IMG/VR virus record: IMGVR_UViG_3300034101_002951
Span: 1 to 43,968 of that record
Reading direction: 5' to 3' (one strand)
Source of the DNA: a virus
DNA: 43,968 bases
The position numbers and the translations under genes are program-made. Below, piece by piece: positions 1 to 43,968 of this stretch (its first letter is position 1; every line of letters starts with the position of its first letter). The notes beneath the pieces are model-generated. The model did no database searches and was not told where the DNA came from. It saw nothing but the letters and a program-made list of their open reading frames with translations.

Positions 1-293
1 CTCCGGGGGGCGGGGGGGAGCCCATGGGCGAACTGGGAAACCGGACTTCCGTGTCATGTATGGCGATTCGGCTGTTCGGATGCGTGTCTCCGTTGAGGGC
101 CTTCCGAGACCGGACTTCGGTGTCCGGTATCCCGAACCCTGATTCCTGGGCCCGGTGTCCGTTCACCTTCCATTCATCTACCATTCATTTGTTGTTGGTA
201 GACACTGGGTGTGGGTCCTGTACACTGTCCTCAGTGACCTAGTCACCCCGGAGCGGCCACCGCCGCCCGGTACAACCTAGAAGGGATGGACCC
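1..293. promoter_or_regulatory. Left-end control region with repeats
   Basis: No convincing gene lies here; a 72-codon frame at 24-242 lacks a ribosome-binding site. A 16-base direct repeat, ACCGGACTTCNGTGTC with one mismatch, sits at 40-55 and 109-124. The second copy also forms a 7-bp hairpin (109-115 with 122-128). CCATTCAT occurs at 170-177 and 181-188, one helical turn apart. GTGAC-CTA-GTCAC at 234-246 is a palindrome just downstream of a promoter-like -10. I infer an early promoter with several operator sites. If the genome is circular, this joins the right end and separates the two divergent arms. Confidence 0.5.
198..226 (+). promoter_or_regulatory. Possible early promoter
   Basis: TACACT at 221-226 is a fair -10 hexamer. 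The -35 at 17-bp spacing is GTAGAC (198-203), which is weak. The palindrome at 234-246 lies near the expected transcription start and could be an operator. A related TACACTGT core occurs in the late-gene inverted repeat at 37711-37732. Confidence 0.35.
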
Positions 294-779
294 ATGGACG
301 CTTTCGTGTCCCGGGTCGATGAGTTCCCTGCGCATCTTCAGGCTGAGCGTGCTGAAGCGGAGCGGATGCTCCGTGAGGCTGGTCTCAACCCTGCGGTTGA
401 GCATTGGATGTCCCTGTACGAGACCACGCCCCTAGTGGCCATGTCTCGTGCGAGGAACGCCGATGGGACAGTGTCGACCCCCATACCCCCGGTAAAGCGC
501 AAGCGGACCCGGAGGATCAATCTGGACAGTGACTACGCACCTTTGTTCTACCCTGTCTACCGAGGGTGGGGCAGCATCGTCACTCGACCCTACCTGTCTC
601 TCATGGTCCGTCGGCGGATTCTCCTGTCGACATGGACCCCGGAGACTGGGGCGTGTCCCGCCGCCGAACAGGCTCACCGCTCGGACCGTGGGCTGGGGCT
701 CACCCAGCCCCTTTCCCGCAAGCAGAAGCGGAACCGGCGGCGCAAGGAGCAGCGGGCCCGGCGGGCCCGGGGGGAGTGA
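294..779 (+). CDS. Basic early protein, unknown function
   Basis: This is the first gene of the rightward arm, 161 residues. AGAAGGGATGGA stands 5' of the ATG. The N-terminal third looks helical and charged. The C-terminal 20 residues are almost all Arg/Lys (KRNRRRK...RARRARG), which suggests nucleic-acid binding. I recognise no domain. A very strong hairpin (766-789) overlaps its stop codon. Coding direction is supported by position and ribosome-binding site; the opposite strand is also open over part of this stretch, so it is less certain than the genes that follow. Confidence 0.6.
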   Translation: MDAFVSRVDEFPAHLQAERAEAERMLREAGLNPAVEHWMSLYETTPLVAMSRARNADGTVSTPIPPVKRKRTRRINLDSDYAPLFYPVYRGWGSIVTRPYLSLMVRRRILLSTWTPETGACPAAEQAHRSDRGLGLTQPLSRKQKRNRRRKEQRARRARGE

Positions 780-789
780 TCCCCCCGGG
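766..789 (+). terminator. Strong hairpin across the stop codon
   Basis: CCCGGGGGG (766-774) pairs perfectly with CCCCCCGGG (781-789) around the loop AGTGAT, which contains the TGA stop of the preceding gene. There is no T-run, so this is terminator-like or an mRNA 3'-end stabiliser rather than a textbook intrinsic terminator. A tandem 9-bp repeat CCCCGGGTT follows (783-800). Confidence 0.5.
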
Positions 790-810
790 TTCCCCGGGTT
801 TCCGCATCTC

Positions 811-832
811 GTTGGACCAGTGCGTGCATGAC
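811..832 (+). promoter_or_regulatory. GTTGGACC-N8-CATGAC motif, copy 1
   Basis: GTTGGACC (811-818) and CATGAC (827-832) are separated by 8 bases. The same arrangement recurs at 3693-3714 and 6499-6520, each upstream of a gene with a start-associated sequence. No sigma-70 -10 box lies at the right distance, so a non-standard promoter or an operator is possible. It overlaps a perfect 13-bp direct repeat, CCAGTGCGTGCAT, at 817-829 and 836-848. Confidence 0.45.
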
Positions 833-873
833 TGGCCAGTGCGTGCATCCCTTCTCGGCCCGTGTGTGGTAGC

Positions 874-994
874 GGGCGCACCAACCACCCAGTGCATCGA
901 GGGCTAGAACCTATTGGAAACAATAGGCAAGCCCCGGTTGGGCTTCATTGATTACTCGATGCACTTTCTCCCTTCCTTCCCGGTTGGTGCGCCC
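874..994 (+). ncRNA. Structured RNA element with three-way junction
   Basis: Four perfect stems nest in 121 bases. P1 is a 13-bp stem, 874-886 with 982-994. P2 is an 11-bp stem, 891-901 with 955-965. Inside P2 are P3, CCTATTG-GAAA-CAATAGG (910-927, a GNRA tetraloop), and P4, AAGCCC-CGGTT-GGGCTT (929-945). P1 and P2 are joined by ACCC on one side and a 16-base pyrimidine-only strand (966-981) on the other. It lies in a 275-base non-coding gap just before the first start-associated-sequence gene, with a promoter-like motif upstream. I cannot match it to a known RNA family. It could be a 5'-UTR switch, a trans-acting small RNA, or a DNA-level structure such as an origin. Confidence 0.7.
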
Positions 995-996
995 AC

Positions 997-1054
997 TTCC
1001 CCATACGGGGAAACGCATAGCGGCTCACGCCGCATGAGACATAGGGAGACAGGC
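997..1054 (+). promoter_or_regulatory. Hairpin leader and start-associated sequence 1
   Basis: TTCCCC-ATAC-GGGGAA (997-1012) is followed by GCGGC-TCAC-GCCGC (1020-1033), then GGGAGACAGGC directly before the ATG at 1055. The small GCGG...CCGC hairpin plus GGAGACAGGC-ATG is repeated before the next four genes. Confidence 0.65.
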
Positions 1055-1570
1055 ATGGCAGAACGACTGAGCCCAGAGTTTGCGGGTTGTTGGATCGACG
1101 GCCACTGGGGGATCTACGGGGCACGCCGCCTCGTGGAGATCGCAGTGTCCCACGGCTACCGACCCCCCCTCAACGATGAGGAACAGCGACTGTTCGACGA
1201 AGCGTGGAACAGGTCGTTCGGAGTCAACGTCGAGGTTCCGCACTTCCTCGTGTGGCAGAACTGCAAGGACTTCGTGCAACGTCAGCACGACTTTCTCGCA
1301 GCGTGTGTCCGCATGGGGACGGGCAGCCACCTCGACCTCGAGCGCGCTCAGGAGTGCATCAAGGCACTCACCTTGCTCACGACAGGTCAACTCGACCCCG
1401 TGCCGGACTCGAGTTTCCGGGAGCAACTGGCAACGGAGCTCATCTACAACCTTTCCGACGAGGCAGAGGAGTGGATGAACGACAACATCGCTCCCGAAGG
1501 CTTCGCGTTCGGATGGCACGACGGCGAGTGGTTCCTCTGGTCCATCAAGGAATGGCAGGACGTCGCCTGA
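1055..1570 (+). CDS. Early protein, unknown function
   Basis: 171 residues. The frame stays open upstream, but the start is placed at 1055 because the repeated GGGAGACAGGC sequence stands directly before this ATG. The N-terminus (MAERLSPEFAGCW) is Trp-rich and the C-terminus acidic and Trp-rich (GWHDGEWFLWSIKEW). It looks like a compact soluble globular protein. No family is recognised. It is the first of five genes that share the hairpin leader. Confidence 0.75.
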   Translation: MAERLSPEFAGCWIDGHWGIYGARRLVEIAVSHGYRPPLNDEEQRLFDEAWNRSFGVNVEVPHFLVWQNCKDFVQRQHDFLAACVRMGTGSHLDLERAQECIKALTLLTTGQLDPVPDSSFREQLATELIYNLSDEAEEWMNDNIAPEGFAFGWHDGEWFLWSIKEWQDVA

Positions 1571-1669
1571 CGTCCTCGCCCCGTGGAGCATCAACCCTCC
1601 ACGGGGCACTAGCCACCAGTCGGTGGTGAACATAGCGGCGCAAGCCGCATGAGACATAGGGAGACAGGC
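1571..1669 (+). promoter_or_regulatory. Hairpin leader with CATCA loop, start-associated sequence 2
   Basis: An 11-bp stem (1578-1588 with 1597-1607) carries the 8-base loop CATCAACC. Next come CCACC-AGTC-GGTGG (1613-1626) and GCGGC-GCAA-GCCGC (1635-1648, a GNRA tetraloop), then GGGAGACAGGC before the ATG at 1670. The first hairpin resembles a terminator without a T-run. Confidence 0.65.
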
Positions 1670-2227
1670 ATGGACATCAACATCCCCTTCACGGACAACC
1701 TGATGGCCGACGTCATCAAGGTGATCGAGGCGGCCGACGCCGGCAACCTCACCACCGTCGTCGGCTGTGACGGCGACGCCGACCTCAAGGTGGTCCCGCC
1801 CGTCGAGGTCCACGCCACCCAGGTGGCGGTGCTCGCTCACGCGTTGTCGTTGACGGCGGCGCGTGCGCAGGCCTCGGAGGAACGCTTCGCGCTCGAGCAG
1901 TCCGCGAAGAACACCGCCTTGCAGAAGAACTCTCTCTTCATCGAGCGGATGGTCGACGCCGTCCGGGAGATGGGGTCCGAGAACGACTTCTGCACGAGGG
2001 GCATGGCGGGCTTCGTGGCTCAGGTCCTCGACATCGGCGAGGAGCAGGCCATGGGGTACTTCCAGCGGGAGTACGAGGCGACGTTCACCGTCACGGTGTA
2101 CTTCACCTGCAACCCCGGCGACGAGCGCGAGATCGACCTCGACCTCGGCTACGCCGACGCAGACGCACCGGAGGCCGGCGACATCAACTCCATCACGTGG
2201 GACCTCAGCGACGTGGTCCCCAACTGA
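1670..2227 (+). CDS. Early protein, unknown function
   Basis: 185 residues; start fixed by the start-associated sequence at 1659-1669. The N-terminal part (ViKVIEAADAGN...) is followed by an Ala-rich helical stretch around residues 50-85 and an acidic C-terminus rich in Asp (DLDLGYADADAPEAGD). No domain is recognised. A possible 18-codon reading frame begins on its stop codon (TGATG at 2225-2229). Confidence 0.75.
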   Translation: MDINIPFTDNLMADVIKVIEAADAGNLTTVVGCDGDADLKVVPPVEVHATQVAVLAHALSLTAARAQASEERFALEQSAKNTALQKNSLFIERMVDAVREMGSENDFCTRGMAGFVAQVLDIGEEQAMGYFQREYEATFTVTVYFTCNPGDEREIDLDLGYADADAPEAGDINSITWDLSDVVPN

Positions 2228-2283
2228 TGGCGGGCGTCACCAGCCAGTTCATCGAAGTGCTGCTCGCAATCCTCGGAGAGTGA
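2227..2283 (+). CDS. Possible 18-residue peptide
   Basis: The ATG overlaps the preceding stop in a TGATG arrangement, which usually marks translational coupling. It encodes MAGVTSQFIEVLLAILGE, with a hydrophobic end. Only the coupling supports it; there is no separate ribosome-binding site. Confidence 0.25.
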   Translation: MAGVTSQFIEVLLAILGE

Positions 2284-2371
2284 GCAGCGGCGCACCGGGG
2301 CATCACACCCCCGGTGCGCACTACCCGTAGCGGAATCCACCGCACGGATGACAACACACAAGGAGACAGGC
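2284..2371 (+). promoter_or_regulatory. Hairpin leader with CATCA loop, start-associated sequence 3
   Basis: An 11-bp perfect stem (2290-2300 with 2309-2319) carries the 8-base loop CATCACAC. GCGG-AATCCA-CCGC (2330-2343) follows, then AAGGAGACAGGC before the ATG at 2372. Stem sequence differs from the 1578-1607 hairpin, but stem length and the first five loop bases are the same. Confidence 0.65.
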
Positions 2372-2746
2372 ATGGCTCTGAACTGGAACGTCACCAACGT
2401 GGCCGACTGGGAGCAACTCCAGAGTGACGATCACGAGTACGTCGTGACCGAGTGCGTCGTCTGGTTGACGATGGCAGTCGGATTGCGGGGCATCACGGAG
2501 TCGAACCTCGACGAGTTCACCCGGCGGGCCGCGCTGGTGCAGCACCTCAGCGGCGCATACATGCAGAAGGACGGTCACCCGTACTTCCTCCACCGCGAGC
2601 ACTTCGAGCGTCGCGTGGGACTCTCGACCAACGTCGGCGACGAGTCCCGAGCGGCGTGGGTCAAGCGGTGGACGAAGGACGACGAACTGGACCGACTCGA
2701 CCGGCGCCACTACCGCGACAACCTGGACCTGGACGCGGTCACCTGA
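2372..2746 (+). CDS. Early protein, unknown function
   Basis: 124 residues, started at 2372 by the AAGGAGACAGGC sequence. The protein is Trp-rich at its N-terminus (LNWNVTNVADWEQL) and strongly charged at its C-terminus (WTKDDELDRLDRRHYRDNLDLD). No family is recognised. It ends 5 bases before a 12-bp hairpin that separates it from the next gene. Confidence 0.75.
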   Translation: MALNWNVTNVADWEQLQSDDHEYVVTECVVWLTMAVGLRGITESNLDEFTRRAALVQHLSGAYMQKDGHPYFLHREHFERRVGLSTNVGDESRAAWVKRWTKDDELDRLDRRHYRDNLDLDAVT

Positions 2747-2828
2747 CCGCCGCCTGTCACGACGTCGTGTCGTGACAGGCACTGTTCGCAGCGGACTCCA
2801 CCGCGCGACTGACATAAAGGAGACAGGC
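2747..2828 (+). promoter_or_regulatory. Hairpin leader, start-associated sequence 4
   Basis: A 12-bp perfect stem (2752-2763 with 2769-2780) has the 5-base loop GTCGT. GCGG-ACTCCA-CCGC lies at 2791-2804, almost the same as the leader-3 hairpin with one loop change, then AAAGGAGACAGGC before the ATG at 2829. Confidence 0.6.
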
Positions 2829-3605
2829 ATGGACCAGCGAACGGCTGAGGTTGTCGCAACCATGCTGACCGAGAACACCGGGCGCCATATGTTGGATTCC
2901 GGTGGGGCATACGGTCGGCACTGGGAGCGCAATCAAGGCATCGACGTTCAGGACTGGATCAACAGTTCCACCGCAACGTGGGGATGGAAGGGCGAGTACT
3001 ACACGCTCAACCTGTTCCACTGGTTGGTGGAGCGGTTGGAGTACGCGCCTGATCTGGACGCAGAACTCGACAAGTTCGCAGCGAGCCGCCCCGACGACGG
3101 GTGGCTCGACATCATGGACGAGTTCTGTGAACAGACATGGCCCGAACTCTCCCGTGAGTGCATCAACTCGTACAACAACGAGGAGGCACTCAGTCAGGTC
3201 ATCCAGTTCACCGGGGTGTTCGACCACGACTACCCCGACTACCAGTACGTGCTGTTGCAGATCCATGGCGGCTGCGACGTCCGAGGCGGCTACACCGCGC
3301 CGAGGGTGTTCGAGGTCGTCGGCGACGAGTGCTGCATGTACGACTTCATGTCAGCGTCCTTCCACTGCGACGGTTTCGACCCACCGCAGTTCGAGGCGCT
3401 GCCCGGGTTCCCCACTCCGACACGCACCCAGCATCACTGGTACGTGACCGGCGGCGGCGATCTCATCGACGAGTACGGCTCCTACTTCGAGTCGACCTGG
3501 AAGTTCCTCAACGAGCAGGACATCTGGGACGAGGACGCCGACCGCGTCCTCTGCCCTGAGTGCCTCTCGTCGGGCCACAAGACGACGCTCCACGTGAGCG
3601 CCTAG
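2829..3605 (+). CDS. Conserved-looking phage protein, unknown function
   Basis: 258 residues, the largest of the small-gene block; start at 2829 from the start-associated sequence. The N-terminal stretch TGRHMLDSGGAYGRHWERN has the look of a conserved motif that I associate with hypothetical phage proteins, but I cannot verify this. It is followed by an aromatic and acidic middle, GGCDVRGGYTAPRVF and CCMYD near the centre, and a C-terminal CPECL pair that may bind zinc. No catalytic signature is clear. Confidence 0.8.
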   Translation: MDQRTAEVVATMLTENTGRHMLDSGGAYGRHWERNQGIDVQDWINSSTATWGWKGEYYTLNLFHWLVERLEYAPDLDAELDKFAASRPDDGWLDIMDEFCEQTWPELSRECINSYNNEEALSQVIQFTGVFDHDYPDYQYVLLQIHGGCDVRGGYTAPRVFEVVGDECCMYDFMSASFHCDGFDPPQFEALPGFPTPTRTQHHWYVTGGGDLIDEYGSYFESTWKFLNEQDIWDEDADRVLCPECLSSGHKTTLHVSA

Positions 3606-3744
3606 ATCGCCATGCCTGCGAGGGGGCAGCGCAACTCCGGTTGTGCTGCCCCTCCGCTGGCACAGGCAGCGGACGAGTTGTTTCGGCAACTCGTTGGACC
3701 ATCACACACATGACGGCTAACGCCGCATGGAACAGGAGACAGGC
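3606..3744 (+). promoter_or_regulatory. Tandem hairpins, motif copy 2, start-associated sequence 5
   Basis: Three hairpins stand almost end to end. The first (3623-3635 with 3640-3652) has 13 pairs and a UNCG-type tetraloop TCCG. The second is TCCGCTG with CAGCGGA (3653-3673). The third is ACGAGTTG with CAACTCGT (3673-3694) around TTTCGG. GTTGGACC-N8-CATGAC follows (3693-3714), then CGGC-TAAC-GCCG (3714-3725) and CAGGAGACAGGC before the ATG at 3745. Confidence 0.6.
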
Positions 3745-4032
3745 ATGGACGAACTGCGCGGGCCTCACCACGTGTGGAGAGTGCTCAGCCAGCCCGACCC
3801 GTTCCCCGAGTCGCTGGAGTTCCGGTGGCACGGAGGACAGGGCGTGTCCGTCTACAAGCAGTTGGTCGACTACGACACCCCGGGTGACCCCGAGGTGGCG
3901 CAGGAGATCGACTACTTCACGATCGGCACGCCACTGTGGGAGTTGCTGACCCTCGAGGAGAAGTTGCTCGAGGTCGAACGCTCCATCAGGTCGCTGCTCG
4001 AGGAGCGTGGCTTGCTGTGGGAGGACGCATGA
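3745..4032 (+). CDS. Small acidic early protein, unknown
   Basis: 95 residues; start at 3745 set by the start-associated sequence. The C-terminal half is a predicted amphipathic helix (TLEEKLLEVERSIRSLLEERG) that could dimerise. Its stop overlaps the next ATG (ATGA), so it heads a coupled run of small genes. Confidence 0.75.
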   Translation: MDELRGPHHVWRVLSQPDPFPESLEFRWHGGQGVSVYKQLVDYDTPGDPEVAQEIDYFTIGTPLWELLTLEEKLLEVERSIRSLLEERGLLWEDA

Positions 4033-4307
4033 CCGACGACACACACATCGTGTGCGAAGTCGAGACGCACGTCGTCGTTTCGATCCCCGTCACCATCTGG
4101 TGGCACCGCACCGACGGCTACGTCATCGACTTCGGCGATCCCCAGGAGGAAGTCGAGAACCCCTTCCCCAGCGACGGGGCGGAGATCTACGACCGAGAGA
4201 CCTTCGACTGGTTGACCCCCAACCAGTTGTCGGACAACTACGACGTCCCCGTGGACGTCGCGGTCAACGCAGCGATTGGGCCTCGGCTCAACATCACCAA
4301 GGAGTGA
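4029..4307 (+). CDS. Small acidic early protein, unknown
   Basis: 92 residues, very acidic (about a fifth Asp/Glu). The first third is beta-like (HIVCEVETHVVVSIPVTIWW). The ATG overlaps the previous stop by four bases. Strong acidity and early location would fit a host-interaction protein or DNA mimic, but that is only a guess. Confidence 0.75.
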   Translation: MTDDTHIVCEVETHVVVSIPVTIWWHRTDGYVIDFGDPQEEVENPFPSDGAEIYDRETFDWLTPNQLSDNYDVPVDVAVNAAIGPRLNITKE

Positions 4308-4312
4308 CTGAC

Positions 4313-4489
4313 TTGGACAAGCAGATCACGGTCACCGTCGAGTTCACGGTGATCGCCACACAGGACGACCCGTCCGAGACCGGGTGGCCGCTCATCGAGT
4401 GGCTCCGCGACACCGTCGTCGGCCCGAAGGAGGACGGCGAGCCGTACTACGTCACGGAAGTGGATCTCTCCCACGTGACGCCGTGCTGA
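4313..4489 (+). CDS. Small acidic early protein, unknown
   Basis: 58 residues starting with TTG at 4313, chosen because AAGGAG lies 8 bases upstream and the frame matches. N-terminal residues ITVTVEFTVIAT look like a beta strand similar to the start of the preceding protein, so the two may be distant duplicates. No family is recognised. Confidence 0.6.
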   Translation: MDKQITVTVEFTVIATQDDPSETGWPLIEWLRDTVVGPKEDGEPYYVTEVDLSHVTPC

Positions 4490-4677
4490 GGCGCTGGGCC
4501 GTCCAGTTCGAGGCCGAGATGGAGACGGGCCCTTCGGGGAACTTCGTCATCCACATCGACGCCGAGACCTGGGATCAGGCATGGGACGTCGCAGAGCGAC
4601 TGCCCGACGAGTGGCTTCAGGAAGAAGCACCGGACGCGGTGGGTTTCGAGCCCAACGCCATCTGGTCGATCGAGTGA
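4483..4677 (+). CDS. Small acidic early protein, unknown
   Basis: 64 residues from a GTG that overlaps the end of the previous gene. The start is uncertain because no good ribosome-binding site precedes it; an internal ATG (residue 13) is an alternative. It has the same beta-strand then acidic-helix pattern as its neighbours (WAVQFEAEME...FVIHIDAETWDQAWDVAERL). Confidence 0.55.
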   Translation: MLRRWAVQFEAEMETGPSGNFVIHIDAETWDQAWDVAERLPDEWLQEEAPDAVGFEPNAIWSIE

Positions 4678-4692
4678 GAGAAAGGAGGTGAC

Positions 4693-4797
4693 ATGCCCAC
4701 CGAAGCAACGTGCGGTGAGTGCGGACGCGAGTTCGACCTGACCGACGAGGAGCAGGCCGGAGAGTGGTACTTCGGCCACGACTGCGAGGAGAACTGA
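4693..4797 (+). CDS. 34-residue zinc-binding peptide
   Basis: A perfect AAAGGAGGTGAC precedes the ATG. The peptide contains CGEC near its N-terminus and HDC near its C-terminus, a CxxC...HxC set that would make a single zinc knuckle. Such tiny zinc proteins are common in phage early regions. It ends 1 base before the next start. Confidence 0.7.
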   Translation: MPTEATCGECGREFDLTDEEQAGEWYFGHDCEEN

Positions 4798-4798
4798 C

Positions 4799-5014
4799 AT
4801 GCGGATTCGCTACCGGCGACCGATCAAGGCAGCGGGGTGGGCCATGTTCGTGATGGACCTGCCCGACAACTTGGAGCTACCCCGAGGCGAGGCTCTGGAT
4901 CAGTGGCTCAAGGCGATGGAGGCCACCGAGCACTTGATCAACTGGGGAGTCGAGTCGGAGGACATCACCGAGGAGGGAAGTGTCCACGACTTCCACATCG
5001 ACGAAACCGACTGA
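4799..5014 (+). CDS. Small early protein, unknown
   Basis: 71 residues; GAGGAG lies 8 bases before the ATG, inside the end of the zinc peptide gene. Basic N-terminus (MRIRYRRPIKAAGW), acidic C-terminus (ESEDITEEGSVHDFHIDETD). No domain is recognised. Confidence 0.7.
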   Translation: MRIRYRRPIKAAGWAMFVMDLPDNLELPRGEALDQWLKAMEATEHLINWGVESEDITEEGSVHDFHIDETD

Positions 5015-5029
5015 CAGAGAGGAGGTGAC

Positions 5030-5356
5030 ATGACTCGTCACATGAACATCCCCGTGACGGTGGAGGACAGCGTGCTGGCCGACATCCTCACGACCGCCAT
5101 CGAAGGCGGCATCAACTACTGGGCTCACCTTCGGAACTGCCCTCGGAGCGATGACCTCTGCGTGATCTACGCGGAGATCGTCGACCCCGAGGACGGTCTC
5201 GAGATCCTCGTGACCCGGGACACTGTGTTCCGGGGCCTGGAGTTGTACATGAGCAAGTACGGGAACGTGCGGCAGCTCGACAACAACGACTTCGACGCCG
5301 AGGCCGCCGACATGGTGATCCAGCTCGGAGTGTTCGGCAAGGTGGTCTACGGCTGA
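5030..5356 (+). CDS. Conserved-looking phage protein, unknown
   Basis: 108 residues behind a strong AGAGGAGGTGAC. The segment VLADILTTAIEGGINYW resembles a pattern I associate with uncharacterised phage proteins, but no function is known to me. C-terminus is Asp-rich then hydrophobic (MVIQLGVFGKVVYG). Confidence 0.75.
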   Translation: MTRHMNIPVTVEDSVLADILTTAIEGGINYWAHLRNCPRSDDLCVIYAEIVDPEDGLEILVTRDTVFRGLELYMSKYGNVRQLDNNDFDAEAADMVIQLGVFGKVVYG

Positions 5357-5378
5357 CCAACGAGACAAGGAGACGGGC

Positions 5379-5636
5379 ATGAAGTACAAGATCGAGCCGC
5401 CCTGGCGTCCGGTGGAACGGACTCGTGGCAACTGGCCCACTGAGTGGTCGGTTGACGTCGAGTACGCCGACCTCCGCGACACCCGATCGGATCGGCTCTA
5501 CATGGACGGTGCAGCGCGAGTGACCGTCCGCAACGTGGAGGGCTTCAGGACCCGCACGTTCAGGGGTGAGACCGCGCTGTCGGATGCGGAGCGGTATCGC
5601 TTCGATGCGATCTTCGCCGCCAAGCGGGCGGCCTGA
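5379..5636 (+). CDS. Small early protein, unknown
   Basis: 85 residues. The start follows ACAAGGAGACGGGC, a one-base variant of the start-associated sequence, with no room for a hairpin leader (22-base gap). The protein is basic with several Trp/Arg pairs. No family is recognised. Confidence 0.7.
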   Translation: MKYKIEPPWRPVERTRGNWPTEWSVDVEYADLRDTRSDRLYMDGAARVTVRNVEGFRTRTFRGETALSDAERYRFDAIFAAKRAA

Positions 5637-5650
5637 GAGGAGGTGAGTGA

Positions 5651-5992
5651 GTGCGCAAGTTCAGTTTCTACGACTTCCCCGATGAACCGATTCCGGGAGA
5701 GCTCGAGGAGCTCGTCACGGAGATCGGTCACGACCTGACCCTGAAGGTCCTGCACACCTGCTGGCAGGAACACAAGCAGGAGTGGTCGGGCCTGAAGGAT
5801 CAGGAGGCCGGCGAGTACGGCCCCGAACAGACCAGGGTCATCTGCTGGGAGAAGTTCCCCGAGGAGAACAGGTGGGGCAGCACTTGTCAGGTGCTGTTGA
5901 CCTACAACTTCGGCAGCCCCCTGGCTGATCCCGGCTTGGCGAGCTACGGGGTCAACCCATCCACAGGTGAGATCCGCCTGTACATGGACTGA
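5651..5992 (+). CDS. Small early protein, unknown
   Basis: 113 residues from GTG at 5651, chosen because GAGGAGGTGAGTGA stands immediately upstream. Acidic N-terminal half (DEPIPGELEELVTEIGHDL) and an aromatic C-terminus ending STGEIRLYMD. No family is recognised. Confidence 0.7.
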   Translation: MRKFSFYDFPDEPIPGELEELVTEIGHDLTLKVLHTCWQEHKQEWSGLKDQEAGEYGPEQTRVICWEKFPEENRWGSTCQVLLTYNFGSPLADPGLASYGVNPSTGEIRLYMD

Positions 5993-6003
5993 GAGGAGAA
6001 CAC

Positions 6004-6252
6004 ATGACCCAGTCACACGACTCCCTGTTCGGGCGAGCCATCACCGACGGCTGCGAGGCCATCTTGGAGATGGCATGGAACGGAGCAGGACACTTCACCT
6101 GTTCCGAGGCGGACAGGGTGTTCGAGCTGCTCAAGGCGGTGCTCGGACAGGACGCTGCGGACTACTTCATGGTTCGCCACGCAGAGGAGGACGAGGAGGG
6201 CGACGCCCACCTCATCATCGAGACCACAGGTCAGTGGGCGACCCGCTTCTGA
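6004..6252 (+). CDS. Small acidic early protein, unknown
   Basis: 82 residues; GAGAGGAGAACAC precedes the ATG. The middle looks like a helix-turn (DRVFELLKAVLGQDAADYFMVRHAEEDEEGDAHLIIE). No domain is recognised. Confidence 0.7.
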   Translation: MTQSHDSLFGRAITDGCEAILEMAWNGAGHFTCSEADRVFELLKAVLGQDAADYFMVRHAEEDEEGDAHLIIETTGQWATRF

Positions 6253-6275
6253 CCACGACAGAAAGAGACAGGCAC

Positions 6276-6482
6276 ATGATCGTCGCACATTCGGTCATCG
6301 ACAACCAGGAAGCCGAGGACCTCCGCATCGAGATCGACGAGGAGGGGTCCTGCACCACCCTCATCATCGGGGGCACCAGGCTCTACCTCTACAGCGGCAC
6401 GGAGAAGCAGGTCCTCAAGCGACTGCACGACGTCCTCCACGACCGGCTCAACCTCAGGCTCAAGGCTGCTGTCGAACGCTGA
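6276..6482 (+). CDS. Small early protein, unknown
   Basis: 68 residues, preceded by GAAAGAGACAGGCAC, a variant start-associated sequence two bases further from the ATG than usual. Beta-strand-rich N-terminus then an amphipathic helix (KQVLKRLHDVLHDRLNLRLKAAV). No family is recognised. Confidence 0.7.
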   Translation: MIVAHSVIDNQEAEDLRIEIDEEGSCTTLIIGGTRLYLYSGTEKQVLKRLHDVLHDRLNLRLKAAVER

Positions 6483-6553
6483 GCGTATCGGCAACTGGTT
6501 GGACCCAACACGTACATGACGCCATCACGCGCGTCGAGAAGGAGACAGGCACC
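6483..6553 (+). promoter_or_regulatory. Motif copy 3, CATCA-loop hairpin, start-associated sequence
   Basis: GTTGGACC (6498-6505) and CATGAC (6515-6520) repeat the motif, here with a 9-base spacer. GACGC-CATCACGC-GCGTC (6518-6535) is a third hairpin with an 8-base CATCA loop. GAAGGAGACAGGCACC precedes the ATG at 6554. Confidence 0.6.
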
Positions 6554-6781
6554 ATGTCAATCGACAACCTCCCGCCTGGCGTGTCCGATTGGGACATCCC
6601 AGGGTACGGAGAGTTCTACGAGACCCTCACCAACCTCGAGTGTCCGAACTGCGGGCACATCCACAAGTCGCTCGAGGTGCTCGGCGACTGGAGTCGCCGC
6701 AACCGCATCGCCACGTTCTGGGCCACCTGCGATCAGTGCGATCACGAGTGGAGCTGGGAATGGGACGGTGACGACGCATGA
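6554..6781 (+). CDS. Small zinc-ribbon protein
   Basis: 75 residues with two CxxC pairs, CPNC near residue 31 and CDQC near residue 61, about 27 residues apart, as in zinc ribbons. The C-terminus is WSWEWDGDDA. It has its own leader with promoter-like motif, so it may begin a second early transcription unit. Function unknown; zinc ribbons often bind nucleic acid or RNA polymerase. Confidence 0.75.
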   Translation: MSIDNLPPGVSDWDIPGYGEFYETLTNLECPNCGHIHKSLEVLGDWSRRNRIATFWATCDQCDHEWSWEWDGDDA

Positions 6782-6873
6782 GCGCGACGGAGTGGCTCAC
6801 GACCCCAACGCCCTGGTTCCTCGTCGGGGGGCTACTGCTGGCGATCCTGTACGTCCTGGGAGGCCCGGAGTGA
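6778..6873 (+). CDS. 31-residue single-pass membrane peptide
   Basis: ATGA overlap with the preceding gene. The peptide has a polar N-terminus (MSATEWLTTPT) and one hydrophobic span (WFLVGGLLLAILYVLGG). It is coupled to both neighbours (ATGA and GTGA), which supports it being real. A small membrane protein in an early region could act in superinfection exclusion; this is inference. Confidence 0.6.
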   Translation: MSATEWLTTPTPWFLVGGLLLAILYVLGGPE

Positions 6874-7022
6874 GGCGGTGGAGGCATCTCATCCTGCACC
6901 GTTGGCGCGATTCGACCTGGGAGTTGACCTGCGAACGATGCGGTCAGATCATCTACGCAACCGAACAGCAGGCACTCCGCCGGCTGGGCGAGCACACCTG
7001 CAAGGAGGCCGGCGATGGCTGA
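6870..7022 (+). CDS. 50-residue zinc-finger-like protein
   Basis: GTG start overlapping the previous stop (GTGA). Contains CERC and, 20 residues later, HTC, giving a CxxC...HxxC-type finger, with a basic Trp-rich N-terminus (MRRWRHLILHRWRD). Likely nucleic-acid binding; no named family. Confidence 0.65.
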   Translation: MRRWRHLILHRWRDSTWELTCERCGQIIYATEQQALRRLGEHTCKEAGDG

Positions 7023-7224
7023 GTACCAGCGATGGTTGATGCAACCCGGGAGGGTGCGACTGCACGTTCCCGACAGGGGCTATCTTGCCCGCAACTGCCT
7101 GACGCAACGGGTGTACTTCACCGACGACCCGCGACTCGCGTGCGCCATCATCAGCTCGAAGCTGGCCACATGGGTGGCTGAACAGCACAACCTCGATTCC
7201 TACACCATCGAGGCGATCACCTGA
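7015..7224 (+). CDS. Small early protein, unknown
   Basis: 69 residues; AAGGAGG lies upstream of the ATG within the end of the preceding gene. Last gene of the small-protein block. Basic N-terminus and a hydrophobic centre (ACAIISSKLATWVAEQ). No family is recognised. Confidence 0.7.
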   Translation: MAEYQRWLMQPGRVRLHVPDRGYLARNCLTQRVYFTDDPRLACAIISSKLATWVAEQHNLDSYTIEAIT

Positions 7225-7230
7225 ACAATC

Positions 7231-7272
7231 TGTAAACCGTGGTTGTAAACCGTCGACGTTATCAGCTAACAT
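7231..7272 (+). promoter_or_regulatory. Promoter with tandem operator repeats
   Basis: TGTAAACCGT is repeated at 7231-7240 and 7244-7253, a 13-base period. The second copy overlaps a -35-like TTGTAA (7243-7248); TAACAT (7267-7272) is the -10 at 18-bp spacing. The next gene encodes a DNA-binding protein, so autoregulation is likely. Confidence 0.6.
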
Positions 7273-7295
7273 GGGTTTGAGAGGAGGTGGCACCC

Positions 7296-7634
7296 ATGCC
7301 ACGAGTACCCGTATTCAAGCCACTGATCGTCGACCTGCTGAAGGCCAGCCCCGAAGGCATCACGACCGCAGACATCGCCGACACCGTCGGATGCAGCCGT
7401 CAGGCCGTCTACAAGACCCTGAACGATTCTGAGGTCAAGGCCAAGGTTGTCGGCAAGAGCGACACAGGTTCAGAGCTCTGGACCTGGGCTCACGACATCG
7501 AGCTCAGCGACCAGTTCAAGGACCTTCCCCGCATCGGAGCGATCTTCCATGTCGTCGAGATGAAGAAGATCGACGACAAGGTGAGGATCACCCTGAAGTC
7601 AGAAGATGGAGTGGAACTCAACTTCCTGGGATGA
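7296..7634 (+). CDS. Winged-helix DNA-binding regulator
   Basis: 112 residues. The frame also opens at GTG 7287, but GAGGAGG (7281-7287) spaces correctly for ATG 7296. Residues about 21-43 (GITTADIADTVGCSRQAVYKTLN) form a clear helix-turn-helix of the winged-helix/MarR-like sort, followed by beta strands. Tandem TGTAAACCGT repeats in its promoter are the probable operator, so it could be the early repressor. It ends before a strong bidirectional hairpin (7671-7704). Confidence 0.75.
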   Translation: MPRVPVFKPLIVDLLKASPEGITTADIADTVGCSRQAVYKTLNDSEVKAKVVGKSDTGSELWTWAHDIELSDQFKDLPRIGAIFHVVEMKKIDDKVRITLKSEDGVELNFLG

Positions 7635-7650
7635 TCGTGTAAAGTACGCG

Positions 7651-7905
7651 TCACTCGGGGAAGGAGTCGGACGAAGCCCGCGGATTCATCTCCGTGGGCT
7701 TCGTTCGTTGTCGGGTCATTCGATGGCGGTAGCGAACGTCGCCAGGCTCAACGAGCTCGTAGTCAGTGAATCGCTGCGCCTGATTGCGCCGGTACCTGCC
7801 AAGCCAGCAGTGCTCGCATAGATCCACCAAGTACTCGAGGTGGTCGCCACCCCAGTGGTCCAGCACCACGGTCTGGCCGGCGTGCATCCAGTGATGCTCA
7901 CACAT
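7651..7905 (-). CDS. Small Cys/His protein downstream of HNH gene
   Basis: 84 residues. ATG at 7905 overlaps the end of the HNH gene by eight bases, so the two are coupled. The sequence has MCEHHWMH and, about 30 residues later, LCEHCWLGR, a CxxH...CxxC set that could hold zinc. Its 3' end runs through the hairpin at 7671-7704. A longer frame upstream (to 8013) lies inside the HNH gene and is not needed. Confidence 0.6.
   Translation of the reverse strand: MCEHHWMHAGQTVVLDHWGGDHLEYLVDLCEHCWLGRYRRNQAQRFTDYELVEPGDVRYRHRMTRQRTKPTEMNPRASSDSFPE
7671..7704. terminator. Bidirectional hairpin terminator
   Basis: A 13-pair stem (7671-7683 with 7692-7704, one G-T pair) with an 8-base loop, followed on the plus strand by TCGTTGT. 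It lies between the plus-strand regulator and the convergent HNH cassette and partly inside the 3' end of the latter. Confidence 0.65.
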
Positions 7906-8371
7906 CGCGATACGGCCGATAGAGATGGGCCCGCGCCTTGGTGCGTCCCGTGTTGCAGCGATGGCACGCCGGCACGAGGTTGGACGGCCGGTTGTTCGTG
8001 CGGTCGTGGTCAACGTGATCGACCGTCAGCACCCCGGTCCAGGTTCCCGACCCTCGAGCCCCTTCGGTCCAGTTCACGTGTTCCCCGCACCAGTGACACT
8101 GGTGTGGGCCGTAACCGATCTGCTTGAACAGCACGATCCGATGAACTGACCTCCCCTTCCACTTCACGTACCCGTCCTCATCGAACGTGACCGGAGCCTC
8201 ACGCTTGCGGTCTGCGATGTTCCCCCACCGCCGCCAACGCTGGTAGTGGGCCGCGCACAGCGATCGGGCCCACACCTCTCGTCCACACCCAGGCGCGATG
8301 CAGCTCGAAGCGTTCTCGGCCTGGGAGGTGGGCAGCTCGACGTTGAGATTGTCGATGCTGCCGCCTGTCAT
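7898..8371 (-). CDS. HNH homing-type endonuclease
   Basis: 157 residues. Residues 24-50 hold a CxxxxC...CxxH zinc motif followed by YQRWRRWG, typical of phage HNH proteins. The core HNH motif is at about 117-140: VDHVDHD with N131 and CHRC at 136-139, plus CHWC at 92-95. It would cut DNA as a free-standing endonuclease. It lies on the opposite strand to its neighbours between two regulatory genes, in a three-gene cassette coupled by ATGA and an eight-base overlap. This looks like an inserted element. Confidence 0.9.
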   Translation of the reverse strand: MTGGSIDNLNVELPTSQAENASSCIAPGCGREVWARSLCAAHYQRWRRWGNIADRKREAPVTFDEDGYVKWKGRSVHRIVLFKQIGYGPHQCHWCGEHVNWTEGARGSGTWTGVLTVDHVDHDRTNNRPSNLVPACHRCNTGRTKARAHLYRPYRDV

Positions 8372-8610
8372 TCGACCATCTTAGGCATAAGGAATGTTGC
8401 TTGTACAATCACTCCGTGTTCGACGACTGCCTCCCTTCGCTCCCTGGCACATGGGAGCTCCCGGCCTTGCGCGTCGACGATTCCAACCATGAGAGAAGGG
8501 TCCTGCTCGAGGCCGGCTTCGGTTTCGCTGCCCGAGGCAACGAGTACACCGACCAGCTCGAGCGGCTCCATGACACCCTCTGGGGTGTTGACGACGCCCA
8601 CACCTTCCAC
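8368..8610 (-). CDS. Small protein upstream of HNH gene
   Basis: 80 residues from GTG 8610; its TGA overlaps the HNH ATG (ATGA), which favours this strand over the 70-codon frame on the other. There is no clear ribosome-binding site. The frame stays open upstream to a TAA at 8665-8667 through a Lys/Arg-rich stretch, so the true start may be non-standard or the gene shortened. Function unknown. Confidence 0.5.
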   Translation of the reverse strand: MEGVGVVNTPEGVMEPLELVGVLVASGSETEAGLEQDPSLMVGIVDAQGRELPCARERREAVVEHGVIVQATFLMPKMVE

Positions 8611-8613
8611 TAA

Positions 8614-8780
8614 CTTGACAGGTGTTGTACGGCGAAGCCGCCGGCCCTTCTTCTTCTTGTCGCATTACAGCGACGCTTTCCATTTATCACGACGATGACA
8701 CAGATGTGCTTTCTGGGGCCCTCCCTAGTGGCCGTCGCACTAATAGCTCTAAGTCGTCGCACTAAACACCAGGAGGTTTC
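8614..8780. promoter_or_regulatory. Divergent intergenic region with 22-bp-spaced repeats
   Basis: CGTCGCACTAA occurs at 8733-8743 and 8755-8765, exactly 22 bases apart. A degenerate inverted copy, TTACAGCGACG, lies near 8666. This spacing, two helical turns, suggests paired repressor sites for the downstream plus-strand operon, possibly bound by the RHH-like protein encoded next. AGGAGG at 8771-8776 serves the gene at 8781. Confidence 0.5.
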
Positions 8781-9365
8781 ATGCCAGTCGCCCCGCGACC
8801 TGCATCTGACGACAGTTTCGCCCTGCAATCAGGGGGAGATGAGGCAACAGGGCTGATCCTGGACAAGGCAGTCGAAGGGGATTTCAGCGACTATTCCCCC
8901 GACGCTTTCTTCCACCGGGCAATCAGCGGTGGGGCTGCTCGGAGCTTCCAGGTCAGCGGGTTCTCGATCTCATCCACGGTGCAGCGGGGGCTCGACATCG
9001 TGATGAGCAGCGGCCAGTTCCCCTACCGGGCCAAGAGCGACGCCTACCGCAACTGGCTCATGCACGGACTGATCCGGGACCTGATGCGGATGGACGCCGG
9101 CCACAGCGACGAGGAGCTCAACAAGGTTGTCAACGAGCTCATGCAGTTGGCGATCGAGCAGGAAGCGCAGCGCCAGCAGGACTACCTCGTCCACTTCGAG
9201 CGCACCTTGGCGAAGCTCCGCACCCAGCGCGACAGGGACGGGTTCGAGCAGGCGGTGAAGCTCGCCCGCCAGTACCCACTCAAGCCGGCGCTGGCCGCGA
9301 AGCGCGACGAGATCATCTCGAAGATGCAACGAACCGAACATGAACCCATCAACCCTGAATGGTGA
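8781..9365 (+). CDS. Putative ribbon-helix-helix DNA-binding protein
   Basis: 194 residues behind AGGAGG. Residues about 54-100 (SFQVSGFSISSTVQRGL...YRAKSDAYRNWLMHGL) follow the strand-helix-helix layout of RHH proteins: a short strand, then a helix, then a second helix after a Tyr-Arg-x-Lys-Ser-Asp turn. The C-terminal half is long helical, Gln/Arg/Lys-rich. It heads the recombination operon and could regulate it through the 22-bp-spaced repeats upstream. The RHH call is by eye. Confidence 0.55.
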   Translation: MPVAPRPASDDSFALQSGGDEATGLILDKAVEGDFSDYSPDAFFHRAISGGAARSFQVSGFSISSTVQRGLDIVMSSGQFPYRAKSDAYRNWLMHGLIRDLMRMDAGHSDEELNKVVNELMQLAIEQEAQRQQDYLVHFERTLAKLRTQRDRDGFEQAVKLARQYPLKPALAAKRDEIISKMQRTEHEPINPEW

Positions 9366-11050
9366 AAGGTGATAGATTGACCTCCTTCCCCTCAAGCTCT
9401 GCGCCTACGGCGCATCGCCCCCCCAACCACCCGGCAGGCAGGGAGCGGGAGTGGACTCCCCAGTCTCTCCCCTCTCTGTCTCCGGTCGGGCTGGACGACC
9501 AGTTCCCCGACCTGCCTGAGTGGTTCGGCGGGTTCCGTGACCATCAGCGCGACGCGATCTGCGAGGTGGTGGACGCCTACAAGCGCGGAGCCGATGCGGT
9601 GTTCCTCGACGGGCCGACCGGCAGCGGCAAGACCCTCGTCGGTGAGGCTGTCCGTCAGGTCATCGGCGGCAAGGCGATGTACGTCTGCCACAGCCTCGGC
9701 CTCCAGGACCAGTTCGTCAGCGACTTCCCCTACGCCAGGGTGCTCAAGGGGTCAACCAACTACCCCACCGAGCTCATGTCCTATCCCGAGTACACCGGAG
9801 GGGATTGCACGCCCGAGTGCCAGTGGTGCACCGGACCCGAGAGCTGCCCCTACAAGATCGCCAAGCGTGCAGCACAGGCATCCGACCTGGCGGTGCTCAA
9901 CACCGCGTACTTCCTCAACACCATCAACCACACGGACAACTTCGCCGGCAGACGGCTGGTCATCCTCGACGAGGCAGACACCATCGAATCGCTCGTCATG
10001 GGCTTCGAGGAGTTCCGGCTGTCGGGGAGGTTCCTGAGGAAGCTCGGCCTGACCGCCCCCAACAAGGGTGTCCATCGACAGACCGTCGGCAAGTTCCTCG
10101 TCGATCAGGTCGAGCCGCGCGTGAAGAAGATGGTGTCGGTCATGCGGCGGGAGCTCAACGCCGGCAGTCTCGACGTCGACGGGTTCAGGACCCTCCAACA
10201 GCTCGAGCAGCTCCACAAGCGCGCCCGGGTCGTTGCCGCCAAGTACAAGGCCGGAACCTGGGTGCGGTGCTACGACCACACCGGAGCGTTCATCCTCAAG
10301 CCCATCAGCGTTGCCGACGTGTCCCCCAACCGCCTCTGGCAGCACTCGAGGCTGTGGCTGTTGATGTCAGCCACGCTCGTCTCCACCCAGGAGATCATCT
10401 CGAGTCTCGGGATGTCAGGGCTGAAGGTCGAGACCGTCACCATGCCGATGACGTTCCCCGTTGAGCATCGCCCCCTGTACGCCGTGCCCATCGAGAAGGT
10501 GACCGCCAAGACGAAGGAGTCCGCCTACCCGCGCATCGCCACGGCCATCGAGAAGGTGCTCGATCGGCACCCCAACGACCGCGTGCTCGTGCACACCGTG
10601 AACTACGAGTTCGCGTCGTACCTCCAGCGGCATGTCAACACCGACCGCCAGAAGCTGACCTACCAGAACGCCGGGGAGCGCGAGCCCATCCTCGAGGAGT
10701 TCCGTCGACGGATGGCCGCAGTGCTGTTCGCCCCCAGCCTGGACCGCGGGTTCGACTTCCGCGACGACGACGCACGTGTGGTGATCGTTGCGAAGCTCCC
10801 GTATCCGTACCTCGGTGACCAGCAGATCTCCGCACGGATGAACACCCCGGACGGACAGTACTGGTACACGATCCAGACCATCCGCTCGCTCGTCCAGATG
10901 ACCGGCAGGGGAGTGCGCTCCAAGGAGGACTGGGCCCACACCTACATCCTCGACGCCGGCTTCATGGACTTCCTGCGCCGCAACCGTCACCTCCTGCCCG
11001 AGTGGTGGCTGGACGCACTCCGCACCGACGTCGTCGAACGGACGTTGTGA
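9359..11050 (+). CDS. DinG/XPD-type superfamily 2 helicase
   Basis: 563 residues. Walker A GPTGSGK at about 85-91, DEAD box at 204-207 (VILDEADTIE), and motif VI near 513-532 (QMTGRGVRSKEDWAH). Four cysteines at about 150, 154, 157 and 163 stand between motifs I and II, where XPD/Rad3/DinG helicases hold a 4Fe-4S cluster. That makes it a probable 5'-to-3' helicase for replication or recombination intermediates. The ATG overlaps the previous stop; a TTG a few codons in, with AAAGGTGATAG upstream, is an alternative start. Confidence 0.9.
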   Translation: MVKGDRLTSFPSSSAPTAHRPPNHPAGREREWTPQSLPSLSPVGLDDQFPDLPEWFGGFRDHQRDAICEVVDAYKRGADAVFLDGPTGSGKTLVGEAVRQVIGGKAMYVCHSLGLQDQFVSDFPYARVLKGSTNYPTELMSYPEYTGGDCTPECQWCTGPESCPYKIAKRAAQASDLAVLNTAYFLNTINHTDNFAGRRLVILDEADTIESLVMGFEEFRLSGRFLRKLGLTAPNKGVHRQTVGKFLVDQVEPRVKKMVSVMRRELNAGSLDVDGFRTLQQLEQLHKRARVVAAKYKAGTWVRCYDHTGAFILKPISVADVSPNRLWQHSRLWLLMSATLVSTQEIISSLGMSGLKVETVTMPMTFPVEHRPLYAVPIEKVTAKTKESAYPRIATAIEKVLDRHPNDRVLVHTVNYEFASYLQRHVNTDRQKLTYQNAGEREPILEEFRRRMAAVLFAPSLDRGFDFRDDDARVVIVAKLPYPYLGDQQISARMNTPDGQYWYTIQTIRSLVQMTGRGVRSKEDWAHTYILDAGFMDFLRRNRHLLPEWWLDALRTDVVERTL

Positions 11051-11070
11051 GAAATAGTTGCTGTTGAGGG

Positions 11071-11098
11071 TTGACAGAAAGTAGAAGGTGAGTAGACT
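11071..11098 (+). promoter_or_regulatory. Sigma-70-type promoter
   Basis: A perfect TTGACA (11071-11076), 16-base spacer and TAGACT (11093-11098), placed in the 83-base gap before the gene at 11134. This is the best canonical promoter in the window and would drive the exonuclease/Sak4 operon separately from the helicase. Confidence 0.8.
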
Positions 11099-11133
11099 CA
11101 TCACCCCAACCCCTTCCAGACGAGGAGAATGAC

Positions 11134-11784
11134 ATGTCCGACACCTTCGAGCTCAGCTCCGGGCTGATCGAGGACTACACCGGAACCATCAGCGACGCCT
11201 ACTTCGGCTTCGACGCTGCCTACAACAACGGTGGCACCTGCCTGCTGAAGCTCGTCGTGTCCGCCGACGACAAGACGATGTTCGACGGCGGCGAGACCAC
11301 CCAGATCTACACCGTCGGCGAGGGCTTCGAGCCCATCAACGGCGGAGCACAGGTCGCCCACGAGTCGGGCAAGCAGAAGAACTTCAACAAGCAGTCGGGC
11401 GTCGGCCTCCTGATCCAGTCGGTGGCCGACATCGACGGCGGGCTGGACATCCTGCGGGAGCGCGGCACGGCGTTCGACGCCGGCATCTGGAAGGGACTCC
11501 ACGTCGAGTTCTACGCCAAGGAGTTCTCCGCCAAGATCAACGGCGAGGACAGGACCTGGACCCGCACCCTGATCCGCTCCATCGGTGACGGCCCGACCGC
11601 CGAGGTCGTGGACAACGCCAGCGCCCTCGACCCCGTCCTGCGGGGCAAGCTCAAGGCCATCGCCGTGTCCGCTGCGGACCACGACGCCTTCATCGAGAAG
11701 GCGTTCAGCGAGCTGGACCTGTCGCCCGAGGCCGAGGCCCTCGTCGTGGACGCCAGCGTCTACGCGGATCTGCGGGCCTCCTGA
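11134..11784 (+). CDS. Candidate ssDNA-binding or recombination protein
   Basis: 216 residues; GAGGAGAATGAC precedes the ATG. The N-terminal half is beta-rich (TISDAYFGFDAAYNNGGTCLLKLVVSADD, then IYTVGEG) and the C-terminus is helical and acidic. It lies between the helicase and exonuclease/Sak4 genes under its own strong promoter, so high expression is likely. That context fits a phage single-strand-binding protein that partners Sak4. I recognise no signature, so the role is inferred only from position and fold-like pattern. Confidence 0.6.
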   Translation: MSDTFELSSGLIEDYTGTISDAYFGFDAAYNNGGTCLLKLVVSADDKTMFDGGETTQIYTVGEGFEPINGGAQVAHESGKQKNFNKQSGVGLLIQSVADIDGGLDILRERGTAFDAGIWKGLHVEFYAKEFSAKINGEDRTWTRTLIRSIGDGPTAEVVDNASALDPVLRGKLKAIAVSAADHDAFIEKAFSELDLSPEAEALVVDASVYADLRAS

Positions 11785-11810
11785 GGTCATGGGGGGAGTG
11801 AGGTGGGTTC

Positions 11811-12128
11811 TTGCATCCCTTCTCCCTGCCTCCTCCCCCCGCCTTCTCCATGACGGTGCAACCAACGCCGGCTGGGTCCCCACCACAGACACAACGAGGA
11901 CGACCAGCCGAGTACCACCCAGCCCTTGAGGACATCAAGGGATATGAGCCAGGCGCGTGGTGGGTCCTGGCGACATTCGAGTCGGTCAACGGTGCGAAGC
12001 ACTCGAAGTCTCGCATCCTCACCGGCAAGACCCGTATCCCCGAACCCACTCCCGGAATGGAGTGGGACTTTCTCGTCGTCAGATTCCCTGAGGACGATCG
12101 CAGCGAACTGTGGGTGAAGCATGAGTGA
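11811..12128 (+). CDS. Small protein before exonuclease
   Basis: 105 residues from TTG 11811, supported by GTGAGGTGG upstream; ATG 11850 is an alternative without a ribosome-binding site. Pro-rich N-terminus then a compact segment (WWVLATFESVNGAKHSKSRILTGK...FLVVRFPEDD). The stop overlaps the exonuclease ATG by eight bases. Function unknown. Confidence 0.65.
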   Translation: MHPFSLPPPPAFSMTVQPTPAGSPPQTQRGRPAEYHPALEDIKGYEPGAWWVLATFESVNGAKHSKSRILTGKTRIPEPTPGMEWDFLVVRFPEDDRSELWVKHE

Positions 12129-13029
12129 TGACCGGCCGAACGTGTACCAGGAGGGGGATCTGTGGGTCTACCGAGCCTCCAGCCTGGGGTCGTGCACGAG
12201 GTCGCTCCTGTTCGCCAGGAAGGGGATGGAGCCACTGCCGCCCCCTTCCTGGCTCCAGGAGAAGTTCGACCAGGGCAACGCCATGGAGGACACCCTCATG
12301 GCCCAGTTCGCCTCCGACAACAGCGTGACGGTCGACGGCGAACAGTTGGAGGTTGAGCTCCGAACCTCCCCGACGACGTTGGTGCGTGGACACATCGACG
12401 GCATGACGCGAATGAACAACAAGCGTGTGGTCGTGGATGCGAAGTTCCTGGGCAAGTCCTTGTGGACGGACCTCCGTGCCAAGGGTGTGACGGCGTTCCC
12501 GCACTACGCCTGGCAGACCTCCGTGTACTGCCACGCCCTCGAGGCCGACGAGTGGTGTCTCGCCATGGGACTCAAGGACGAACAGGGCACGTGGACAGGT
12601 GAGATGCACTACCTGTTCGGCACGCCCACGTTTTCCCGTGACGACATCGTCGCCCGCATCTCCGAGATCGAAGCGTACGTCGGTAGTGAGATCCTGCCGG
12701 CGTGCCCGACTCCCCCCGACTACCCCTGCCCCTTCTACTACCTCCACGACGACGAGGAGGAGGTGGTCGAGCTGACCGGAGTCGACTCCGACCGCATGTA
12801 TCAGGCGTGGGACTGCTACCAGCAGGCCAAGGAGCTCGAGGCCAAGGCGAAGCGCATCAAGGAGGACGGGTATCGCGCTGCGAAGCAGTTGTTCGAGAAG
12901 CACGGACCCCGCCTGAAGGGCTCGAAGATCTCCATGACATGGGTGCCCGACAGCGATGTGCCCGAGCAGACCGTGACCCGCAAGGGTTACACGAAGAAGG
13001 GGTACCCACGGTGGAAGTCGACCGACTGA
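12121..13029 (+). CDS. PD-(D/E)XK exonuclease (Cas4/RecB-like)
   Basis: 302 residues. Acidic residue E56, GHIDG at 90-94, DAK at 106-108 and Q132 match the E...GHxD...DxK...Q order of RecB/Cas4-type nucleases. A cysteine at residue 25 and two more near 203 and 210 recall the Fe-S cysteines of Cas4, but only three are seen, so a cluster is doubtful. It should resect DNA ends for the recombinase encoded just downstream. The C-terminus is Lys-rich. Confidence 0.85.
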   Translation: MSDDRPNVYQEGDLWVYRASSLGSCTRSLLFARKGMEPLPPPSWLQEKFDQGNAMEDTLMAQFASDNSVTVDGEQLEVELRTSPTTLVRGHIDGMTRMNNKRVVVDAKFLGKSLWTDLRAKGVTAFPHYAWQTSVYCHALEADEWCLAMGLKDEQGTWTGEMHYLFGTPTFSRDDIVARISEIEAYVGSEILPACPTPPDYPCPFYYLHDDEEEVVELTGVDSDRMYQAWDCYQQAKELEAKAKRIKEDGYRAAKQLFEKHGPRLKGSKISMTWVPDSDVPEQTVTRKGYTKKGYPRWKSTD

Positions 13030-13208
13030 CCATTGTCGCATCGACGACCCACTCGAGATGGACCCTCACGCCCGACTCAGACGCCATGAGATGGGACCTG
13101 CGACTGGTCGACGACACCCTCGGTGAGCAGCTCTGTTTCCCTTTGTACGAGGACGAGATGGCCGCTCTCCAACTTGCCCTTTCCATCATCATCCCCGAGG
13201 AGGATTGA
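13011..13208 (+). CDS. Small protein between exonuclease and Sak4
   Basis: 65 residues from GTG 13011, which overlaps the exonuclease end by 19 bases; GAAGGGG lies 8 bases upstream. The C-terminus is a hydrophobic-acidic helix (EMAALQLALSIIIPEED). It ends one base before the ATG of the ATPase gene. Function unknown; possibly a nuclease or recombinase accessory. Confidence 0.6.
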   Translation: MEVDRLTIVASTTHSRWTLTPDSDAMRWDLRLVDDTLGEQLCFPLYEDEMAALQLALSIIIPEED

Positions 13209-13209
13209 C

Positions 13210-13971
13210 ATGAAACTGCACAGCCCGCTTGAGACGCCGGAGAGGATCTTGCTCTACGGCCAGCCCGGCACCGGCAAGTCACGGGCTGCGCTGTCCGTGG
13301 CTTCGGTGATCGGTGACTCGAAGATGTTCGTCGTCGACACCGACTACTCGGCCAGCTACGGCCGACTGATGGCGACCGACTTCCCCGACGCCTCCAACGT
13401 CGAGGTGCAGGTCGTCGACGGCGACGACTGGCACCAGATCATCGGCGCCGTTCGATCGGCGGTGAGCCAGGCGCAAGCCGGCGACTGGGTCGTGCTCGAC
13501 TCGGTGTCCCCTTCCTGGCAGGCGATCCAGACCCACTACATCATCCGCCGGCACGGCGAGGAGTTCCTCGACGTGTTCGCCCTCAGCGGCGCAGATGCCA
13601 AGCGCCAGACCACCGATGCCGACATGAACTGGCAGGCGATCAACGCCGAGTACAACAAGCTCTACAAGGCGCTGTTCCTGGCTGGCGCGCACCTGCTCGT
13701 CACCGCTGAGGCCGACGCCGTGGATGCCAAGCGGGACGACGCCCGTGTCAAGGGTCTCTACGAGTCGGTCGGATTCAAGCCGCGCGGTCAGAAGGCTCTC
13801 GGCCACACCACCCACACGGTCCTGCTGACCGGCAAGCGACGCAGCGGCGAGTTCACGATGACCACAGTGAAGGACCGCGGTCGACCCGAGGTCGAGAACG
13901 AGCCCGTGGCCGACTTCGCCAAGGACTACCTGATGAAGGTGGCCGGCTGGAAGCCGGTGGTGCGGCCGTGA
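13210..13971 (+). CDS. Sak4-like RecA-fold recombination ATPase
   Basis: 253 residues. The frame opens further upstream, but ATG 13210 follows GAGGAGGATTGAC. Walker A GQPGTGKS at 17-24, Walker B WVVLDSV at about 93-99, size and gene context match the phage Sak4/AAA_24 single-domain recombinases. These load on ssDNA and promote annealing with an SSB partner. It follows the nuclease directly, as in other phage recombination modules. Confidence 0.85.
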   Translation: MKLHSPLETPERILLYGQPGTGKSRAALSVASVIGDSKMFVVDTDYSASYGRLMATDFPDASNVEVQVVDGDDWHQIIGAVRSAVSQAQAGDWVVLDSVSPSWQAIQTHYIIRRHGEEFLDVFALSGADAKRQTTDADMNWQAINAEYNKLYKALFLAGAHLLVTAEADAVDAKRDDARVKGLYESVGFKPRGQKALGHTTHTVLLTGKRRSGEFTMTTVKDRGRPEVENEPVADFAKDYLMKVAGWKPVVRP

Positions 13972-14285
13972 CCGACAACTTGGAATGGGGCGAATACATC
14001 CCGGTGGACGGGATCGAGGTCGGGTTCGGTCAGTTCCTTGATGAGGAGGGCGGGACCGAGGCGCTGATGTTCAGGTTCCAGGTCGACGACATGAGCATCC
14101 CGCTCGTGGTCCTCGACGACAACAACATCAAGACGGCCCTCGACTACATGGCCGACATCAAGTCCGCGTACGCGGACTGGGCCAACCGACGCGACTCGGC
14201 ACGCGAGTTGAAGATGCAAGAGGCCACCGAAGCACTCATGCGGGAAGTGGCGGAGATCATGCGAGACAACGGAGAGACACAGTGA
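13968..14285 (+). CDS. Small acidic protein, unknown
   Basis: 105 residues; GTG overlaps the ATPase stop (GTGA). Acidic N-terminal half with beta pattern, then a long helix (YMADIKSAYADWANRRDSARELKMQEATEALMREVAEIM) that could be a coiled coil. Tight coupling suggests a partner of the recombination proteins. Confidence 0.75.
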   Translation: MTDNLEWGEYIPVDGIEVGFGQFLDEEGGTEALMFRFQVDDMSIPLVVLDDNNIKTALDYMADIKSAYADWANRRDSARELKMQEATEALMREVAEIMRDNGETQ

Positions 14286-14464
14286 CCAGTCAGTTCATCA
14301 CCCACATCCAGTCCGTCACCGAGCCGTTCAAGTCCATCGACGTGCTCATCAACCAGGACGACTTCATCAACCAGGGCTGGGAGTTCCTCCAGCAGCAGGT
14401 CACCGAAGCCATGCAGGCGTACGACCTGACCGGCGACATGACCATCTGGGCCGAGGAGTGCTGA
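14282..14464 (+). CDS. 60-residue protein, unknown
   Basis: GTG overlaps the previous stop (GTGA) and the stop lies within the start of the next gene. Helical, Gln-rich (FINQGWEFLQQQVTEAMQAYD). No family is recognised. Confidence 0.65.
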   Translation: MTSQFITHIQSVTEPFKSIDVLINQDDFINQGWEFLQQQVTEAMQAYDLTGDMTIWAEEC

Positions 14465-15093
14465 TCTCGCCGACTGAACCGCCGGCCCTCAAGAAGATCG
14501 GGGAAGTCTCCATGCTCCCCGAACGCTTCGGGTGCGACCTTCTGTTCTCGGCTGACGCCAAGTGGTACGGAGTGCAGCGCAAGGAGTTCAACGACTTCCT
14601 GTCCTCTGTTCGTGACGGCAGAATCGCTGAACAGCTCGGCAAGATGACCGGCGTCCAGCAGGCCATGGTGGTGATCGAGGGAGCCGGTCGGTGGACATCC
14701 GCCGGCCAGCTCATCGACCGCTACCACAAGATCACCCGGGATCAGGTCCGAAAGTTGTTGTGGTCGATCCGCAACACGGGGGTGTGGGTCGACTGGACGG
14801 ATTCCCTGTCCGACACCATCCAGATGGTTGGCTCCTTCGAGGAATGGATTCGCAAGGGCGAACACCACTCGATGCGAACGCGGCCCAACCCAACCAGCCA
14901 GTGGGGTGAAGCCGGCCACCGCGACTGGCAGATCCACTTCCTCCAGGGTCTCCCTGGGGTCGGAGTCAAGACGGCCGAGACGATCATCGACACTCTCGGT
15001 ATGCCCGTGACCTGGGGCGTCACCGTCGAGGAGCTGATGACCGTTCCCGGCATCGGACGCAAGACTGCGGAGCGACTGTGGAAAGCCCTGTGA
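14458..15093 (+). CDS. ERCC4/XPF-type structure-specific nuclease
   Basis: 211 residues. The N-terminal ERCC4 fold shows D33...QRK (40-42) with D46, then DGRIAEQLGKM and VVIEG. The family motif is normally ERK, so the Glu is Gln here. The C-terminus (about 160-211) has two helix-hairpin-helix motifs, LPGVGVKTAE and VPGIGRKTAE. This is a compact XPF/Mus81-like layout, expected to cut branched DNA such as flaps and recombination joints. It is the last gene of the rightward arm. Confidence 0.9.
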   Translation: MLISPTEPPALKKIGEVSMLPERFGCDLLFSADAKWYGVQRKEFNDFLSSVRDGRIAEQLGKMTGVQQAMVVIEGAGRWTSAGQLIDRYHKITRDQVRKLLWSIRNTGVWVDWTDSLSDTIQMVGSFEEWIRKGEHHSMRTRPNPTSQWGEAGHRDWQIHFLQGLPGVGVKTAETIIDTLGMPVTWGVTVEELMTVPGIGRKTAERLWKAL

Positions 15094-15103
15094 AGATCGT
15101 CGG

Positions 15104-15123
15104 GAAGTTCACTCCCGAACTTC
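15104..15123. terminator. Hairpin between convergent arms
   Basis: GAAGTTC (15104-15110) and GAACTTC (15117-15123) pair around ACTCCC. It sits between the ERCC4 gene and the convergent integrase and overlaps the integrase stop. A short shared terminator is likely, though without a long T-run. Confidence 0.55.
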
Positions 15124-16425
15124 AACGTCGCGCAGCAGCTCGATGCTCAGTCTGGTGGCGTCGAACCGCCGCCCAGCAACACCAGGAGACACCCAGATCC
15201 GATGGATGAAACTACGCAACACATCGGCGCGTTCGTGCTCGTTGAGTTCAGCGAATACGTTGCTCGCTGCGTGAGTGAGCTGAGCGGGGACACGATCGAC
15301 CTGTCGGCGAAGCTCCTGAACGCGATCGTCGAGCGGCTGGCGAGCGGCCCTGAACTCCAGTTCGGTGATGGCATGTTCAACGTAGTAGTCCCGGCTGAGC
15401 TGCTCGAGGCGGGCTTCGGCCACGAACAGATCACTCTCGAGGTCAGCGACTGGTTCATCGAGGACTACTACGACATGCTCGAGCAGTCCTTCAGCGGCCA
15501 CGAAGATGGCGGCCTCAGCCCCATCGGCGTCGATCCCGACGCCGCAGCCTCCGAGGTCCTTCCTGCATCGGTACTTGCGCCCAGTCGAGTGACGCCGGCT
15601 GCCCATCCGCCCACCGCACCGTTCGCAGTACATGAGCCCGATGAGTGGGTGCTGAAGTGCTGTTGTGTGGTTCTGATGAGCGGAACGCTCGAGGAGCTCA
15701 GTGAGAAGGCGGAACGTCTCTGTGCTGACGAGTGGTTCCCAACGCCCCTCACTCACCACCTGGCCGTGGTGCGCTCGCAGCCCCGCGATCCTCGGGTTGA
15801 CCAGGATCTGGCGGAGGGTTGTGGGTCGCATGTTGAGGCGTCGAGCACAGGAGACGAGGGACTGTCCTTCCAGCAGATCCTGAATGACACCCTGAAGCGC
15901 CTGGGACTCTGAAGGGTGCAGTGTCGTGCGGTCGTCGTTCCATCCGAACGGCCGGCGGCCACCGTGGGGCTTGCCCTCACGAGCGTTCTTCGCCAGGACG
16001 AGCTTCAGACGACGCGACTTGTCGTCTGATTCCTTCTGGGCGACCGACGTCAGGATGCGGGCAGTGAATCGGCCGTCGGCAGTCGATAGATCCAGTTCAC
16101 CGTGGACGCTGTAGATCGGGAACCTGCCTCGAGTCTGTGACTCGATGGCGTCGATCAGCTCCTCGAGCTCCCTGGATTGACGGAGGAGACGATCCAGGTG
16201 GTGGACGATGAGGCCCTCCACCACCCCCTCCTTGATGTCAGCCACAACGCGTCGAAAGCCGGGACGCTTGACGTTCCTCGACCAGGCCGAGGTGTCGATG
16301 TCCGAGACATGTTCGCAGTCCCATCCCATCGACGCAGCCAGCCCCTGACACTCCTCGAACTGCGCTTGGGGGGAGGTGGAGCTGCCATCGTGGTCCTTGG
16401 AGATGCGGGTGTAGATCACATGCAT
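15109..16425 (-). CDS. int: Large serine integrase
   Basis: 438 residues. The catalytic domain starts YTRIS with the nucleophile Ser9, followed by DRLLRQS near 78-84 and the long helix E. The recombinase/zinc-ribbon domain has Cys267, Cys270, Cys287 and Cys294 (MYCERC...CRKDLGGC). A coiled-coil stretch follows at about 330-400. This is the layout of phage large serine integrases, which join attP and attB. It is the last gene of the late operon, four bases after the metallophosphoesterase stop, with no good ribosome-binding site. There is no free space next to it for an attP. Confidence 0.95.
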   Translation of the reverse strand: MHVIYTRISKDHDGSSTSPQAQFEECQGLAASMGWDCEHVSDIDTSAWSRNVKRPGFRRVVADIKEGVVEGLIVHHLDRLLRQSRELEELIDAIESQTRGRFPIYSVHGELDLSTADGRFTARILTSVAQKESDDKSRRLKLVLAKNAREGKPHGGRRPFGWNDDRTTLHPSESQALQGVIQDLLEGQSLVSCARRLNMRPTTLRQILVNPRIAGLRAHHGQVVSEGRWEPLVSTETFRLLTELLERSAHQNHTTALQHPLIGLMYCERCGGRMGSRRHSTGRKYRCRKDLGGCGVGIDADGAEAAIFVAAEGLLEHVVVVLDEPVADLESDLFVAEARLEQLSRDYYVEHAITELEFRAARQPLDDRVQELRRQVDRVPAQLTHAASNVFAELNEHERADVLRSFIHRIWVSPGVAGRRFDATRLSIELLRDVEVRE

Positions 16426-16429
16426 GGCG

Positions 16430-17242
16430 TCATGGTACGCCTGACATGTTCTCCTTGGTCAAGTCGCAGAATGTACCAAGATCCACACCTTCGTACTTGC
16501 GGCACAGGTAGTCGAGGCTGACGAACATCGGGTCGAACCCTCCGTTCTCGACCTGATGCAGGACGACCACCCCTCGCCAGTGAGCGTTGCCCTGAGGGCC
16601 CTTGTAGCCCTCGTCATGGAGGTAGCACGCGCCGGCCACGATCCCCCACTGCTGTTGACCATCGACGAACCTGACGGCCACATCGAGGGTCTGCTGATGC
16701 CCCATGACGAAACTGTGCCCGATGTTCTTGAGTCTGGTCGCCGCTGCCCCACCGTACGGCTTCCCTGTCATCGGGTTGTACCAGTAGTGGGCGTACCGAA
16801 CACCGTCAATGTTGACGGGCTCAAGGAACGGGACGACCTCCCAGTCCAGGGTGTCGAGGTCGCCCAGGGACATGAAGCCCTCGAGCTTCGGGTCGGCGTC
16901 GACGCAGCGACTGATGCGGTGTTCATGGTTCCCCATCACGAACACCTTGCGCGGGTTGTAGAGCTTGACCTTCCACTGTCGCTGACGTTCCTGATGCGTC
17001 ATCAGCGGTTCGTTCAAGAGCCTGAAGCCGGCGTTGCCAGCCTCGACATCGGCTTGGTAGCGCCGGCCCTCAGCCTCCATCTTGGACGACCAGTGCGACA
17101 GCGACTCCATGTCCCAGTGATCCCCGAGGTGGACGATGACATCCGGGTGGCGCTCGAGGATGTATCGCCCGATCCACCTCAGATGGTCGACCGGCACCCC
17201 TGGCTTGACTTGAGTGTCAGGGATGATGAGGTGCGTTGTCAT
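16430..17242 (-). CDS. Calcineurin-like metallophosphoesterase
   Basis: 270 residues. Metal-binding motifs in order: PDTQ (8-11, Gln in place of the usual His), HLGDHWD (about 38-44), MGNHEHR (103-109) and GH (VMGHQQ). It is a phage phosphoesterase of uncertain substrate; nucleic-acid or nucleotide substrates are possible. ATGA overlap with the holin-like gene upstream puts it in the lysis part of the late operon. Confidence 0.9.
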   Translation of the reverse strand: MTTHLIIPDTQVKPGVPVDHLRWIGRYILERHPDVIVHLGDHWDMESLSHWSSKMEAEGRRYQADVEAGNAGFRLLNEPLMTHQERQRQWKVKLYNPRKVFVMGNHEHRISRCVDADPKLEGFMSLGDLDTLDWEVVPFLEPVNIDGVRYAHYWYNPMTGKPYGGAAATRLKNIGHSFVMGHQQTLDVAVRFVDGQQQWGIVAGACYLHDEGYKGPQGNAHWRGVVVLHQVENGGFDPMFVSLDYLCRKYEGVDLGTFCDLTKENMSGVP

Positions 17243-17448
17243 CCGTTGCCGTTGTAGATGTCCCAGGCGTTGGCGACAGCAGAGGCGAGCACGGTGAACG
17301 CCGCCGAGATGCCCGTGAACAGGATGATGAGGTCAGTGGGGACCTCCACCCCCGCCTGGGTGGCTGCGACCGCAGCCACGGGTACTGCCGCCACGAGCCC
17401 CACGAGTGCCTGGATCGCGGTTCGGAGGGTGCGTCGCGACGGCGTCAC
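17239..17448 (-). CDS. Holin-like protein, two membrane spans
   Basis: 69 residues. GTG 17448 is chosen because it overlaps the endolysin stop (GTGA); the frame also opens further up. A basic N-terminus (TPSRRTLR) precedes two hydrophobic spans, about residues 10-28 and 38-59, joined by a short polar loop. With the endolysin directly upstream, this is the best holin candidate. Confidence 0.75.
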   Translation of the reverse strand: MTPSRRTLRTAIQALVGLVAAVPVAAVAATQAGVEVPTDLIILFTGISAAFTVLASAVANAWDIYNGNG

Positions 17449-18164
17449 GACTTCACCGGACCGAACTTCGAGTACCACGCGGCGGTCGAGCACCATGCGG
17501 TGTCCGCAAGGGTGCGCTCGATGAGCTCAGCGAAGCTCTGGTCCACCTTCTGGCGGGGTGTCCCGATGAACTGGAGAGCCTTGGCGTCCTCCGGGGTGAC
17601 CTTGGTCCTCCATGCCCCGGCGCACAACCAGATGGTGCCGCTGGGGGTCTCGATCAGTCGACTCATGTCATCGTCCTCCTGGATGGGGGTTGGCGGTGCA
17701 GGGGAGGAGTAGCGGGGCCGGCCGAACCCAACGACAGAACTGCGGTCGCGGAGACGTCGCTGGACCTCCCCGCCGTTGGACTGGTTGGAATACGAGGTGT
17801 TGCCCTCGAGCGTCTGGAGCCGGCCGTCGGGCAGGACCTTCTCGACGAACCCCACGTGGTCGGTCATCGCCGCGGACGTCGTACCGCCCCAGTCGAAGAA
17901 CACCACATCGCCCGCATAGGCAGGTGCGTTACGTTCCACCCATCGACCAGCGTTCTTGTACCCGATCACACCGGAAGGGGTGTACACGGGACTGGGCTCT
18001 CCCACGGTGCCTGTCTTGTCGAGGCAGTACTTGACGTACGAACCACACCAGGGCTGGAAGTTGTACCCGGTGTAGGCGCCGAACGGGGTCTCGTTGTTCC
18101 GCGGCCCCTCCTTGAAACCAAGGAAACTGGCTGCCAGCTTGAGTGCCTCCTGAGCAGTGCCCAT
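17445..18164 (-). CDS. CHAP-domain endolysin
   Basis: 239 residues. CHAP catalytic residues are Cys40 (FQPWCGSY), His103 (TDHVGFVE) and a nearby acidic/Asn residue (LEGNTS, 119-124). The domain cuts peptidoglycan as an amidase or endopeptidase. After a Pro-rich linker (about 155-163) a C-terminal region of about 73 residues has no domain that I recognise and probably binds the wall. An in-frame ATG at 17666 with a perfect AGGAGG 8 bases upstream could make this region separately. There is no signal peptide, so a holin is needed. Confidence 0.92.
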   Translation of the reverse strand: MGTAQEALKLAASFLGFKEGPRNNETPFGAYTGYNFQPWCGSYVKYCLDKTGTVGEPSPVYTPSGVIGYKNAGRWVERNAPAYAGDVVFFDWGGTTSAAMTDHVGFVEKVLPDGRLQTLEGNTSYSNQSNGGEVQRRLRDRSSVVGFGRPRYSSPAPPTPIQEDDDMSRLIETPSGTIWLCAGAWRTKVTPEDAKALQFIGTPRQKVDQSFAELIERTLADTAWCSTAAWYSKFGPVKS

Positions 18165-18490
18165 CAGTACTCTTTCGTGACGATGTCGCGGATGATGTCG
18201 ACCTGTCCCTCAAGGCGACCCAAACGATCATCCAACTCACTGAAACCCGTGATGACCTTGTCCTTGAGGGACTTGCCCGAGTTTACTTCTACTTCCCTGG
18301 TGATCGCGTCCAACTTGTCGTTGATGGGATGAGTGGCGGTTTCAACGATGTGCCTCATGGAGGATTCGCGATTCCGCTCAAGCGGCTGGACGATCCAACG
18401 GTTCACTGCCGCCACGGTCAGCACCAGCGTTGAGAGGATCGAGCCGATCAGAACCGCCCACTGATCCCATGTGGTCACTGCCATTGACAC
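18164..18490 (-). CDS. Membrane-anchored coiled-coil protein, holin-accessory-like
   Basis: 108 residues from GTG 18490 with GAAAGG 8 bases upstream (ATG 18484 is in the same frame). One hydrophobic span near residues 11-31 (WAVLIGSILSTLVLTVAAV), then a charged coiled coil (ELDDRLGRLEGQVDIIRDIV). The topology, and its TGATG link to the endolysin, suggest a second holin or lysis regulator. Confidence 0.7.
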   Translation of the reverse strand: MSMAVTTWDQWAVLIGSILSTLVLTVAAVNRWIVQPLERNRESSMRHIVETATHPINDKLDAITREVEVNSGKSLKDKVITGFSELDDRLGRLEGQVDIIRDIVTKEY

Positions 18491-18554
18491 GGTTGACGCC
18501 TTTCGTGTGGAATGGAAATCCTCGGGGGCCGAGGGGTGGTTTCTTGCCTGTCTC

Positions 18555-18779
18555 CTACCCTCGGTCTCCGAGATCATCCGGGTGGACGTCGAGGTAGTCG
18601 GCGACGAGGCTGAGATGAGCCCCCTTGAGGGTCTTTCGGTTCGCCAGGTACTCGGTGAGGATGCGGGCGTTGATCCCGGTTGCGTGGGCGATCTCGAACA
18701 CGCGAATCCCGCGGTCCCACATGATGCGACCCAGCGGGGTGTCGGTGTTGAACGGTCGTCCAGCGGACTTCACTGCCAT
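18555..18779 (-). CDS. Small XRE/Cro-type helix-turn-helix protein
   Basis: 74 residues; GAAGGTGAGG precedes ATG 18779. Residues about 25-70 (IRVFEIAHATGINARILTEYLANRKT...LSLVADYLDVHPDDL) are a full HTH_3/XRE fold with nothing else attached, like Cro. It is encoded inside the late operon between the internal virion protein and lysis genes, an unusual place, so it may repress early genes late in infection. Confidence 0.85.
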   Translation of the reverse strand: MAVKSAGRPFNTDTPLGRIMWDRGIRVFEIAHATGINARILTEYLANRKTLKGAHLSLVADYLDVHPDDLGDRG

Positions 18780-18788
18780 GGGGATGCC

Positions 18789-21700
18789 TCACCTTCTCGG
18801 GGGTTGGATGTACTCGTCGAACTGGCCGCTCGCCTGACCCTGCTGGATGAGCGGGACGAGCTGCTCGAGGTTGGGGAAGGACTGCAAGGACCCCAGGTCC
18901 CCCGACTTGAGGGCGCGCGACAGGGACTCGTTCTGGATCTTCTGACGGTTGACCTCTGCCTGGATGAACGGGGTCAGCGGGGAGCGACGAGTGGGGATGA
19001 GGCCGGTTGGTGCACCCAGGCCCCCGTAGAGCTGTCTGACGGCTGCATCCGGGTCCCGCTGGGCGAGCTGCTCGAAGTCCGAGTTGATGCCGAGGAAGTC
19101 CGCGGCCACACCTGCCTGAGGGACCGTGTTGCGAAGCAGGTTGGTGATCGGGTTCGCCGTGGAGACGATCTCCCTGCCGGTCTCCGGGTCGTACTCGGTG
19201 GCGGGGTACAGGCTTGCCATCCCCGTGCGGGTGTCGATGCCGAGTGCCTGAGCGGCCGTCTTGAACAGCGGGTGAGCCTGACCGAGCCAGCCGGCCAACG
19301 AGAACAGGTTGCCGACGTCGCTGAACGGGTTGAGGGAACCCACGCGGATCGACCTCTGTCGCCCCTCCTCGTCGGGTTCACCGAAGTACATCTGATCGAG
19401 CTCGGTGAGCGGGGCCCCTTCACCGAGATCCTGAACGATCTGCTCGCCGGCCTGCGCCACGATCGCGGCACGCCACGGATGGTCCAGGGGGAACTGATAC
19501 GCGAACCGCATCAGGTGTGACAGCCACGAGTAGAACGGGACGACCTGTCGGAACACCGAACGCTCCAACGGGGTGAGGGCGGCAGTGTCCTGGAGAACCT
19601 TGCGGGCAGTGGTGATGCCTTCCTGCTGGGCAAGGGTTCGTGCGATGTCCGGGCTGTAGCCGGCCTTGGTGAACTTGCTCAGGGCCTGCCGCTCCCCCTC
19701 GAGGTACGACATCACCCGGTACATGTCGTCCCAGAGGGCGTTGAACTCGTAGGACTTCTCGACCACCTTCCGGCCGGTCTGGAAGAACTTGTTGTCGGCG
19801 AGGTACCGCGCGGCCGCCCCCTTCTTGAACGCGAGCTCGGCTTCGTCGTGACCGATGGACCCGAGGACGCGTGAGATCTCGTCAGGGAGGTTGATGGGTA
19901 GCTCAGCCCCGTCTCGCGCCGCCTTCGCGGTTTCGTAGGCAAGGCGGAAGTTCCTGAAGCTGCCCGGGCCCGCTTCGGCCATGACCATGGCCGACCCGCC
20001 CAGGATGTTGTAGATGTGCCAACGAGCCGACAGGGCCAACAGCGACACGCGAAAGACTCGCGTCATGGGATCGGAGTAGGTGCGGAGCTTCGTGAACCCC
20101 TCCTTGTTCGCCTGCTCCAGGACGTTCGCCACCTGACGCGGCACCCAGATCTGCTCAGCCCCCAAGCTGTTCTTGCCCGGGAACGCCCCGGTCTGACCGG
20201 CCCAGGGGAAGAAGTTCTCAGGCTTGTACGGTCGGTAACGCTCGAGGACCAACTTGTTGAGGGCGGTGTCGACGTTGTACCTGGAGTCGCGTGAAGCGAG
20301 CTCCACTGCATCAGGAAGGAGCTGCTCGCGCACAGCCGTCTCCGCCACCCCGTACTTCTGGGCGAGCAGCTCGGCGGTCTGAACGCCGACCTGACGGTTG
20401 ATGACGTCCTGGGCCTGATGCGAGATCGCCAGGGCTATCGAGTTCTGCGAAGGCGACATGTCTGCCACGCGCGACTTGGCGGCCTGAAGGGTGGGGATCG
20501 ACCCGTCGAACCTGGTGCGACCGATGCGGTTCGCGCGCCCAGCCGACACCCGCTGCATGAAGATGGGGTTGGCCCCGTTGTCGCGAAGCCACTTCCAGTT
20601 CAGCTTGACCTGGTTCACCTCCTTGCGGAACATGCCTCGGTCCAGCCCTGGTATCTGATCCAATACGCCTTCACTCAGCCAACGCTCGGCGGCAGGGATG
20701 TCGGTGATGACGCCATCGTCAGCGAGCTTCTGGATCGCCCTCTTGCCAGCGATGTCGTTGATGAGCTCGTCGAAACGTGCCGGCGGGGTGGAGGCGATGC
20801 GTGTCTGCCAGATCTTCTCTCGCCGCACAACCTCGGTCAGGCGCTTGCGGACCTTGTCGACAGCGGAATCGGTGAGGAGGTCGTACCCGCCGTACCTCCG
20901 CATCCTGTTCATCGACCTGACCGCTTCGACGTGATTGCCGGCGTCGACCAGATCCTGAATGGAGGCCCACCGCGGGTCCTCAGCGGCAAGACGCACGAGG
21001 TCCTCGTACACCCCCTTGACCGGACGGGTGTTGCCGTTGCGAAGGGTCTTGTCCCCGCCGAAGAACTCGGCGTATGCGTTCACCGCGGCCTGCTCGGACT
21101 TCTGGAACTTCGCCACGACGTCAGCCGGGTAGAACTCGTCGTTGTACTTGCCGAGAAGCTCCGGGAACTCCTTGAGCGTGACCTCCCCAAGTTCCTTCGT
21201 CACGCGTCTGGCCTCGGCGAGATACCCCTGCTCGTTGGCAGGGAGTGACCGCCAGGACGCCTCATCCCCCATGACTGCCAACTTGGACAGCTCGACCTCG
21301 CGTTCGGGGGTCAGCCCGAACCGTTCCATCAGCTTGTCCTTGTTGTTGGCGACGTCAGTGAACACCTTGCCGAGGTTGCCGACGGCATCATCAGGCTTGG
21401 GGACGAGCTGGCGGGTGTTGGCGAAGTTCTCTGCGAGAAAGACGTCGCGCGTTGCCTCGCGCGCCAGCACCCCCATGGAGTCCGAGACTGCTGCGATGGG
21501 CTTGGCGGTGGCCGCACGATCGAGGAGTCGACCGAGTGCGTTGGGGACCACGGTCCCGGTGTCGTCGAGTGTCCGGGTCAGGACTGTCTTGAGGGGGCGA
21601 GCCTTGGGGGCGAACGAACCTTCTGCAATCGCGGTCTCACGCTGGAGCTGTGCGGCCTTGGCGACCCTGGTGCCTGACGCCGCCTTGGAGGCGTAGGGGA

Positions 21701-22283
21701 GGATGTCCAGCGCCGACATGAGGGGGTGGCGGATGATCTCGTCAGCCTTGCCCTGGGCGAGGTTGCCCGCGACGTAGGTGCCAGGGATCATCCTGACGCC
21801 CGGCAGATTCAGGAACTGTGCGATTGGGTTGTCAACGCCCGCCTGCTTGAGCTCCTTGCGGTCGTCATCGAAGCCGTCCGCTACGTCCTTGACCTCATCG
21901 ACGAGTGCCTTGGGCAACCGTGGCAGGGACTTCACGATCTCGGTGAGGTCCTTCACTGCGTTGCCGGGGATGTTGAGCAGGCTGCGATCCTCGACTGGTG
22001 TGACCTGCTGGCCGGTTTCGGCAGCGAGCGCGGCCTTGATGGAGTCGGTGGGATTGAGCGCGTTGTTGCCCTGCCTGATCCGATCGAGCTGATACGACAA
22101 CAGCGACTGACGGGTCTGCGGGGAGAACCCCGTCATCGCGCGCTGGAACTCCGGGTCCTGAAGGACGTTGCTCAGAGAAGTGGTGGCTGCGGGCAGGCGC
22201 GTGACCATTGGCTGACCCGCGCGCTGGAAGCCGGGGTCAGCCGGCGTCGTCTCGAGGTTGAGGAGCTGCCAGATGTCAACCAT
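18789..22283 (-). CDS. Large internal virion protein
   Basis: 1164 residues, mostly helical with charged repeats; starts on the previous stop (TGATG). Position after two other giant proteins matches the internal core proteins of T7-like podoviruses (gp14-gp15-gp16), which are ejected into the cell and form the DNA channel. No lysozyme or transglycosylase motif is evident. The C-terminal third has hydrophobic stretches (FYSWLSHLMRFAYQF; LFSLAGWLGQAHPLF). The assignment rests on size, order and composition. Confidence 0.7.
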   Translation of the reverse strand: MVDIWQLLNLETTPADPGFQRAGQPMVTRLPAATTSLSNVLQDPEFQRAMTGFSPQTRQSLLSYQLDRIRQGNNALNPTDSIKAALAAETGQQVTPVEDRSLLNIPGNAVKDLTEIVKSLPRLPKALVDEVKDVADGFDDDRKELKQAGVDNPIAQFLNLPGVRMIPGTYVAGNLAQGKADEIIRHPLMSALDILPYASKAASGTRVAKAAQLQRETAIAEGSFAPKARPLKTVLTRTLDDTGTVVPNALGRLLDRAATAKPIAAVSDSMGVLAREATRDVFLAENFANTRQLVPKPDDAVGNLGKVFTDVANNKDKLMERFGLTPEREVELSKLAVMGDEASWRSLPANEQGYLAEARRVTKELGEVTLKEFPELLGKYNDEFYPADVVAKFQKSEQAAVNAYAEFFGGDKTLRNGNTRPVKGVYEDLVRLAAEDPRWASIQDLVDAGNHVEAVRSMNRMRRYGGYDLLTDSAVDKVRKRLTEVVRREKIWQTRIASTPPARFDELINDIAGKRAIQKLADDGVITDIPAAERWLSEGVLDQIPGLDRGMFRKEVNQVKLNWKWLRDNGANPIFMQRVSAGRANRIGRTRFDGSIPTLQAAKSRVADMSPSQNSIALAISHQAQDVINRQVGVQTAELLAQKYGVAETAVREQLLPDAVELASRDSRYNVDTALNKLVLERYRPYKPENFFPWAGQTGAFPGKNSLGAEQIWVPRQVANVLEQANKEGFTKLRTYSDPMTRVFRVSLLALSARWHIYNILGGSAMVMAEAGPGSFRNFRLAYETAKAARDGAELPINLPDEISRVLGSIGHDEAELAFKKGAAARYLADNKFFQTGRKVVEKSYEFNALWDDMYRVMSYLEGERQALSKFTKAGYSPDIARTLAQQEGITTARKVLQDTAALTPLERSVFRQVVPFYSWLSHLMRFAYQFPLDHPWRAAIVAQAGEQIVQDLGEGAPLTELDQMYFGEPDEEGRQRSIRVGSLNPFSDVGNLFSLAGWLGQAHPLFKTAAQALGIDTRTGMASLYPATEYDPETGREIVSTANPITNLLRNTVPQAGVAADFLGINSDFEQLAQRDPDAAVRQLYGGLGAPTGLIPTRRSPLTPFIQAEVNRQKIQNESLSRALKSGDLGSLQSFPNLEQLVPLIQQGQASGQFDEYIQPPRR

Positions 22284-25200
22284 CAGGCCCCCGCAAGTGC
22301 TCCCTGTCGGTACTGGGCGAGCATCTCCTCGAGGCCGGGGGTGCTACTGCTGTTCGTCGATCCCATCATCGACTGCTGGAGGCTCGAAGCCGCCGAGTTG
22401 AAGTAGCCGGCCTGCTTCATCAGTGCCTGATACATCGGGCTCAAGCCCTGAGCAGTGATGTAGTTGGTGGCATCGCGTGAAGCGGTGTAGCGGGCGTAGT
22501 CCGCTGCCTGCCGCGCGAAGGGCGCCATCGCCGGGTCGTTGGCAGCCACCTGGTCGTAGCCGGCGGCCACGTTGTCGGCGTCGCGGAGCATCTGATTCGC
22601 GTAGGGCTGAGCCATCGCTCCGATCTGCGCCTGGATCGCCAGGGCCAGGGCCTCCTGCTCCTCAGGGGAGGTTCCGTCCCCTGGGGTGGTGAGCTCGGAG
22701 TACTTGCCCATCACGCTCTGACGGAACGCATCCGTGAGCTGCTGCTTGAACGCGTCCGGGTCGGTTGCGCTGTCAGCGAACCCCAGCATGTCGTTGTACT
22801 GCCGGAGGTACCCGTCGAGATCGTCGCGCGGAACCCCAGCGCGCAGGCCGGAGTTGTAGATGTCCTGGACGAGGGTTCCGTCGTCGGCCTGGGAGCCGTC
22901 CCCGAGGACCCCGACACGCTCGAGTCCTTCGTGGCCGAGACCGATGGCGGCACCAGCGAGGGCGCCCCACGGACCGAAGCCGGCTCCAGCGCCACCCCAC
23001 CTGAGCATCTTCGAGGCGGCGTCGTTCGCGAACGAGTCCTTGCCTCCGAGCCAGTCGGATTCGTCGAGGGCGCCAGCCGCAAAGCTGCCTACGGCACCAC
23101 CCGCGAGACCGACCCCAATGTTGGTGCCAATCGGGAACTTTCGACCGAGCTGGCTGAGACCCGGAACGCGACTGTTGCCCCAAAGCGCACCCTGGCCGAA
23201 CAGAGCGTTCTTGGCCTGGCTCAGGAGCCCGCGCTTCGGGGTGGTCGGCGAGTAGTCGCCGGCCCAGCTCCCTCCCGCCTGAGCCATCTGGTTGAACAGC
23301 GGCTCGACGTACCTGGCGTTACTGGCCGACGGGAGAAGCTCGCCATTGGCGGTCGGACCCCTGAAGATCGGACCCACCGGAGGTGGGGCGACCGGAGGTG
23401 GGGCGACCGGCGGCGGCGTGGGGTTGTAGGGGGGCGGGGTCGGCCGGTACGGGGGTGGAGTTGGTCGGTAGGGAGGGGGAGTTGGTCGGTACGGGGGTGG
23501 GGTCGGTCGGTACGGAGGGGGCGTGGGGTTGTAGGGGGGTGGGGTCAGCGGGGACGCTGGCGGCTCGAACGGCGACCACGTACCAGGTGAGGTCCCTGGC
23601 GGGGTACGCCCCTGCTCCACTCCGAGACGGATGGGATCAGGCGCAGCGCCGTCGGACGGCTGCCAAGTGCGGTTGAAGCGTTCCGGGGGCACGGTGCTGC
23701 CTCCGGGGAACGGCTCGCCACCACCCATGCGGGTCGGGCCCATGTCCATCGCATCGCCGGCCTCGAAGCCGTACCCACGCCGACCCGCCAACCGGGCCCG
23801 GGTGTTGGGGCCCAGGACGTCACCGCTCGGGTACACGCCAGCGTTGCGGAGGCGTTCGGCGGCGTAGAACGGGTCGGCAGCCAGGACGCGACCGCCGGGC
23901 CCGTCGTTGGCGAAGAACCTGGCCCGCTCGACGGGGGTTGCGCGGTTCTGCGTCAGCCAGTCGTTGAGGAACTGACGGGTGTCCACACCCGGCGGGACCG
24001 GCGGCGGGTTGTTGAACCAGAACGGGTTCGCCCCTGCGGGACGAGTGGCGTTGGTGGGGGGCATGACTGGGCCTCCTGTCGGGCGGTCAGGCGGGGACTC
24101 GAAGATCGTCTGTCTGCCGAGCACTCCGGGCAGCGGGGCGCCCATGGCGGTGCGGGCCCCACCCATGACCTGTTCGTTGCCGGCAAGCACCTGGTCGATG
24201 AGATCCAGGGAGTCGGTGGGTGCGGGCCCGCCCCCCTCGCCACCACCCATGAACTTGAACAGGGTTTCGGCGAAGTCGTTGTGCTGGGGGATCTTCGGGT
24301 TCAGAGGGATGTTCAGGTCCCGTGCCGCCTCGGCCATGATGCGGGTTCGCGGGTCGACTCCGGTCTCGAGACGCTCGAGTTCGGCGCTGGACTGAAGGTC
24401 CTTGACCAGACTCTCGAATACCTGGGCTGACTCACTGTCGTAGTAGGGGGTGACCCGATCGAAATACGAGTCGTAGATGCTGTTGACGTCCCTGGAGCCA
24501 CGCCAGTAATCACGCGCGTCAATGGCTGACGGGTCATTCCGGCTGAGAAATCCAGAAATGTCGTCCCCGCGATCCCCGAACCCCACGATCCCGTAGGAGT
24601 CGGGGAGTTCGCCTCCGCGAGGAATCAGCTCCTCGTTCAGGTACCGCCATGGGTTCGCGTCCATTGAGGGTTGCAGCCGGAGATCTTCCGCGTAAAGCTC
24701 CGGGTCGGACAGCAACCTTTCGATCGCAGCGAGTTCCTTGATGTCCTGGGTCTTGGTGATGCCAAGGGCGGTTCGTTGCGGGTCAACAGGCCAGATCGGT
24801 GAGTTGATCTTTCTGGCCAACGCTTCTTCGGCGTAGTCATTGAAAAGCTCTTGATCTATGGTCGTTTCCAGTGAGCGTTCGGCTGGGCTCTGCCGGCCGC
24901 CGACTGCGGGCCACCCGCCGGTCGTGCCCCCGTCGTAGAGGGTCCCGCCCTCTAGCCGATAAGCGTCCCACGCTTCGTTACCCGCCAGCCATGCCCTGCC
25001 CGCATCCTCATCCAGTTCTGGCGTGGTCGATGCGAACAACTGATCCAGCACGCCGCCCTTGGCCTGCTTCAGCAGCGATCGGTCGATCTCATCCAACCGG
25101 CGAAGCAGATCGTCACCGGCCTTTCGGCTGGCCCGATTGGGGAGCGGCATGGGGTCGTCGCCAACCGCCCCACGCTGGTTCCGGTCGTTCTTCCAGCGGT

Positions 25201-27235
25201 TGCGGATGAAGTCAACGAACCGATCGAAGCTGACGCTTCCACGCTGGTTCCTGGGCCTAGGGGCGAACCGGGATTCCTGAATGTCCAGAAGGAAGTCGCC
25301 CCGATTTCCACGCAGACCGGGGTCTGAGACGATCTTCTGATACAGCAGGTCCGCCACTTCCCCGTCGGTGAACATCCCGCGATTGAGGTTCTTGACGAAG
25401 TTCGGCATCACCCCCTCTTGGTTCAGAAGGGCTTCGTTTCTTTCGATCCAGGATTTCAGGTAGCTATTCGCCTTCTGGTACCCCGGGTCTTGACGAAAGC
25501 TGTCTGCCGCCCGCATCTGATCTGGATTGGGCATGGGGCCGCTAGGTCCCTCAATGGAGTCAGTGAGGGGAAGCTCGGCTTCCATGTCGGTGATTGTCTG
25601 AATGGCAGACCACGCCCGCTCGATGTCCGGGATGCTGCCGATTCCGCTGCTAGGAAGCCGACGACCCGATCCGATTGCTCCGCGCTGGTTTCGATCCCCC
25701 AGTCGACCCTTGAGCCGATCCGTTGCTGAAGGGGGCGTGTTGGAGATTCGATCGTCGATGAAGTCCTGGAGGAACTGCCGATTCCGGTCGCTGATCGGAT
25801 CGTTCTTGAAGTAGTGCTGGTCGCCGATGCGGAACGGCATGTCGCTGGTCAGCCGATCCCCACCCAGCACCTCGTACCACGTGGGGGTGGTGCTGGGATC
25901 AGCCAGGGCGGCCTTGACGCCGAGGAGATCCTCCTGCGAAAGCCCAGCGAGTCGAGCCGTGAGGGAGGTGGTGTCCTGCCCTCCGGTCATCTGCTTCAGC
26001 AGGCCGCGAAAGGCTTCCTGGTGGTAGCGGTTGGACGGGTTGAGCTCGGGACCGAGTTGCAACGGTGCTCGCTGCTGGGTTCGGTCGTAAAGAGCCCGGT
26101 CAATCTCGTCGAGGATTTCGTTGCCGTACGGGATTTCCCTGTTCTTGGAAGTGAACAACGGCTTTCCCTTGACATTCTCCCTGTCGACAAGAAATGGGAC
26201 GTCACCAAGCGTTTCACCTTCGACGACAGCCTTTCTCAGTGCCAGCAGTTCGTCGCTCGTCATTTCGTTGAACCGCGAAGGCCCCCACGCTGACTCCGGG
26301 TCCTCTCTGCCCCACAACTTCCACCAGCCATCGGTGTCACCGAAGTCACTCAGATCGCGGGTGTATCCCTTGTAGCCAGGGCGTTCAGACGGTCTCGTCC
26401 GCTCGTTGGTTTCCGAGTACTGCTCGTTGAGGTCGTAGGCGGAATCAACGGGTTCCGACTTGGCGTTCCTCAACACCTGGCCGAACCCTGAATCCCGCCT
26501 CACTTCTCCGTCAATCTTCAACGAAGTGAGGAGGTCGCGATTCGACCTTTCATTCAGCATCTTGTAATAGGCCATGGTGTCGTTCGGGTGAACGCGAGCC
26601 CATTGAGGGATTTGGGTGTCCCTGCCCATGGCTTTCATGTCTCTGATGGCAGGCGAGTTGTAGGTGCGCAGACTCTCGCGGGCTGCAACTCGGTGGAACT
26701 CATCGACGAGTTCCGGGTCCATTCCCAAGGCGTCCATGAACGCTGGGTCGAGCTTCCCCATGCGCCACGCTTCGTCAACATTGTCAGTGCCATCCAGGCG
26801 GTCCTGGAGCATCTGGTTGACGCTCATTTCCAGCATGGGGTGCTGTTCTTCCGGCACTCCGTCAAAGACCGAGTGCCCGGCCTTCTCGAACGCGTCGAGG
26901 ATCGACGGGAAGCCCTTCTCCTCCTGGAGGAGCTCCTCGGCGAGTCCCGGTGTCAGTCCCGCGGCGCCATCGTCCAGCAGTCTCCGACCCTGGACCTCCT
27001 GGGACACTGGGACGGTTCCCGGGAATCTCCCCGACCCCTCCTCCCACTTGCGCATCTTCTCGAGCTGCTTGCGCTGGGCTTCAGGGGCGTTTCCGAGCGG
27101 GTCGCGAGCAGTTCCGCCCATCAACTCGAAGTCACGCTGCGCCCCTGCATCAGGCAGAACGGGCTGAGCCTGAGACGTCAATGCGGCCTGTCGAAGGGAA
27201 ACCTGTCGAAGGAGCTCGAGGAACTGCTCGAACAT
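22283..27235 (-). CDS. Giant internal virion protein with Pro repeats
   Basis: 1650 residues. The first 1200 are charged and partly repetitive, with a motif NQRG[AS] at about 515, 663 and 683. Residues about 1228-1288 are a tandem repeat of PPPYxPT (six copies, 21-nt period) running into PPPVA repeats. A Gly/Ala-rich hydrophobic region at about 1375-1440 could insert in membranes. The start overlaps the previous stop (TGATG). Polyvalent ejected proteins of podoviruses are the nearest comparison; no enzyme domain is recognised. Confidence 0.7.
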   Translation of the reverse strand: MFEQFLELLRQVSLRQAALTSQAQPVLPDAGAQRDFELMGGTARDPLGNAPEAQRKQLEKMRKWEEGSGRFPGTVPVSQEVQGRRLLDDGAAGLTPGLAEELLQEEKGFPSILDAFEKAGHSVFDGVPEEQHPMLEMSVNQMLQDRLDGTDNVDEAWRMGKLDPAFMDALGMDPELVDEFHRVAARESLRTYNSPAIRDMKAMGRDTQIPQWARVHPNDTMAYYKMLNERSNRDLLTSLKIDGEVRRDSGFGQVLRNAKSEPVDSAYDLNEQYSETNERTRPSERPGYKGYTRDLSDFGDTDGWWKLWGREDPESAWGPSRFNEMTSDELLALRKAVVEGETLGDVPFLVDRENVKGKPLFTSKNREIPYGNEILDEIDRALYDRTQQRAPLQLGPELNPSNRYHQEAFRGLLKQMTGGQDTTSLTARLAGLSQEDLLGVKAALADPSTTPTWYEVLGGDRLTSDMPFRIGDQHYFKNDPISDRNRQFLQDFIDDRISNTPPSATDRLKGRLGDRNQRGAIGSGRRLPSSGIGSIPDIERAWSAIQTITDMEAELPLTDSIEGPSGPMPNPDQMRAADSFRQDPGYQKANSYLKSWIERNEALLNQEGVMPNFVKNLNRGMFTDGEVADLLYQKIVSDPGLRGNRGDFLLDIQESRFAPRPRNQRGSVSFDRFVDFIRNRWKNDRNQRGAVGDDPMPLPNRASRKAGDDLLRRLDEIDRSLLKQAKGGVLDQLFASTTPELDEDAGRAWLAGNEAWDAYRLEGGTLYDGGTTGGWPAVGGRQSPAERSLETTIDQELFNDYAEEALARKINSPIWPVDPQRTALGITKTQDIKELAAIERLLSDPELYAEDLRLQPSMDANPWRYLNEELIPRGGELPDSYGIVGFGDRGDDISGFLSRNDPSAIDARDYWRGSRDVNSIYDSYFDRVTPYYDSESAQVFESLVKDLQSSAELERLETGVDPRTRIMAEAARDLNIPLNPKIPQHNDFAETLFKFMGGGEGGGPAPTDSLDLIDQVLAGNEQVMGGARTAMGAPLPGVLGRQTIFESPPDRPTGGPVMPPTNATRPAGANPFWFNNPPPVPPGVDTRQFLNDWLTQNRATPVERARFFANDGPGGRVLAADPFYAAERLRNAGVYPSGDVLGPNTRARLAGRRGYGFEAGDAMDMGPTRMGGGEPFPGGSTVPPERFNRTWQPSDGAAPDPIRLGVEQGRTPPGTSPGTWSPFEPPASPLTPPPYNPTPPPYRPTPPPYRPTPPPYRPTPPPYRPTPPPYNPTPPPVAPPPVAPPPVGPIFRGPTANGELLPSASNARYVEPLFNQMAQAGGSWAGDYSPTTPKRGLLSQAKNALFGQGALWGNSRVPGLSQLGRKFPIGTNIGVGLAGGAVGSFAAGALDESDWLGGKDSFANDAASKMLRWGGAGAGFGPWGALAGAAIGLGHEGLERVGVLGDGSQADDGTLVQDIYNSGLRAGVPRDDLDGYLRQYNDMLGFADSATDPDAFKQQLTDAFRQSVMGKYSELTTPGDGTSPEEQEALALAIQAQIGAMAQPYANQMLRDADNVAAGYDQVAANDPAMAPFARQAADYARYTASRDATNYITAQGLSPMYQALMKQAGYFNSAASSLQQSMMGSTNSSSTPGLEEMLAQYRQGALAGA
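23419..23552 (-). repeat. 21-bp coding tandem repeat (PPPYxPT)
   Basis: Six units of about 21 bases encode Pro-Pro-Pro-Tyr-(Arg/Asn)-Pro-Thr; further Pro-Pro-Pro-Val-Ala units lie just downstream on the minus strand. The plus strand here is extremely G-rich with many runs of four or more G, so it may form G-quadruplexes and vary in copy number. Confidence 0.85.
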
Positions 27236-28386
27236 CAGCTCGGTCCCGGCACCCAGCGAGGCTCACGAGTGGCCGCCCCCATCGCCTGCGCCATCGAGAA
27301 GATGTCCGAGGATTCCTGGGCGCTCGTCTGCGCAATACCCATGCGCGCCCTGGCCTTCATCTGCGCGTAGTCCTCGACCTTCATCAGGCGGCTCAGGCCG
27401 AGCTGGGCCATCTCCTGCTCGTAGGTCGAAATGAGCTGCTTGCGACTCAGTCCGTTCTTCTTCGCCTCGATGTCGAACAGGGCGTTGCGCTCATCGAGGT
27501 TGAGGTTCCCCTCGGCGAAACCGAGCAGCTTCCGGGCGAGACTGTTCTTGAGCCCGAACCTCTCGTTGTTGTTCTTGGCGAGCCCTCGTTCCAGGCCGGC
27601 TGCCGACGCCTCGTCCTCGATCCCGATGTCGGCGTAGCTGCGGTTGGCGGAGTCGCGGAACCGTTCACGTTGACGGATGCCCGACCCGCCACCCATGTTC
27701 CCGGACGCACCCGATGTGCTGTAGAGGTCCTGGACGTTGGCGTCGAGCTGCTGCTGCACGCCGAGTCGCTGGTTCGCGAACCGCCGCTCGTCGAAACCGC
27801 GGTCCTGGCGGAGCGTCTGGTCGGTGTAGTTCAACCAGTTGAGGTCCTGGTTGTACATCTCGTTGTCGAGGTTCCACGCCTGCTGGAGCAGGTTGCGACG
27901 TGCAGGCATGTTGCCCCGCTGGACGTTGATCGAGTCGAGGTCCATCGAGTTGCCAGCAAGACCGAGCCAGAGGTCCTGGTTCTTGCCCTGGTTCATGCGG
28001 TCGTACAGGGACCCCGAGGCAGCAAGCCCGAAATCGGCGCTGCGAATCTGGTCGTTGTACTGGGCGTACTGAGGGGCGTACTGGGCGCCGACGAGGCCCC
28101 GAACTCCGTTGATGGCGTTCTGGTCGATGCGGAACGAGGAGTCCCAGTAGCCCTGGTTCTGGACGTAGTTCTGGCCGGCAGACGCCCCTAGTCCCTGGCC
28201 GAGGTTGGACTTCGGCGGACTGAACCGATCAAGCGGTCCGGGAGCGGTGTCCGGGTCGTACCCGGTGAGGGGCGACAGCCCCTTGGAGGCCCCACGGGCC
28301 CAGTCAATGGCGCCAGTGAACCAGTTGCCGCCGCTGCCACCACCGCCGGTCGTGGAGGAGCGGTACTGAGAAACAAGGTTGCCCAC
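27235..28386 (-). CDS. Internal virion protein (gp14-like position)
   Basis: 383 residues from GTG 28386. Gly-rich N-terminus, then long helical Gln/Asn/Arg-rich sequence with many aromatic residues (NLDNEMYNQDLNWLNY) and a C-terminal coiled coil. It is the first of three internal-virion-type genes joined by TGATG overlaps, the place of gp14 in T7. TAGAAT stands 4 bases before the GTG, so an internal, possibly leaderless, promoter is possible. Confidence 0.65.
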   Translation of the reverse strand: MGNLVSQYRSSTTGGGGSGGNWFTGAIDWARGASKGLSPLTGYDPDTAPGPLDRFSPPKSNLGQGLGASAGQNYVQNQGYWDSSFRIDQNAINGVRGLVGAQYAPQYAQYNDQIRSADFGLAASGSLYDRMNQGKNQDLWLGLAGNSMDLDSINVQRGNMPARRNLLQQAWNLDNEMYNQDLNWLNYTDQTLRQDRGFDERRFANQRLGVQQQLDANVQDLYSTSGASGNMGGGSGIRQRERFRDSANRSYADIGIEDEASAAGLERGLAKNNNERFGLKNSLARKLLGFAEGNLNLDERNALFDIEAKKNGLSRKQLISTYEQEMAQLGLSRLMKVEDYAQMKARARMGIAQTSAQESSDIFSMAQAMGAATREPRWVPGPS

Positions 28387-28440
28387 ACCATCATTCTATC
28401 CGAAATGGCAGAATGAAAGTGGAGCGTTAGTACTGCGGAA
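28387..28440 (-). promoter_or_regulatory. Possible internal late promoter
   Basis: Reading the minus strand, TAGAAT lies just before the GTG at 28386, a near-perfect -10. The -35 is weak. The distance of 4 bases from the hexamer to the start codon would give a leaderless transcript, a common style in actinobacteria. Confidence 0.35.
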
Positions 28441-29538
28441 TCAGTAGTCCCAGCCCCCCACGAGCCACTCCGGCAACATGCTGCCTGACGGGGTGATCTC
28501 GCCGGCCTGGTCGGTCCAGCGGCGGGTCAGCATCATCATCGAGGACAGATGATCCTCGTATGCCTGACGAGCCTCTTTCCACCGCTCATCACGATCTCGC
28601 CGTAGCGCCAAGTAGCTGGCGTACTCGACGATCAAGTCCTCCCAACCGGATGGAACGGGGATCGGGTCGGTGTCGTTGATAACGTCGACGGGCACCCGGT
28701 AGAAGTAGAGGTTCAAGGTCCCGGACCGCGACGGCTTCGGATAGAGGATGACCTTGAGTGCCGGGGGGTAGCCCCACATGGTGAACAGCTCAGGCGTTGA
28801 CTGCGTGGTGTTCTTGGCTGTCCACCACACTGCGTCCATGTTGTTGAAATCGCGGTACGTGAGCGGGTAGACGCTCGAATCCCCAGTGGGCTGGAACTCG
28901 GCTCGATGCACGCGAACGAGCTCTGGTGGGGCCGGATACTCGGCGACACCCTGGGTCACTGGAATCTGAGCCGACACCTGGAGGGTCTCGGACCGACGCG
29001 CGACGTCGCGGGTGCCCTCGTTGATCCACCCGTTGATCTCGGCGTCAGTCCAGGCAGTGGCCGTCGTTTCGTCGAGGCGAACACGAACCATGTTCCTGAC
29101 CTGAGCCAGCGTCCTGTAGCCGCCGGGGTAGACGTTGATGCTGTCCGAAACGGTGACCGGGGCGGATGTGCCGGTCTGAAACGTGATGGTGAACGTCTTG
29201 GTCCCAGGCGTCAGGAACGCGCCCTCGATCGCGAAGTACAGGCCGTTGGATGTGATCGGCGTGGCCGCGGTCGGGCCCACCGAAATCGTGTTGCCCGCCT
29301 GCCACACGATTGGGGGAAGTGTCGCGAGAGGGGGAGCAGCGTCAGGCGTCTTGCCCCAGGAAGTGGGGAAGAAGTCGCCAGAGGAAGGCGACATCTGGAT
29401 GGTGATTGTCCCGCCGAGCTCGGGGCCGGCCGTGCCGGCAACCGCGATGAACGACACCACCGTCCCTTGGACCGTCGAGGAGAGCTGATTCCCGAGGCCG
29501 GGCTCAACCCATGAAGAAGCGAAGTAGTTGAACGCCAC
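28441..29538 (-). CDS. Head-tail adaptor protein
   Basis: 365 residues in two parts. Residues about 1-140 are beta-rich and Ig-like (GTITIQM...FTITFQTGTSAPVTVSDSINVYPGG). From about 145, the sequence TLAQVRNMVRVRLDETTATAWTDAEINGWINEGTRDVARR is typical of phage adaptor/tail-tubular-A-type connector proteins that sit under the portal. An N-terminal Ig-like extension on an adaptor is unusual and might face outwards as decoration. Confidence 0.75.
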   Translation of the reverse strand: MAFNYFASSWVEPGLGNQLSSTVQGTVVSFIAVAGTAGPELGGTITIQMSPSSGDFFPTSWGKTPDAAPPLATLPPIVWQAGNTISVGPTAATPITSNGLYFAIEGAFLTPGTKTFTITFQTGTSAPVTVSDSINVYPGGYRTLAQVRNMVRVRLDETTATAWTDAEINGWINEGTRDVARRSETLQVSAQIPVTQGVAEYPAPPELVRVHRAEFQPTGDSSVYPLTYRDFNNMDAVWWTAKNTTQSTPELFTMWGYPPALKVILYPKPSRSGTLNLYFYRVPVDVINDTDPIPVPSGWEDLIVEYASYLALRRDRDERWKEARQAYEDHLSSMMMLTRRWTDQAGEITPSGSMLPEWLVGGWDY

Positions 29539-29544
29539 GGCGGG

Positions 29545-30252
29545 TTAGTTCCAGAAGGAGAGGGCGTCGATGAACTTGCTGAAGTTGGAACGCTTGTCGG
29601 GAGGGTTGGCATACATATTTGCCTCCCGGGCGTTGGGGCTCTTGTAGGGGGAGGTGCTGACCTCCACGGGTGCGGTACCTGCGAGGTCGTTGCGCTGGTA
29701 ACCCTGGAGGGGGTAACCCCGCATACCGCCTTCAGGCTTCAGTTCGTAAGCCCGACCCAAGGGTGGATATTGCGGGTAACTGCTGGTGTCCAGGACTGAA
29801 CTTGGCCCCATACTCGTAGGGGTCAACGGCAAGTTGAGGTCAGCGTTCGGAGTGGGCTGCCTGGAGAAAGACTCGATCGAAGGCGGGACGAACGGCGGGA
29901 GATCGTACCCAGATTCCTGGACTTGGCGATTCCAGTCCGCCATCCAGTTCAGAGCCTTGTCGTCCTCAGCACGCCTCTGATCTTGGGCAGATCTGTAGGG
30001 GGCCTGCCATGTCCCGTGTTTCCACAGCATTGTCGGGAGGTTCTGCTGCCTGCGCGCAGGGTCGTAGAAGGAGGAAACCGGAGGATATCCGGCTCCGCGA
30101 GGACCCTTGCCTAGGCCGTACTGCAACTGGTTCTCCCCGTACGGTGTGTACCCGTTCGCGGGCTGCAAGCCCCCCATGAACTGGTACACAACCGCTAGTT
30201 CCTCTGGCGACGGCGTCCGCGGTTCCCCTTGGGGATTCGACAATGCTCCCAT
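29545..30252 (-). CDS. Pro/Tyr-rich virion protein, unknown
   Basis: 235 residues rich in Pro, Tyr and Ser (YPPVSSFYDP; PPFVPPSIESF; SSYPQYPPLGRAYEL) with little regular structure. It lies between fibre-like and adaptor genes, so a tail or head accessory role is likely. AGGATG and TAGGAT are both close before the ATG, so it may have its own start signal. Confidence 0.65.
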   Translation of the reverse strand: MGALSNPQGEPRTPSPEELAVVYQFMGGLQPANGYTPYGENQLQYGLGKGPRGAGYPPVSSFYDPARRQQNLPTMLWKHGTWQAPYRSAQDQRRAEDDKALNWMADWNRQVQESGYDLPPFVPPSIESFSRQPTPNADLNLPLTPTSMGPSSVLDTSSYPQYPPLGRAYELKPEGGMRGYPLQGYQRNDLAGTAPVEVSTSPYKSPNAREANMYANPPDKRSNFSKFIDALSFWN

Positions 30253-30262
30253 TACCTACATC

Positions 30263-30868
30263 CTACTCTGAAAGCACCAACCTGGCGGTGAAACCGAGAA
30301 CCTTGATCCCCAGGTTCACCCCAGCACTGTGGTATCCCTGCGGGCGAACCTGTGTTCCGGGCTCCAGGCGGCGCATGGTGGATTGGCTGTGGATGGGCCA
30401 GTCGCCAGCGGCCGCAACGCTCTGCTGATTCCCGAAGTCAGCGGCGATCGACGAGTAGGACTTGGGGAAGGGGTACCCCATGAAGTTCCGCTGATAGTCC
30501 ATGTACGCTCCGCAGATCGTTCCTACCGGCGGGGCGACGTGCTGGGTCACCCAGGAGAACTCCCACCACCCCCCCTCCTCGATCAGGAGGTAGTTGTCGA
30601 TGACGGCGGTGAACGGACTGTTGCGGACATCAACGAGCTTGCAGCGACCAGTTGATGAGATCACCTTGTCGGGCTGGATGAACAGGTTGTTGAGCCCCAG
30701 CGCCACGCCGGGGTAGTACCTCGGATCAGACGGTGCCTCAGCCTTGAACACCCCTGAGCCGTAGGGCAGGGAGTTGAACTTGTACACCTGCTCCTGGAGA
30801 TTGCGCTGATGCGCCTCCGGGGTATCCGGTTGCTGGACCGGAATGATGATCTGGTACTTCGGGTCCAC
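30263..30868 (-). CDS. Tail-associated protein, unknown
   Basis: 201 residues from GTG 30868, which overlaps the TAG of the upstream gene (TAGTG); the longer frame upstream lies inside that gene. Beta-rich with many aromatic residues (WWEFSWVTQHVAPPVGTICGAYMDY). It follows the fibre-like protein and may complete the tail tip. Confidence 0.7.
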   Translation of the reverse strand: MDPKYQIIIPVQQPDTPEAHQRNLQEQVYKFNSLPYGSGVFKAEAPSDPRYYPGVALGLNNLFIQPDKVISSTGRCKLVDVRNSPFTAVIDNYLLIEEGGWWEFSWVTQHVAPPVGTICGAYMDYQRNFMGYPFPKSYSSIAADFGNQQSVAAAGDWPIHSQSTMRRLEPGTQVRPQGYHSAGVNLGIKVLGFTARLVLSE

Positions 30869-32253
30869 TACGCCCTCAGCCCAGCAATCTTGGTTGCTGG
30901 GCTCACCGTGTACACGAACAGATCGAACTGGCTCAACGTGATCGAACCGCCCGGCGTGGTGACGGTGACGTCGGTGATGGTCGTGCCTCCAGGGCCCAAC
31001 GTGAGCGCGCTCAGGTCCGGGGTGAAGGCGATGATGCGCTTTCCGTCCTTGGAGACGGTCCAGCCCGGCGAGGGGATGGTGTCGTTGTCGAACCCAACCG
31101 ATGAAGTGTTCTGAAGGTGGATGCCGTACATGATGATCTTCGTCCCGCCGTTCACTGGGGTCGACCACTTGTCGACATCAGTGACAACCGGGAACGGCGG
31201 CGTGGGCACCGGAGTGGTGACCTGAATCGAGTTGGTGGTCCCGGCAACCGACGACATGTTCACGACCTCGAACTGGCTGAACGGCATCTTGTTGGCGAGC
31301 AGCGCGCCCAGGTCGTTGGACTTCTGCGGCCACGCCGGATCACACGGGCTCAAGAGGTTGGCCTTCTTGAAGTTCCGGTCGTACACCATCATCCCGTATT
31401 TCTGGAGGGTGCGCGCCAGGGCCTTCAGGGGGTTGTTGGGCAGCGTGGACAGGTCGAAGGTGGACTTGAGCCTCAGCACCATGCCGGCCTGGATGGGCGA
31501 ACCCGCCGACGTTCCGTCACCAGCACGCGCCGGCCAGGTGTAGGTCGTGCCGTAGTTCTCCAGCGACACACCCAGCATGTGTCCGAGGTCGCCGCTGTTC
31601 CCGCAATCGAGCAGATCCTCGTAGGTGAAGAAGAACGGAGCGATCGGGATGCGCGCCGCACACACCCCCACCGGCTGGTTGTTCGCGCTCAACGGCAGCG
31701 CGTAGGACGTCAGGTTCCAGGTCACGATGGACTCGCACGCCGTCGGATAACCGAGATACGAAAGCCCCCCGTTGTATCCGATGGCCTCGAGCAGCTCGTC
31801 GGTTTCCTCGCTCCAACAGATGGCATGACGATCCGACGCCGTGGGCCCCGAGCCGAGGGCAACGCGGTACTCAGTGCCGATGTTGAACAGGCTCTCGATG
31901 GGGCTGCGCTTGGTCGCCCCCTGCTGGCGAAGATCCGGCCAGAACAAGTGGGGGTTGTTGCCGGATTTCTGCGGCTGATCTGCGAACCACGTCGCGCGGC
32001 TGATGGGTCGAGTCTCCGGCCAGGCGTCGCTGAAGTAGTCGGCGGACCCGTTGGTGCCGATGTACGACGCATCCCAGTTGTCGGTCCCGAACGGGCTCCA
32101 GTGCAACCAGTCCTCACCATGGATCGACTCCAGCGCCGTGATGAGGTCGCCAGAGTTCGCCAGCGCCGGCAGCCCTGACACATCCTGGTAGTAGAAGGAC
32201 TGCCGCCAGTGGGTCCTGGCAGGACGATGGGGCGGGGTGCTGAAGGCGGGCAT
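30868..32253 (-). CDS. Tail-fibre-like protein with IPT/TIG domain
   Basis: 461 residues. The C-terminus (about 375-455: NGGTKIIMYGIHLQ...GPGGTTITDVTVTTPGG) is an IPT/TIG Ig-like fold. In the middle (about 255-310), the pattern GSPIQAGMVLRLKSTFDLSTLP...ARTLQKYGMMVYDRN recalls a segment of secreted bacterial surface or polysaccharide-active proteins. If so, the phage carries a host-derived glycan-related module. This, with its place after the nozzle gene, makes it the leading receptor-binding candidate. Confidence 0.7.
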   Translation of the reverse strand: MPAFSTPPHRPARTHWRQSFYYQDVSGLPALANSGDLITALESIHGEDWLHWSPFGTDNWDASYIGTNGSADYFSDAWPETRPISRATWFADQPQKSGNNPHLFWPDLRQQGATKRSPIESLFNIGTEYRVALGSGPTASDRHAICWSEETDELLEAIGYNGGLSYLGYPTACESIVTWNLTSYALPLSANNQPVGVCAARIPIAPFFFTYEDLLDCGNSGDLGHMLGVSLENYGTTYTWPARAGDGTSAGSPIQAGMVLRLKSTFDLSTLPNNPLKALARTLQKYGMMVYDRNFKKANLLSPCDPAWPQKSNDLGALLANKMPFSQFEVVNMSSVAGTTNSIQVTTPVPTPPFPVVTDVDKWSTPVNGGTKIIMYGIHLQNTSSVGFDNDTIPSPGWTVSKDGKRIIAFTPDLSALTLGPGGTTITDVTVTTPGGSITLSQFDLFVYTVSPATKIAGLRA

Positions 32254-34076
32254 CAGACTGACCTGTCCTCTCGATAGCCGATACTCATTCGATAGAGACG
32301 CGGCGCTTCAGTCGGCCCGGTCGACTTCAGGATGATGACCGGGTCCTGACACTCCTCGTCGAACTCCACTCGGTGGAAGCGCGGCTGGCCCCCGTCGGTG
32401 ACGGCGATCGTCTTGGTGGTGCCGACCCCCGACACTCCCTGCACCGTGATGTCCATGTTCCCCAGTCCCTGCACCACGACGTTGACCTCGCGGATCTTGG
32501 CGAACCGATTCCGGCCGATTGCCATGGGCTGACTCGTCCACTTCCACTTGTCGGCACCCCTGGTGTGGCTGAACATGTGGAACAGCGACGACGATCCTTG
32601 AGCCTGTTCCATGGAGGCGCCCCAGACCGTGCCGGTGCCCGATGCGGTGAAGTTCCCCAGGTCGACGCCGAAGTCGTCCTGCTCGGTTGTCGGGTAGACC
32701 CTCCACCAACCGCCTGTGCGCGTGTCCATGATCCAGTTGTACGGGGCGTACAGGAACGGGGCCTCGTAGGCGAAACGACCGAGTGGGGTATCGGGGCCAC
32801 GAAAGACGTAGCTGGACCAACTCGACTTGGTCCAGAACCTGCCCTCGAGCTTCGGCGAGAGCTTCTGTGCGTTGTCGGACCCGTTCCACGCGTACACACC
32901 GTCATTGGTGCCGTACACCATGCCGAGAGGAGTCATGGCGGGGTGGGTGGGATTGAAGCCGGCGGACTGGACCTGTGGGTAACGCGAGATCTGGGGGTTC
33001 AGGTCCAGCGCCCCGGACACCACGATCCCGCCGCCATTGGACATGACCAGTAGCAACGTCGAGGCGTTCAGCGAACCCACCGAAGCGACCATCGACGCCG
33101 TGCTGCCGTAGTCCAGGTTCGCGTAGTCGATCCCCTCGGCGTTCTGAATGGCGTTGACGCCGTGGTACCGGATCTGCTCGTCGCCGACGAAGAACGCCCC
33201 TTCGTTGGTGTTCGGTGCGAGCTGCGGGAAGGAACCGAACTCCGTGATGTCGGACTTGGTGGAGGTGAAGCACAGCCGGCCCTGATGGGTGAATGGCCGG
33301 CGTCGCCAGGCATGTGGGTACTCGTCATCCGTTGAGCCGCTACCTGATGGCAGAGATCCGTAGGTTCGCGTCGTCGGGTTGAGGGTCGTTGGGTCCGGGT
33401 AGACGACGGTCCGTCGCGTGGTCAACGCGACACCAGTGATCTGACGCTGGTAGGTGCTGTTGGTGACCAGGTGCTGGAACCCGAACGCGTCGAACGGGTC
33501 AACGGTTGAGCCGAGCCCGCTACTGAAGAACGTCCCATCTCCTCGCGCTGACTGCACCAGCGTCGCCCAGCCCGCTCCGTACGTCGGAATGGACGTCCCG
33601 GACACCGAACCCTGGACCGAGTCGAGCGTTGCCCACCGCTGCTTCTGCGCGTGGTACACGCGCGTTTGGTAGACGTACTGAGTGGTGCCCGAGTTGTTGA
33701 TGAACTGCCCCGTCACCACAGCCACGACGTCAGGGGGCTTCACGCTGGGACTCGACTTGTAGTACCCGTCGGCGTTGGGTCCGGCGCTGTCCCACAGGAA
33801 TCCCGGCCAGGCCAGGATGTCCATGATGCGGACGTTCTGGGGGTAGGAGATCGGCGGGGCGCCGCCAACGGCCAGATTTGCCGCAGCCGTGTTGAAGCGC
33901 AACGGAGCCGGCACCAGCCCGCCTTCCGGTGGCCCGACGCACCCCCAGGTCCCACCGAGCTGAGCCGTGCCCAGCTCAGAAGGCTGCTTGTAGGAAACGG
34001 CCCTCCAGCCCTGAGCGACGCCGGCCGTGAAGTCGTCGATGTCGATGTAGTTAGTCACCCCCTGGCCGGAAGCCAT
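32253..34076 (-). CDS. Tail nozzle / tubular-B-like protein
   Basis: 607 residues, beta-rich with repeated Trp/Gly/Tyr blades (DGVYAWNGSDN; GGWWRVYPTTEQD; GTVWGASMEQAQ), as in the beta-propeller nozzle proteins of podoviruses (P22 gp10, T7 gp12). The gene order with adaptor and portal fits. Its start overlaps the small upstream gene by 26 bases. Confidence 0.75.
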   Translation of the reverse strand: MASGQGVTNYIDIDDFTAGVAQGWRAVSYKQPSELGTAQLGGTWGCVGPPEGGLVPAPLRFNTAAANLAVGGAPPISYPQNVRIMDILAWPGFLWDSAGPNADGYYKSSPSVKPPDVVAVVTGQFINNSGTTQYVYQTRVYHAQKQRWATLDSVQGSVSGTSIPTYGAGWATLVQSARGDGTFFSSGLGSTVDPFDAFGFQHLVTNSTYQRQITGVALTTRRTVVYPDPTTLNPTTRTYGSLPSGSGSTDDEYPHAWRRRPFTHQGRLCFTSTKSDITEFGSFPQLAPNTNEGAFFVGDEQIRYHGVNAIQNAEGIDYANLDYGSTASMVASVGSLNASTLLLVMSNGGGIVVSGALDLNPQISRYPQVQSAGFNPTHPAMTPLGMVYGTNDGVYAWNGSDNAQKLSPKLEGRFWTKSSWSSYVFRGPDTPLGRFAYEAPFLYAPYNWIMDTRTGGWWRVYPTTEQDDFGVDLGNFTASGTGTVWGASMEQAQGSSSLFHMFSHTRGADKWKWTSQPMAIGRNRFAKIREVNVVVQGLGNMDITVQGVSGVGTTKTIAVTDGGQPRFHRVEFDEECQDPVIILKSTGPTEAPRLYRMSIGYREDRSV

Positions 34077-34317
34077 CAGACCTCCCCATGAGGAACTGCC
34101 ACTCGACCTCGAGTGCGCGGATCTCTGCCTTCAGCTTGATGATGTCGACGGTCAACGGCAGGACTGCGATGTCGGCGGATCGGTCGCGCGCCGACACCGA
34201 CGACTCTTCGGCCATTGAGTAGGACATCACTCGCGCCTCGCGTTCGGCGGCAACGAGCTCCCCGAGCTCGCGGTGAGCTCGGGCAAGTTGGTCAGTGAGG
34301 CTCTGAAGTCGACTCAC
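34051..34317 (-). CDS. Small coiled-coil protein
   Basis: 88 residues; GTG overlaps the previous TGA (GTGA). Two helices, residues about 2-30 and 50-78, rich in Leu, Glu and Arg. Position before the nozzle gene suggests a head or tail assembly helper. Confidence 0.7.
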   Translation of the reverse strand: MSRLQSLTDQLARAHRELGELVAAEREARVMSYSMAEESSVSARDRSADIAVLPLTVDIIKLKAEIRALEVEWQFLMGRSDGFRPGGD

Positions 34318-34769
34318 CGCTTGCGCCGGCTGACCGGCACCTTGGTCGGCTCGTCGGTGGGCAGGTCCTCGACGATCGCCGTCTCGGTGGGCTCGAACGA
34401 CGAGATGCGGGCCTGGAGGGCGTCGATCTGTCGCTGGAGGAGGCCGACGTCGGTGGTGTCCGTGACCTCCGGGGTGAGGCTGTCCCCGACCGGATCGTCG
34501 AGGATCGTCACGATCTTGGTGCCGTCCAGCGTGCTGGCCTCGAGCGAGGGGAGGTTGCCGGCGTACTTGATGAGGAACGTCTCGTGCGCCTCCTCGCGCT
34601 CCCGCCAGCGGTCGTAGTTGCGGAGCCCGGGGTCACCCATGAACGCCACCATGTAGGTCCAGGGGACGATGATCTCCTCCCCGGACGGGATCTCGACGAC
34701 CTCATGGGTGTCGAACACCTGCCGGAAGTCGACCTCTCCGATGTTCTTGATCTTGACGAGCTGTTCCAT
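34314..34769 (-). CDS. Head-completion-like protein, unknown
   Basis: 151 residues from ATG 34769, preceded by GAGGAGA; the upstream extension to 34811 is not used. N-terminal beta (LVKIKNIGEVDFRQVFDTHEVVEIPSGEEIIVPW) then a helical, acidic tail ending in RRKR. The opening resembles small head-closure proteins, but I cannot name it. Confidence 0.7.
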   Translation of the reverse strand: MEQLVKIKNIGEVDFRQVFDTHEVVEIPSGEEIIVPWTYMVAFMGDPGLRNYDRWREREEAHETFLIKYAGNLPSLEASTLDGTKIVTILDDPVGDSLTPEVTDTTDVGLLQRQIDALQARISSFEPTETAIVEDLPTDEPTKVPVSRRKR

Positions 34770-34809
34770 GTGAGCGTCTCCTCGTGGAAGGTTGGTAGAG
34801 GGATGGTAC

Positions 34810-34853
34810 ACGACGAAGGGTCACCACCCCGGGAGGTGATGACCCTTCGTCGT
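34810..34853 (-). terminator. Long hairpin after capsid genes
   Basis: ACGACGAAGGGTCA pairs with its exact complement at 34840-34853, 14 bp, with a further short inverted repeat inside. There is no T-run. In the 102-base gap after the decoration gene it probably limits readthrough, keeping capsid and decoration mRNA more abundant than tail mRNA. Confidence 0.65.
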
Positions 34854-34871
34854 CTGGAGGATGGGTGCTGG

Positions 34872-35297
34872 CTACTGGCGCGAGACCTGCACGTAGCAGG
34901 ACACCAGCACGCCGGCCAGGCCCTCGGCCTCCAACAGGAAGCCAACGCTGACGGCATCGTTGGTGTTCGGGTTGGCAGCCACCTGGCCACCCGACGTCGT
35001 CGAGAAGCCCGCGTACTGCGCCACACCGGCCCCCGAGGACTGCACCTGCGTGGTGCCGAGGACCGTCACCTGGACGATGTCGCCGGAGGTCGCCGCGTTG
35101 TTGGCGACACCGATGACCGGGTCCGTGGTGGCGGCAGCGGCGACGACCGTCAGTGCGCCAGCGGACTGCTGGATCTTGACGATCTGGCCCCTGCCGACCG
35201 TTCCCCCGGCCTGGTACTCGCGGATCACCGGGGTGTCGCTCGACACCGCGGTGTACCCGTAGGCACCCTTCGGGTTGCGGATGATGGGATCGCTCAT
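34872..35297 (-). CDS. Capsid decoration protein
   Basis: 141 residues; CGGAGGTCACTGAG precedes ATG. Small, Val/Ala/Thr/Gly-rich beta protein (GRGQIVKIQQSAGALTVVAAA; DIVQVTVLGTTQV), like capsid-cement or DUF2190-type proteins, directly downstream of the major capsid gene with a 15-base gap. Confidence 0.8.
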   Translation of the reverse strand: MSDPIIRNPKGAYGYTAVSSDTPVIREYQAGGTVGRGQIVKIQQSAGALTVVAAAATTDPVIGVANNAATSGDIVQVTVLGTTQVQSSGAGVAQYAGFSTTSGGQVAANPNTNDAVSVGFLLEAEGLAGVLVSCYVQVSRQ

Positions 35298-35312
35298 CTC
35301 AGTGACCTCCGA

Positions 35313-36290
35313 TCACAGAGCCGTGAAGGCGCCCTGGAGGCGCGGGTTGGAACAGATCGTGTTGCCGGCCCAGAGGACCTTCGCCACCATCGCGTCCTGG
35401 TTGATGGGGGTCTGGAAGTCCTCCACCGCCATGTCGGCACGGGGGCTGACGACGATGTTCCACCAGTTCTCGTTCAGGAAGTAGGCCCGGCCGTTCGAGC
35501 CCGAGCCGGCGTCGACCTGCTCGTCCTGCACGATCGGGACGTTGTTGAACAGGAGGTTGGTGAACCCCGCCTGGGCGAGGATCTCGTCGGAGCCGGTTGC
35601 CGGCACCGCGATCGGGTACGCAGCGGTCGGGCCGCCCGTGCCGTAGATCAGCTCCCAGAACTTGTTGTAGAACGCCCGCCGGCCGACGATGAGCGTGGGG
35701 TGCTCACGACCGATGGTCAGGGCGCTGAACACGTCGTTCATCAGCTTCGGGGTGACCGAGCCCAGGGCCGTCGAGGAGTCGATCTTCGACTTCCAGAACG
35801 TGCTGGCGGAGTTGAGGCCGCCGTAGGACCCGCTGTCCTTGATGCCGTCGCGGAGACCCTCCATCTTCTTGACGTCGGTCGAGCTGCCGGCGTACAGGTC
35901 CGCGCCCAGCGAGTTGACGAAGTCGCGCTTCGCCAGGTCGAACTGGGTGGTGATGAGGTTGGCGATCGACTCCGGCGAGTCCACCTTGATGAGGGTGAGA
36001 CCGTCGATGGCGACCGTCGTGGCGTACTGCTTCCAGTCCCACTTCGCGTTCTTGATGACATCGAAGGGGGCGACGTTGATGACGTCGTACCCGGTGTACG
36101 CCTGGGTCTGCTGCGGCTTGCCGTACTGGACGGGCAGCTCGATCTGGTAGCCCCCCTGGACCTGCTTCTTGGCTGCCTTGTTCAGCCGGAACCACAGGGC
36201 GTTGCTGTCGTACACGGCCTCGATGATCTGCGGCATGATGTACCGCCGCGCGATCGAGGTGACCGTGTCGGTGCCGATCGTCGATGGCAT
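35313..36290 (-). CDS. Major capsid protein
   Basis: 325 residues, HK97-fold type by pattern: helical N-arm (TSIARRYIMPQIIEAVYDSNALWFRLNKAA), long spine helix (ESIANLITTQFDLAKRDFVNSLGADLY), then TLIVGRRAFYNKFWEL and C-terminal WWNIVVSPRADMAVEDF. It lies between scaffold and decoration genes. AAGGAGGAGACC before the ATG is the strongest ribosome-binding site in the late arm. Confidence 0.9.
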   Translation of the reverse strand: MPSTIGTDTVTSIARRYIMPQIIEAVYDSNALWFRLNKAAKKQVQGGYQIELPVQYGKPQQTQAYTGYDVINVAPFDVIKNAKWDWKQYATTVAIDGLTLIKVDSPESIANLITTQFDLAKRDFVNSLGADLYAGSSTDVKKMEGLRDGIKDSGSYGGLNSASTFWKSKIDSSTALGSVTPKLMNDVFSALTIGREHPTLIVGRRAFYNKFWELIYGTGGPTAAYPIAVPATGSDEILAQAGFTNLLFNNVPIVQDEQVDAGSGSNGRAYFLNENWWNIVVSPRADMAVEDFQTPINQDAMVAKVLWAGNTICSNPRLQGAFTAL

Positions 36291-36370
36291 GGTCTCCTCC
36301 TTGGGGCTTCAACCCCTTGGTGTTGTGGATGGGTTGTCACCCCGGGAAGGAGAGTTGGTCGAAAGGTTAC

Positions 36371-37198
36371 TCAACCTTCGGCCAGATCCTTGGCAAGTTC
36401 GTTCACCATCGCAGCGAACGCTTCCTCCGGGTTCAACGGAGCTGCCGACTTGGTTCGGGGAGCAGTGGCCCCCTTGGAGCTGAGAGAGCCGGCGCGTGCC
36501 TTCTTCTGGGCGAGGGTCGCTGCCTCTCCGGCGGCCTGCTCGGCGGTCAACGACATGGCCTGCTCGCGGAACTCGGGTGTCGCCCAGTACACGGTTTCCA
36601 GCGCCTGCTCGAACACCGATCGGGGGTTGCCGAGCCCGTTCTTCTGGGCCAGGAACGCCACGATGCCGGCATCCTCGGTTGCCCGGGTCAGTCGCGAGAG
36701 GTCGTCGTCATTGAGACCGAGACGTTCAGCGACACCTGAGCGCGCCTCTGCGAGGGCATCAGCGAGTTGGGCTTCCTGTCGGGCGGCTTCGAGCTGTCGC
36801 TGCTCGTAGGTGGCGCGGGTGAGCTGGTCGAGGTAGGTCTCAACCTGCCCGAACCGCTGCTCCACGTACTGAGCCAGTCGCGGATCGAGCGTCTCGTCCG
36901 GGTCGAGCCCGTACTGAGGCTGCTGCGGAACAGGCTGCTGGACGGGCTGCTGCTGCTGGACATACAGCGCCTCCTGGACACGCGCCATCTGGTCGGGAGT
37001 GAGGTTCTCGACCCAGTCGATGACACCGCGTACGTCCTCGACGTTGTAGCTGCGATCACCGAACTCGATGGTTGCGGGGGCCTCCGGGGCCTCGAACTCA
37101 GCAGCGGGCTCCTCCGCTACCGGAGGGGTCTCGATCGCTTCGTCGGCTTGCTCGAAATGCGCCTCGAGGGCTTCATCCTGGGGAAGGAGTTCATCCAT
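36371..37198 (-). CDS. Scaffolding protein
   Basis: 275 residues, acidic N-terminus, a Gln/Pro linker (about 80-95: QQQQPVQQPVPQQPQ), long coiled coil (about 107-160), and a conserved-looking basic C-terminus. Composition and place just before the capsid gene identify it as scaffold. Its ATG overlaps the preceding stop by eight bases. Confidence 0.85.
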   Translation of the reverse strand: MDELLPQDEALEAHFEQADEAIETPPVAEEPAAEFEAPEAPATIEFGDRSYNVEDVRGVIDWVENLTPDQMARVQEALYVQQQQPVQQPVPQQPQYGLDPDETLDPRLAQYVEQRFGQVETYLDQLTRATYEQRQLEAARQEAQLADALAEARSGVAERLGLNDDDLSRLTRATEDAGIVAFLAQKNGLGNPRSVFEQALETVYWATPEFREQAMSLTAEQAAGEAATLAQKKARAGSLSSKGATAPRTKSAAPLNPEEAFAAMVNELAKDLAEG

Positions 37199-37535
37199 TG
37201 ATTTGTCCGTTCAACATCCGCCGGAGTTCATCCGGGTTGGGCATGGTGGGTCGCCCCTGGAGGCCGCCCATCTGGGTGGGCGGGAGACCACCCATGGCGG
37301 GGGCTCCCATCCCGCCCATCCCCATCGGGGACTGGGAGATGCCAGGGGGCACTGCGGTCAGGCCGGCCTGCGCCATCTGGTCGATCGGCTCCCGCAGCTT
37401 CCCCACGATGCCGGTCTCGAGCCCGGTGATGAAGTCCCAATCGGGGTCATCAGTGAGCTTGAGCTCGGAGATCTGCCCCAGCATCTTGCGGAGCATCTCC
37501 GACATCGTGTTCGACTGTCGGGTACCTGCGGCCAT
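37191..37535 (-). CDS. Small Met/Gly/Pro-rich head protein
   Basis: 114 residues. Helical first half (SEMLRKMLGQISELKL...LREPIDQMAQAGL) then a flexible Met-Gly-Pro stretch (MGMGGMGAPAMGGLPPTQMGGLQG). It overlaps the scaffold start and is probably a head-assembly accessory. Confidence 0.7.
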   Translation of the reverse strand: MAAGTRQSNTMSEMLRKMLGQISELKLTDDPDWDFITGLETGIVGKLREPIDQMAQAGLTAVPPGISQSPMGMGGMGAPAMGGLPPTQMGGLQGRPTMPNPDELRRMLNGQING

Positions 37536-37538
37536 GGA

Positions 37539-37691
37539 TCAGGACGGGTCGTGCTGGGTGCCGGAACCGGACTTGACGCCCTTCTCCTTGACACCCGAGG
37601 CGGCACCCTGGCCGAACTTGTTCTGGGAGGTGTGGCCGGTGCGCTTCACCGAAGCGTTGCCGGTCTTGGATGTGAGGCTGGACTTGGGCAT
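37539..37691 (-). CDS. 50-residue basic protein
   Basis: ATG 37691 behind AGGAGTGACCCAC; stop at 37539, 3 bases before the next gene. Encodes a Ser/Lys/Gly-rich peptide beginning MPKSSLTSKTGNASVKR. Short, basic and disordered; perhaps a head-interior or DNA-associated peptide. Confidence 0.65.
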   Translation of the reverse strand: MPKSSLTSKTGNASVKRTGHTSQNKFGQGAASGVKEKGVKSGSGTQHDPS

Positions 37692-37710
37692 GTGGGTCAC
37701 TCCTGACTCG

Positions 37711-37732
37711 CTGTCCACAGTGTAGTGGACAG
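37711..37732 (-). promoter_or_regulatory. Inverted repeat centred on a -10 box
   Basis: CTGTCCAC (37711-37718) and GTGGACAG (37725-37732) flank AGTGTA, which on the minus strand is TACACT, a plausible -10. The -35 is poor. A repressor or activator site over a promoter for scaffold and capsid genes is the likely reading; a transcript hairpin is the alternative. Confidence 0.5.
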
Positions 37733-37763
37733 TAGGGGAAATGTTGGGGATAACCGGGTAGAA

Positions 37764-38507
37764 CTAGATCGAGTTGAACGAGCCGGCCAGGTCCGAGACC
37801 CACCAGCTCCCGGTGGTGGAAAGGTCGCCGTCATCCCCGAACAGGGTGACGACGGGATCTGGGATGCCAGAGGGGCGATCCCGGAGCGTCGTTCGCGTGG
37901 CGCGCGATGGCGTTGCGAACCAGAAGCCGTTCTGGGTCGAGTTCGTCTGAGCAGTGAGAAGGATCGGAACGGGGGTCCCCCCCGTGAGGTCGGTGAGCGG
38001 AGTCACGCCGTCACTCTGGACAGGGGGGTTCGCGACGTTGATGTTGGTCGTGTACGCCGTGAAGATGGCCGGAGACGATCCGCTGACCGACGTGTAACCC
38101 AGCGCCCCAGTCGAGAAGTTCTGCCCAACCGCCACTTCACCGAAGATGGACTGGACCGCCGAGTTGATCGAGATGCGCTGACCGATGAAGTCCTTGCCGT
38201 GGGTCGTCGCATCGGTCATGTCGATCACGAACTCAGGGGGCGCAGCAGCGGCATTGGCCGGGAACTTCCAGATGCCGTTCCGATGGGTGATCTGATCGAC
38301 GAGGAGGATGAACTTGTTGTCGAAGGTGCCGGCTGGGGCGACGAGGGCAGCCGGGAACGGCGATGTGTTCGGGTTCCAACCGAAGTCCTCGGTGGGGTAC
38401 GGGACGAGCGCGCTGACCGGGTACAGGCCGCCGCCAGCGGTGCCCTCCATCTTGGAGTCGAATCGAAGCGGATTGCCCTCTGCCCGGTACCAGTTGCCCA
38501 GTGACAT
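37764..38507 (-). CDS. Virion protein with repeated QTxxxNGxW motif
   Basis: 247 residues, beta-rich. Two copies of the same pattern are seen, LLVDQITHRNGIWKFP (about 68-83) and LLTAQTNSTQNGFWFAT (about 183-199). They mark a duplicated domain of the kind found in phage head-decoration and fibre proteins. Starts on the previous stop (TGATG). Confidence 0.7.
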   Translation of the reverse strand: MSLGNWYRAEGNPLRFDSKMEGTAGGGLYPVSALVPYPTEDFGWNPNTSPFPAALVAPAGTFDNKFILLVDQITHRNGIWKFPANAAAAPPEFVIDMTDATTHGKDFIGQRISINSAVQSIFGEVAVGQNFSTGALGYTSVSGSSPAIFTAYTTNINVANPPVQSDGVTPLTDLTGGTPVPILLTAQTNSTQNGFWFATPSRATRTTLRDRPSGIPDPVVTLFGDDGDLSTTGSWWVSDLAGSFNSI

Positions 38508-38776
38508 CAGAACCTCGCCAGAACCTGGATCTCGGCGCCTGTCGACGCGCAGTAGGTCCAGAGCTCGTCACCGACCAGGTCGATCGCCATGGTCTCCCCG
38601 TTGGCCAGGAGGTAGCCAGTGGACGCTGACACGGTGTTGTTGCCCCCGAGGTAGACCGCCTGTCCGGAGGCGTTGCGAACCGCCAGAGCGTTCGGGACCT
38701 TGGCGGTGCCGGCAGGAGCGTTCACCTTGAGAGGGGAAGTGCCGGAGTTGTTGCAAGTGTGACGAAACGCCCTCAT
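38507..38776 (-). CDS. Small beta-rich head protein
   Basis: 89 residues from ATG 38776, with GGCAGGATAG upstream; an upstream ATG (38794) is less likely. Thr/Ala/Gly-rich beta pattern (LAVRNASGQAVYLGGNNTVSASTGYLL) like capsid decoration or head-fibre base proteins. Confidence 0.7.
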   Translation of the reverse strand: MRAFRHTCNNSGTSPLKVNAPAGTAKVPNALAVRNASGQAVYLGGNNTVSASTGYLLANGETMAIDLVGDELWTYCASTGAEIQVLARF

Positions 38777-38812
38777 GTCTCTATCCTGCCACATTCATGG
38801 TGGAGAGAGGGT

Positions 38813-40651
38813 TCACAACGTGCGACCAGCGGCAGCTCGAGCACCCGGGGGCATCCCCAGGGTCCCGTTGGCGGCCTTCATCTCGCGCACGCGATCCACG
38901 ATCATCGGCCAGTTCGGGAAGTCGTGTGCTTGCAGAACCGCTTCCTCGTCGATGGCTCCCATCGCGAACAGCGTGTCGGCCTCAGCGGCACGGGCCTGAC
39001 GCGAGGTCGGGATGGTGGAGCCGGCCTGAACCTGAAGCTGGAACCGGATCGGGGTGGGAGCGGGAGATTCCGGGTTCCAGGTGTAGAAGTGGCGAGCCCC
39101 GAGGGCCGCAAGGTTCTGCTCGCCCGACGGGCCGACGAACGCGATGACACGCGGGGAGTCGTAGAACTCGGCAATCAACGATGCCGCCTTCTGGCCGGAG
39201 GACTTGAGCATCGCCTCGAGGTTGCGGAGCATGGCGCGGATGCGCACGAACGCTGCCTCCTGGACGGAATCCAGCACACCCTGGGCGTTGCGCCCGCCGG
39301 GCGTGGCCCCACGCACGATTGCCGAGAGCCCCGAGATGCGCTCCATCTCACCGACGTAGAACTGGATGAGCTGCATGGCGAGCTGGGGCTGGATCACGGG
39401 CGGGTTCATCCACTCCGGCTTCGCTGCTGGAGTGTTGATCTGGAGTCGCTGCCCCGGTCGATTGGTGATCCGAGTGCGCTCCAGCCCGGACTGCACAGGC
39501 TCCAGCAGCACCGGGTTGCCGGCCAGCCAGATGTTCTGCTCCACGGCTGCGAGGAGCCTGTTCACCGATGTCTGGAGCGGCGCCAGGAGCTCAACGAGGC
39601 TCATGCCCCAGAACTCACCTTCGTCCTGACAGACCAGACGATCGTAGGGGTGTTGGCCGTGGGCCCAGAGATCCTCGGCGGGTGAGTCGAGGAGGACCGC
39701 GTCGCCACACACCACGGTGCAGCGCCAGTACCACGAGTCGGAGTCCTTCTCGTACTTGGTCTCGGCCCGGTCCTCGTAGACGTCCTCAGCAGTGCCCTCG
39801 GCAGGCTCGTTGCGTTCGGACTTCTCGTAGTCACCCTTGCTGCGATTCTCCGGGGAGCAGCGGTGCCACACCTCCAGGATGAGGTGGGTGTTGGAGTCGA
39901 TGTCGGTCGTCTCGCGCCCCTGACCGGGCAGGCCGTACGCCATGGAGGTGTTGGGAGAAATCGGGCCCGGGTTGGCCTTGGGGAGCTTCTCGTTGGCGTT
40001 GGAGAGCTGGGTGGGGGACCGTTCTGCCGGCCCTTCCGAGAAGTTCTTGATCTTCTTCAGTGACCCGGGGAACCGCTCCTCGAGCTCCTCGTCGGAGAGC
40101 TCGTGGGTCTCGATGAAGAACCGAGCGGACGCCATGTCCTCGGCAGCCGGGTCCGGGTAGAAGCGGAACGGATCGACGCGCGTGAGCCGAACGTCCCCGT
40201 ACCCGTCAGCCGCCGAGTTGTCCCACACCACCTTGGAGATGCCGGTCCCGTAGACGTTGGCGTCCCAGATGAACTTCTGGACCTCGGTCTCCATGTCGTT
40301 GAGGGACCAGGCCGAACGGAGTGTCGTGCGAAGGTCGTTCGCGACGACGGCCTGCTGGGTGTAGTAGGGAGAGTTGGGGTCGGCCGATGGAACGACGTCG
40401 AACACCGGGCTGCTGTCACACTCCCAGGCGACGATGGACGCGACGATCGGGTAGATCTCGGCGACACGCGGCGAGGGCAGCCACTTGGCCCGGTTGTCGC
40501 TCCACACCCGGTTGTGCAGGACCTCGTAGTTCTTCACCCAACGCTCGAGGAGCGGCCGGCGATGGTTGCGAGCGAAGTAGAACAGCTCGCGCGCCCGAGC
40601 GCACTTCTCCCAGTCCTGCTGGGAACTGGGAGTTTCGGTGGCGGCCTCCAC
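38813..40651 (-). CDS. Portal protein
   Basis: 612 residues from GTG. N-terminal helices, then YPIVASIVAWECDSSPVFDVVPSAD, VDPFRFYPDP and a long helical C-terminal part with GGRNAQGVLDSVQEAAFVRIRAMLRNLEAMLKSSGQ typical of podovirus-type portals. Twelve copies would form the DNA entry vertex. It follows terminase after three small genes. Confidence 0.9.
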   Translation of the reverse strand: MEAATETPSSQQDWEKCARARELFYFARNHRRPLLERWVKNYEVLHNRVWSDNRAKWLPSPRVAEIYPIVASIVAWECDSSPVFDVVPSADPNSPYYTQQAVVANDLRTTLRSAWSLNDMETEVQKFIWDANVYGTGISKVVWDNSAADGYGDVRLTRVDPFRFYPDPAAEDMASARFFIETHELSDEELEERFPGSLKKIKNFSEGPAERSPTQLSNANEKLPKANPGPISPNTSMAYGLPGQGRETTDIDSNTHLILEVWHRCSPENRSKGDYEKSERNEPAEGTAEDVYEDRAETKYEKDSDSWYWRCTVVCGDAVLLDSPAEDLWAHGQHPYDRLVCQDEGEFWGMSLVELLAPLQTSVNRLLAAVEQNIWLAGNPVLLEPVQSGLERTRITNRPGQRLQINTPAAKPEWMNPPVIQPQLAMQLIQFYVGEMERISGLSAIVRGATPGGRNAQGVLDSVQEAAFVRIRAMLRNLEAMLKSSGQKAASLIAEFYDSPRVIAFVGPSGEQNLAALGARHFYTWNPESPAPTPIRFQLQVQAGSTIPTSRQARAAEADTLFAMGAIDEEAVLQAHDFPNWPMIVDRVREMKAANGTLGMPPGARAAAGRTL

Positions 40652-40657
40652 GACCGA

Positions 40658-40987
40658 TCAGCCTACTTCACCAGGGAGTTTCAAGGTGTCCATGTCCACC
40701 TTGTCAACAACCACGTTCTTCTGTTCGATCCCCGTACGTTCGTAGAGCTCGTCGGAGTAGCGATTCATCTTGTCCTGCATCTTGGTGCGATCCGACACGT
40801 ACCCACCCACAGATGGGTTCCAGTGCTCCTGCCAGACCGGGGCAGGCTGGGGCTTGTCAGCTCGGTAGTCGCGCTTCATCATTCCGTCCCCACACACGCA
40901 TGGATGGGGCTCGGGCGGCGACATGATCGGCGACGTCACGAGCTCGAAACGGTCACAGGCCCTGCACTTGAACGAGTACACCGGCAT
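40658..40987 (-). CDS. FmdB-like zinc-ribbon protein
   Basis: 109 residues. It begins MPVYSFKCRAC...CVCGDG, the FmdB/CxxC_CxxC_SSSS zinc-ribbon pattern with a MPxY start and two Cys pairs. The C-terminal half is charged helix. FmdB-type proteins are regulatory or unknown in function; in phages they occur among head genes. Confidence 0.8.
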   Translation of the reverse strand: MPVYSFKCRACDRFELVTSPIMSPPEPHPCVCGDGMMKRDYRADKPQPAPVWQEHWNPSVGGYVSDRTKMQDKMNRYSDELYERTGIEQKNVVVDKVDMDTLKLPGEVG

Positions 40988-40988
40988 G

Positions 40989-41180
40989 TCAGTCTCCGTA
41001 CAGTCGGATCACGTGGATGCAGGGGTCGAAGCCGTCCTCCCAGAGCTCGGCCTCCGCGTCGGTCAGCGGGACGCCATCGTGGGAGTCGCACACGACATCC
41101 GAACACCACCCCCTGACCTGTCCGTAGGCGACCCACTCCCAGAAGTCGAGTCGCAGGGTGTCGGGCTCAGTGGTTGTCAT
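40989..41180 (-). CDS. 63-residue protein, unknown
   Basis: ATG 41180 overlaps the TGA of the peptidase gene (ATGA); the longer upstream frame is a shadow of that gene. Trp- and Asp-rich with three Cys. It sits one base before the FmdB-like gene. Confidence 0.65.
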   Translation of the reverse strand: MTTTEPDTLRLDFWEWVAYGQVRGWCSDVVCDSHDGVPLTDAEAELWEDGFDPCIHVIRLYGD

Positions 41181-41479
41181 TGGGACTCCTTGAGGGCGTC
41201 GAGGAACTTGGGGTTGTCGCGCATGAAGGCGAAGATCAGGGGCGATGAGCGAAGAATGACCTGCTCCTCGACCTGTTCGCCCCACTGCTGGGCGAGCCCG
41301 TTGAGGTGGAAGATCGCGTGCAGCGTCTCGTGGATGAGCGTCTCGAGCTCGACTGATGGGTGGAGGTTGGGCCGGATCGCGATTTCGTTGAGCTCGAGAC
41401 GGCACTCACCCACCAGTCCGTCCAGATGCTCCTTCTTCACGCTGAAGGCGAACGGACCGATCTTGAGTTGCTTCACCAT
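41177..41479 (-). CDS. Small HExxH metallopeptidase-like protein
   Basis: 100 residues. HETLH at residues 50-54 in a helix (LETLIHETLHAIFHLNG) is a zinc-peptidase signature, and EE at 71-72 could supply the third ligand. A protein of this size with this motif, near terminase, might mature head proteins, but it could also be a non-catalytic relative. Confidence 0.75.
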   Translation of the reverse strand: MVKQLKIGPFAFSVKKEHLDGLVGECRLELNEIAIRPNLHPSVELETLIHETLHAIFHLNGLAQQWGEQVEEQVILRSSPLIFAFMRDNPKFLDALKESQ

Positions 41480-43116
41480 GTCTCCTCCTCGGGTTCGTAG
41501 GGGTCACCCATCATCAGGTTGAGACGGGGCGGGGCGTCGTGGGCGGGGAGCTCGCCGTATGCCTGGAGCGGCGACTCCATCGCATGGCACGCGCAGGCAA
41601 TAGCGAGCGCCATGACGGTGTCGTCGTGCTCCTCCTCGTTGGCGTTGCCGTAGCCGCCGTTGTCCAGCACCACGTAGTTCTTCATCTCCTCGAAGGTCTT
41701 GCGGTGATGGATCGTGATGGAGCCGTCAGCCACGCACTTGAGCAACCAGGAAATGGCGAGGTGCTTGGACTGCACGGTGGTGGACCAGCCGTACTGCTCG
41801 GTCGACACCTTTCCGGGTGTCTTGTCTGGTCGAGCCTTGAGCCAGACCTTCGGGTAGTTCATCCCCAGGAGCTTCCCGATCGTCATGTACCCGGGCCCCT
41901 CGATCTCAGTCGTGAGGGTTGCGGTGTTGTAGTAGAGGCCGAGCTTGAACAGCTCCTCGGCGAAGGTGCCGGGGTCGATCCGGCCGCGCCAGACCGCAAC
42001 CTGTTCCATGGTTCGACGGTTGATGACCTGAGCGCAGGCGAAGTCGCCGCGGGTCGTGTGGGTGGGGTCGCCGGCAACGAAGTACTGGCCCCAGTCCTTG
42101 TCCTTGGTGGGCCCCTTGAACACCGTCAGGGGGCCCTCTGAGGTCTGCTTGAACTCGACCTCGTTGCCATTCCGCACCAACAGCCCTCGGACCCCGTCGG
42201 TCTGTTGATACACCTGCTTCAGCATGTCCAGGGGGAACACGTTCGTCCCCGAGGCGATGAACGCCTCCTCGGGCGTGGCGGGGTACTCCTGCATGAACTT
42301 CAGCCGATCGCCCTCAGCCAGGTTGCGGATCGCCCACCGCCGCCAGTTGATTCGATCCTCGAACTCAGACTCGGGGATGAGGGTCTTGAGGAGCTTCTCC
42401 TCGGAGTCCAGGTTCCCCAGCGGCCGGTTGGGGAGGTGCATGTAGGACGATGTGTACTCGTAGTGCTCCCACCACGGGAGGAACAGGGGCACGAACTCCG
42501 TCTCGCCCTCCTCGGCGGCGACCCACTGGGAGTGGAAGTAGTCCCCCATGCCGTTGGCCGTGGACTCCATGACGATCATGGTTCCGGGGGTGTTCGGGAT
42601 GGTCTGCCGCAGACCCAGCATCGAGGTACTGGGGTCGGGCCAGAACGCCAGCTCCGATGCATGGAGTCCATGGATGGTCGCTGACCGGCCGACAGCCTTG
42701 TTGCCGGCGGTGGAGATCTTGATGCTCGAGCCGTTCTCCACCCACGCGATGTCGTTCTTCGAGTAGTTCTTCGGGGTGTAGAGCTTCTTGTACGGGTAGG
42801 TGTCCCAGTAGCGGCTGGTCATCGCGAGCAGGTTCTGGGAGGCCGGGATCTCGTGGGCCACCACCAGGCCGCGATACCCGTCGAACAGAAACGCCAGCTT
42901 GAACAGCAGTGCCTCGGTGATGGTGGACATCCCGAGCTGACGCGCCTTGAGCACGATGATCCGAATACGGCCGGTCGTCTTGAGCTGGTGCTCGGCGATC
43001 GACAGGTACCGGAGCTGGGCCCAGTTGGGCTCCAAGGGGTGAACCTTGAGCTCCTTGTCCTGGATCGACAGCTCCCGGACGAGATCAGGCAGCAGCGTCG
43101 GGGTCGGAAAGTTCAC
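41473..43116 (-). CDS. terL: Terminase large subunit
   Basis: 547 residues from GTG 43116. Walker A-like LKARQLGMST at about 56-65, Walker B region GLHASELAFW at 150-159 with the catalytic Glu, then the nuclease domain with FVAGDPTHTTRGDFA and, near the end, DDTVMALAIAC. It cuts and pumps DNA into the prohead. Its start overlaps the probable small-subunit gene. Confidence 0.95.
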   Translation of the reverse strand: MNFPTPTLLPDLVRELSIQDKELKVHPLEPNWAQLRYLSIAEHQLKTTGRIRIIVLKARQLGMSTITEALLFKLAFLFDGYRGLVVAHEIPASQNLLAMTSRYWDTYPYKKLYTPKNYSKNDIAWVENGSSIKISTAGNKAVGRSATIHGLHASELAFWPDPSTSMLGLRQTIPNTPGTMIVMESTANGMGDYFHSQWVAAEEGETEFVPLFLPWWEHYEYTSSYMHLPNRPLGNLDSEEKLLKTLIPESEFEDRINWRRWAIRNLAEGDRLKFMQEYPATPEEAFIASGTNVFPLDMLKQVYQQTDGVRGLLVRNGNEVEFKQTSEGPLTVFKGPTKDKDWGQYFVAGDPTHTTRGDFACAQVINRRTMEQVAVWRGRIDPGTFAEELFKLGLYYNTATLTTEIEGPGYMTIGKLLGMNYPKVWLKARPDKTPGKVSTEQYGWSTTVQSKHLAISWLLKCVADGSITIHHRKTFEEMKNYVVLDNGGYGNANEEEHDDTVMALAIACACHAMESPLQAYGELPAHDAPPRLNLMMGDPYEPEEETW

Positions 43117-43390
43117 GGCTGAGTAGAGCGTTGGTGATGCTGCGTTGCATCTCGGTCATCTGGGTTCGGAGCGTGACGAGCTCGTCGTCCTCCTTCTCCT
43201 CGCGCAACTCCTTCATAATCGCCGGGAGGGTCCGGTTGAGGAGCTGGGCCTTGGATGCCGGCGTCCCGTGATCGAGCTGATGCTCCACCTCGTCCAGCAT
43301 CTTGTGGACGAGGCTGTTGACGCGCGCCTTGACCCCGATCAAGACGGTGGAATCCAGGAGCTCGGTGAAGTCGTCGACGTTGTCACTCAT
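43085..43390 (-). CDS. Probable terminase small subunit
   Basis: 101 residues from ATG 43390, which overlaps the preceding stop (ATGAGTGA). Helical with a long coiled coil (KELREEKEDDELVTLRTQMTEMQRSITNALLS). It is assigned by place directly before terminase and by helical character; no HTH is clear. Confidence 0.65.
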   Translation of the reverse strand: MSDNVDDFTELLDSTVLIGVKARVNSLVHKMLDEVEHQLDHGTPASKAQLLNRTLPAIMKELREEKEDDELVTLRTQMTEMQRSITNALLSRELSDPDAAA

Positions 43391-43643
43391 CGTCAACGTC
43401 CCCAACCCAGACGCGGAAGTGGTCGTCGGGGGGTGGTGCCGGCAGCTCCTCCATGCGACGCCTGATCTTCTTCTGGATCGTCAGAACGAACATCTCGCCC
43501 TCGGTATCGGAGAGCTTGATGGCCTCCGCCACGTGCTCCCGTGGCACACCCAACACGAGCTCCAACCCGCCCTGGGTGTTCTGGTTCGACGCGTACCGCT
43601 TGTAGAACGCGTCGAAGGTCCCGATCAGCTCCAGCTCGCTCAT
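43383..43643 (-). CDS. Small late protein, unknown
   Basis: 86 residues; its ATG overlaps the preceding stop (ATGA). The N-terminal part (LIGTFDAFYKRYASNQNTQGGLELVLGVPREHVAEAIKLSDTEGEMFVLTIQKK) is compact and may be a small DNA-packaging partner. No family is recognised. Confidence 0.7.
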   Translation of the reverse strand: MSELELIGTFDAFYKRYASNQNTQGGLELVLGVPREHVAEAIKLSDTEGEMFVLTIQKKIRRRMEELPAPPPDDHFRVWVGDVDDE

Positions 43644-43912
43644 GTCGGAAACAGACTCTCGCCAGGGTTGATCTGGATGACGCGGTGCTCCTCGAAGGCT
43701 TCCGGCAGGAGGTGGTCGGTCGGGTCCATGACGACCCAGTCATCCGAATCGAGCTGATCCTCGGGCATGACCGTGGCCTGACGCTCAGGTCCGAAGGCCA
43801 CCTCGCTCCCAACCCGGGCCGCCGACTCGATGACCTCGCCAATGGTGCGGACCAAGCGATCCACGACCACAGCAGCCAGAACCAGGCCAACAAGCCAGGT
43901 GAGTTGCTTCAT
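43640..43912 (-). CDS. Small membrane-anchored protein, first late gene
   Basis: 90 residues. Residues 4-20 (LTWLVGLVLAAVVVDRL) form one membrane span; the rest is acidic and soluble. It is the first gene of the leftward late operon. Function unknown. Confidence 0.65.
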   Translation of the reverse strand: MKQLTWLVGLVLAAVVVDRLVRTIGEVIESAARVGSEVAFGPERQATVMPEDQLDSDDWVVMDPTDHLLPEAFEEHRVIQINPGESLFPT

Positions 43913-43968
43913 AGTGTGAGGATAACAGAAAGTTGGCAGAGCTGCCGATACTCCGGGGCTTTACTGAC
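43913..43968 (-). promoter_or_regulatory. Right-end non-coding sequence
   Basis: The late operon promoter is expected here. On the minus strand TTATCC before the ATG is a weak -10, and GGCAG-AG-CTGCC is a small palindrome near 43934-43945. Nothing stronger is visible; part of the promoter may lie beyond the window end or at the left end if the genome is circular. Confidence 0.3.

Follow-up and report, generated by a model that had tools for sequence, protein, structure and literature searches.

A strongly folding hairpin with a variable inner module in an early intergenic gap of an uncultured phage

Introduction

An uncultured phage carries, in the gap separating two of its early genes, a stretch of DNA whose inverted repeats predict an unusually stable RNA fold, raising the question of what kind of element this is and what it might do for the genes on either side. 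The window, by which we mean the whole stretch of DNA analysed, is a 43,968-bp virus record in which early genes run rightwards from the left end and structural genes leftwards from the right end. Its genes include a recognisable large terminase, portal and helicase, and the early region encodes a Cas4-like exonuclease as well as Sak4-like and ERCC4-HHH proteins. A terminase search added two contigs of this phage (L039 and L040, terminase 100% identical); neither reaches the element, and both stop exactly at the last base of the window. The contig of a close relative crosses the genome joint with about nine extra bases, TGCGCCCCC. Together these features fit physical cohesive ends, and the window (1 and 43968) looks like a complete genome with such ends.

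The two flanking genes offer few clues to function, as PHROGs and Pfam were empty for both the 161-aa and the 171-aa product. Neither protein matched named phages, and the downstream protein had no match in bacterial genomes.

Results

The four stems proposed in the initial annotation proved exact in position and length (13, 11, 7 and 6 bp, with 37 Watson-Crick pairs in total), and unconstrained RNAfold returned the same stems (Table 1). RNAfold also lengthened the outer stem beyond the 13 bp first claimed, giving a hairpin with 49 pairs over the whole structure. The segment 860-1010 folds at -76.9 kcal/mol, compared with a dinucleotide-shuffle mean of -48.0 +/- 3.7 (z -7.8, 0 of 200 shuffles as good), and refolding with slightly different ends gave a z of -7.3 with 0 of 500 shuffles as good. 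Perfect 13-bp inverted repeats within 130 nt were found at two genomic sites, and 18 of 20 whole-genome Markov shuffles contained none. The strongly folding hairpin is confirmed as real and beyond chance.

Table 1. Positions of the element, its parts and the neighbouring features in the window.
Feature	Position	Strand	Basis or remark
Candidate early promoter, sigma-70-like, TAGACA-16-TACACT	199-226	+	Consensus scan
Upstream early gene, 161 aa	294-779	+	ORF; homologue in relative with 83% best-segment identity
GC-rich terminator-like hairpin across stop codon	757-798	+	19-nt arms, 84% complementary, 4-nt loop; repeat search
Two copies of CCAGTGCGTGCAT, 19 bp apart	817-829, 836-848		Unchanged in relative (alignment)
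Outer hairpin	859-1009	+	Arms 859-886/982-1009, 25 pairs, three 1x1 mismatches; includes the 13-bp stem
Outer 13-bp stem	874-886/982-994	+	Read in sequence and RNAfold
Inner module, 75 nt, three-way junction	891-965	+	Absent from relative; 24 pairs of its own
Inner 11-bp stem closing three-way junction	891-901/955-965	+	Sequence and RNAfold
Inner hairpin A, CCTATTG-GAAA-CAATAGG	910-927	+	910-916/921-927, 7 bp; GAAA loop 917-920
Inner hairpin B, AAGCCC-CGGTT-GGGCTT	929-945	+	929-934/940-945, 6 bp
ACT triplet directly 3' of 13-bp stem	995-997	+	
Small hairpin GCGGC-TCAC-GCCGC, 5' of ribosome-binding site	1020-1033	+	Similar ones in next gaps
Repeated start-associated GGGAGACAGGC, Shine-Dalgarno-like GGAG, abutting ATG	1044-1054	+	Repeat search
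Downstream early gene, 171 aa	1055-1570	+	Distant homologues in other phage contigs
Sister intercistronic hairpin, 11 bp	1578-1607	+	One GC to GU change in relative
Sister intercistronic hairpin, 11 bp	2290-2319	+	GCGCACC base common to outer stem
Sister intercistronic hairpin, 12 bp	2752-2780	+	Relative: TA to CG double change, CG to TG, one loop-closing pair broken
16-pair intercistronic hairpin, fifth gap	3618-3656	+	Second hairpin after it, 3672-3695; without ACT signature

The gap (780-1054) had been described as non-coding, and a protein-coding gene across the element can be ruled out. Translation through the gap was rejected as an explanation: a separate Shine-Dalgarno-like sequence precedes the gene start at 1055, homologues of that gene in two other contigs (L007 and L009) have their starts at roughly the same position, and an in-frame TTG at 914 falls within a segment missing from the relative. 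The statement that the structure fits no RNA family with a name also held, as Rfam 15 gave no covariance-model match in the window at the curated score; at E 10, the best sub-threshold matches over 780-1060 had E values of 1.8 or worse. For the layout of the junction we considered a hammerhead ribozyme, because the joining strands superficially follow the cyclic order of a type II core (UUGAUUA, GAA, C). The junction strands are CAUUGAUUA, GGCUAGAA and C. A hammerhead core reads CUGANGA ... GAA, with an A-U pair preceding the cleavage site; here the core bases C3 and G8 are lacking, as is the 15.1-16.1 pair, there are five extra bases before GAA, and Rfam returned no hammerhead even at E 10. 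Ribozyme identity was therefore rejected on the core bases.

Homologues of the element proved scarce. Phage and plasmid DNA collections held no real match to it, and a wide pattern scan for the outer stem gave no matches. A narrow outer-stem pattern found the known relative and also matched L038, an unrelated contig of 97 kb in which the matching site lies within ORFs that overlap; this second match was dismissed. Matches to an inner-stem pattern in one phage contig and 14 bacterial contigs were likewise set aside as unrelated, their interiors being unlike the module. The twelve best terminase records gave no match to the downstream gene, and the record among them with a helicase homologue (G010) does not carry the same cassette. 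Slightly upstream of the helicase gene, this distant relative (L120, reverse complement 3997-4050) has a hairpin whose 23-bp stem is perfect and whose loop is A-rich.

Flanking-protein searches identified one contig that also carries this pair of genes, IMG/VR 3300042113_000216 (L006, L010, L018-L020), which is the relative referred to throughout and which is 84-97% identical to the window in DNA over aligned stretches. The initial annotation had named loss of pairing among homologues as an observation that would speak against it; in this one homologue the outer stem keeps its pairing through compensatory changes, with 22 of 25 pairs identical and none broken. From window to relative, G864-U1004 becomes G-C, G876-C992 becomes G-U and U865-A1003 becomes A-U. 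These four substitutions make one double and two one-sided changes, all pair-preserving (P=0.0045 for random placement, under a null that redistributes the observed substitutions at random over the paired sites and ignores mutational context). The comparison covers two genomes, so the outer stem contributes only one double change.

The relative, for its part, is without the entire inner 75-nt module, that is, the 11-bp stem and both hairpins, and has a plain 20-nt loop instead. Its shortened hairpin also folds far better than shuffles (z -6.6). Because the outer stem is kept while the inner module is absent, the conserved unit is the long hairpin and the three-way junction is variable loop cargo. 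The original reading as a 121-nt structured RNA with a three-way junction therefore stands insofar as this is a structured non-coding element of the + strand, but as a single three-way-junction unit it is not supported.

The hairpin is also one of several. A run of GC-rich perfect hairpins occupies the early gaps (766-789, within 757-798; 1578-1607; 2290-2319; 2752-2780; 3673-3694), and most of these sister hairpins start no more than about 12 nt from a stop codon. Stems of at least 10 bp account for 10 stem/loop registers genome-wide, several of which stem from one hairpin, and most lie in the first 2.8 kb, compared with 0-3 registers in ten Markov shuffles. Four successive early gaps share the same order, in which a GC-rich hairpin is followed by ACT, a small GCGG...CCGC-type stem and then GGAGACAGGC abutting the ATG; the small hairpin and GGAGACAGGCATG are common to the gaps of the series. 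In both genomes ACT stands right after the outer stem and after the hairpins ending at 1607, 2319 and 2780, a signature that was noticed post hoc and is descriptive (ACT frequency about 0.010-0.016). Pooling seven hairpins gave 11 substitutions with three double changes and one broken pair, which closes a loop; the P of 0.00024 is descriptive rather than a test, as the pooling was chosen after seeing the data. Of the five one-sided changes in the same seven hairpins, four allow G-U pairing on the + strand, which speaks for a + strand RNA rather than a - strand RNA or a DNA cruciform. What had been singled out as an element as such thus has real stems, yet belongs to a series of intercistronic hairpins sharing a 3' signature. 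Three early gaps (798-832, 3680-3714 and 6485-6518) also share a separate segment of 20-35 nt, GTTTCsGCAwCTCGTTGGACCA...CATGAC.

A scan of 1-4000 for a sigma-70-like consensus gave one match, the candidate early promoter, with 0.5 expected by chance. The relative reads TAGAGT where the candidate -10 of the window is TACACT. No promoter was found in 780-860 by the same type of scan. A reading of ATAGGGAGA as a phage RNA polymerase promoter was rejected, ATAGG not being kept in the other copies, and no single-subunit RNA polymerase was recognised among the proteins scanned. Just before the element, 2 of 137 sites differ from the relative over 722-858, as against 72 of 428 in the upstream gene; this strongly conserved stretch, which holds both tandem copies of CCAGTGCGTGCAT, is possibly an operator/promoter region or a recent recombination tract.

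The inner module is present in one genome and cleanly absent from the other. Removing 891-965, which runs from repeat end to repeat end, turns the window sequence into ACCCTTCTCCCTTCCTTCCC, with a 20-nt loop of the same length as that of the relative, AACCCTCTCCCTTCCTCCCC, and three substitutions. The 11-bp arms could then be the ends of the module, and the inner 75 bp could be a small mobile cassette, bounded by inverted repeats, that inserted into the loop of a hairpin already in place. We regard this history as unlikely; it concerns origin only and is compatible with the other readings of the locus. Of two equally good placements of the alignment gap, one falls exactly at the ends of the 11-bp stem, but the other, starting after 887, misses them, and with two genomes gain of the module is not separable from loss. 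An inverted-repeat mobile element needs more than one copy or a target-site duplication. No target-site duplication was found at the junctions. Neither the window nor the relative yielded a second copy, and none turned up in viral contigs, phage records or bacterial genomes, collections that were scanned with the exact arms, so mobility of the module is not supported. The inner segment in the window (888-965) may also be an assembly chimera.

We propose that the inner module, as an additional structured segment carried in the loop, is dispensable to the outer hairpin. That the module is mobile or ligand-binding is possible but unsupported. It is very unlikely, in our estimate, that it is a separable regulatory domain (protein- or ligand-binding, or an RNA polymerase antiterminator) that this phage lineage acquired when it inserted cleanly within an intercistronic hairpin's loop; if it were, such a gain would be a modular way to add new control to an existing mRNA punctuation element. 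A nine-base repeat, CCCGGTTGG, occurs both in hairpin B (933-941) and at the outer 3' arm (979-987). In thermodynamic prefix folding, on which this pairing is based, the outer 5' arm of the nascent RNA (CCAACC, 881-886) can briefly pair with hairpin B through CCCGGTTGG before the final fold forms, an alternative that could serve as a kinetic switch.

Discussion

We put at roughly one half the probability that 859-1009 is an intercistronic RNA hairpin that punctuates the early polycistronic mRNA in cis, as one of a gene-separating series. Host RNA polymerase would start near 199-226 and transcribe rightwards, and the transcript of each gap would present a stable hairpin, then a small hairpin, then a strong ribosome-binding site. 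The hairpin at 859-1009 would protect or create the 3' end of the upstream message, whether as a block to exonucleases, as the target of an RNase III-type double-strand cut or by partial termination, and would isolate the start site of the downstream gene. Folding far above shuffles in both window and relative and the retained pairing of the outer stem favour this reading, while the shortness of the sister hairpins (11-16 bp) as RNase III substrates and the lack of a U-tract after the hairpin count against it. Among nuclease processing, exonuclease block and partial termination, sequence alone cannot choose. Since the stop-overlapping hairpin at 757-798 lies in the same gap, 859-1009 would not be the sole punctuation mark there.

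The early mRNA of phage T7 offers a parallel, its RNase III processing sites being hairpins between genes. Most sister hairpins here are shorter than typical substrates, but the 859-1009 stem, with 28-nt arms and 25 pairs, is long enough; no sequence relation is expected, and cleavage here is putative. Arbiol et al. (2010, cited in PMC4177764) are said to have described promoter-stem-loop mobile regulatory cassettes shuffled between genes of T4-type phages, which the presence and absence of a stem-loop module in this gap recalls. The present case differs in that the inner module has no recognised promoter and no second copy was found. Closer in layout is the start-associated sequence (SAS) of Cluster K mycobacteriophages, a 13-bp GGGATAGGAGCCC directly before the start codons of non-structural genes, about half of the copies having a 17-bp imperfect inverted repeat just upstream (ESAS; PMC3203893). 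Both arrangements join a start-associated repeat to a nearby inverted repeat. Their sequences differ: the repeat before start codons in the window is GGAGACAGGC rather than GGGATAGGAGCCC, which places it outside the Cluster K SAS, and it is accompanied by a small stem of 4-5 bp and a separate large hairpin.

The same hairpins could instead stop transcription, with the cluster of 757-798 and 859-1009 ending most early transcription after the first gene and leaving the downstream genes dependent on read-through or antitermination. U-less 'I-shaped' terminators within 50 bp of stop codons have been described for mycobacteria, though they are disputed (PMC12288462), and hairpin clusters have been proposed as termination units (PMC8355165); the GC-rich hairpins here resemble these in lying close after stop codons and in having no U-tract. 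We consider this reading possible though doubtful. A scanner for canonical intrinsic terminators finds none on the + strand at the element, whose 3' flank is ACTTCCCC; the reference list of PMC12288462 includes a work (its reference 137) titled as finding that the mycobacterial polymerase requires a U-tract; and the host here is not known to be a mycobacterium. The hairpins moreover recur in successive gaps of an apparent single operon, and a full stop in every gap would need a promoter per gene where 1-4000 offers one promoter-like site.

A 151-nt hairpin of such exceptional stability might also accumulate as a discrete trans-acting small RNA of the phage, through its own promoter or by processing, and the almost unchanged bases just upstream are what a promoter or operator would lead one to expect. 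The scan gave it no sigma-70-like promoter, which makes a cis element of the early mRNA likelier than a separate small RNA; the part likeliest to pair with a target or bind a ligand, the inner module, is also absent from the relative, and we think a small RNA distinctly unlikely. That the repeats act as DNA, as a cruciform or a replication or packaging signal, is suggested by the coincidence of perfect inverted repeats with tandem 13-bp repeats near the left genome end. It seems to us most improbable, for the pairs 864/1004 in the window and 876/992 in the relative are G-U on the + strand, a wobble in RNA and a mismatch in DNA, and the sister hairpins follow the positions of gene gaps and ribosome-binding sites.

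Taken alone, a role in punctuation would be a modest finding, as intercistronic hairpins in phage mRNAs are already a known kind and the function proposed here is read from sequence. If the punctuation reading is right, the early mRNA of this uncultured phage lineage is divided up by a recurring cassette of hairpin, small hairpin and ribosome-binding site, and the lineage tolerates, or makes use of, a complete second RNA fold inside the loop of one hairpin. The locus would then be a compact natural system for studying the gain of structured modules in phage mRNAs.

Two further observations concern other parts of the window. Its first 8 kb has almost no DNA match to other sequences apart from a 73-bp segment at 2867-2939 (gene 2829-3605), which is 84-88% identical to mycobacteriophage genes, for example in Smeadley and Fredward, and which appears to encode a very conserved short protein segment; an Erythrobacter phage has an 80% match over 2861-2945. 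At 23408-23563, a tandem repeat with a 21-nt unit lies within a minus-strand gene of 1650 aa.
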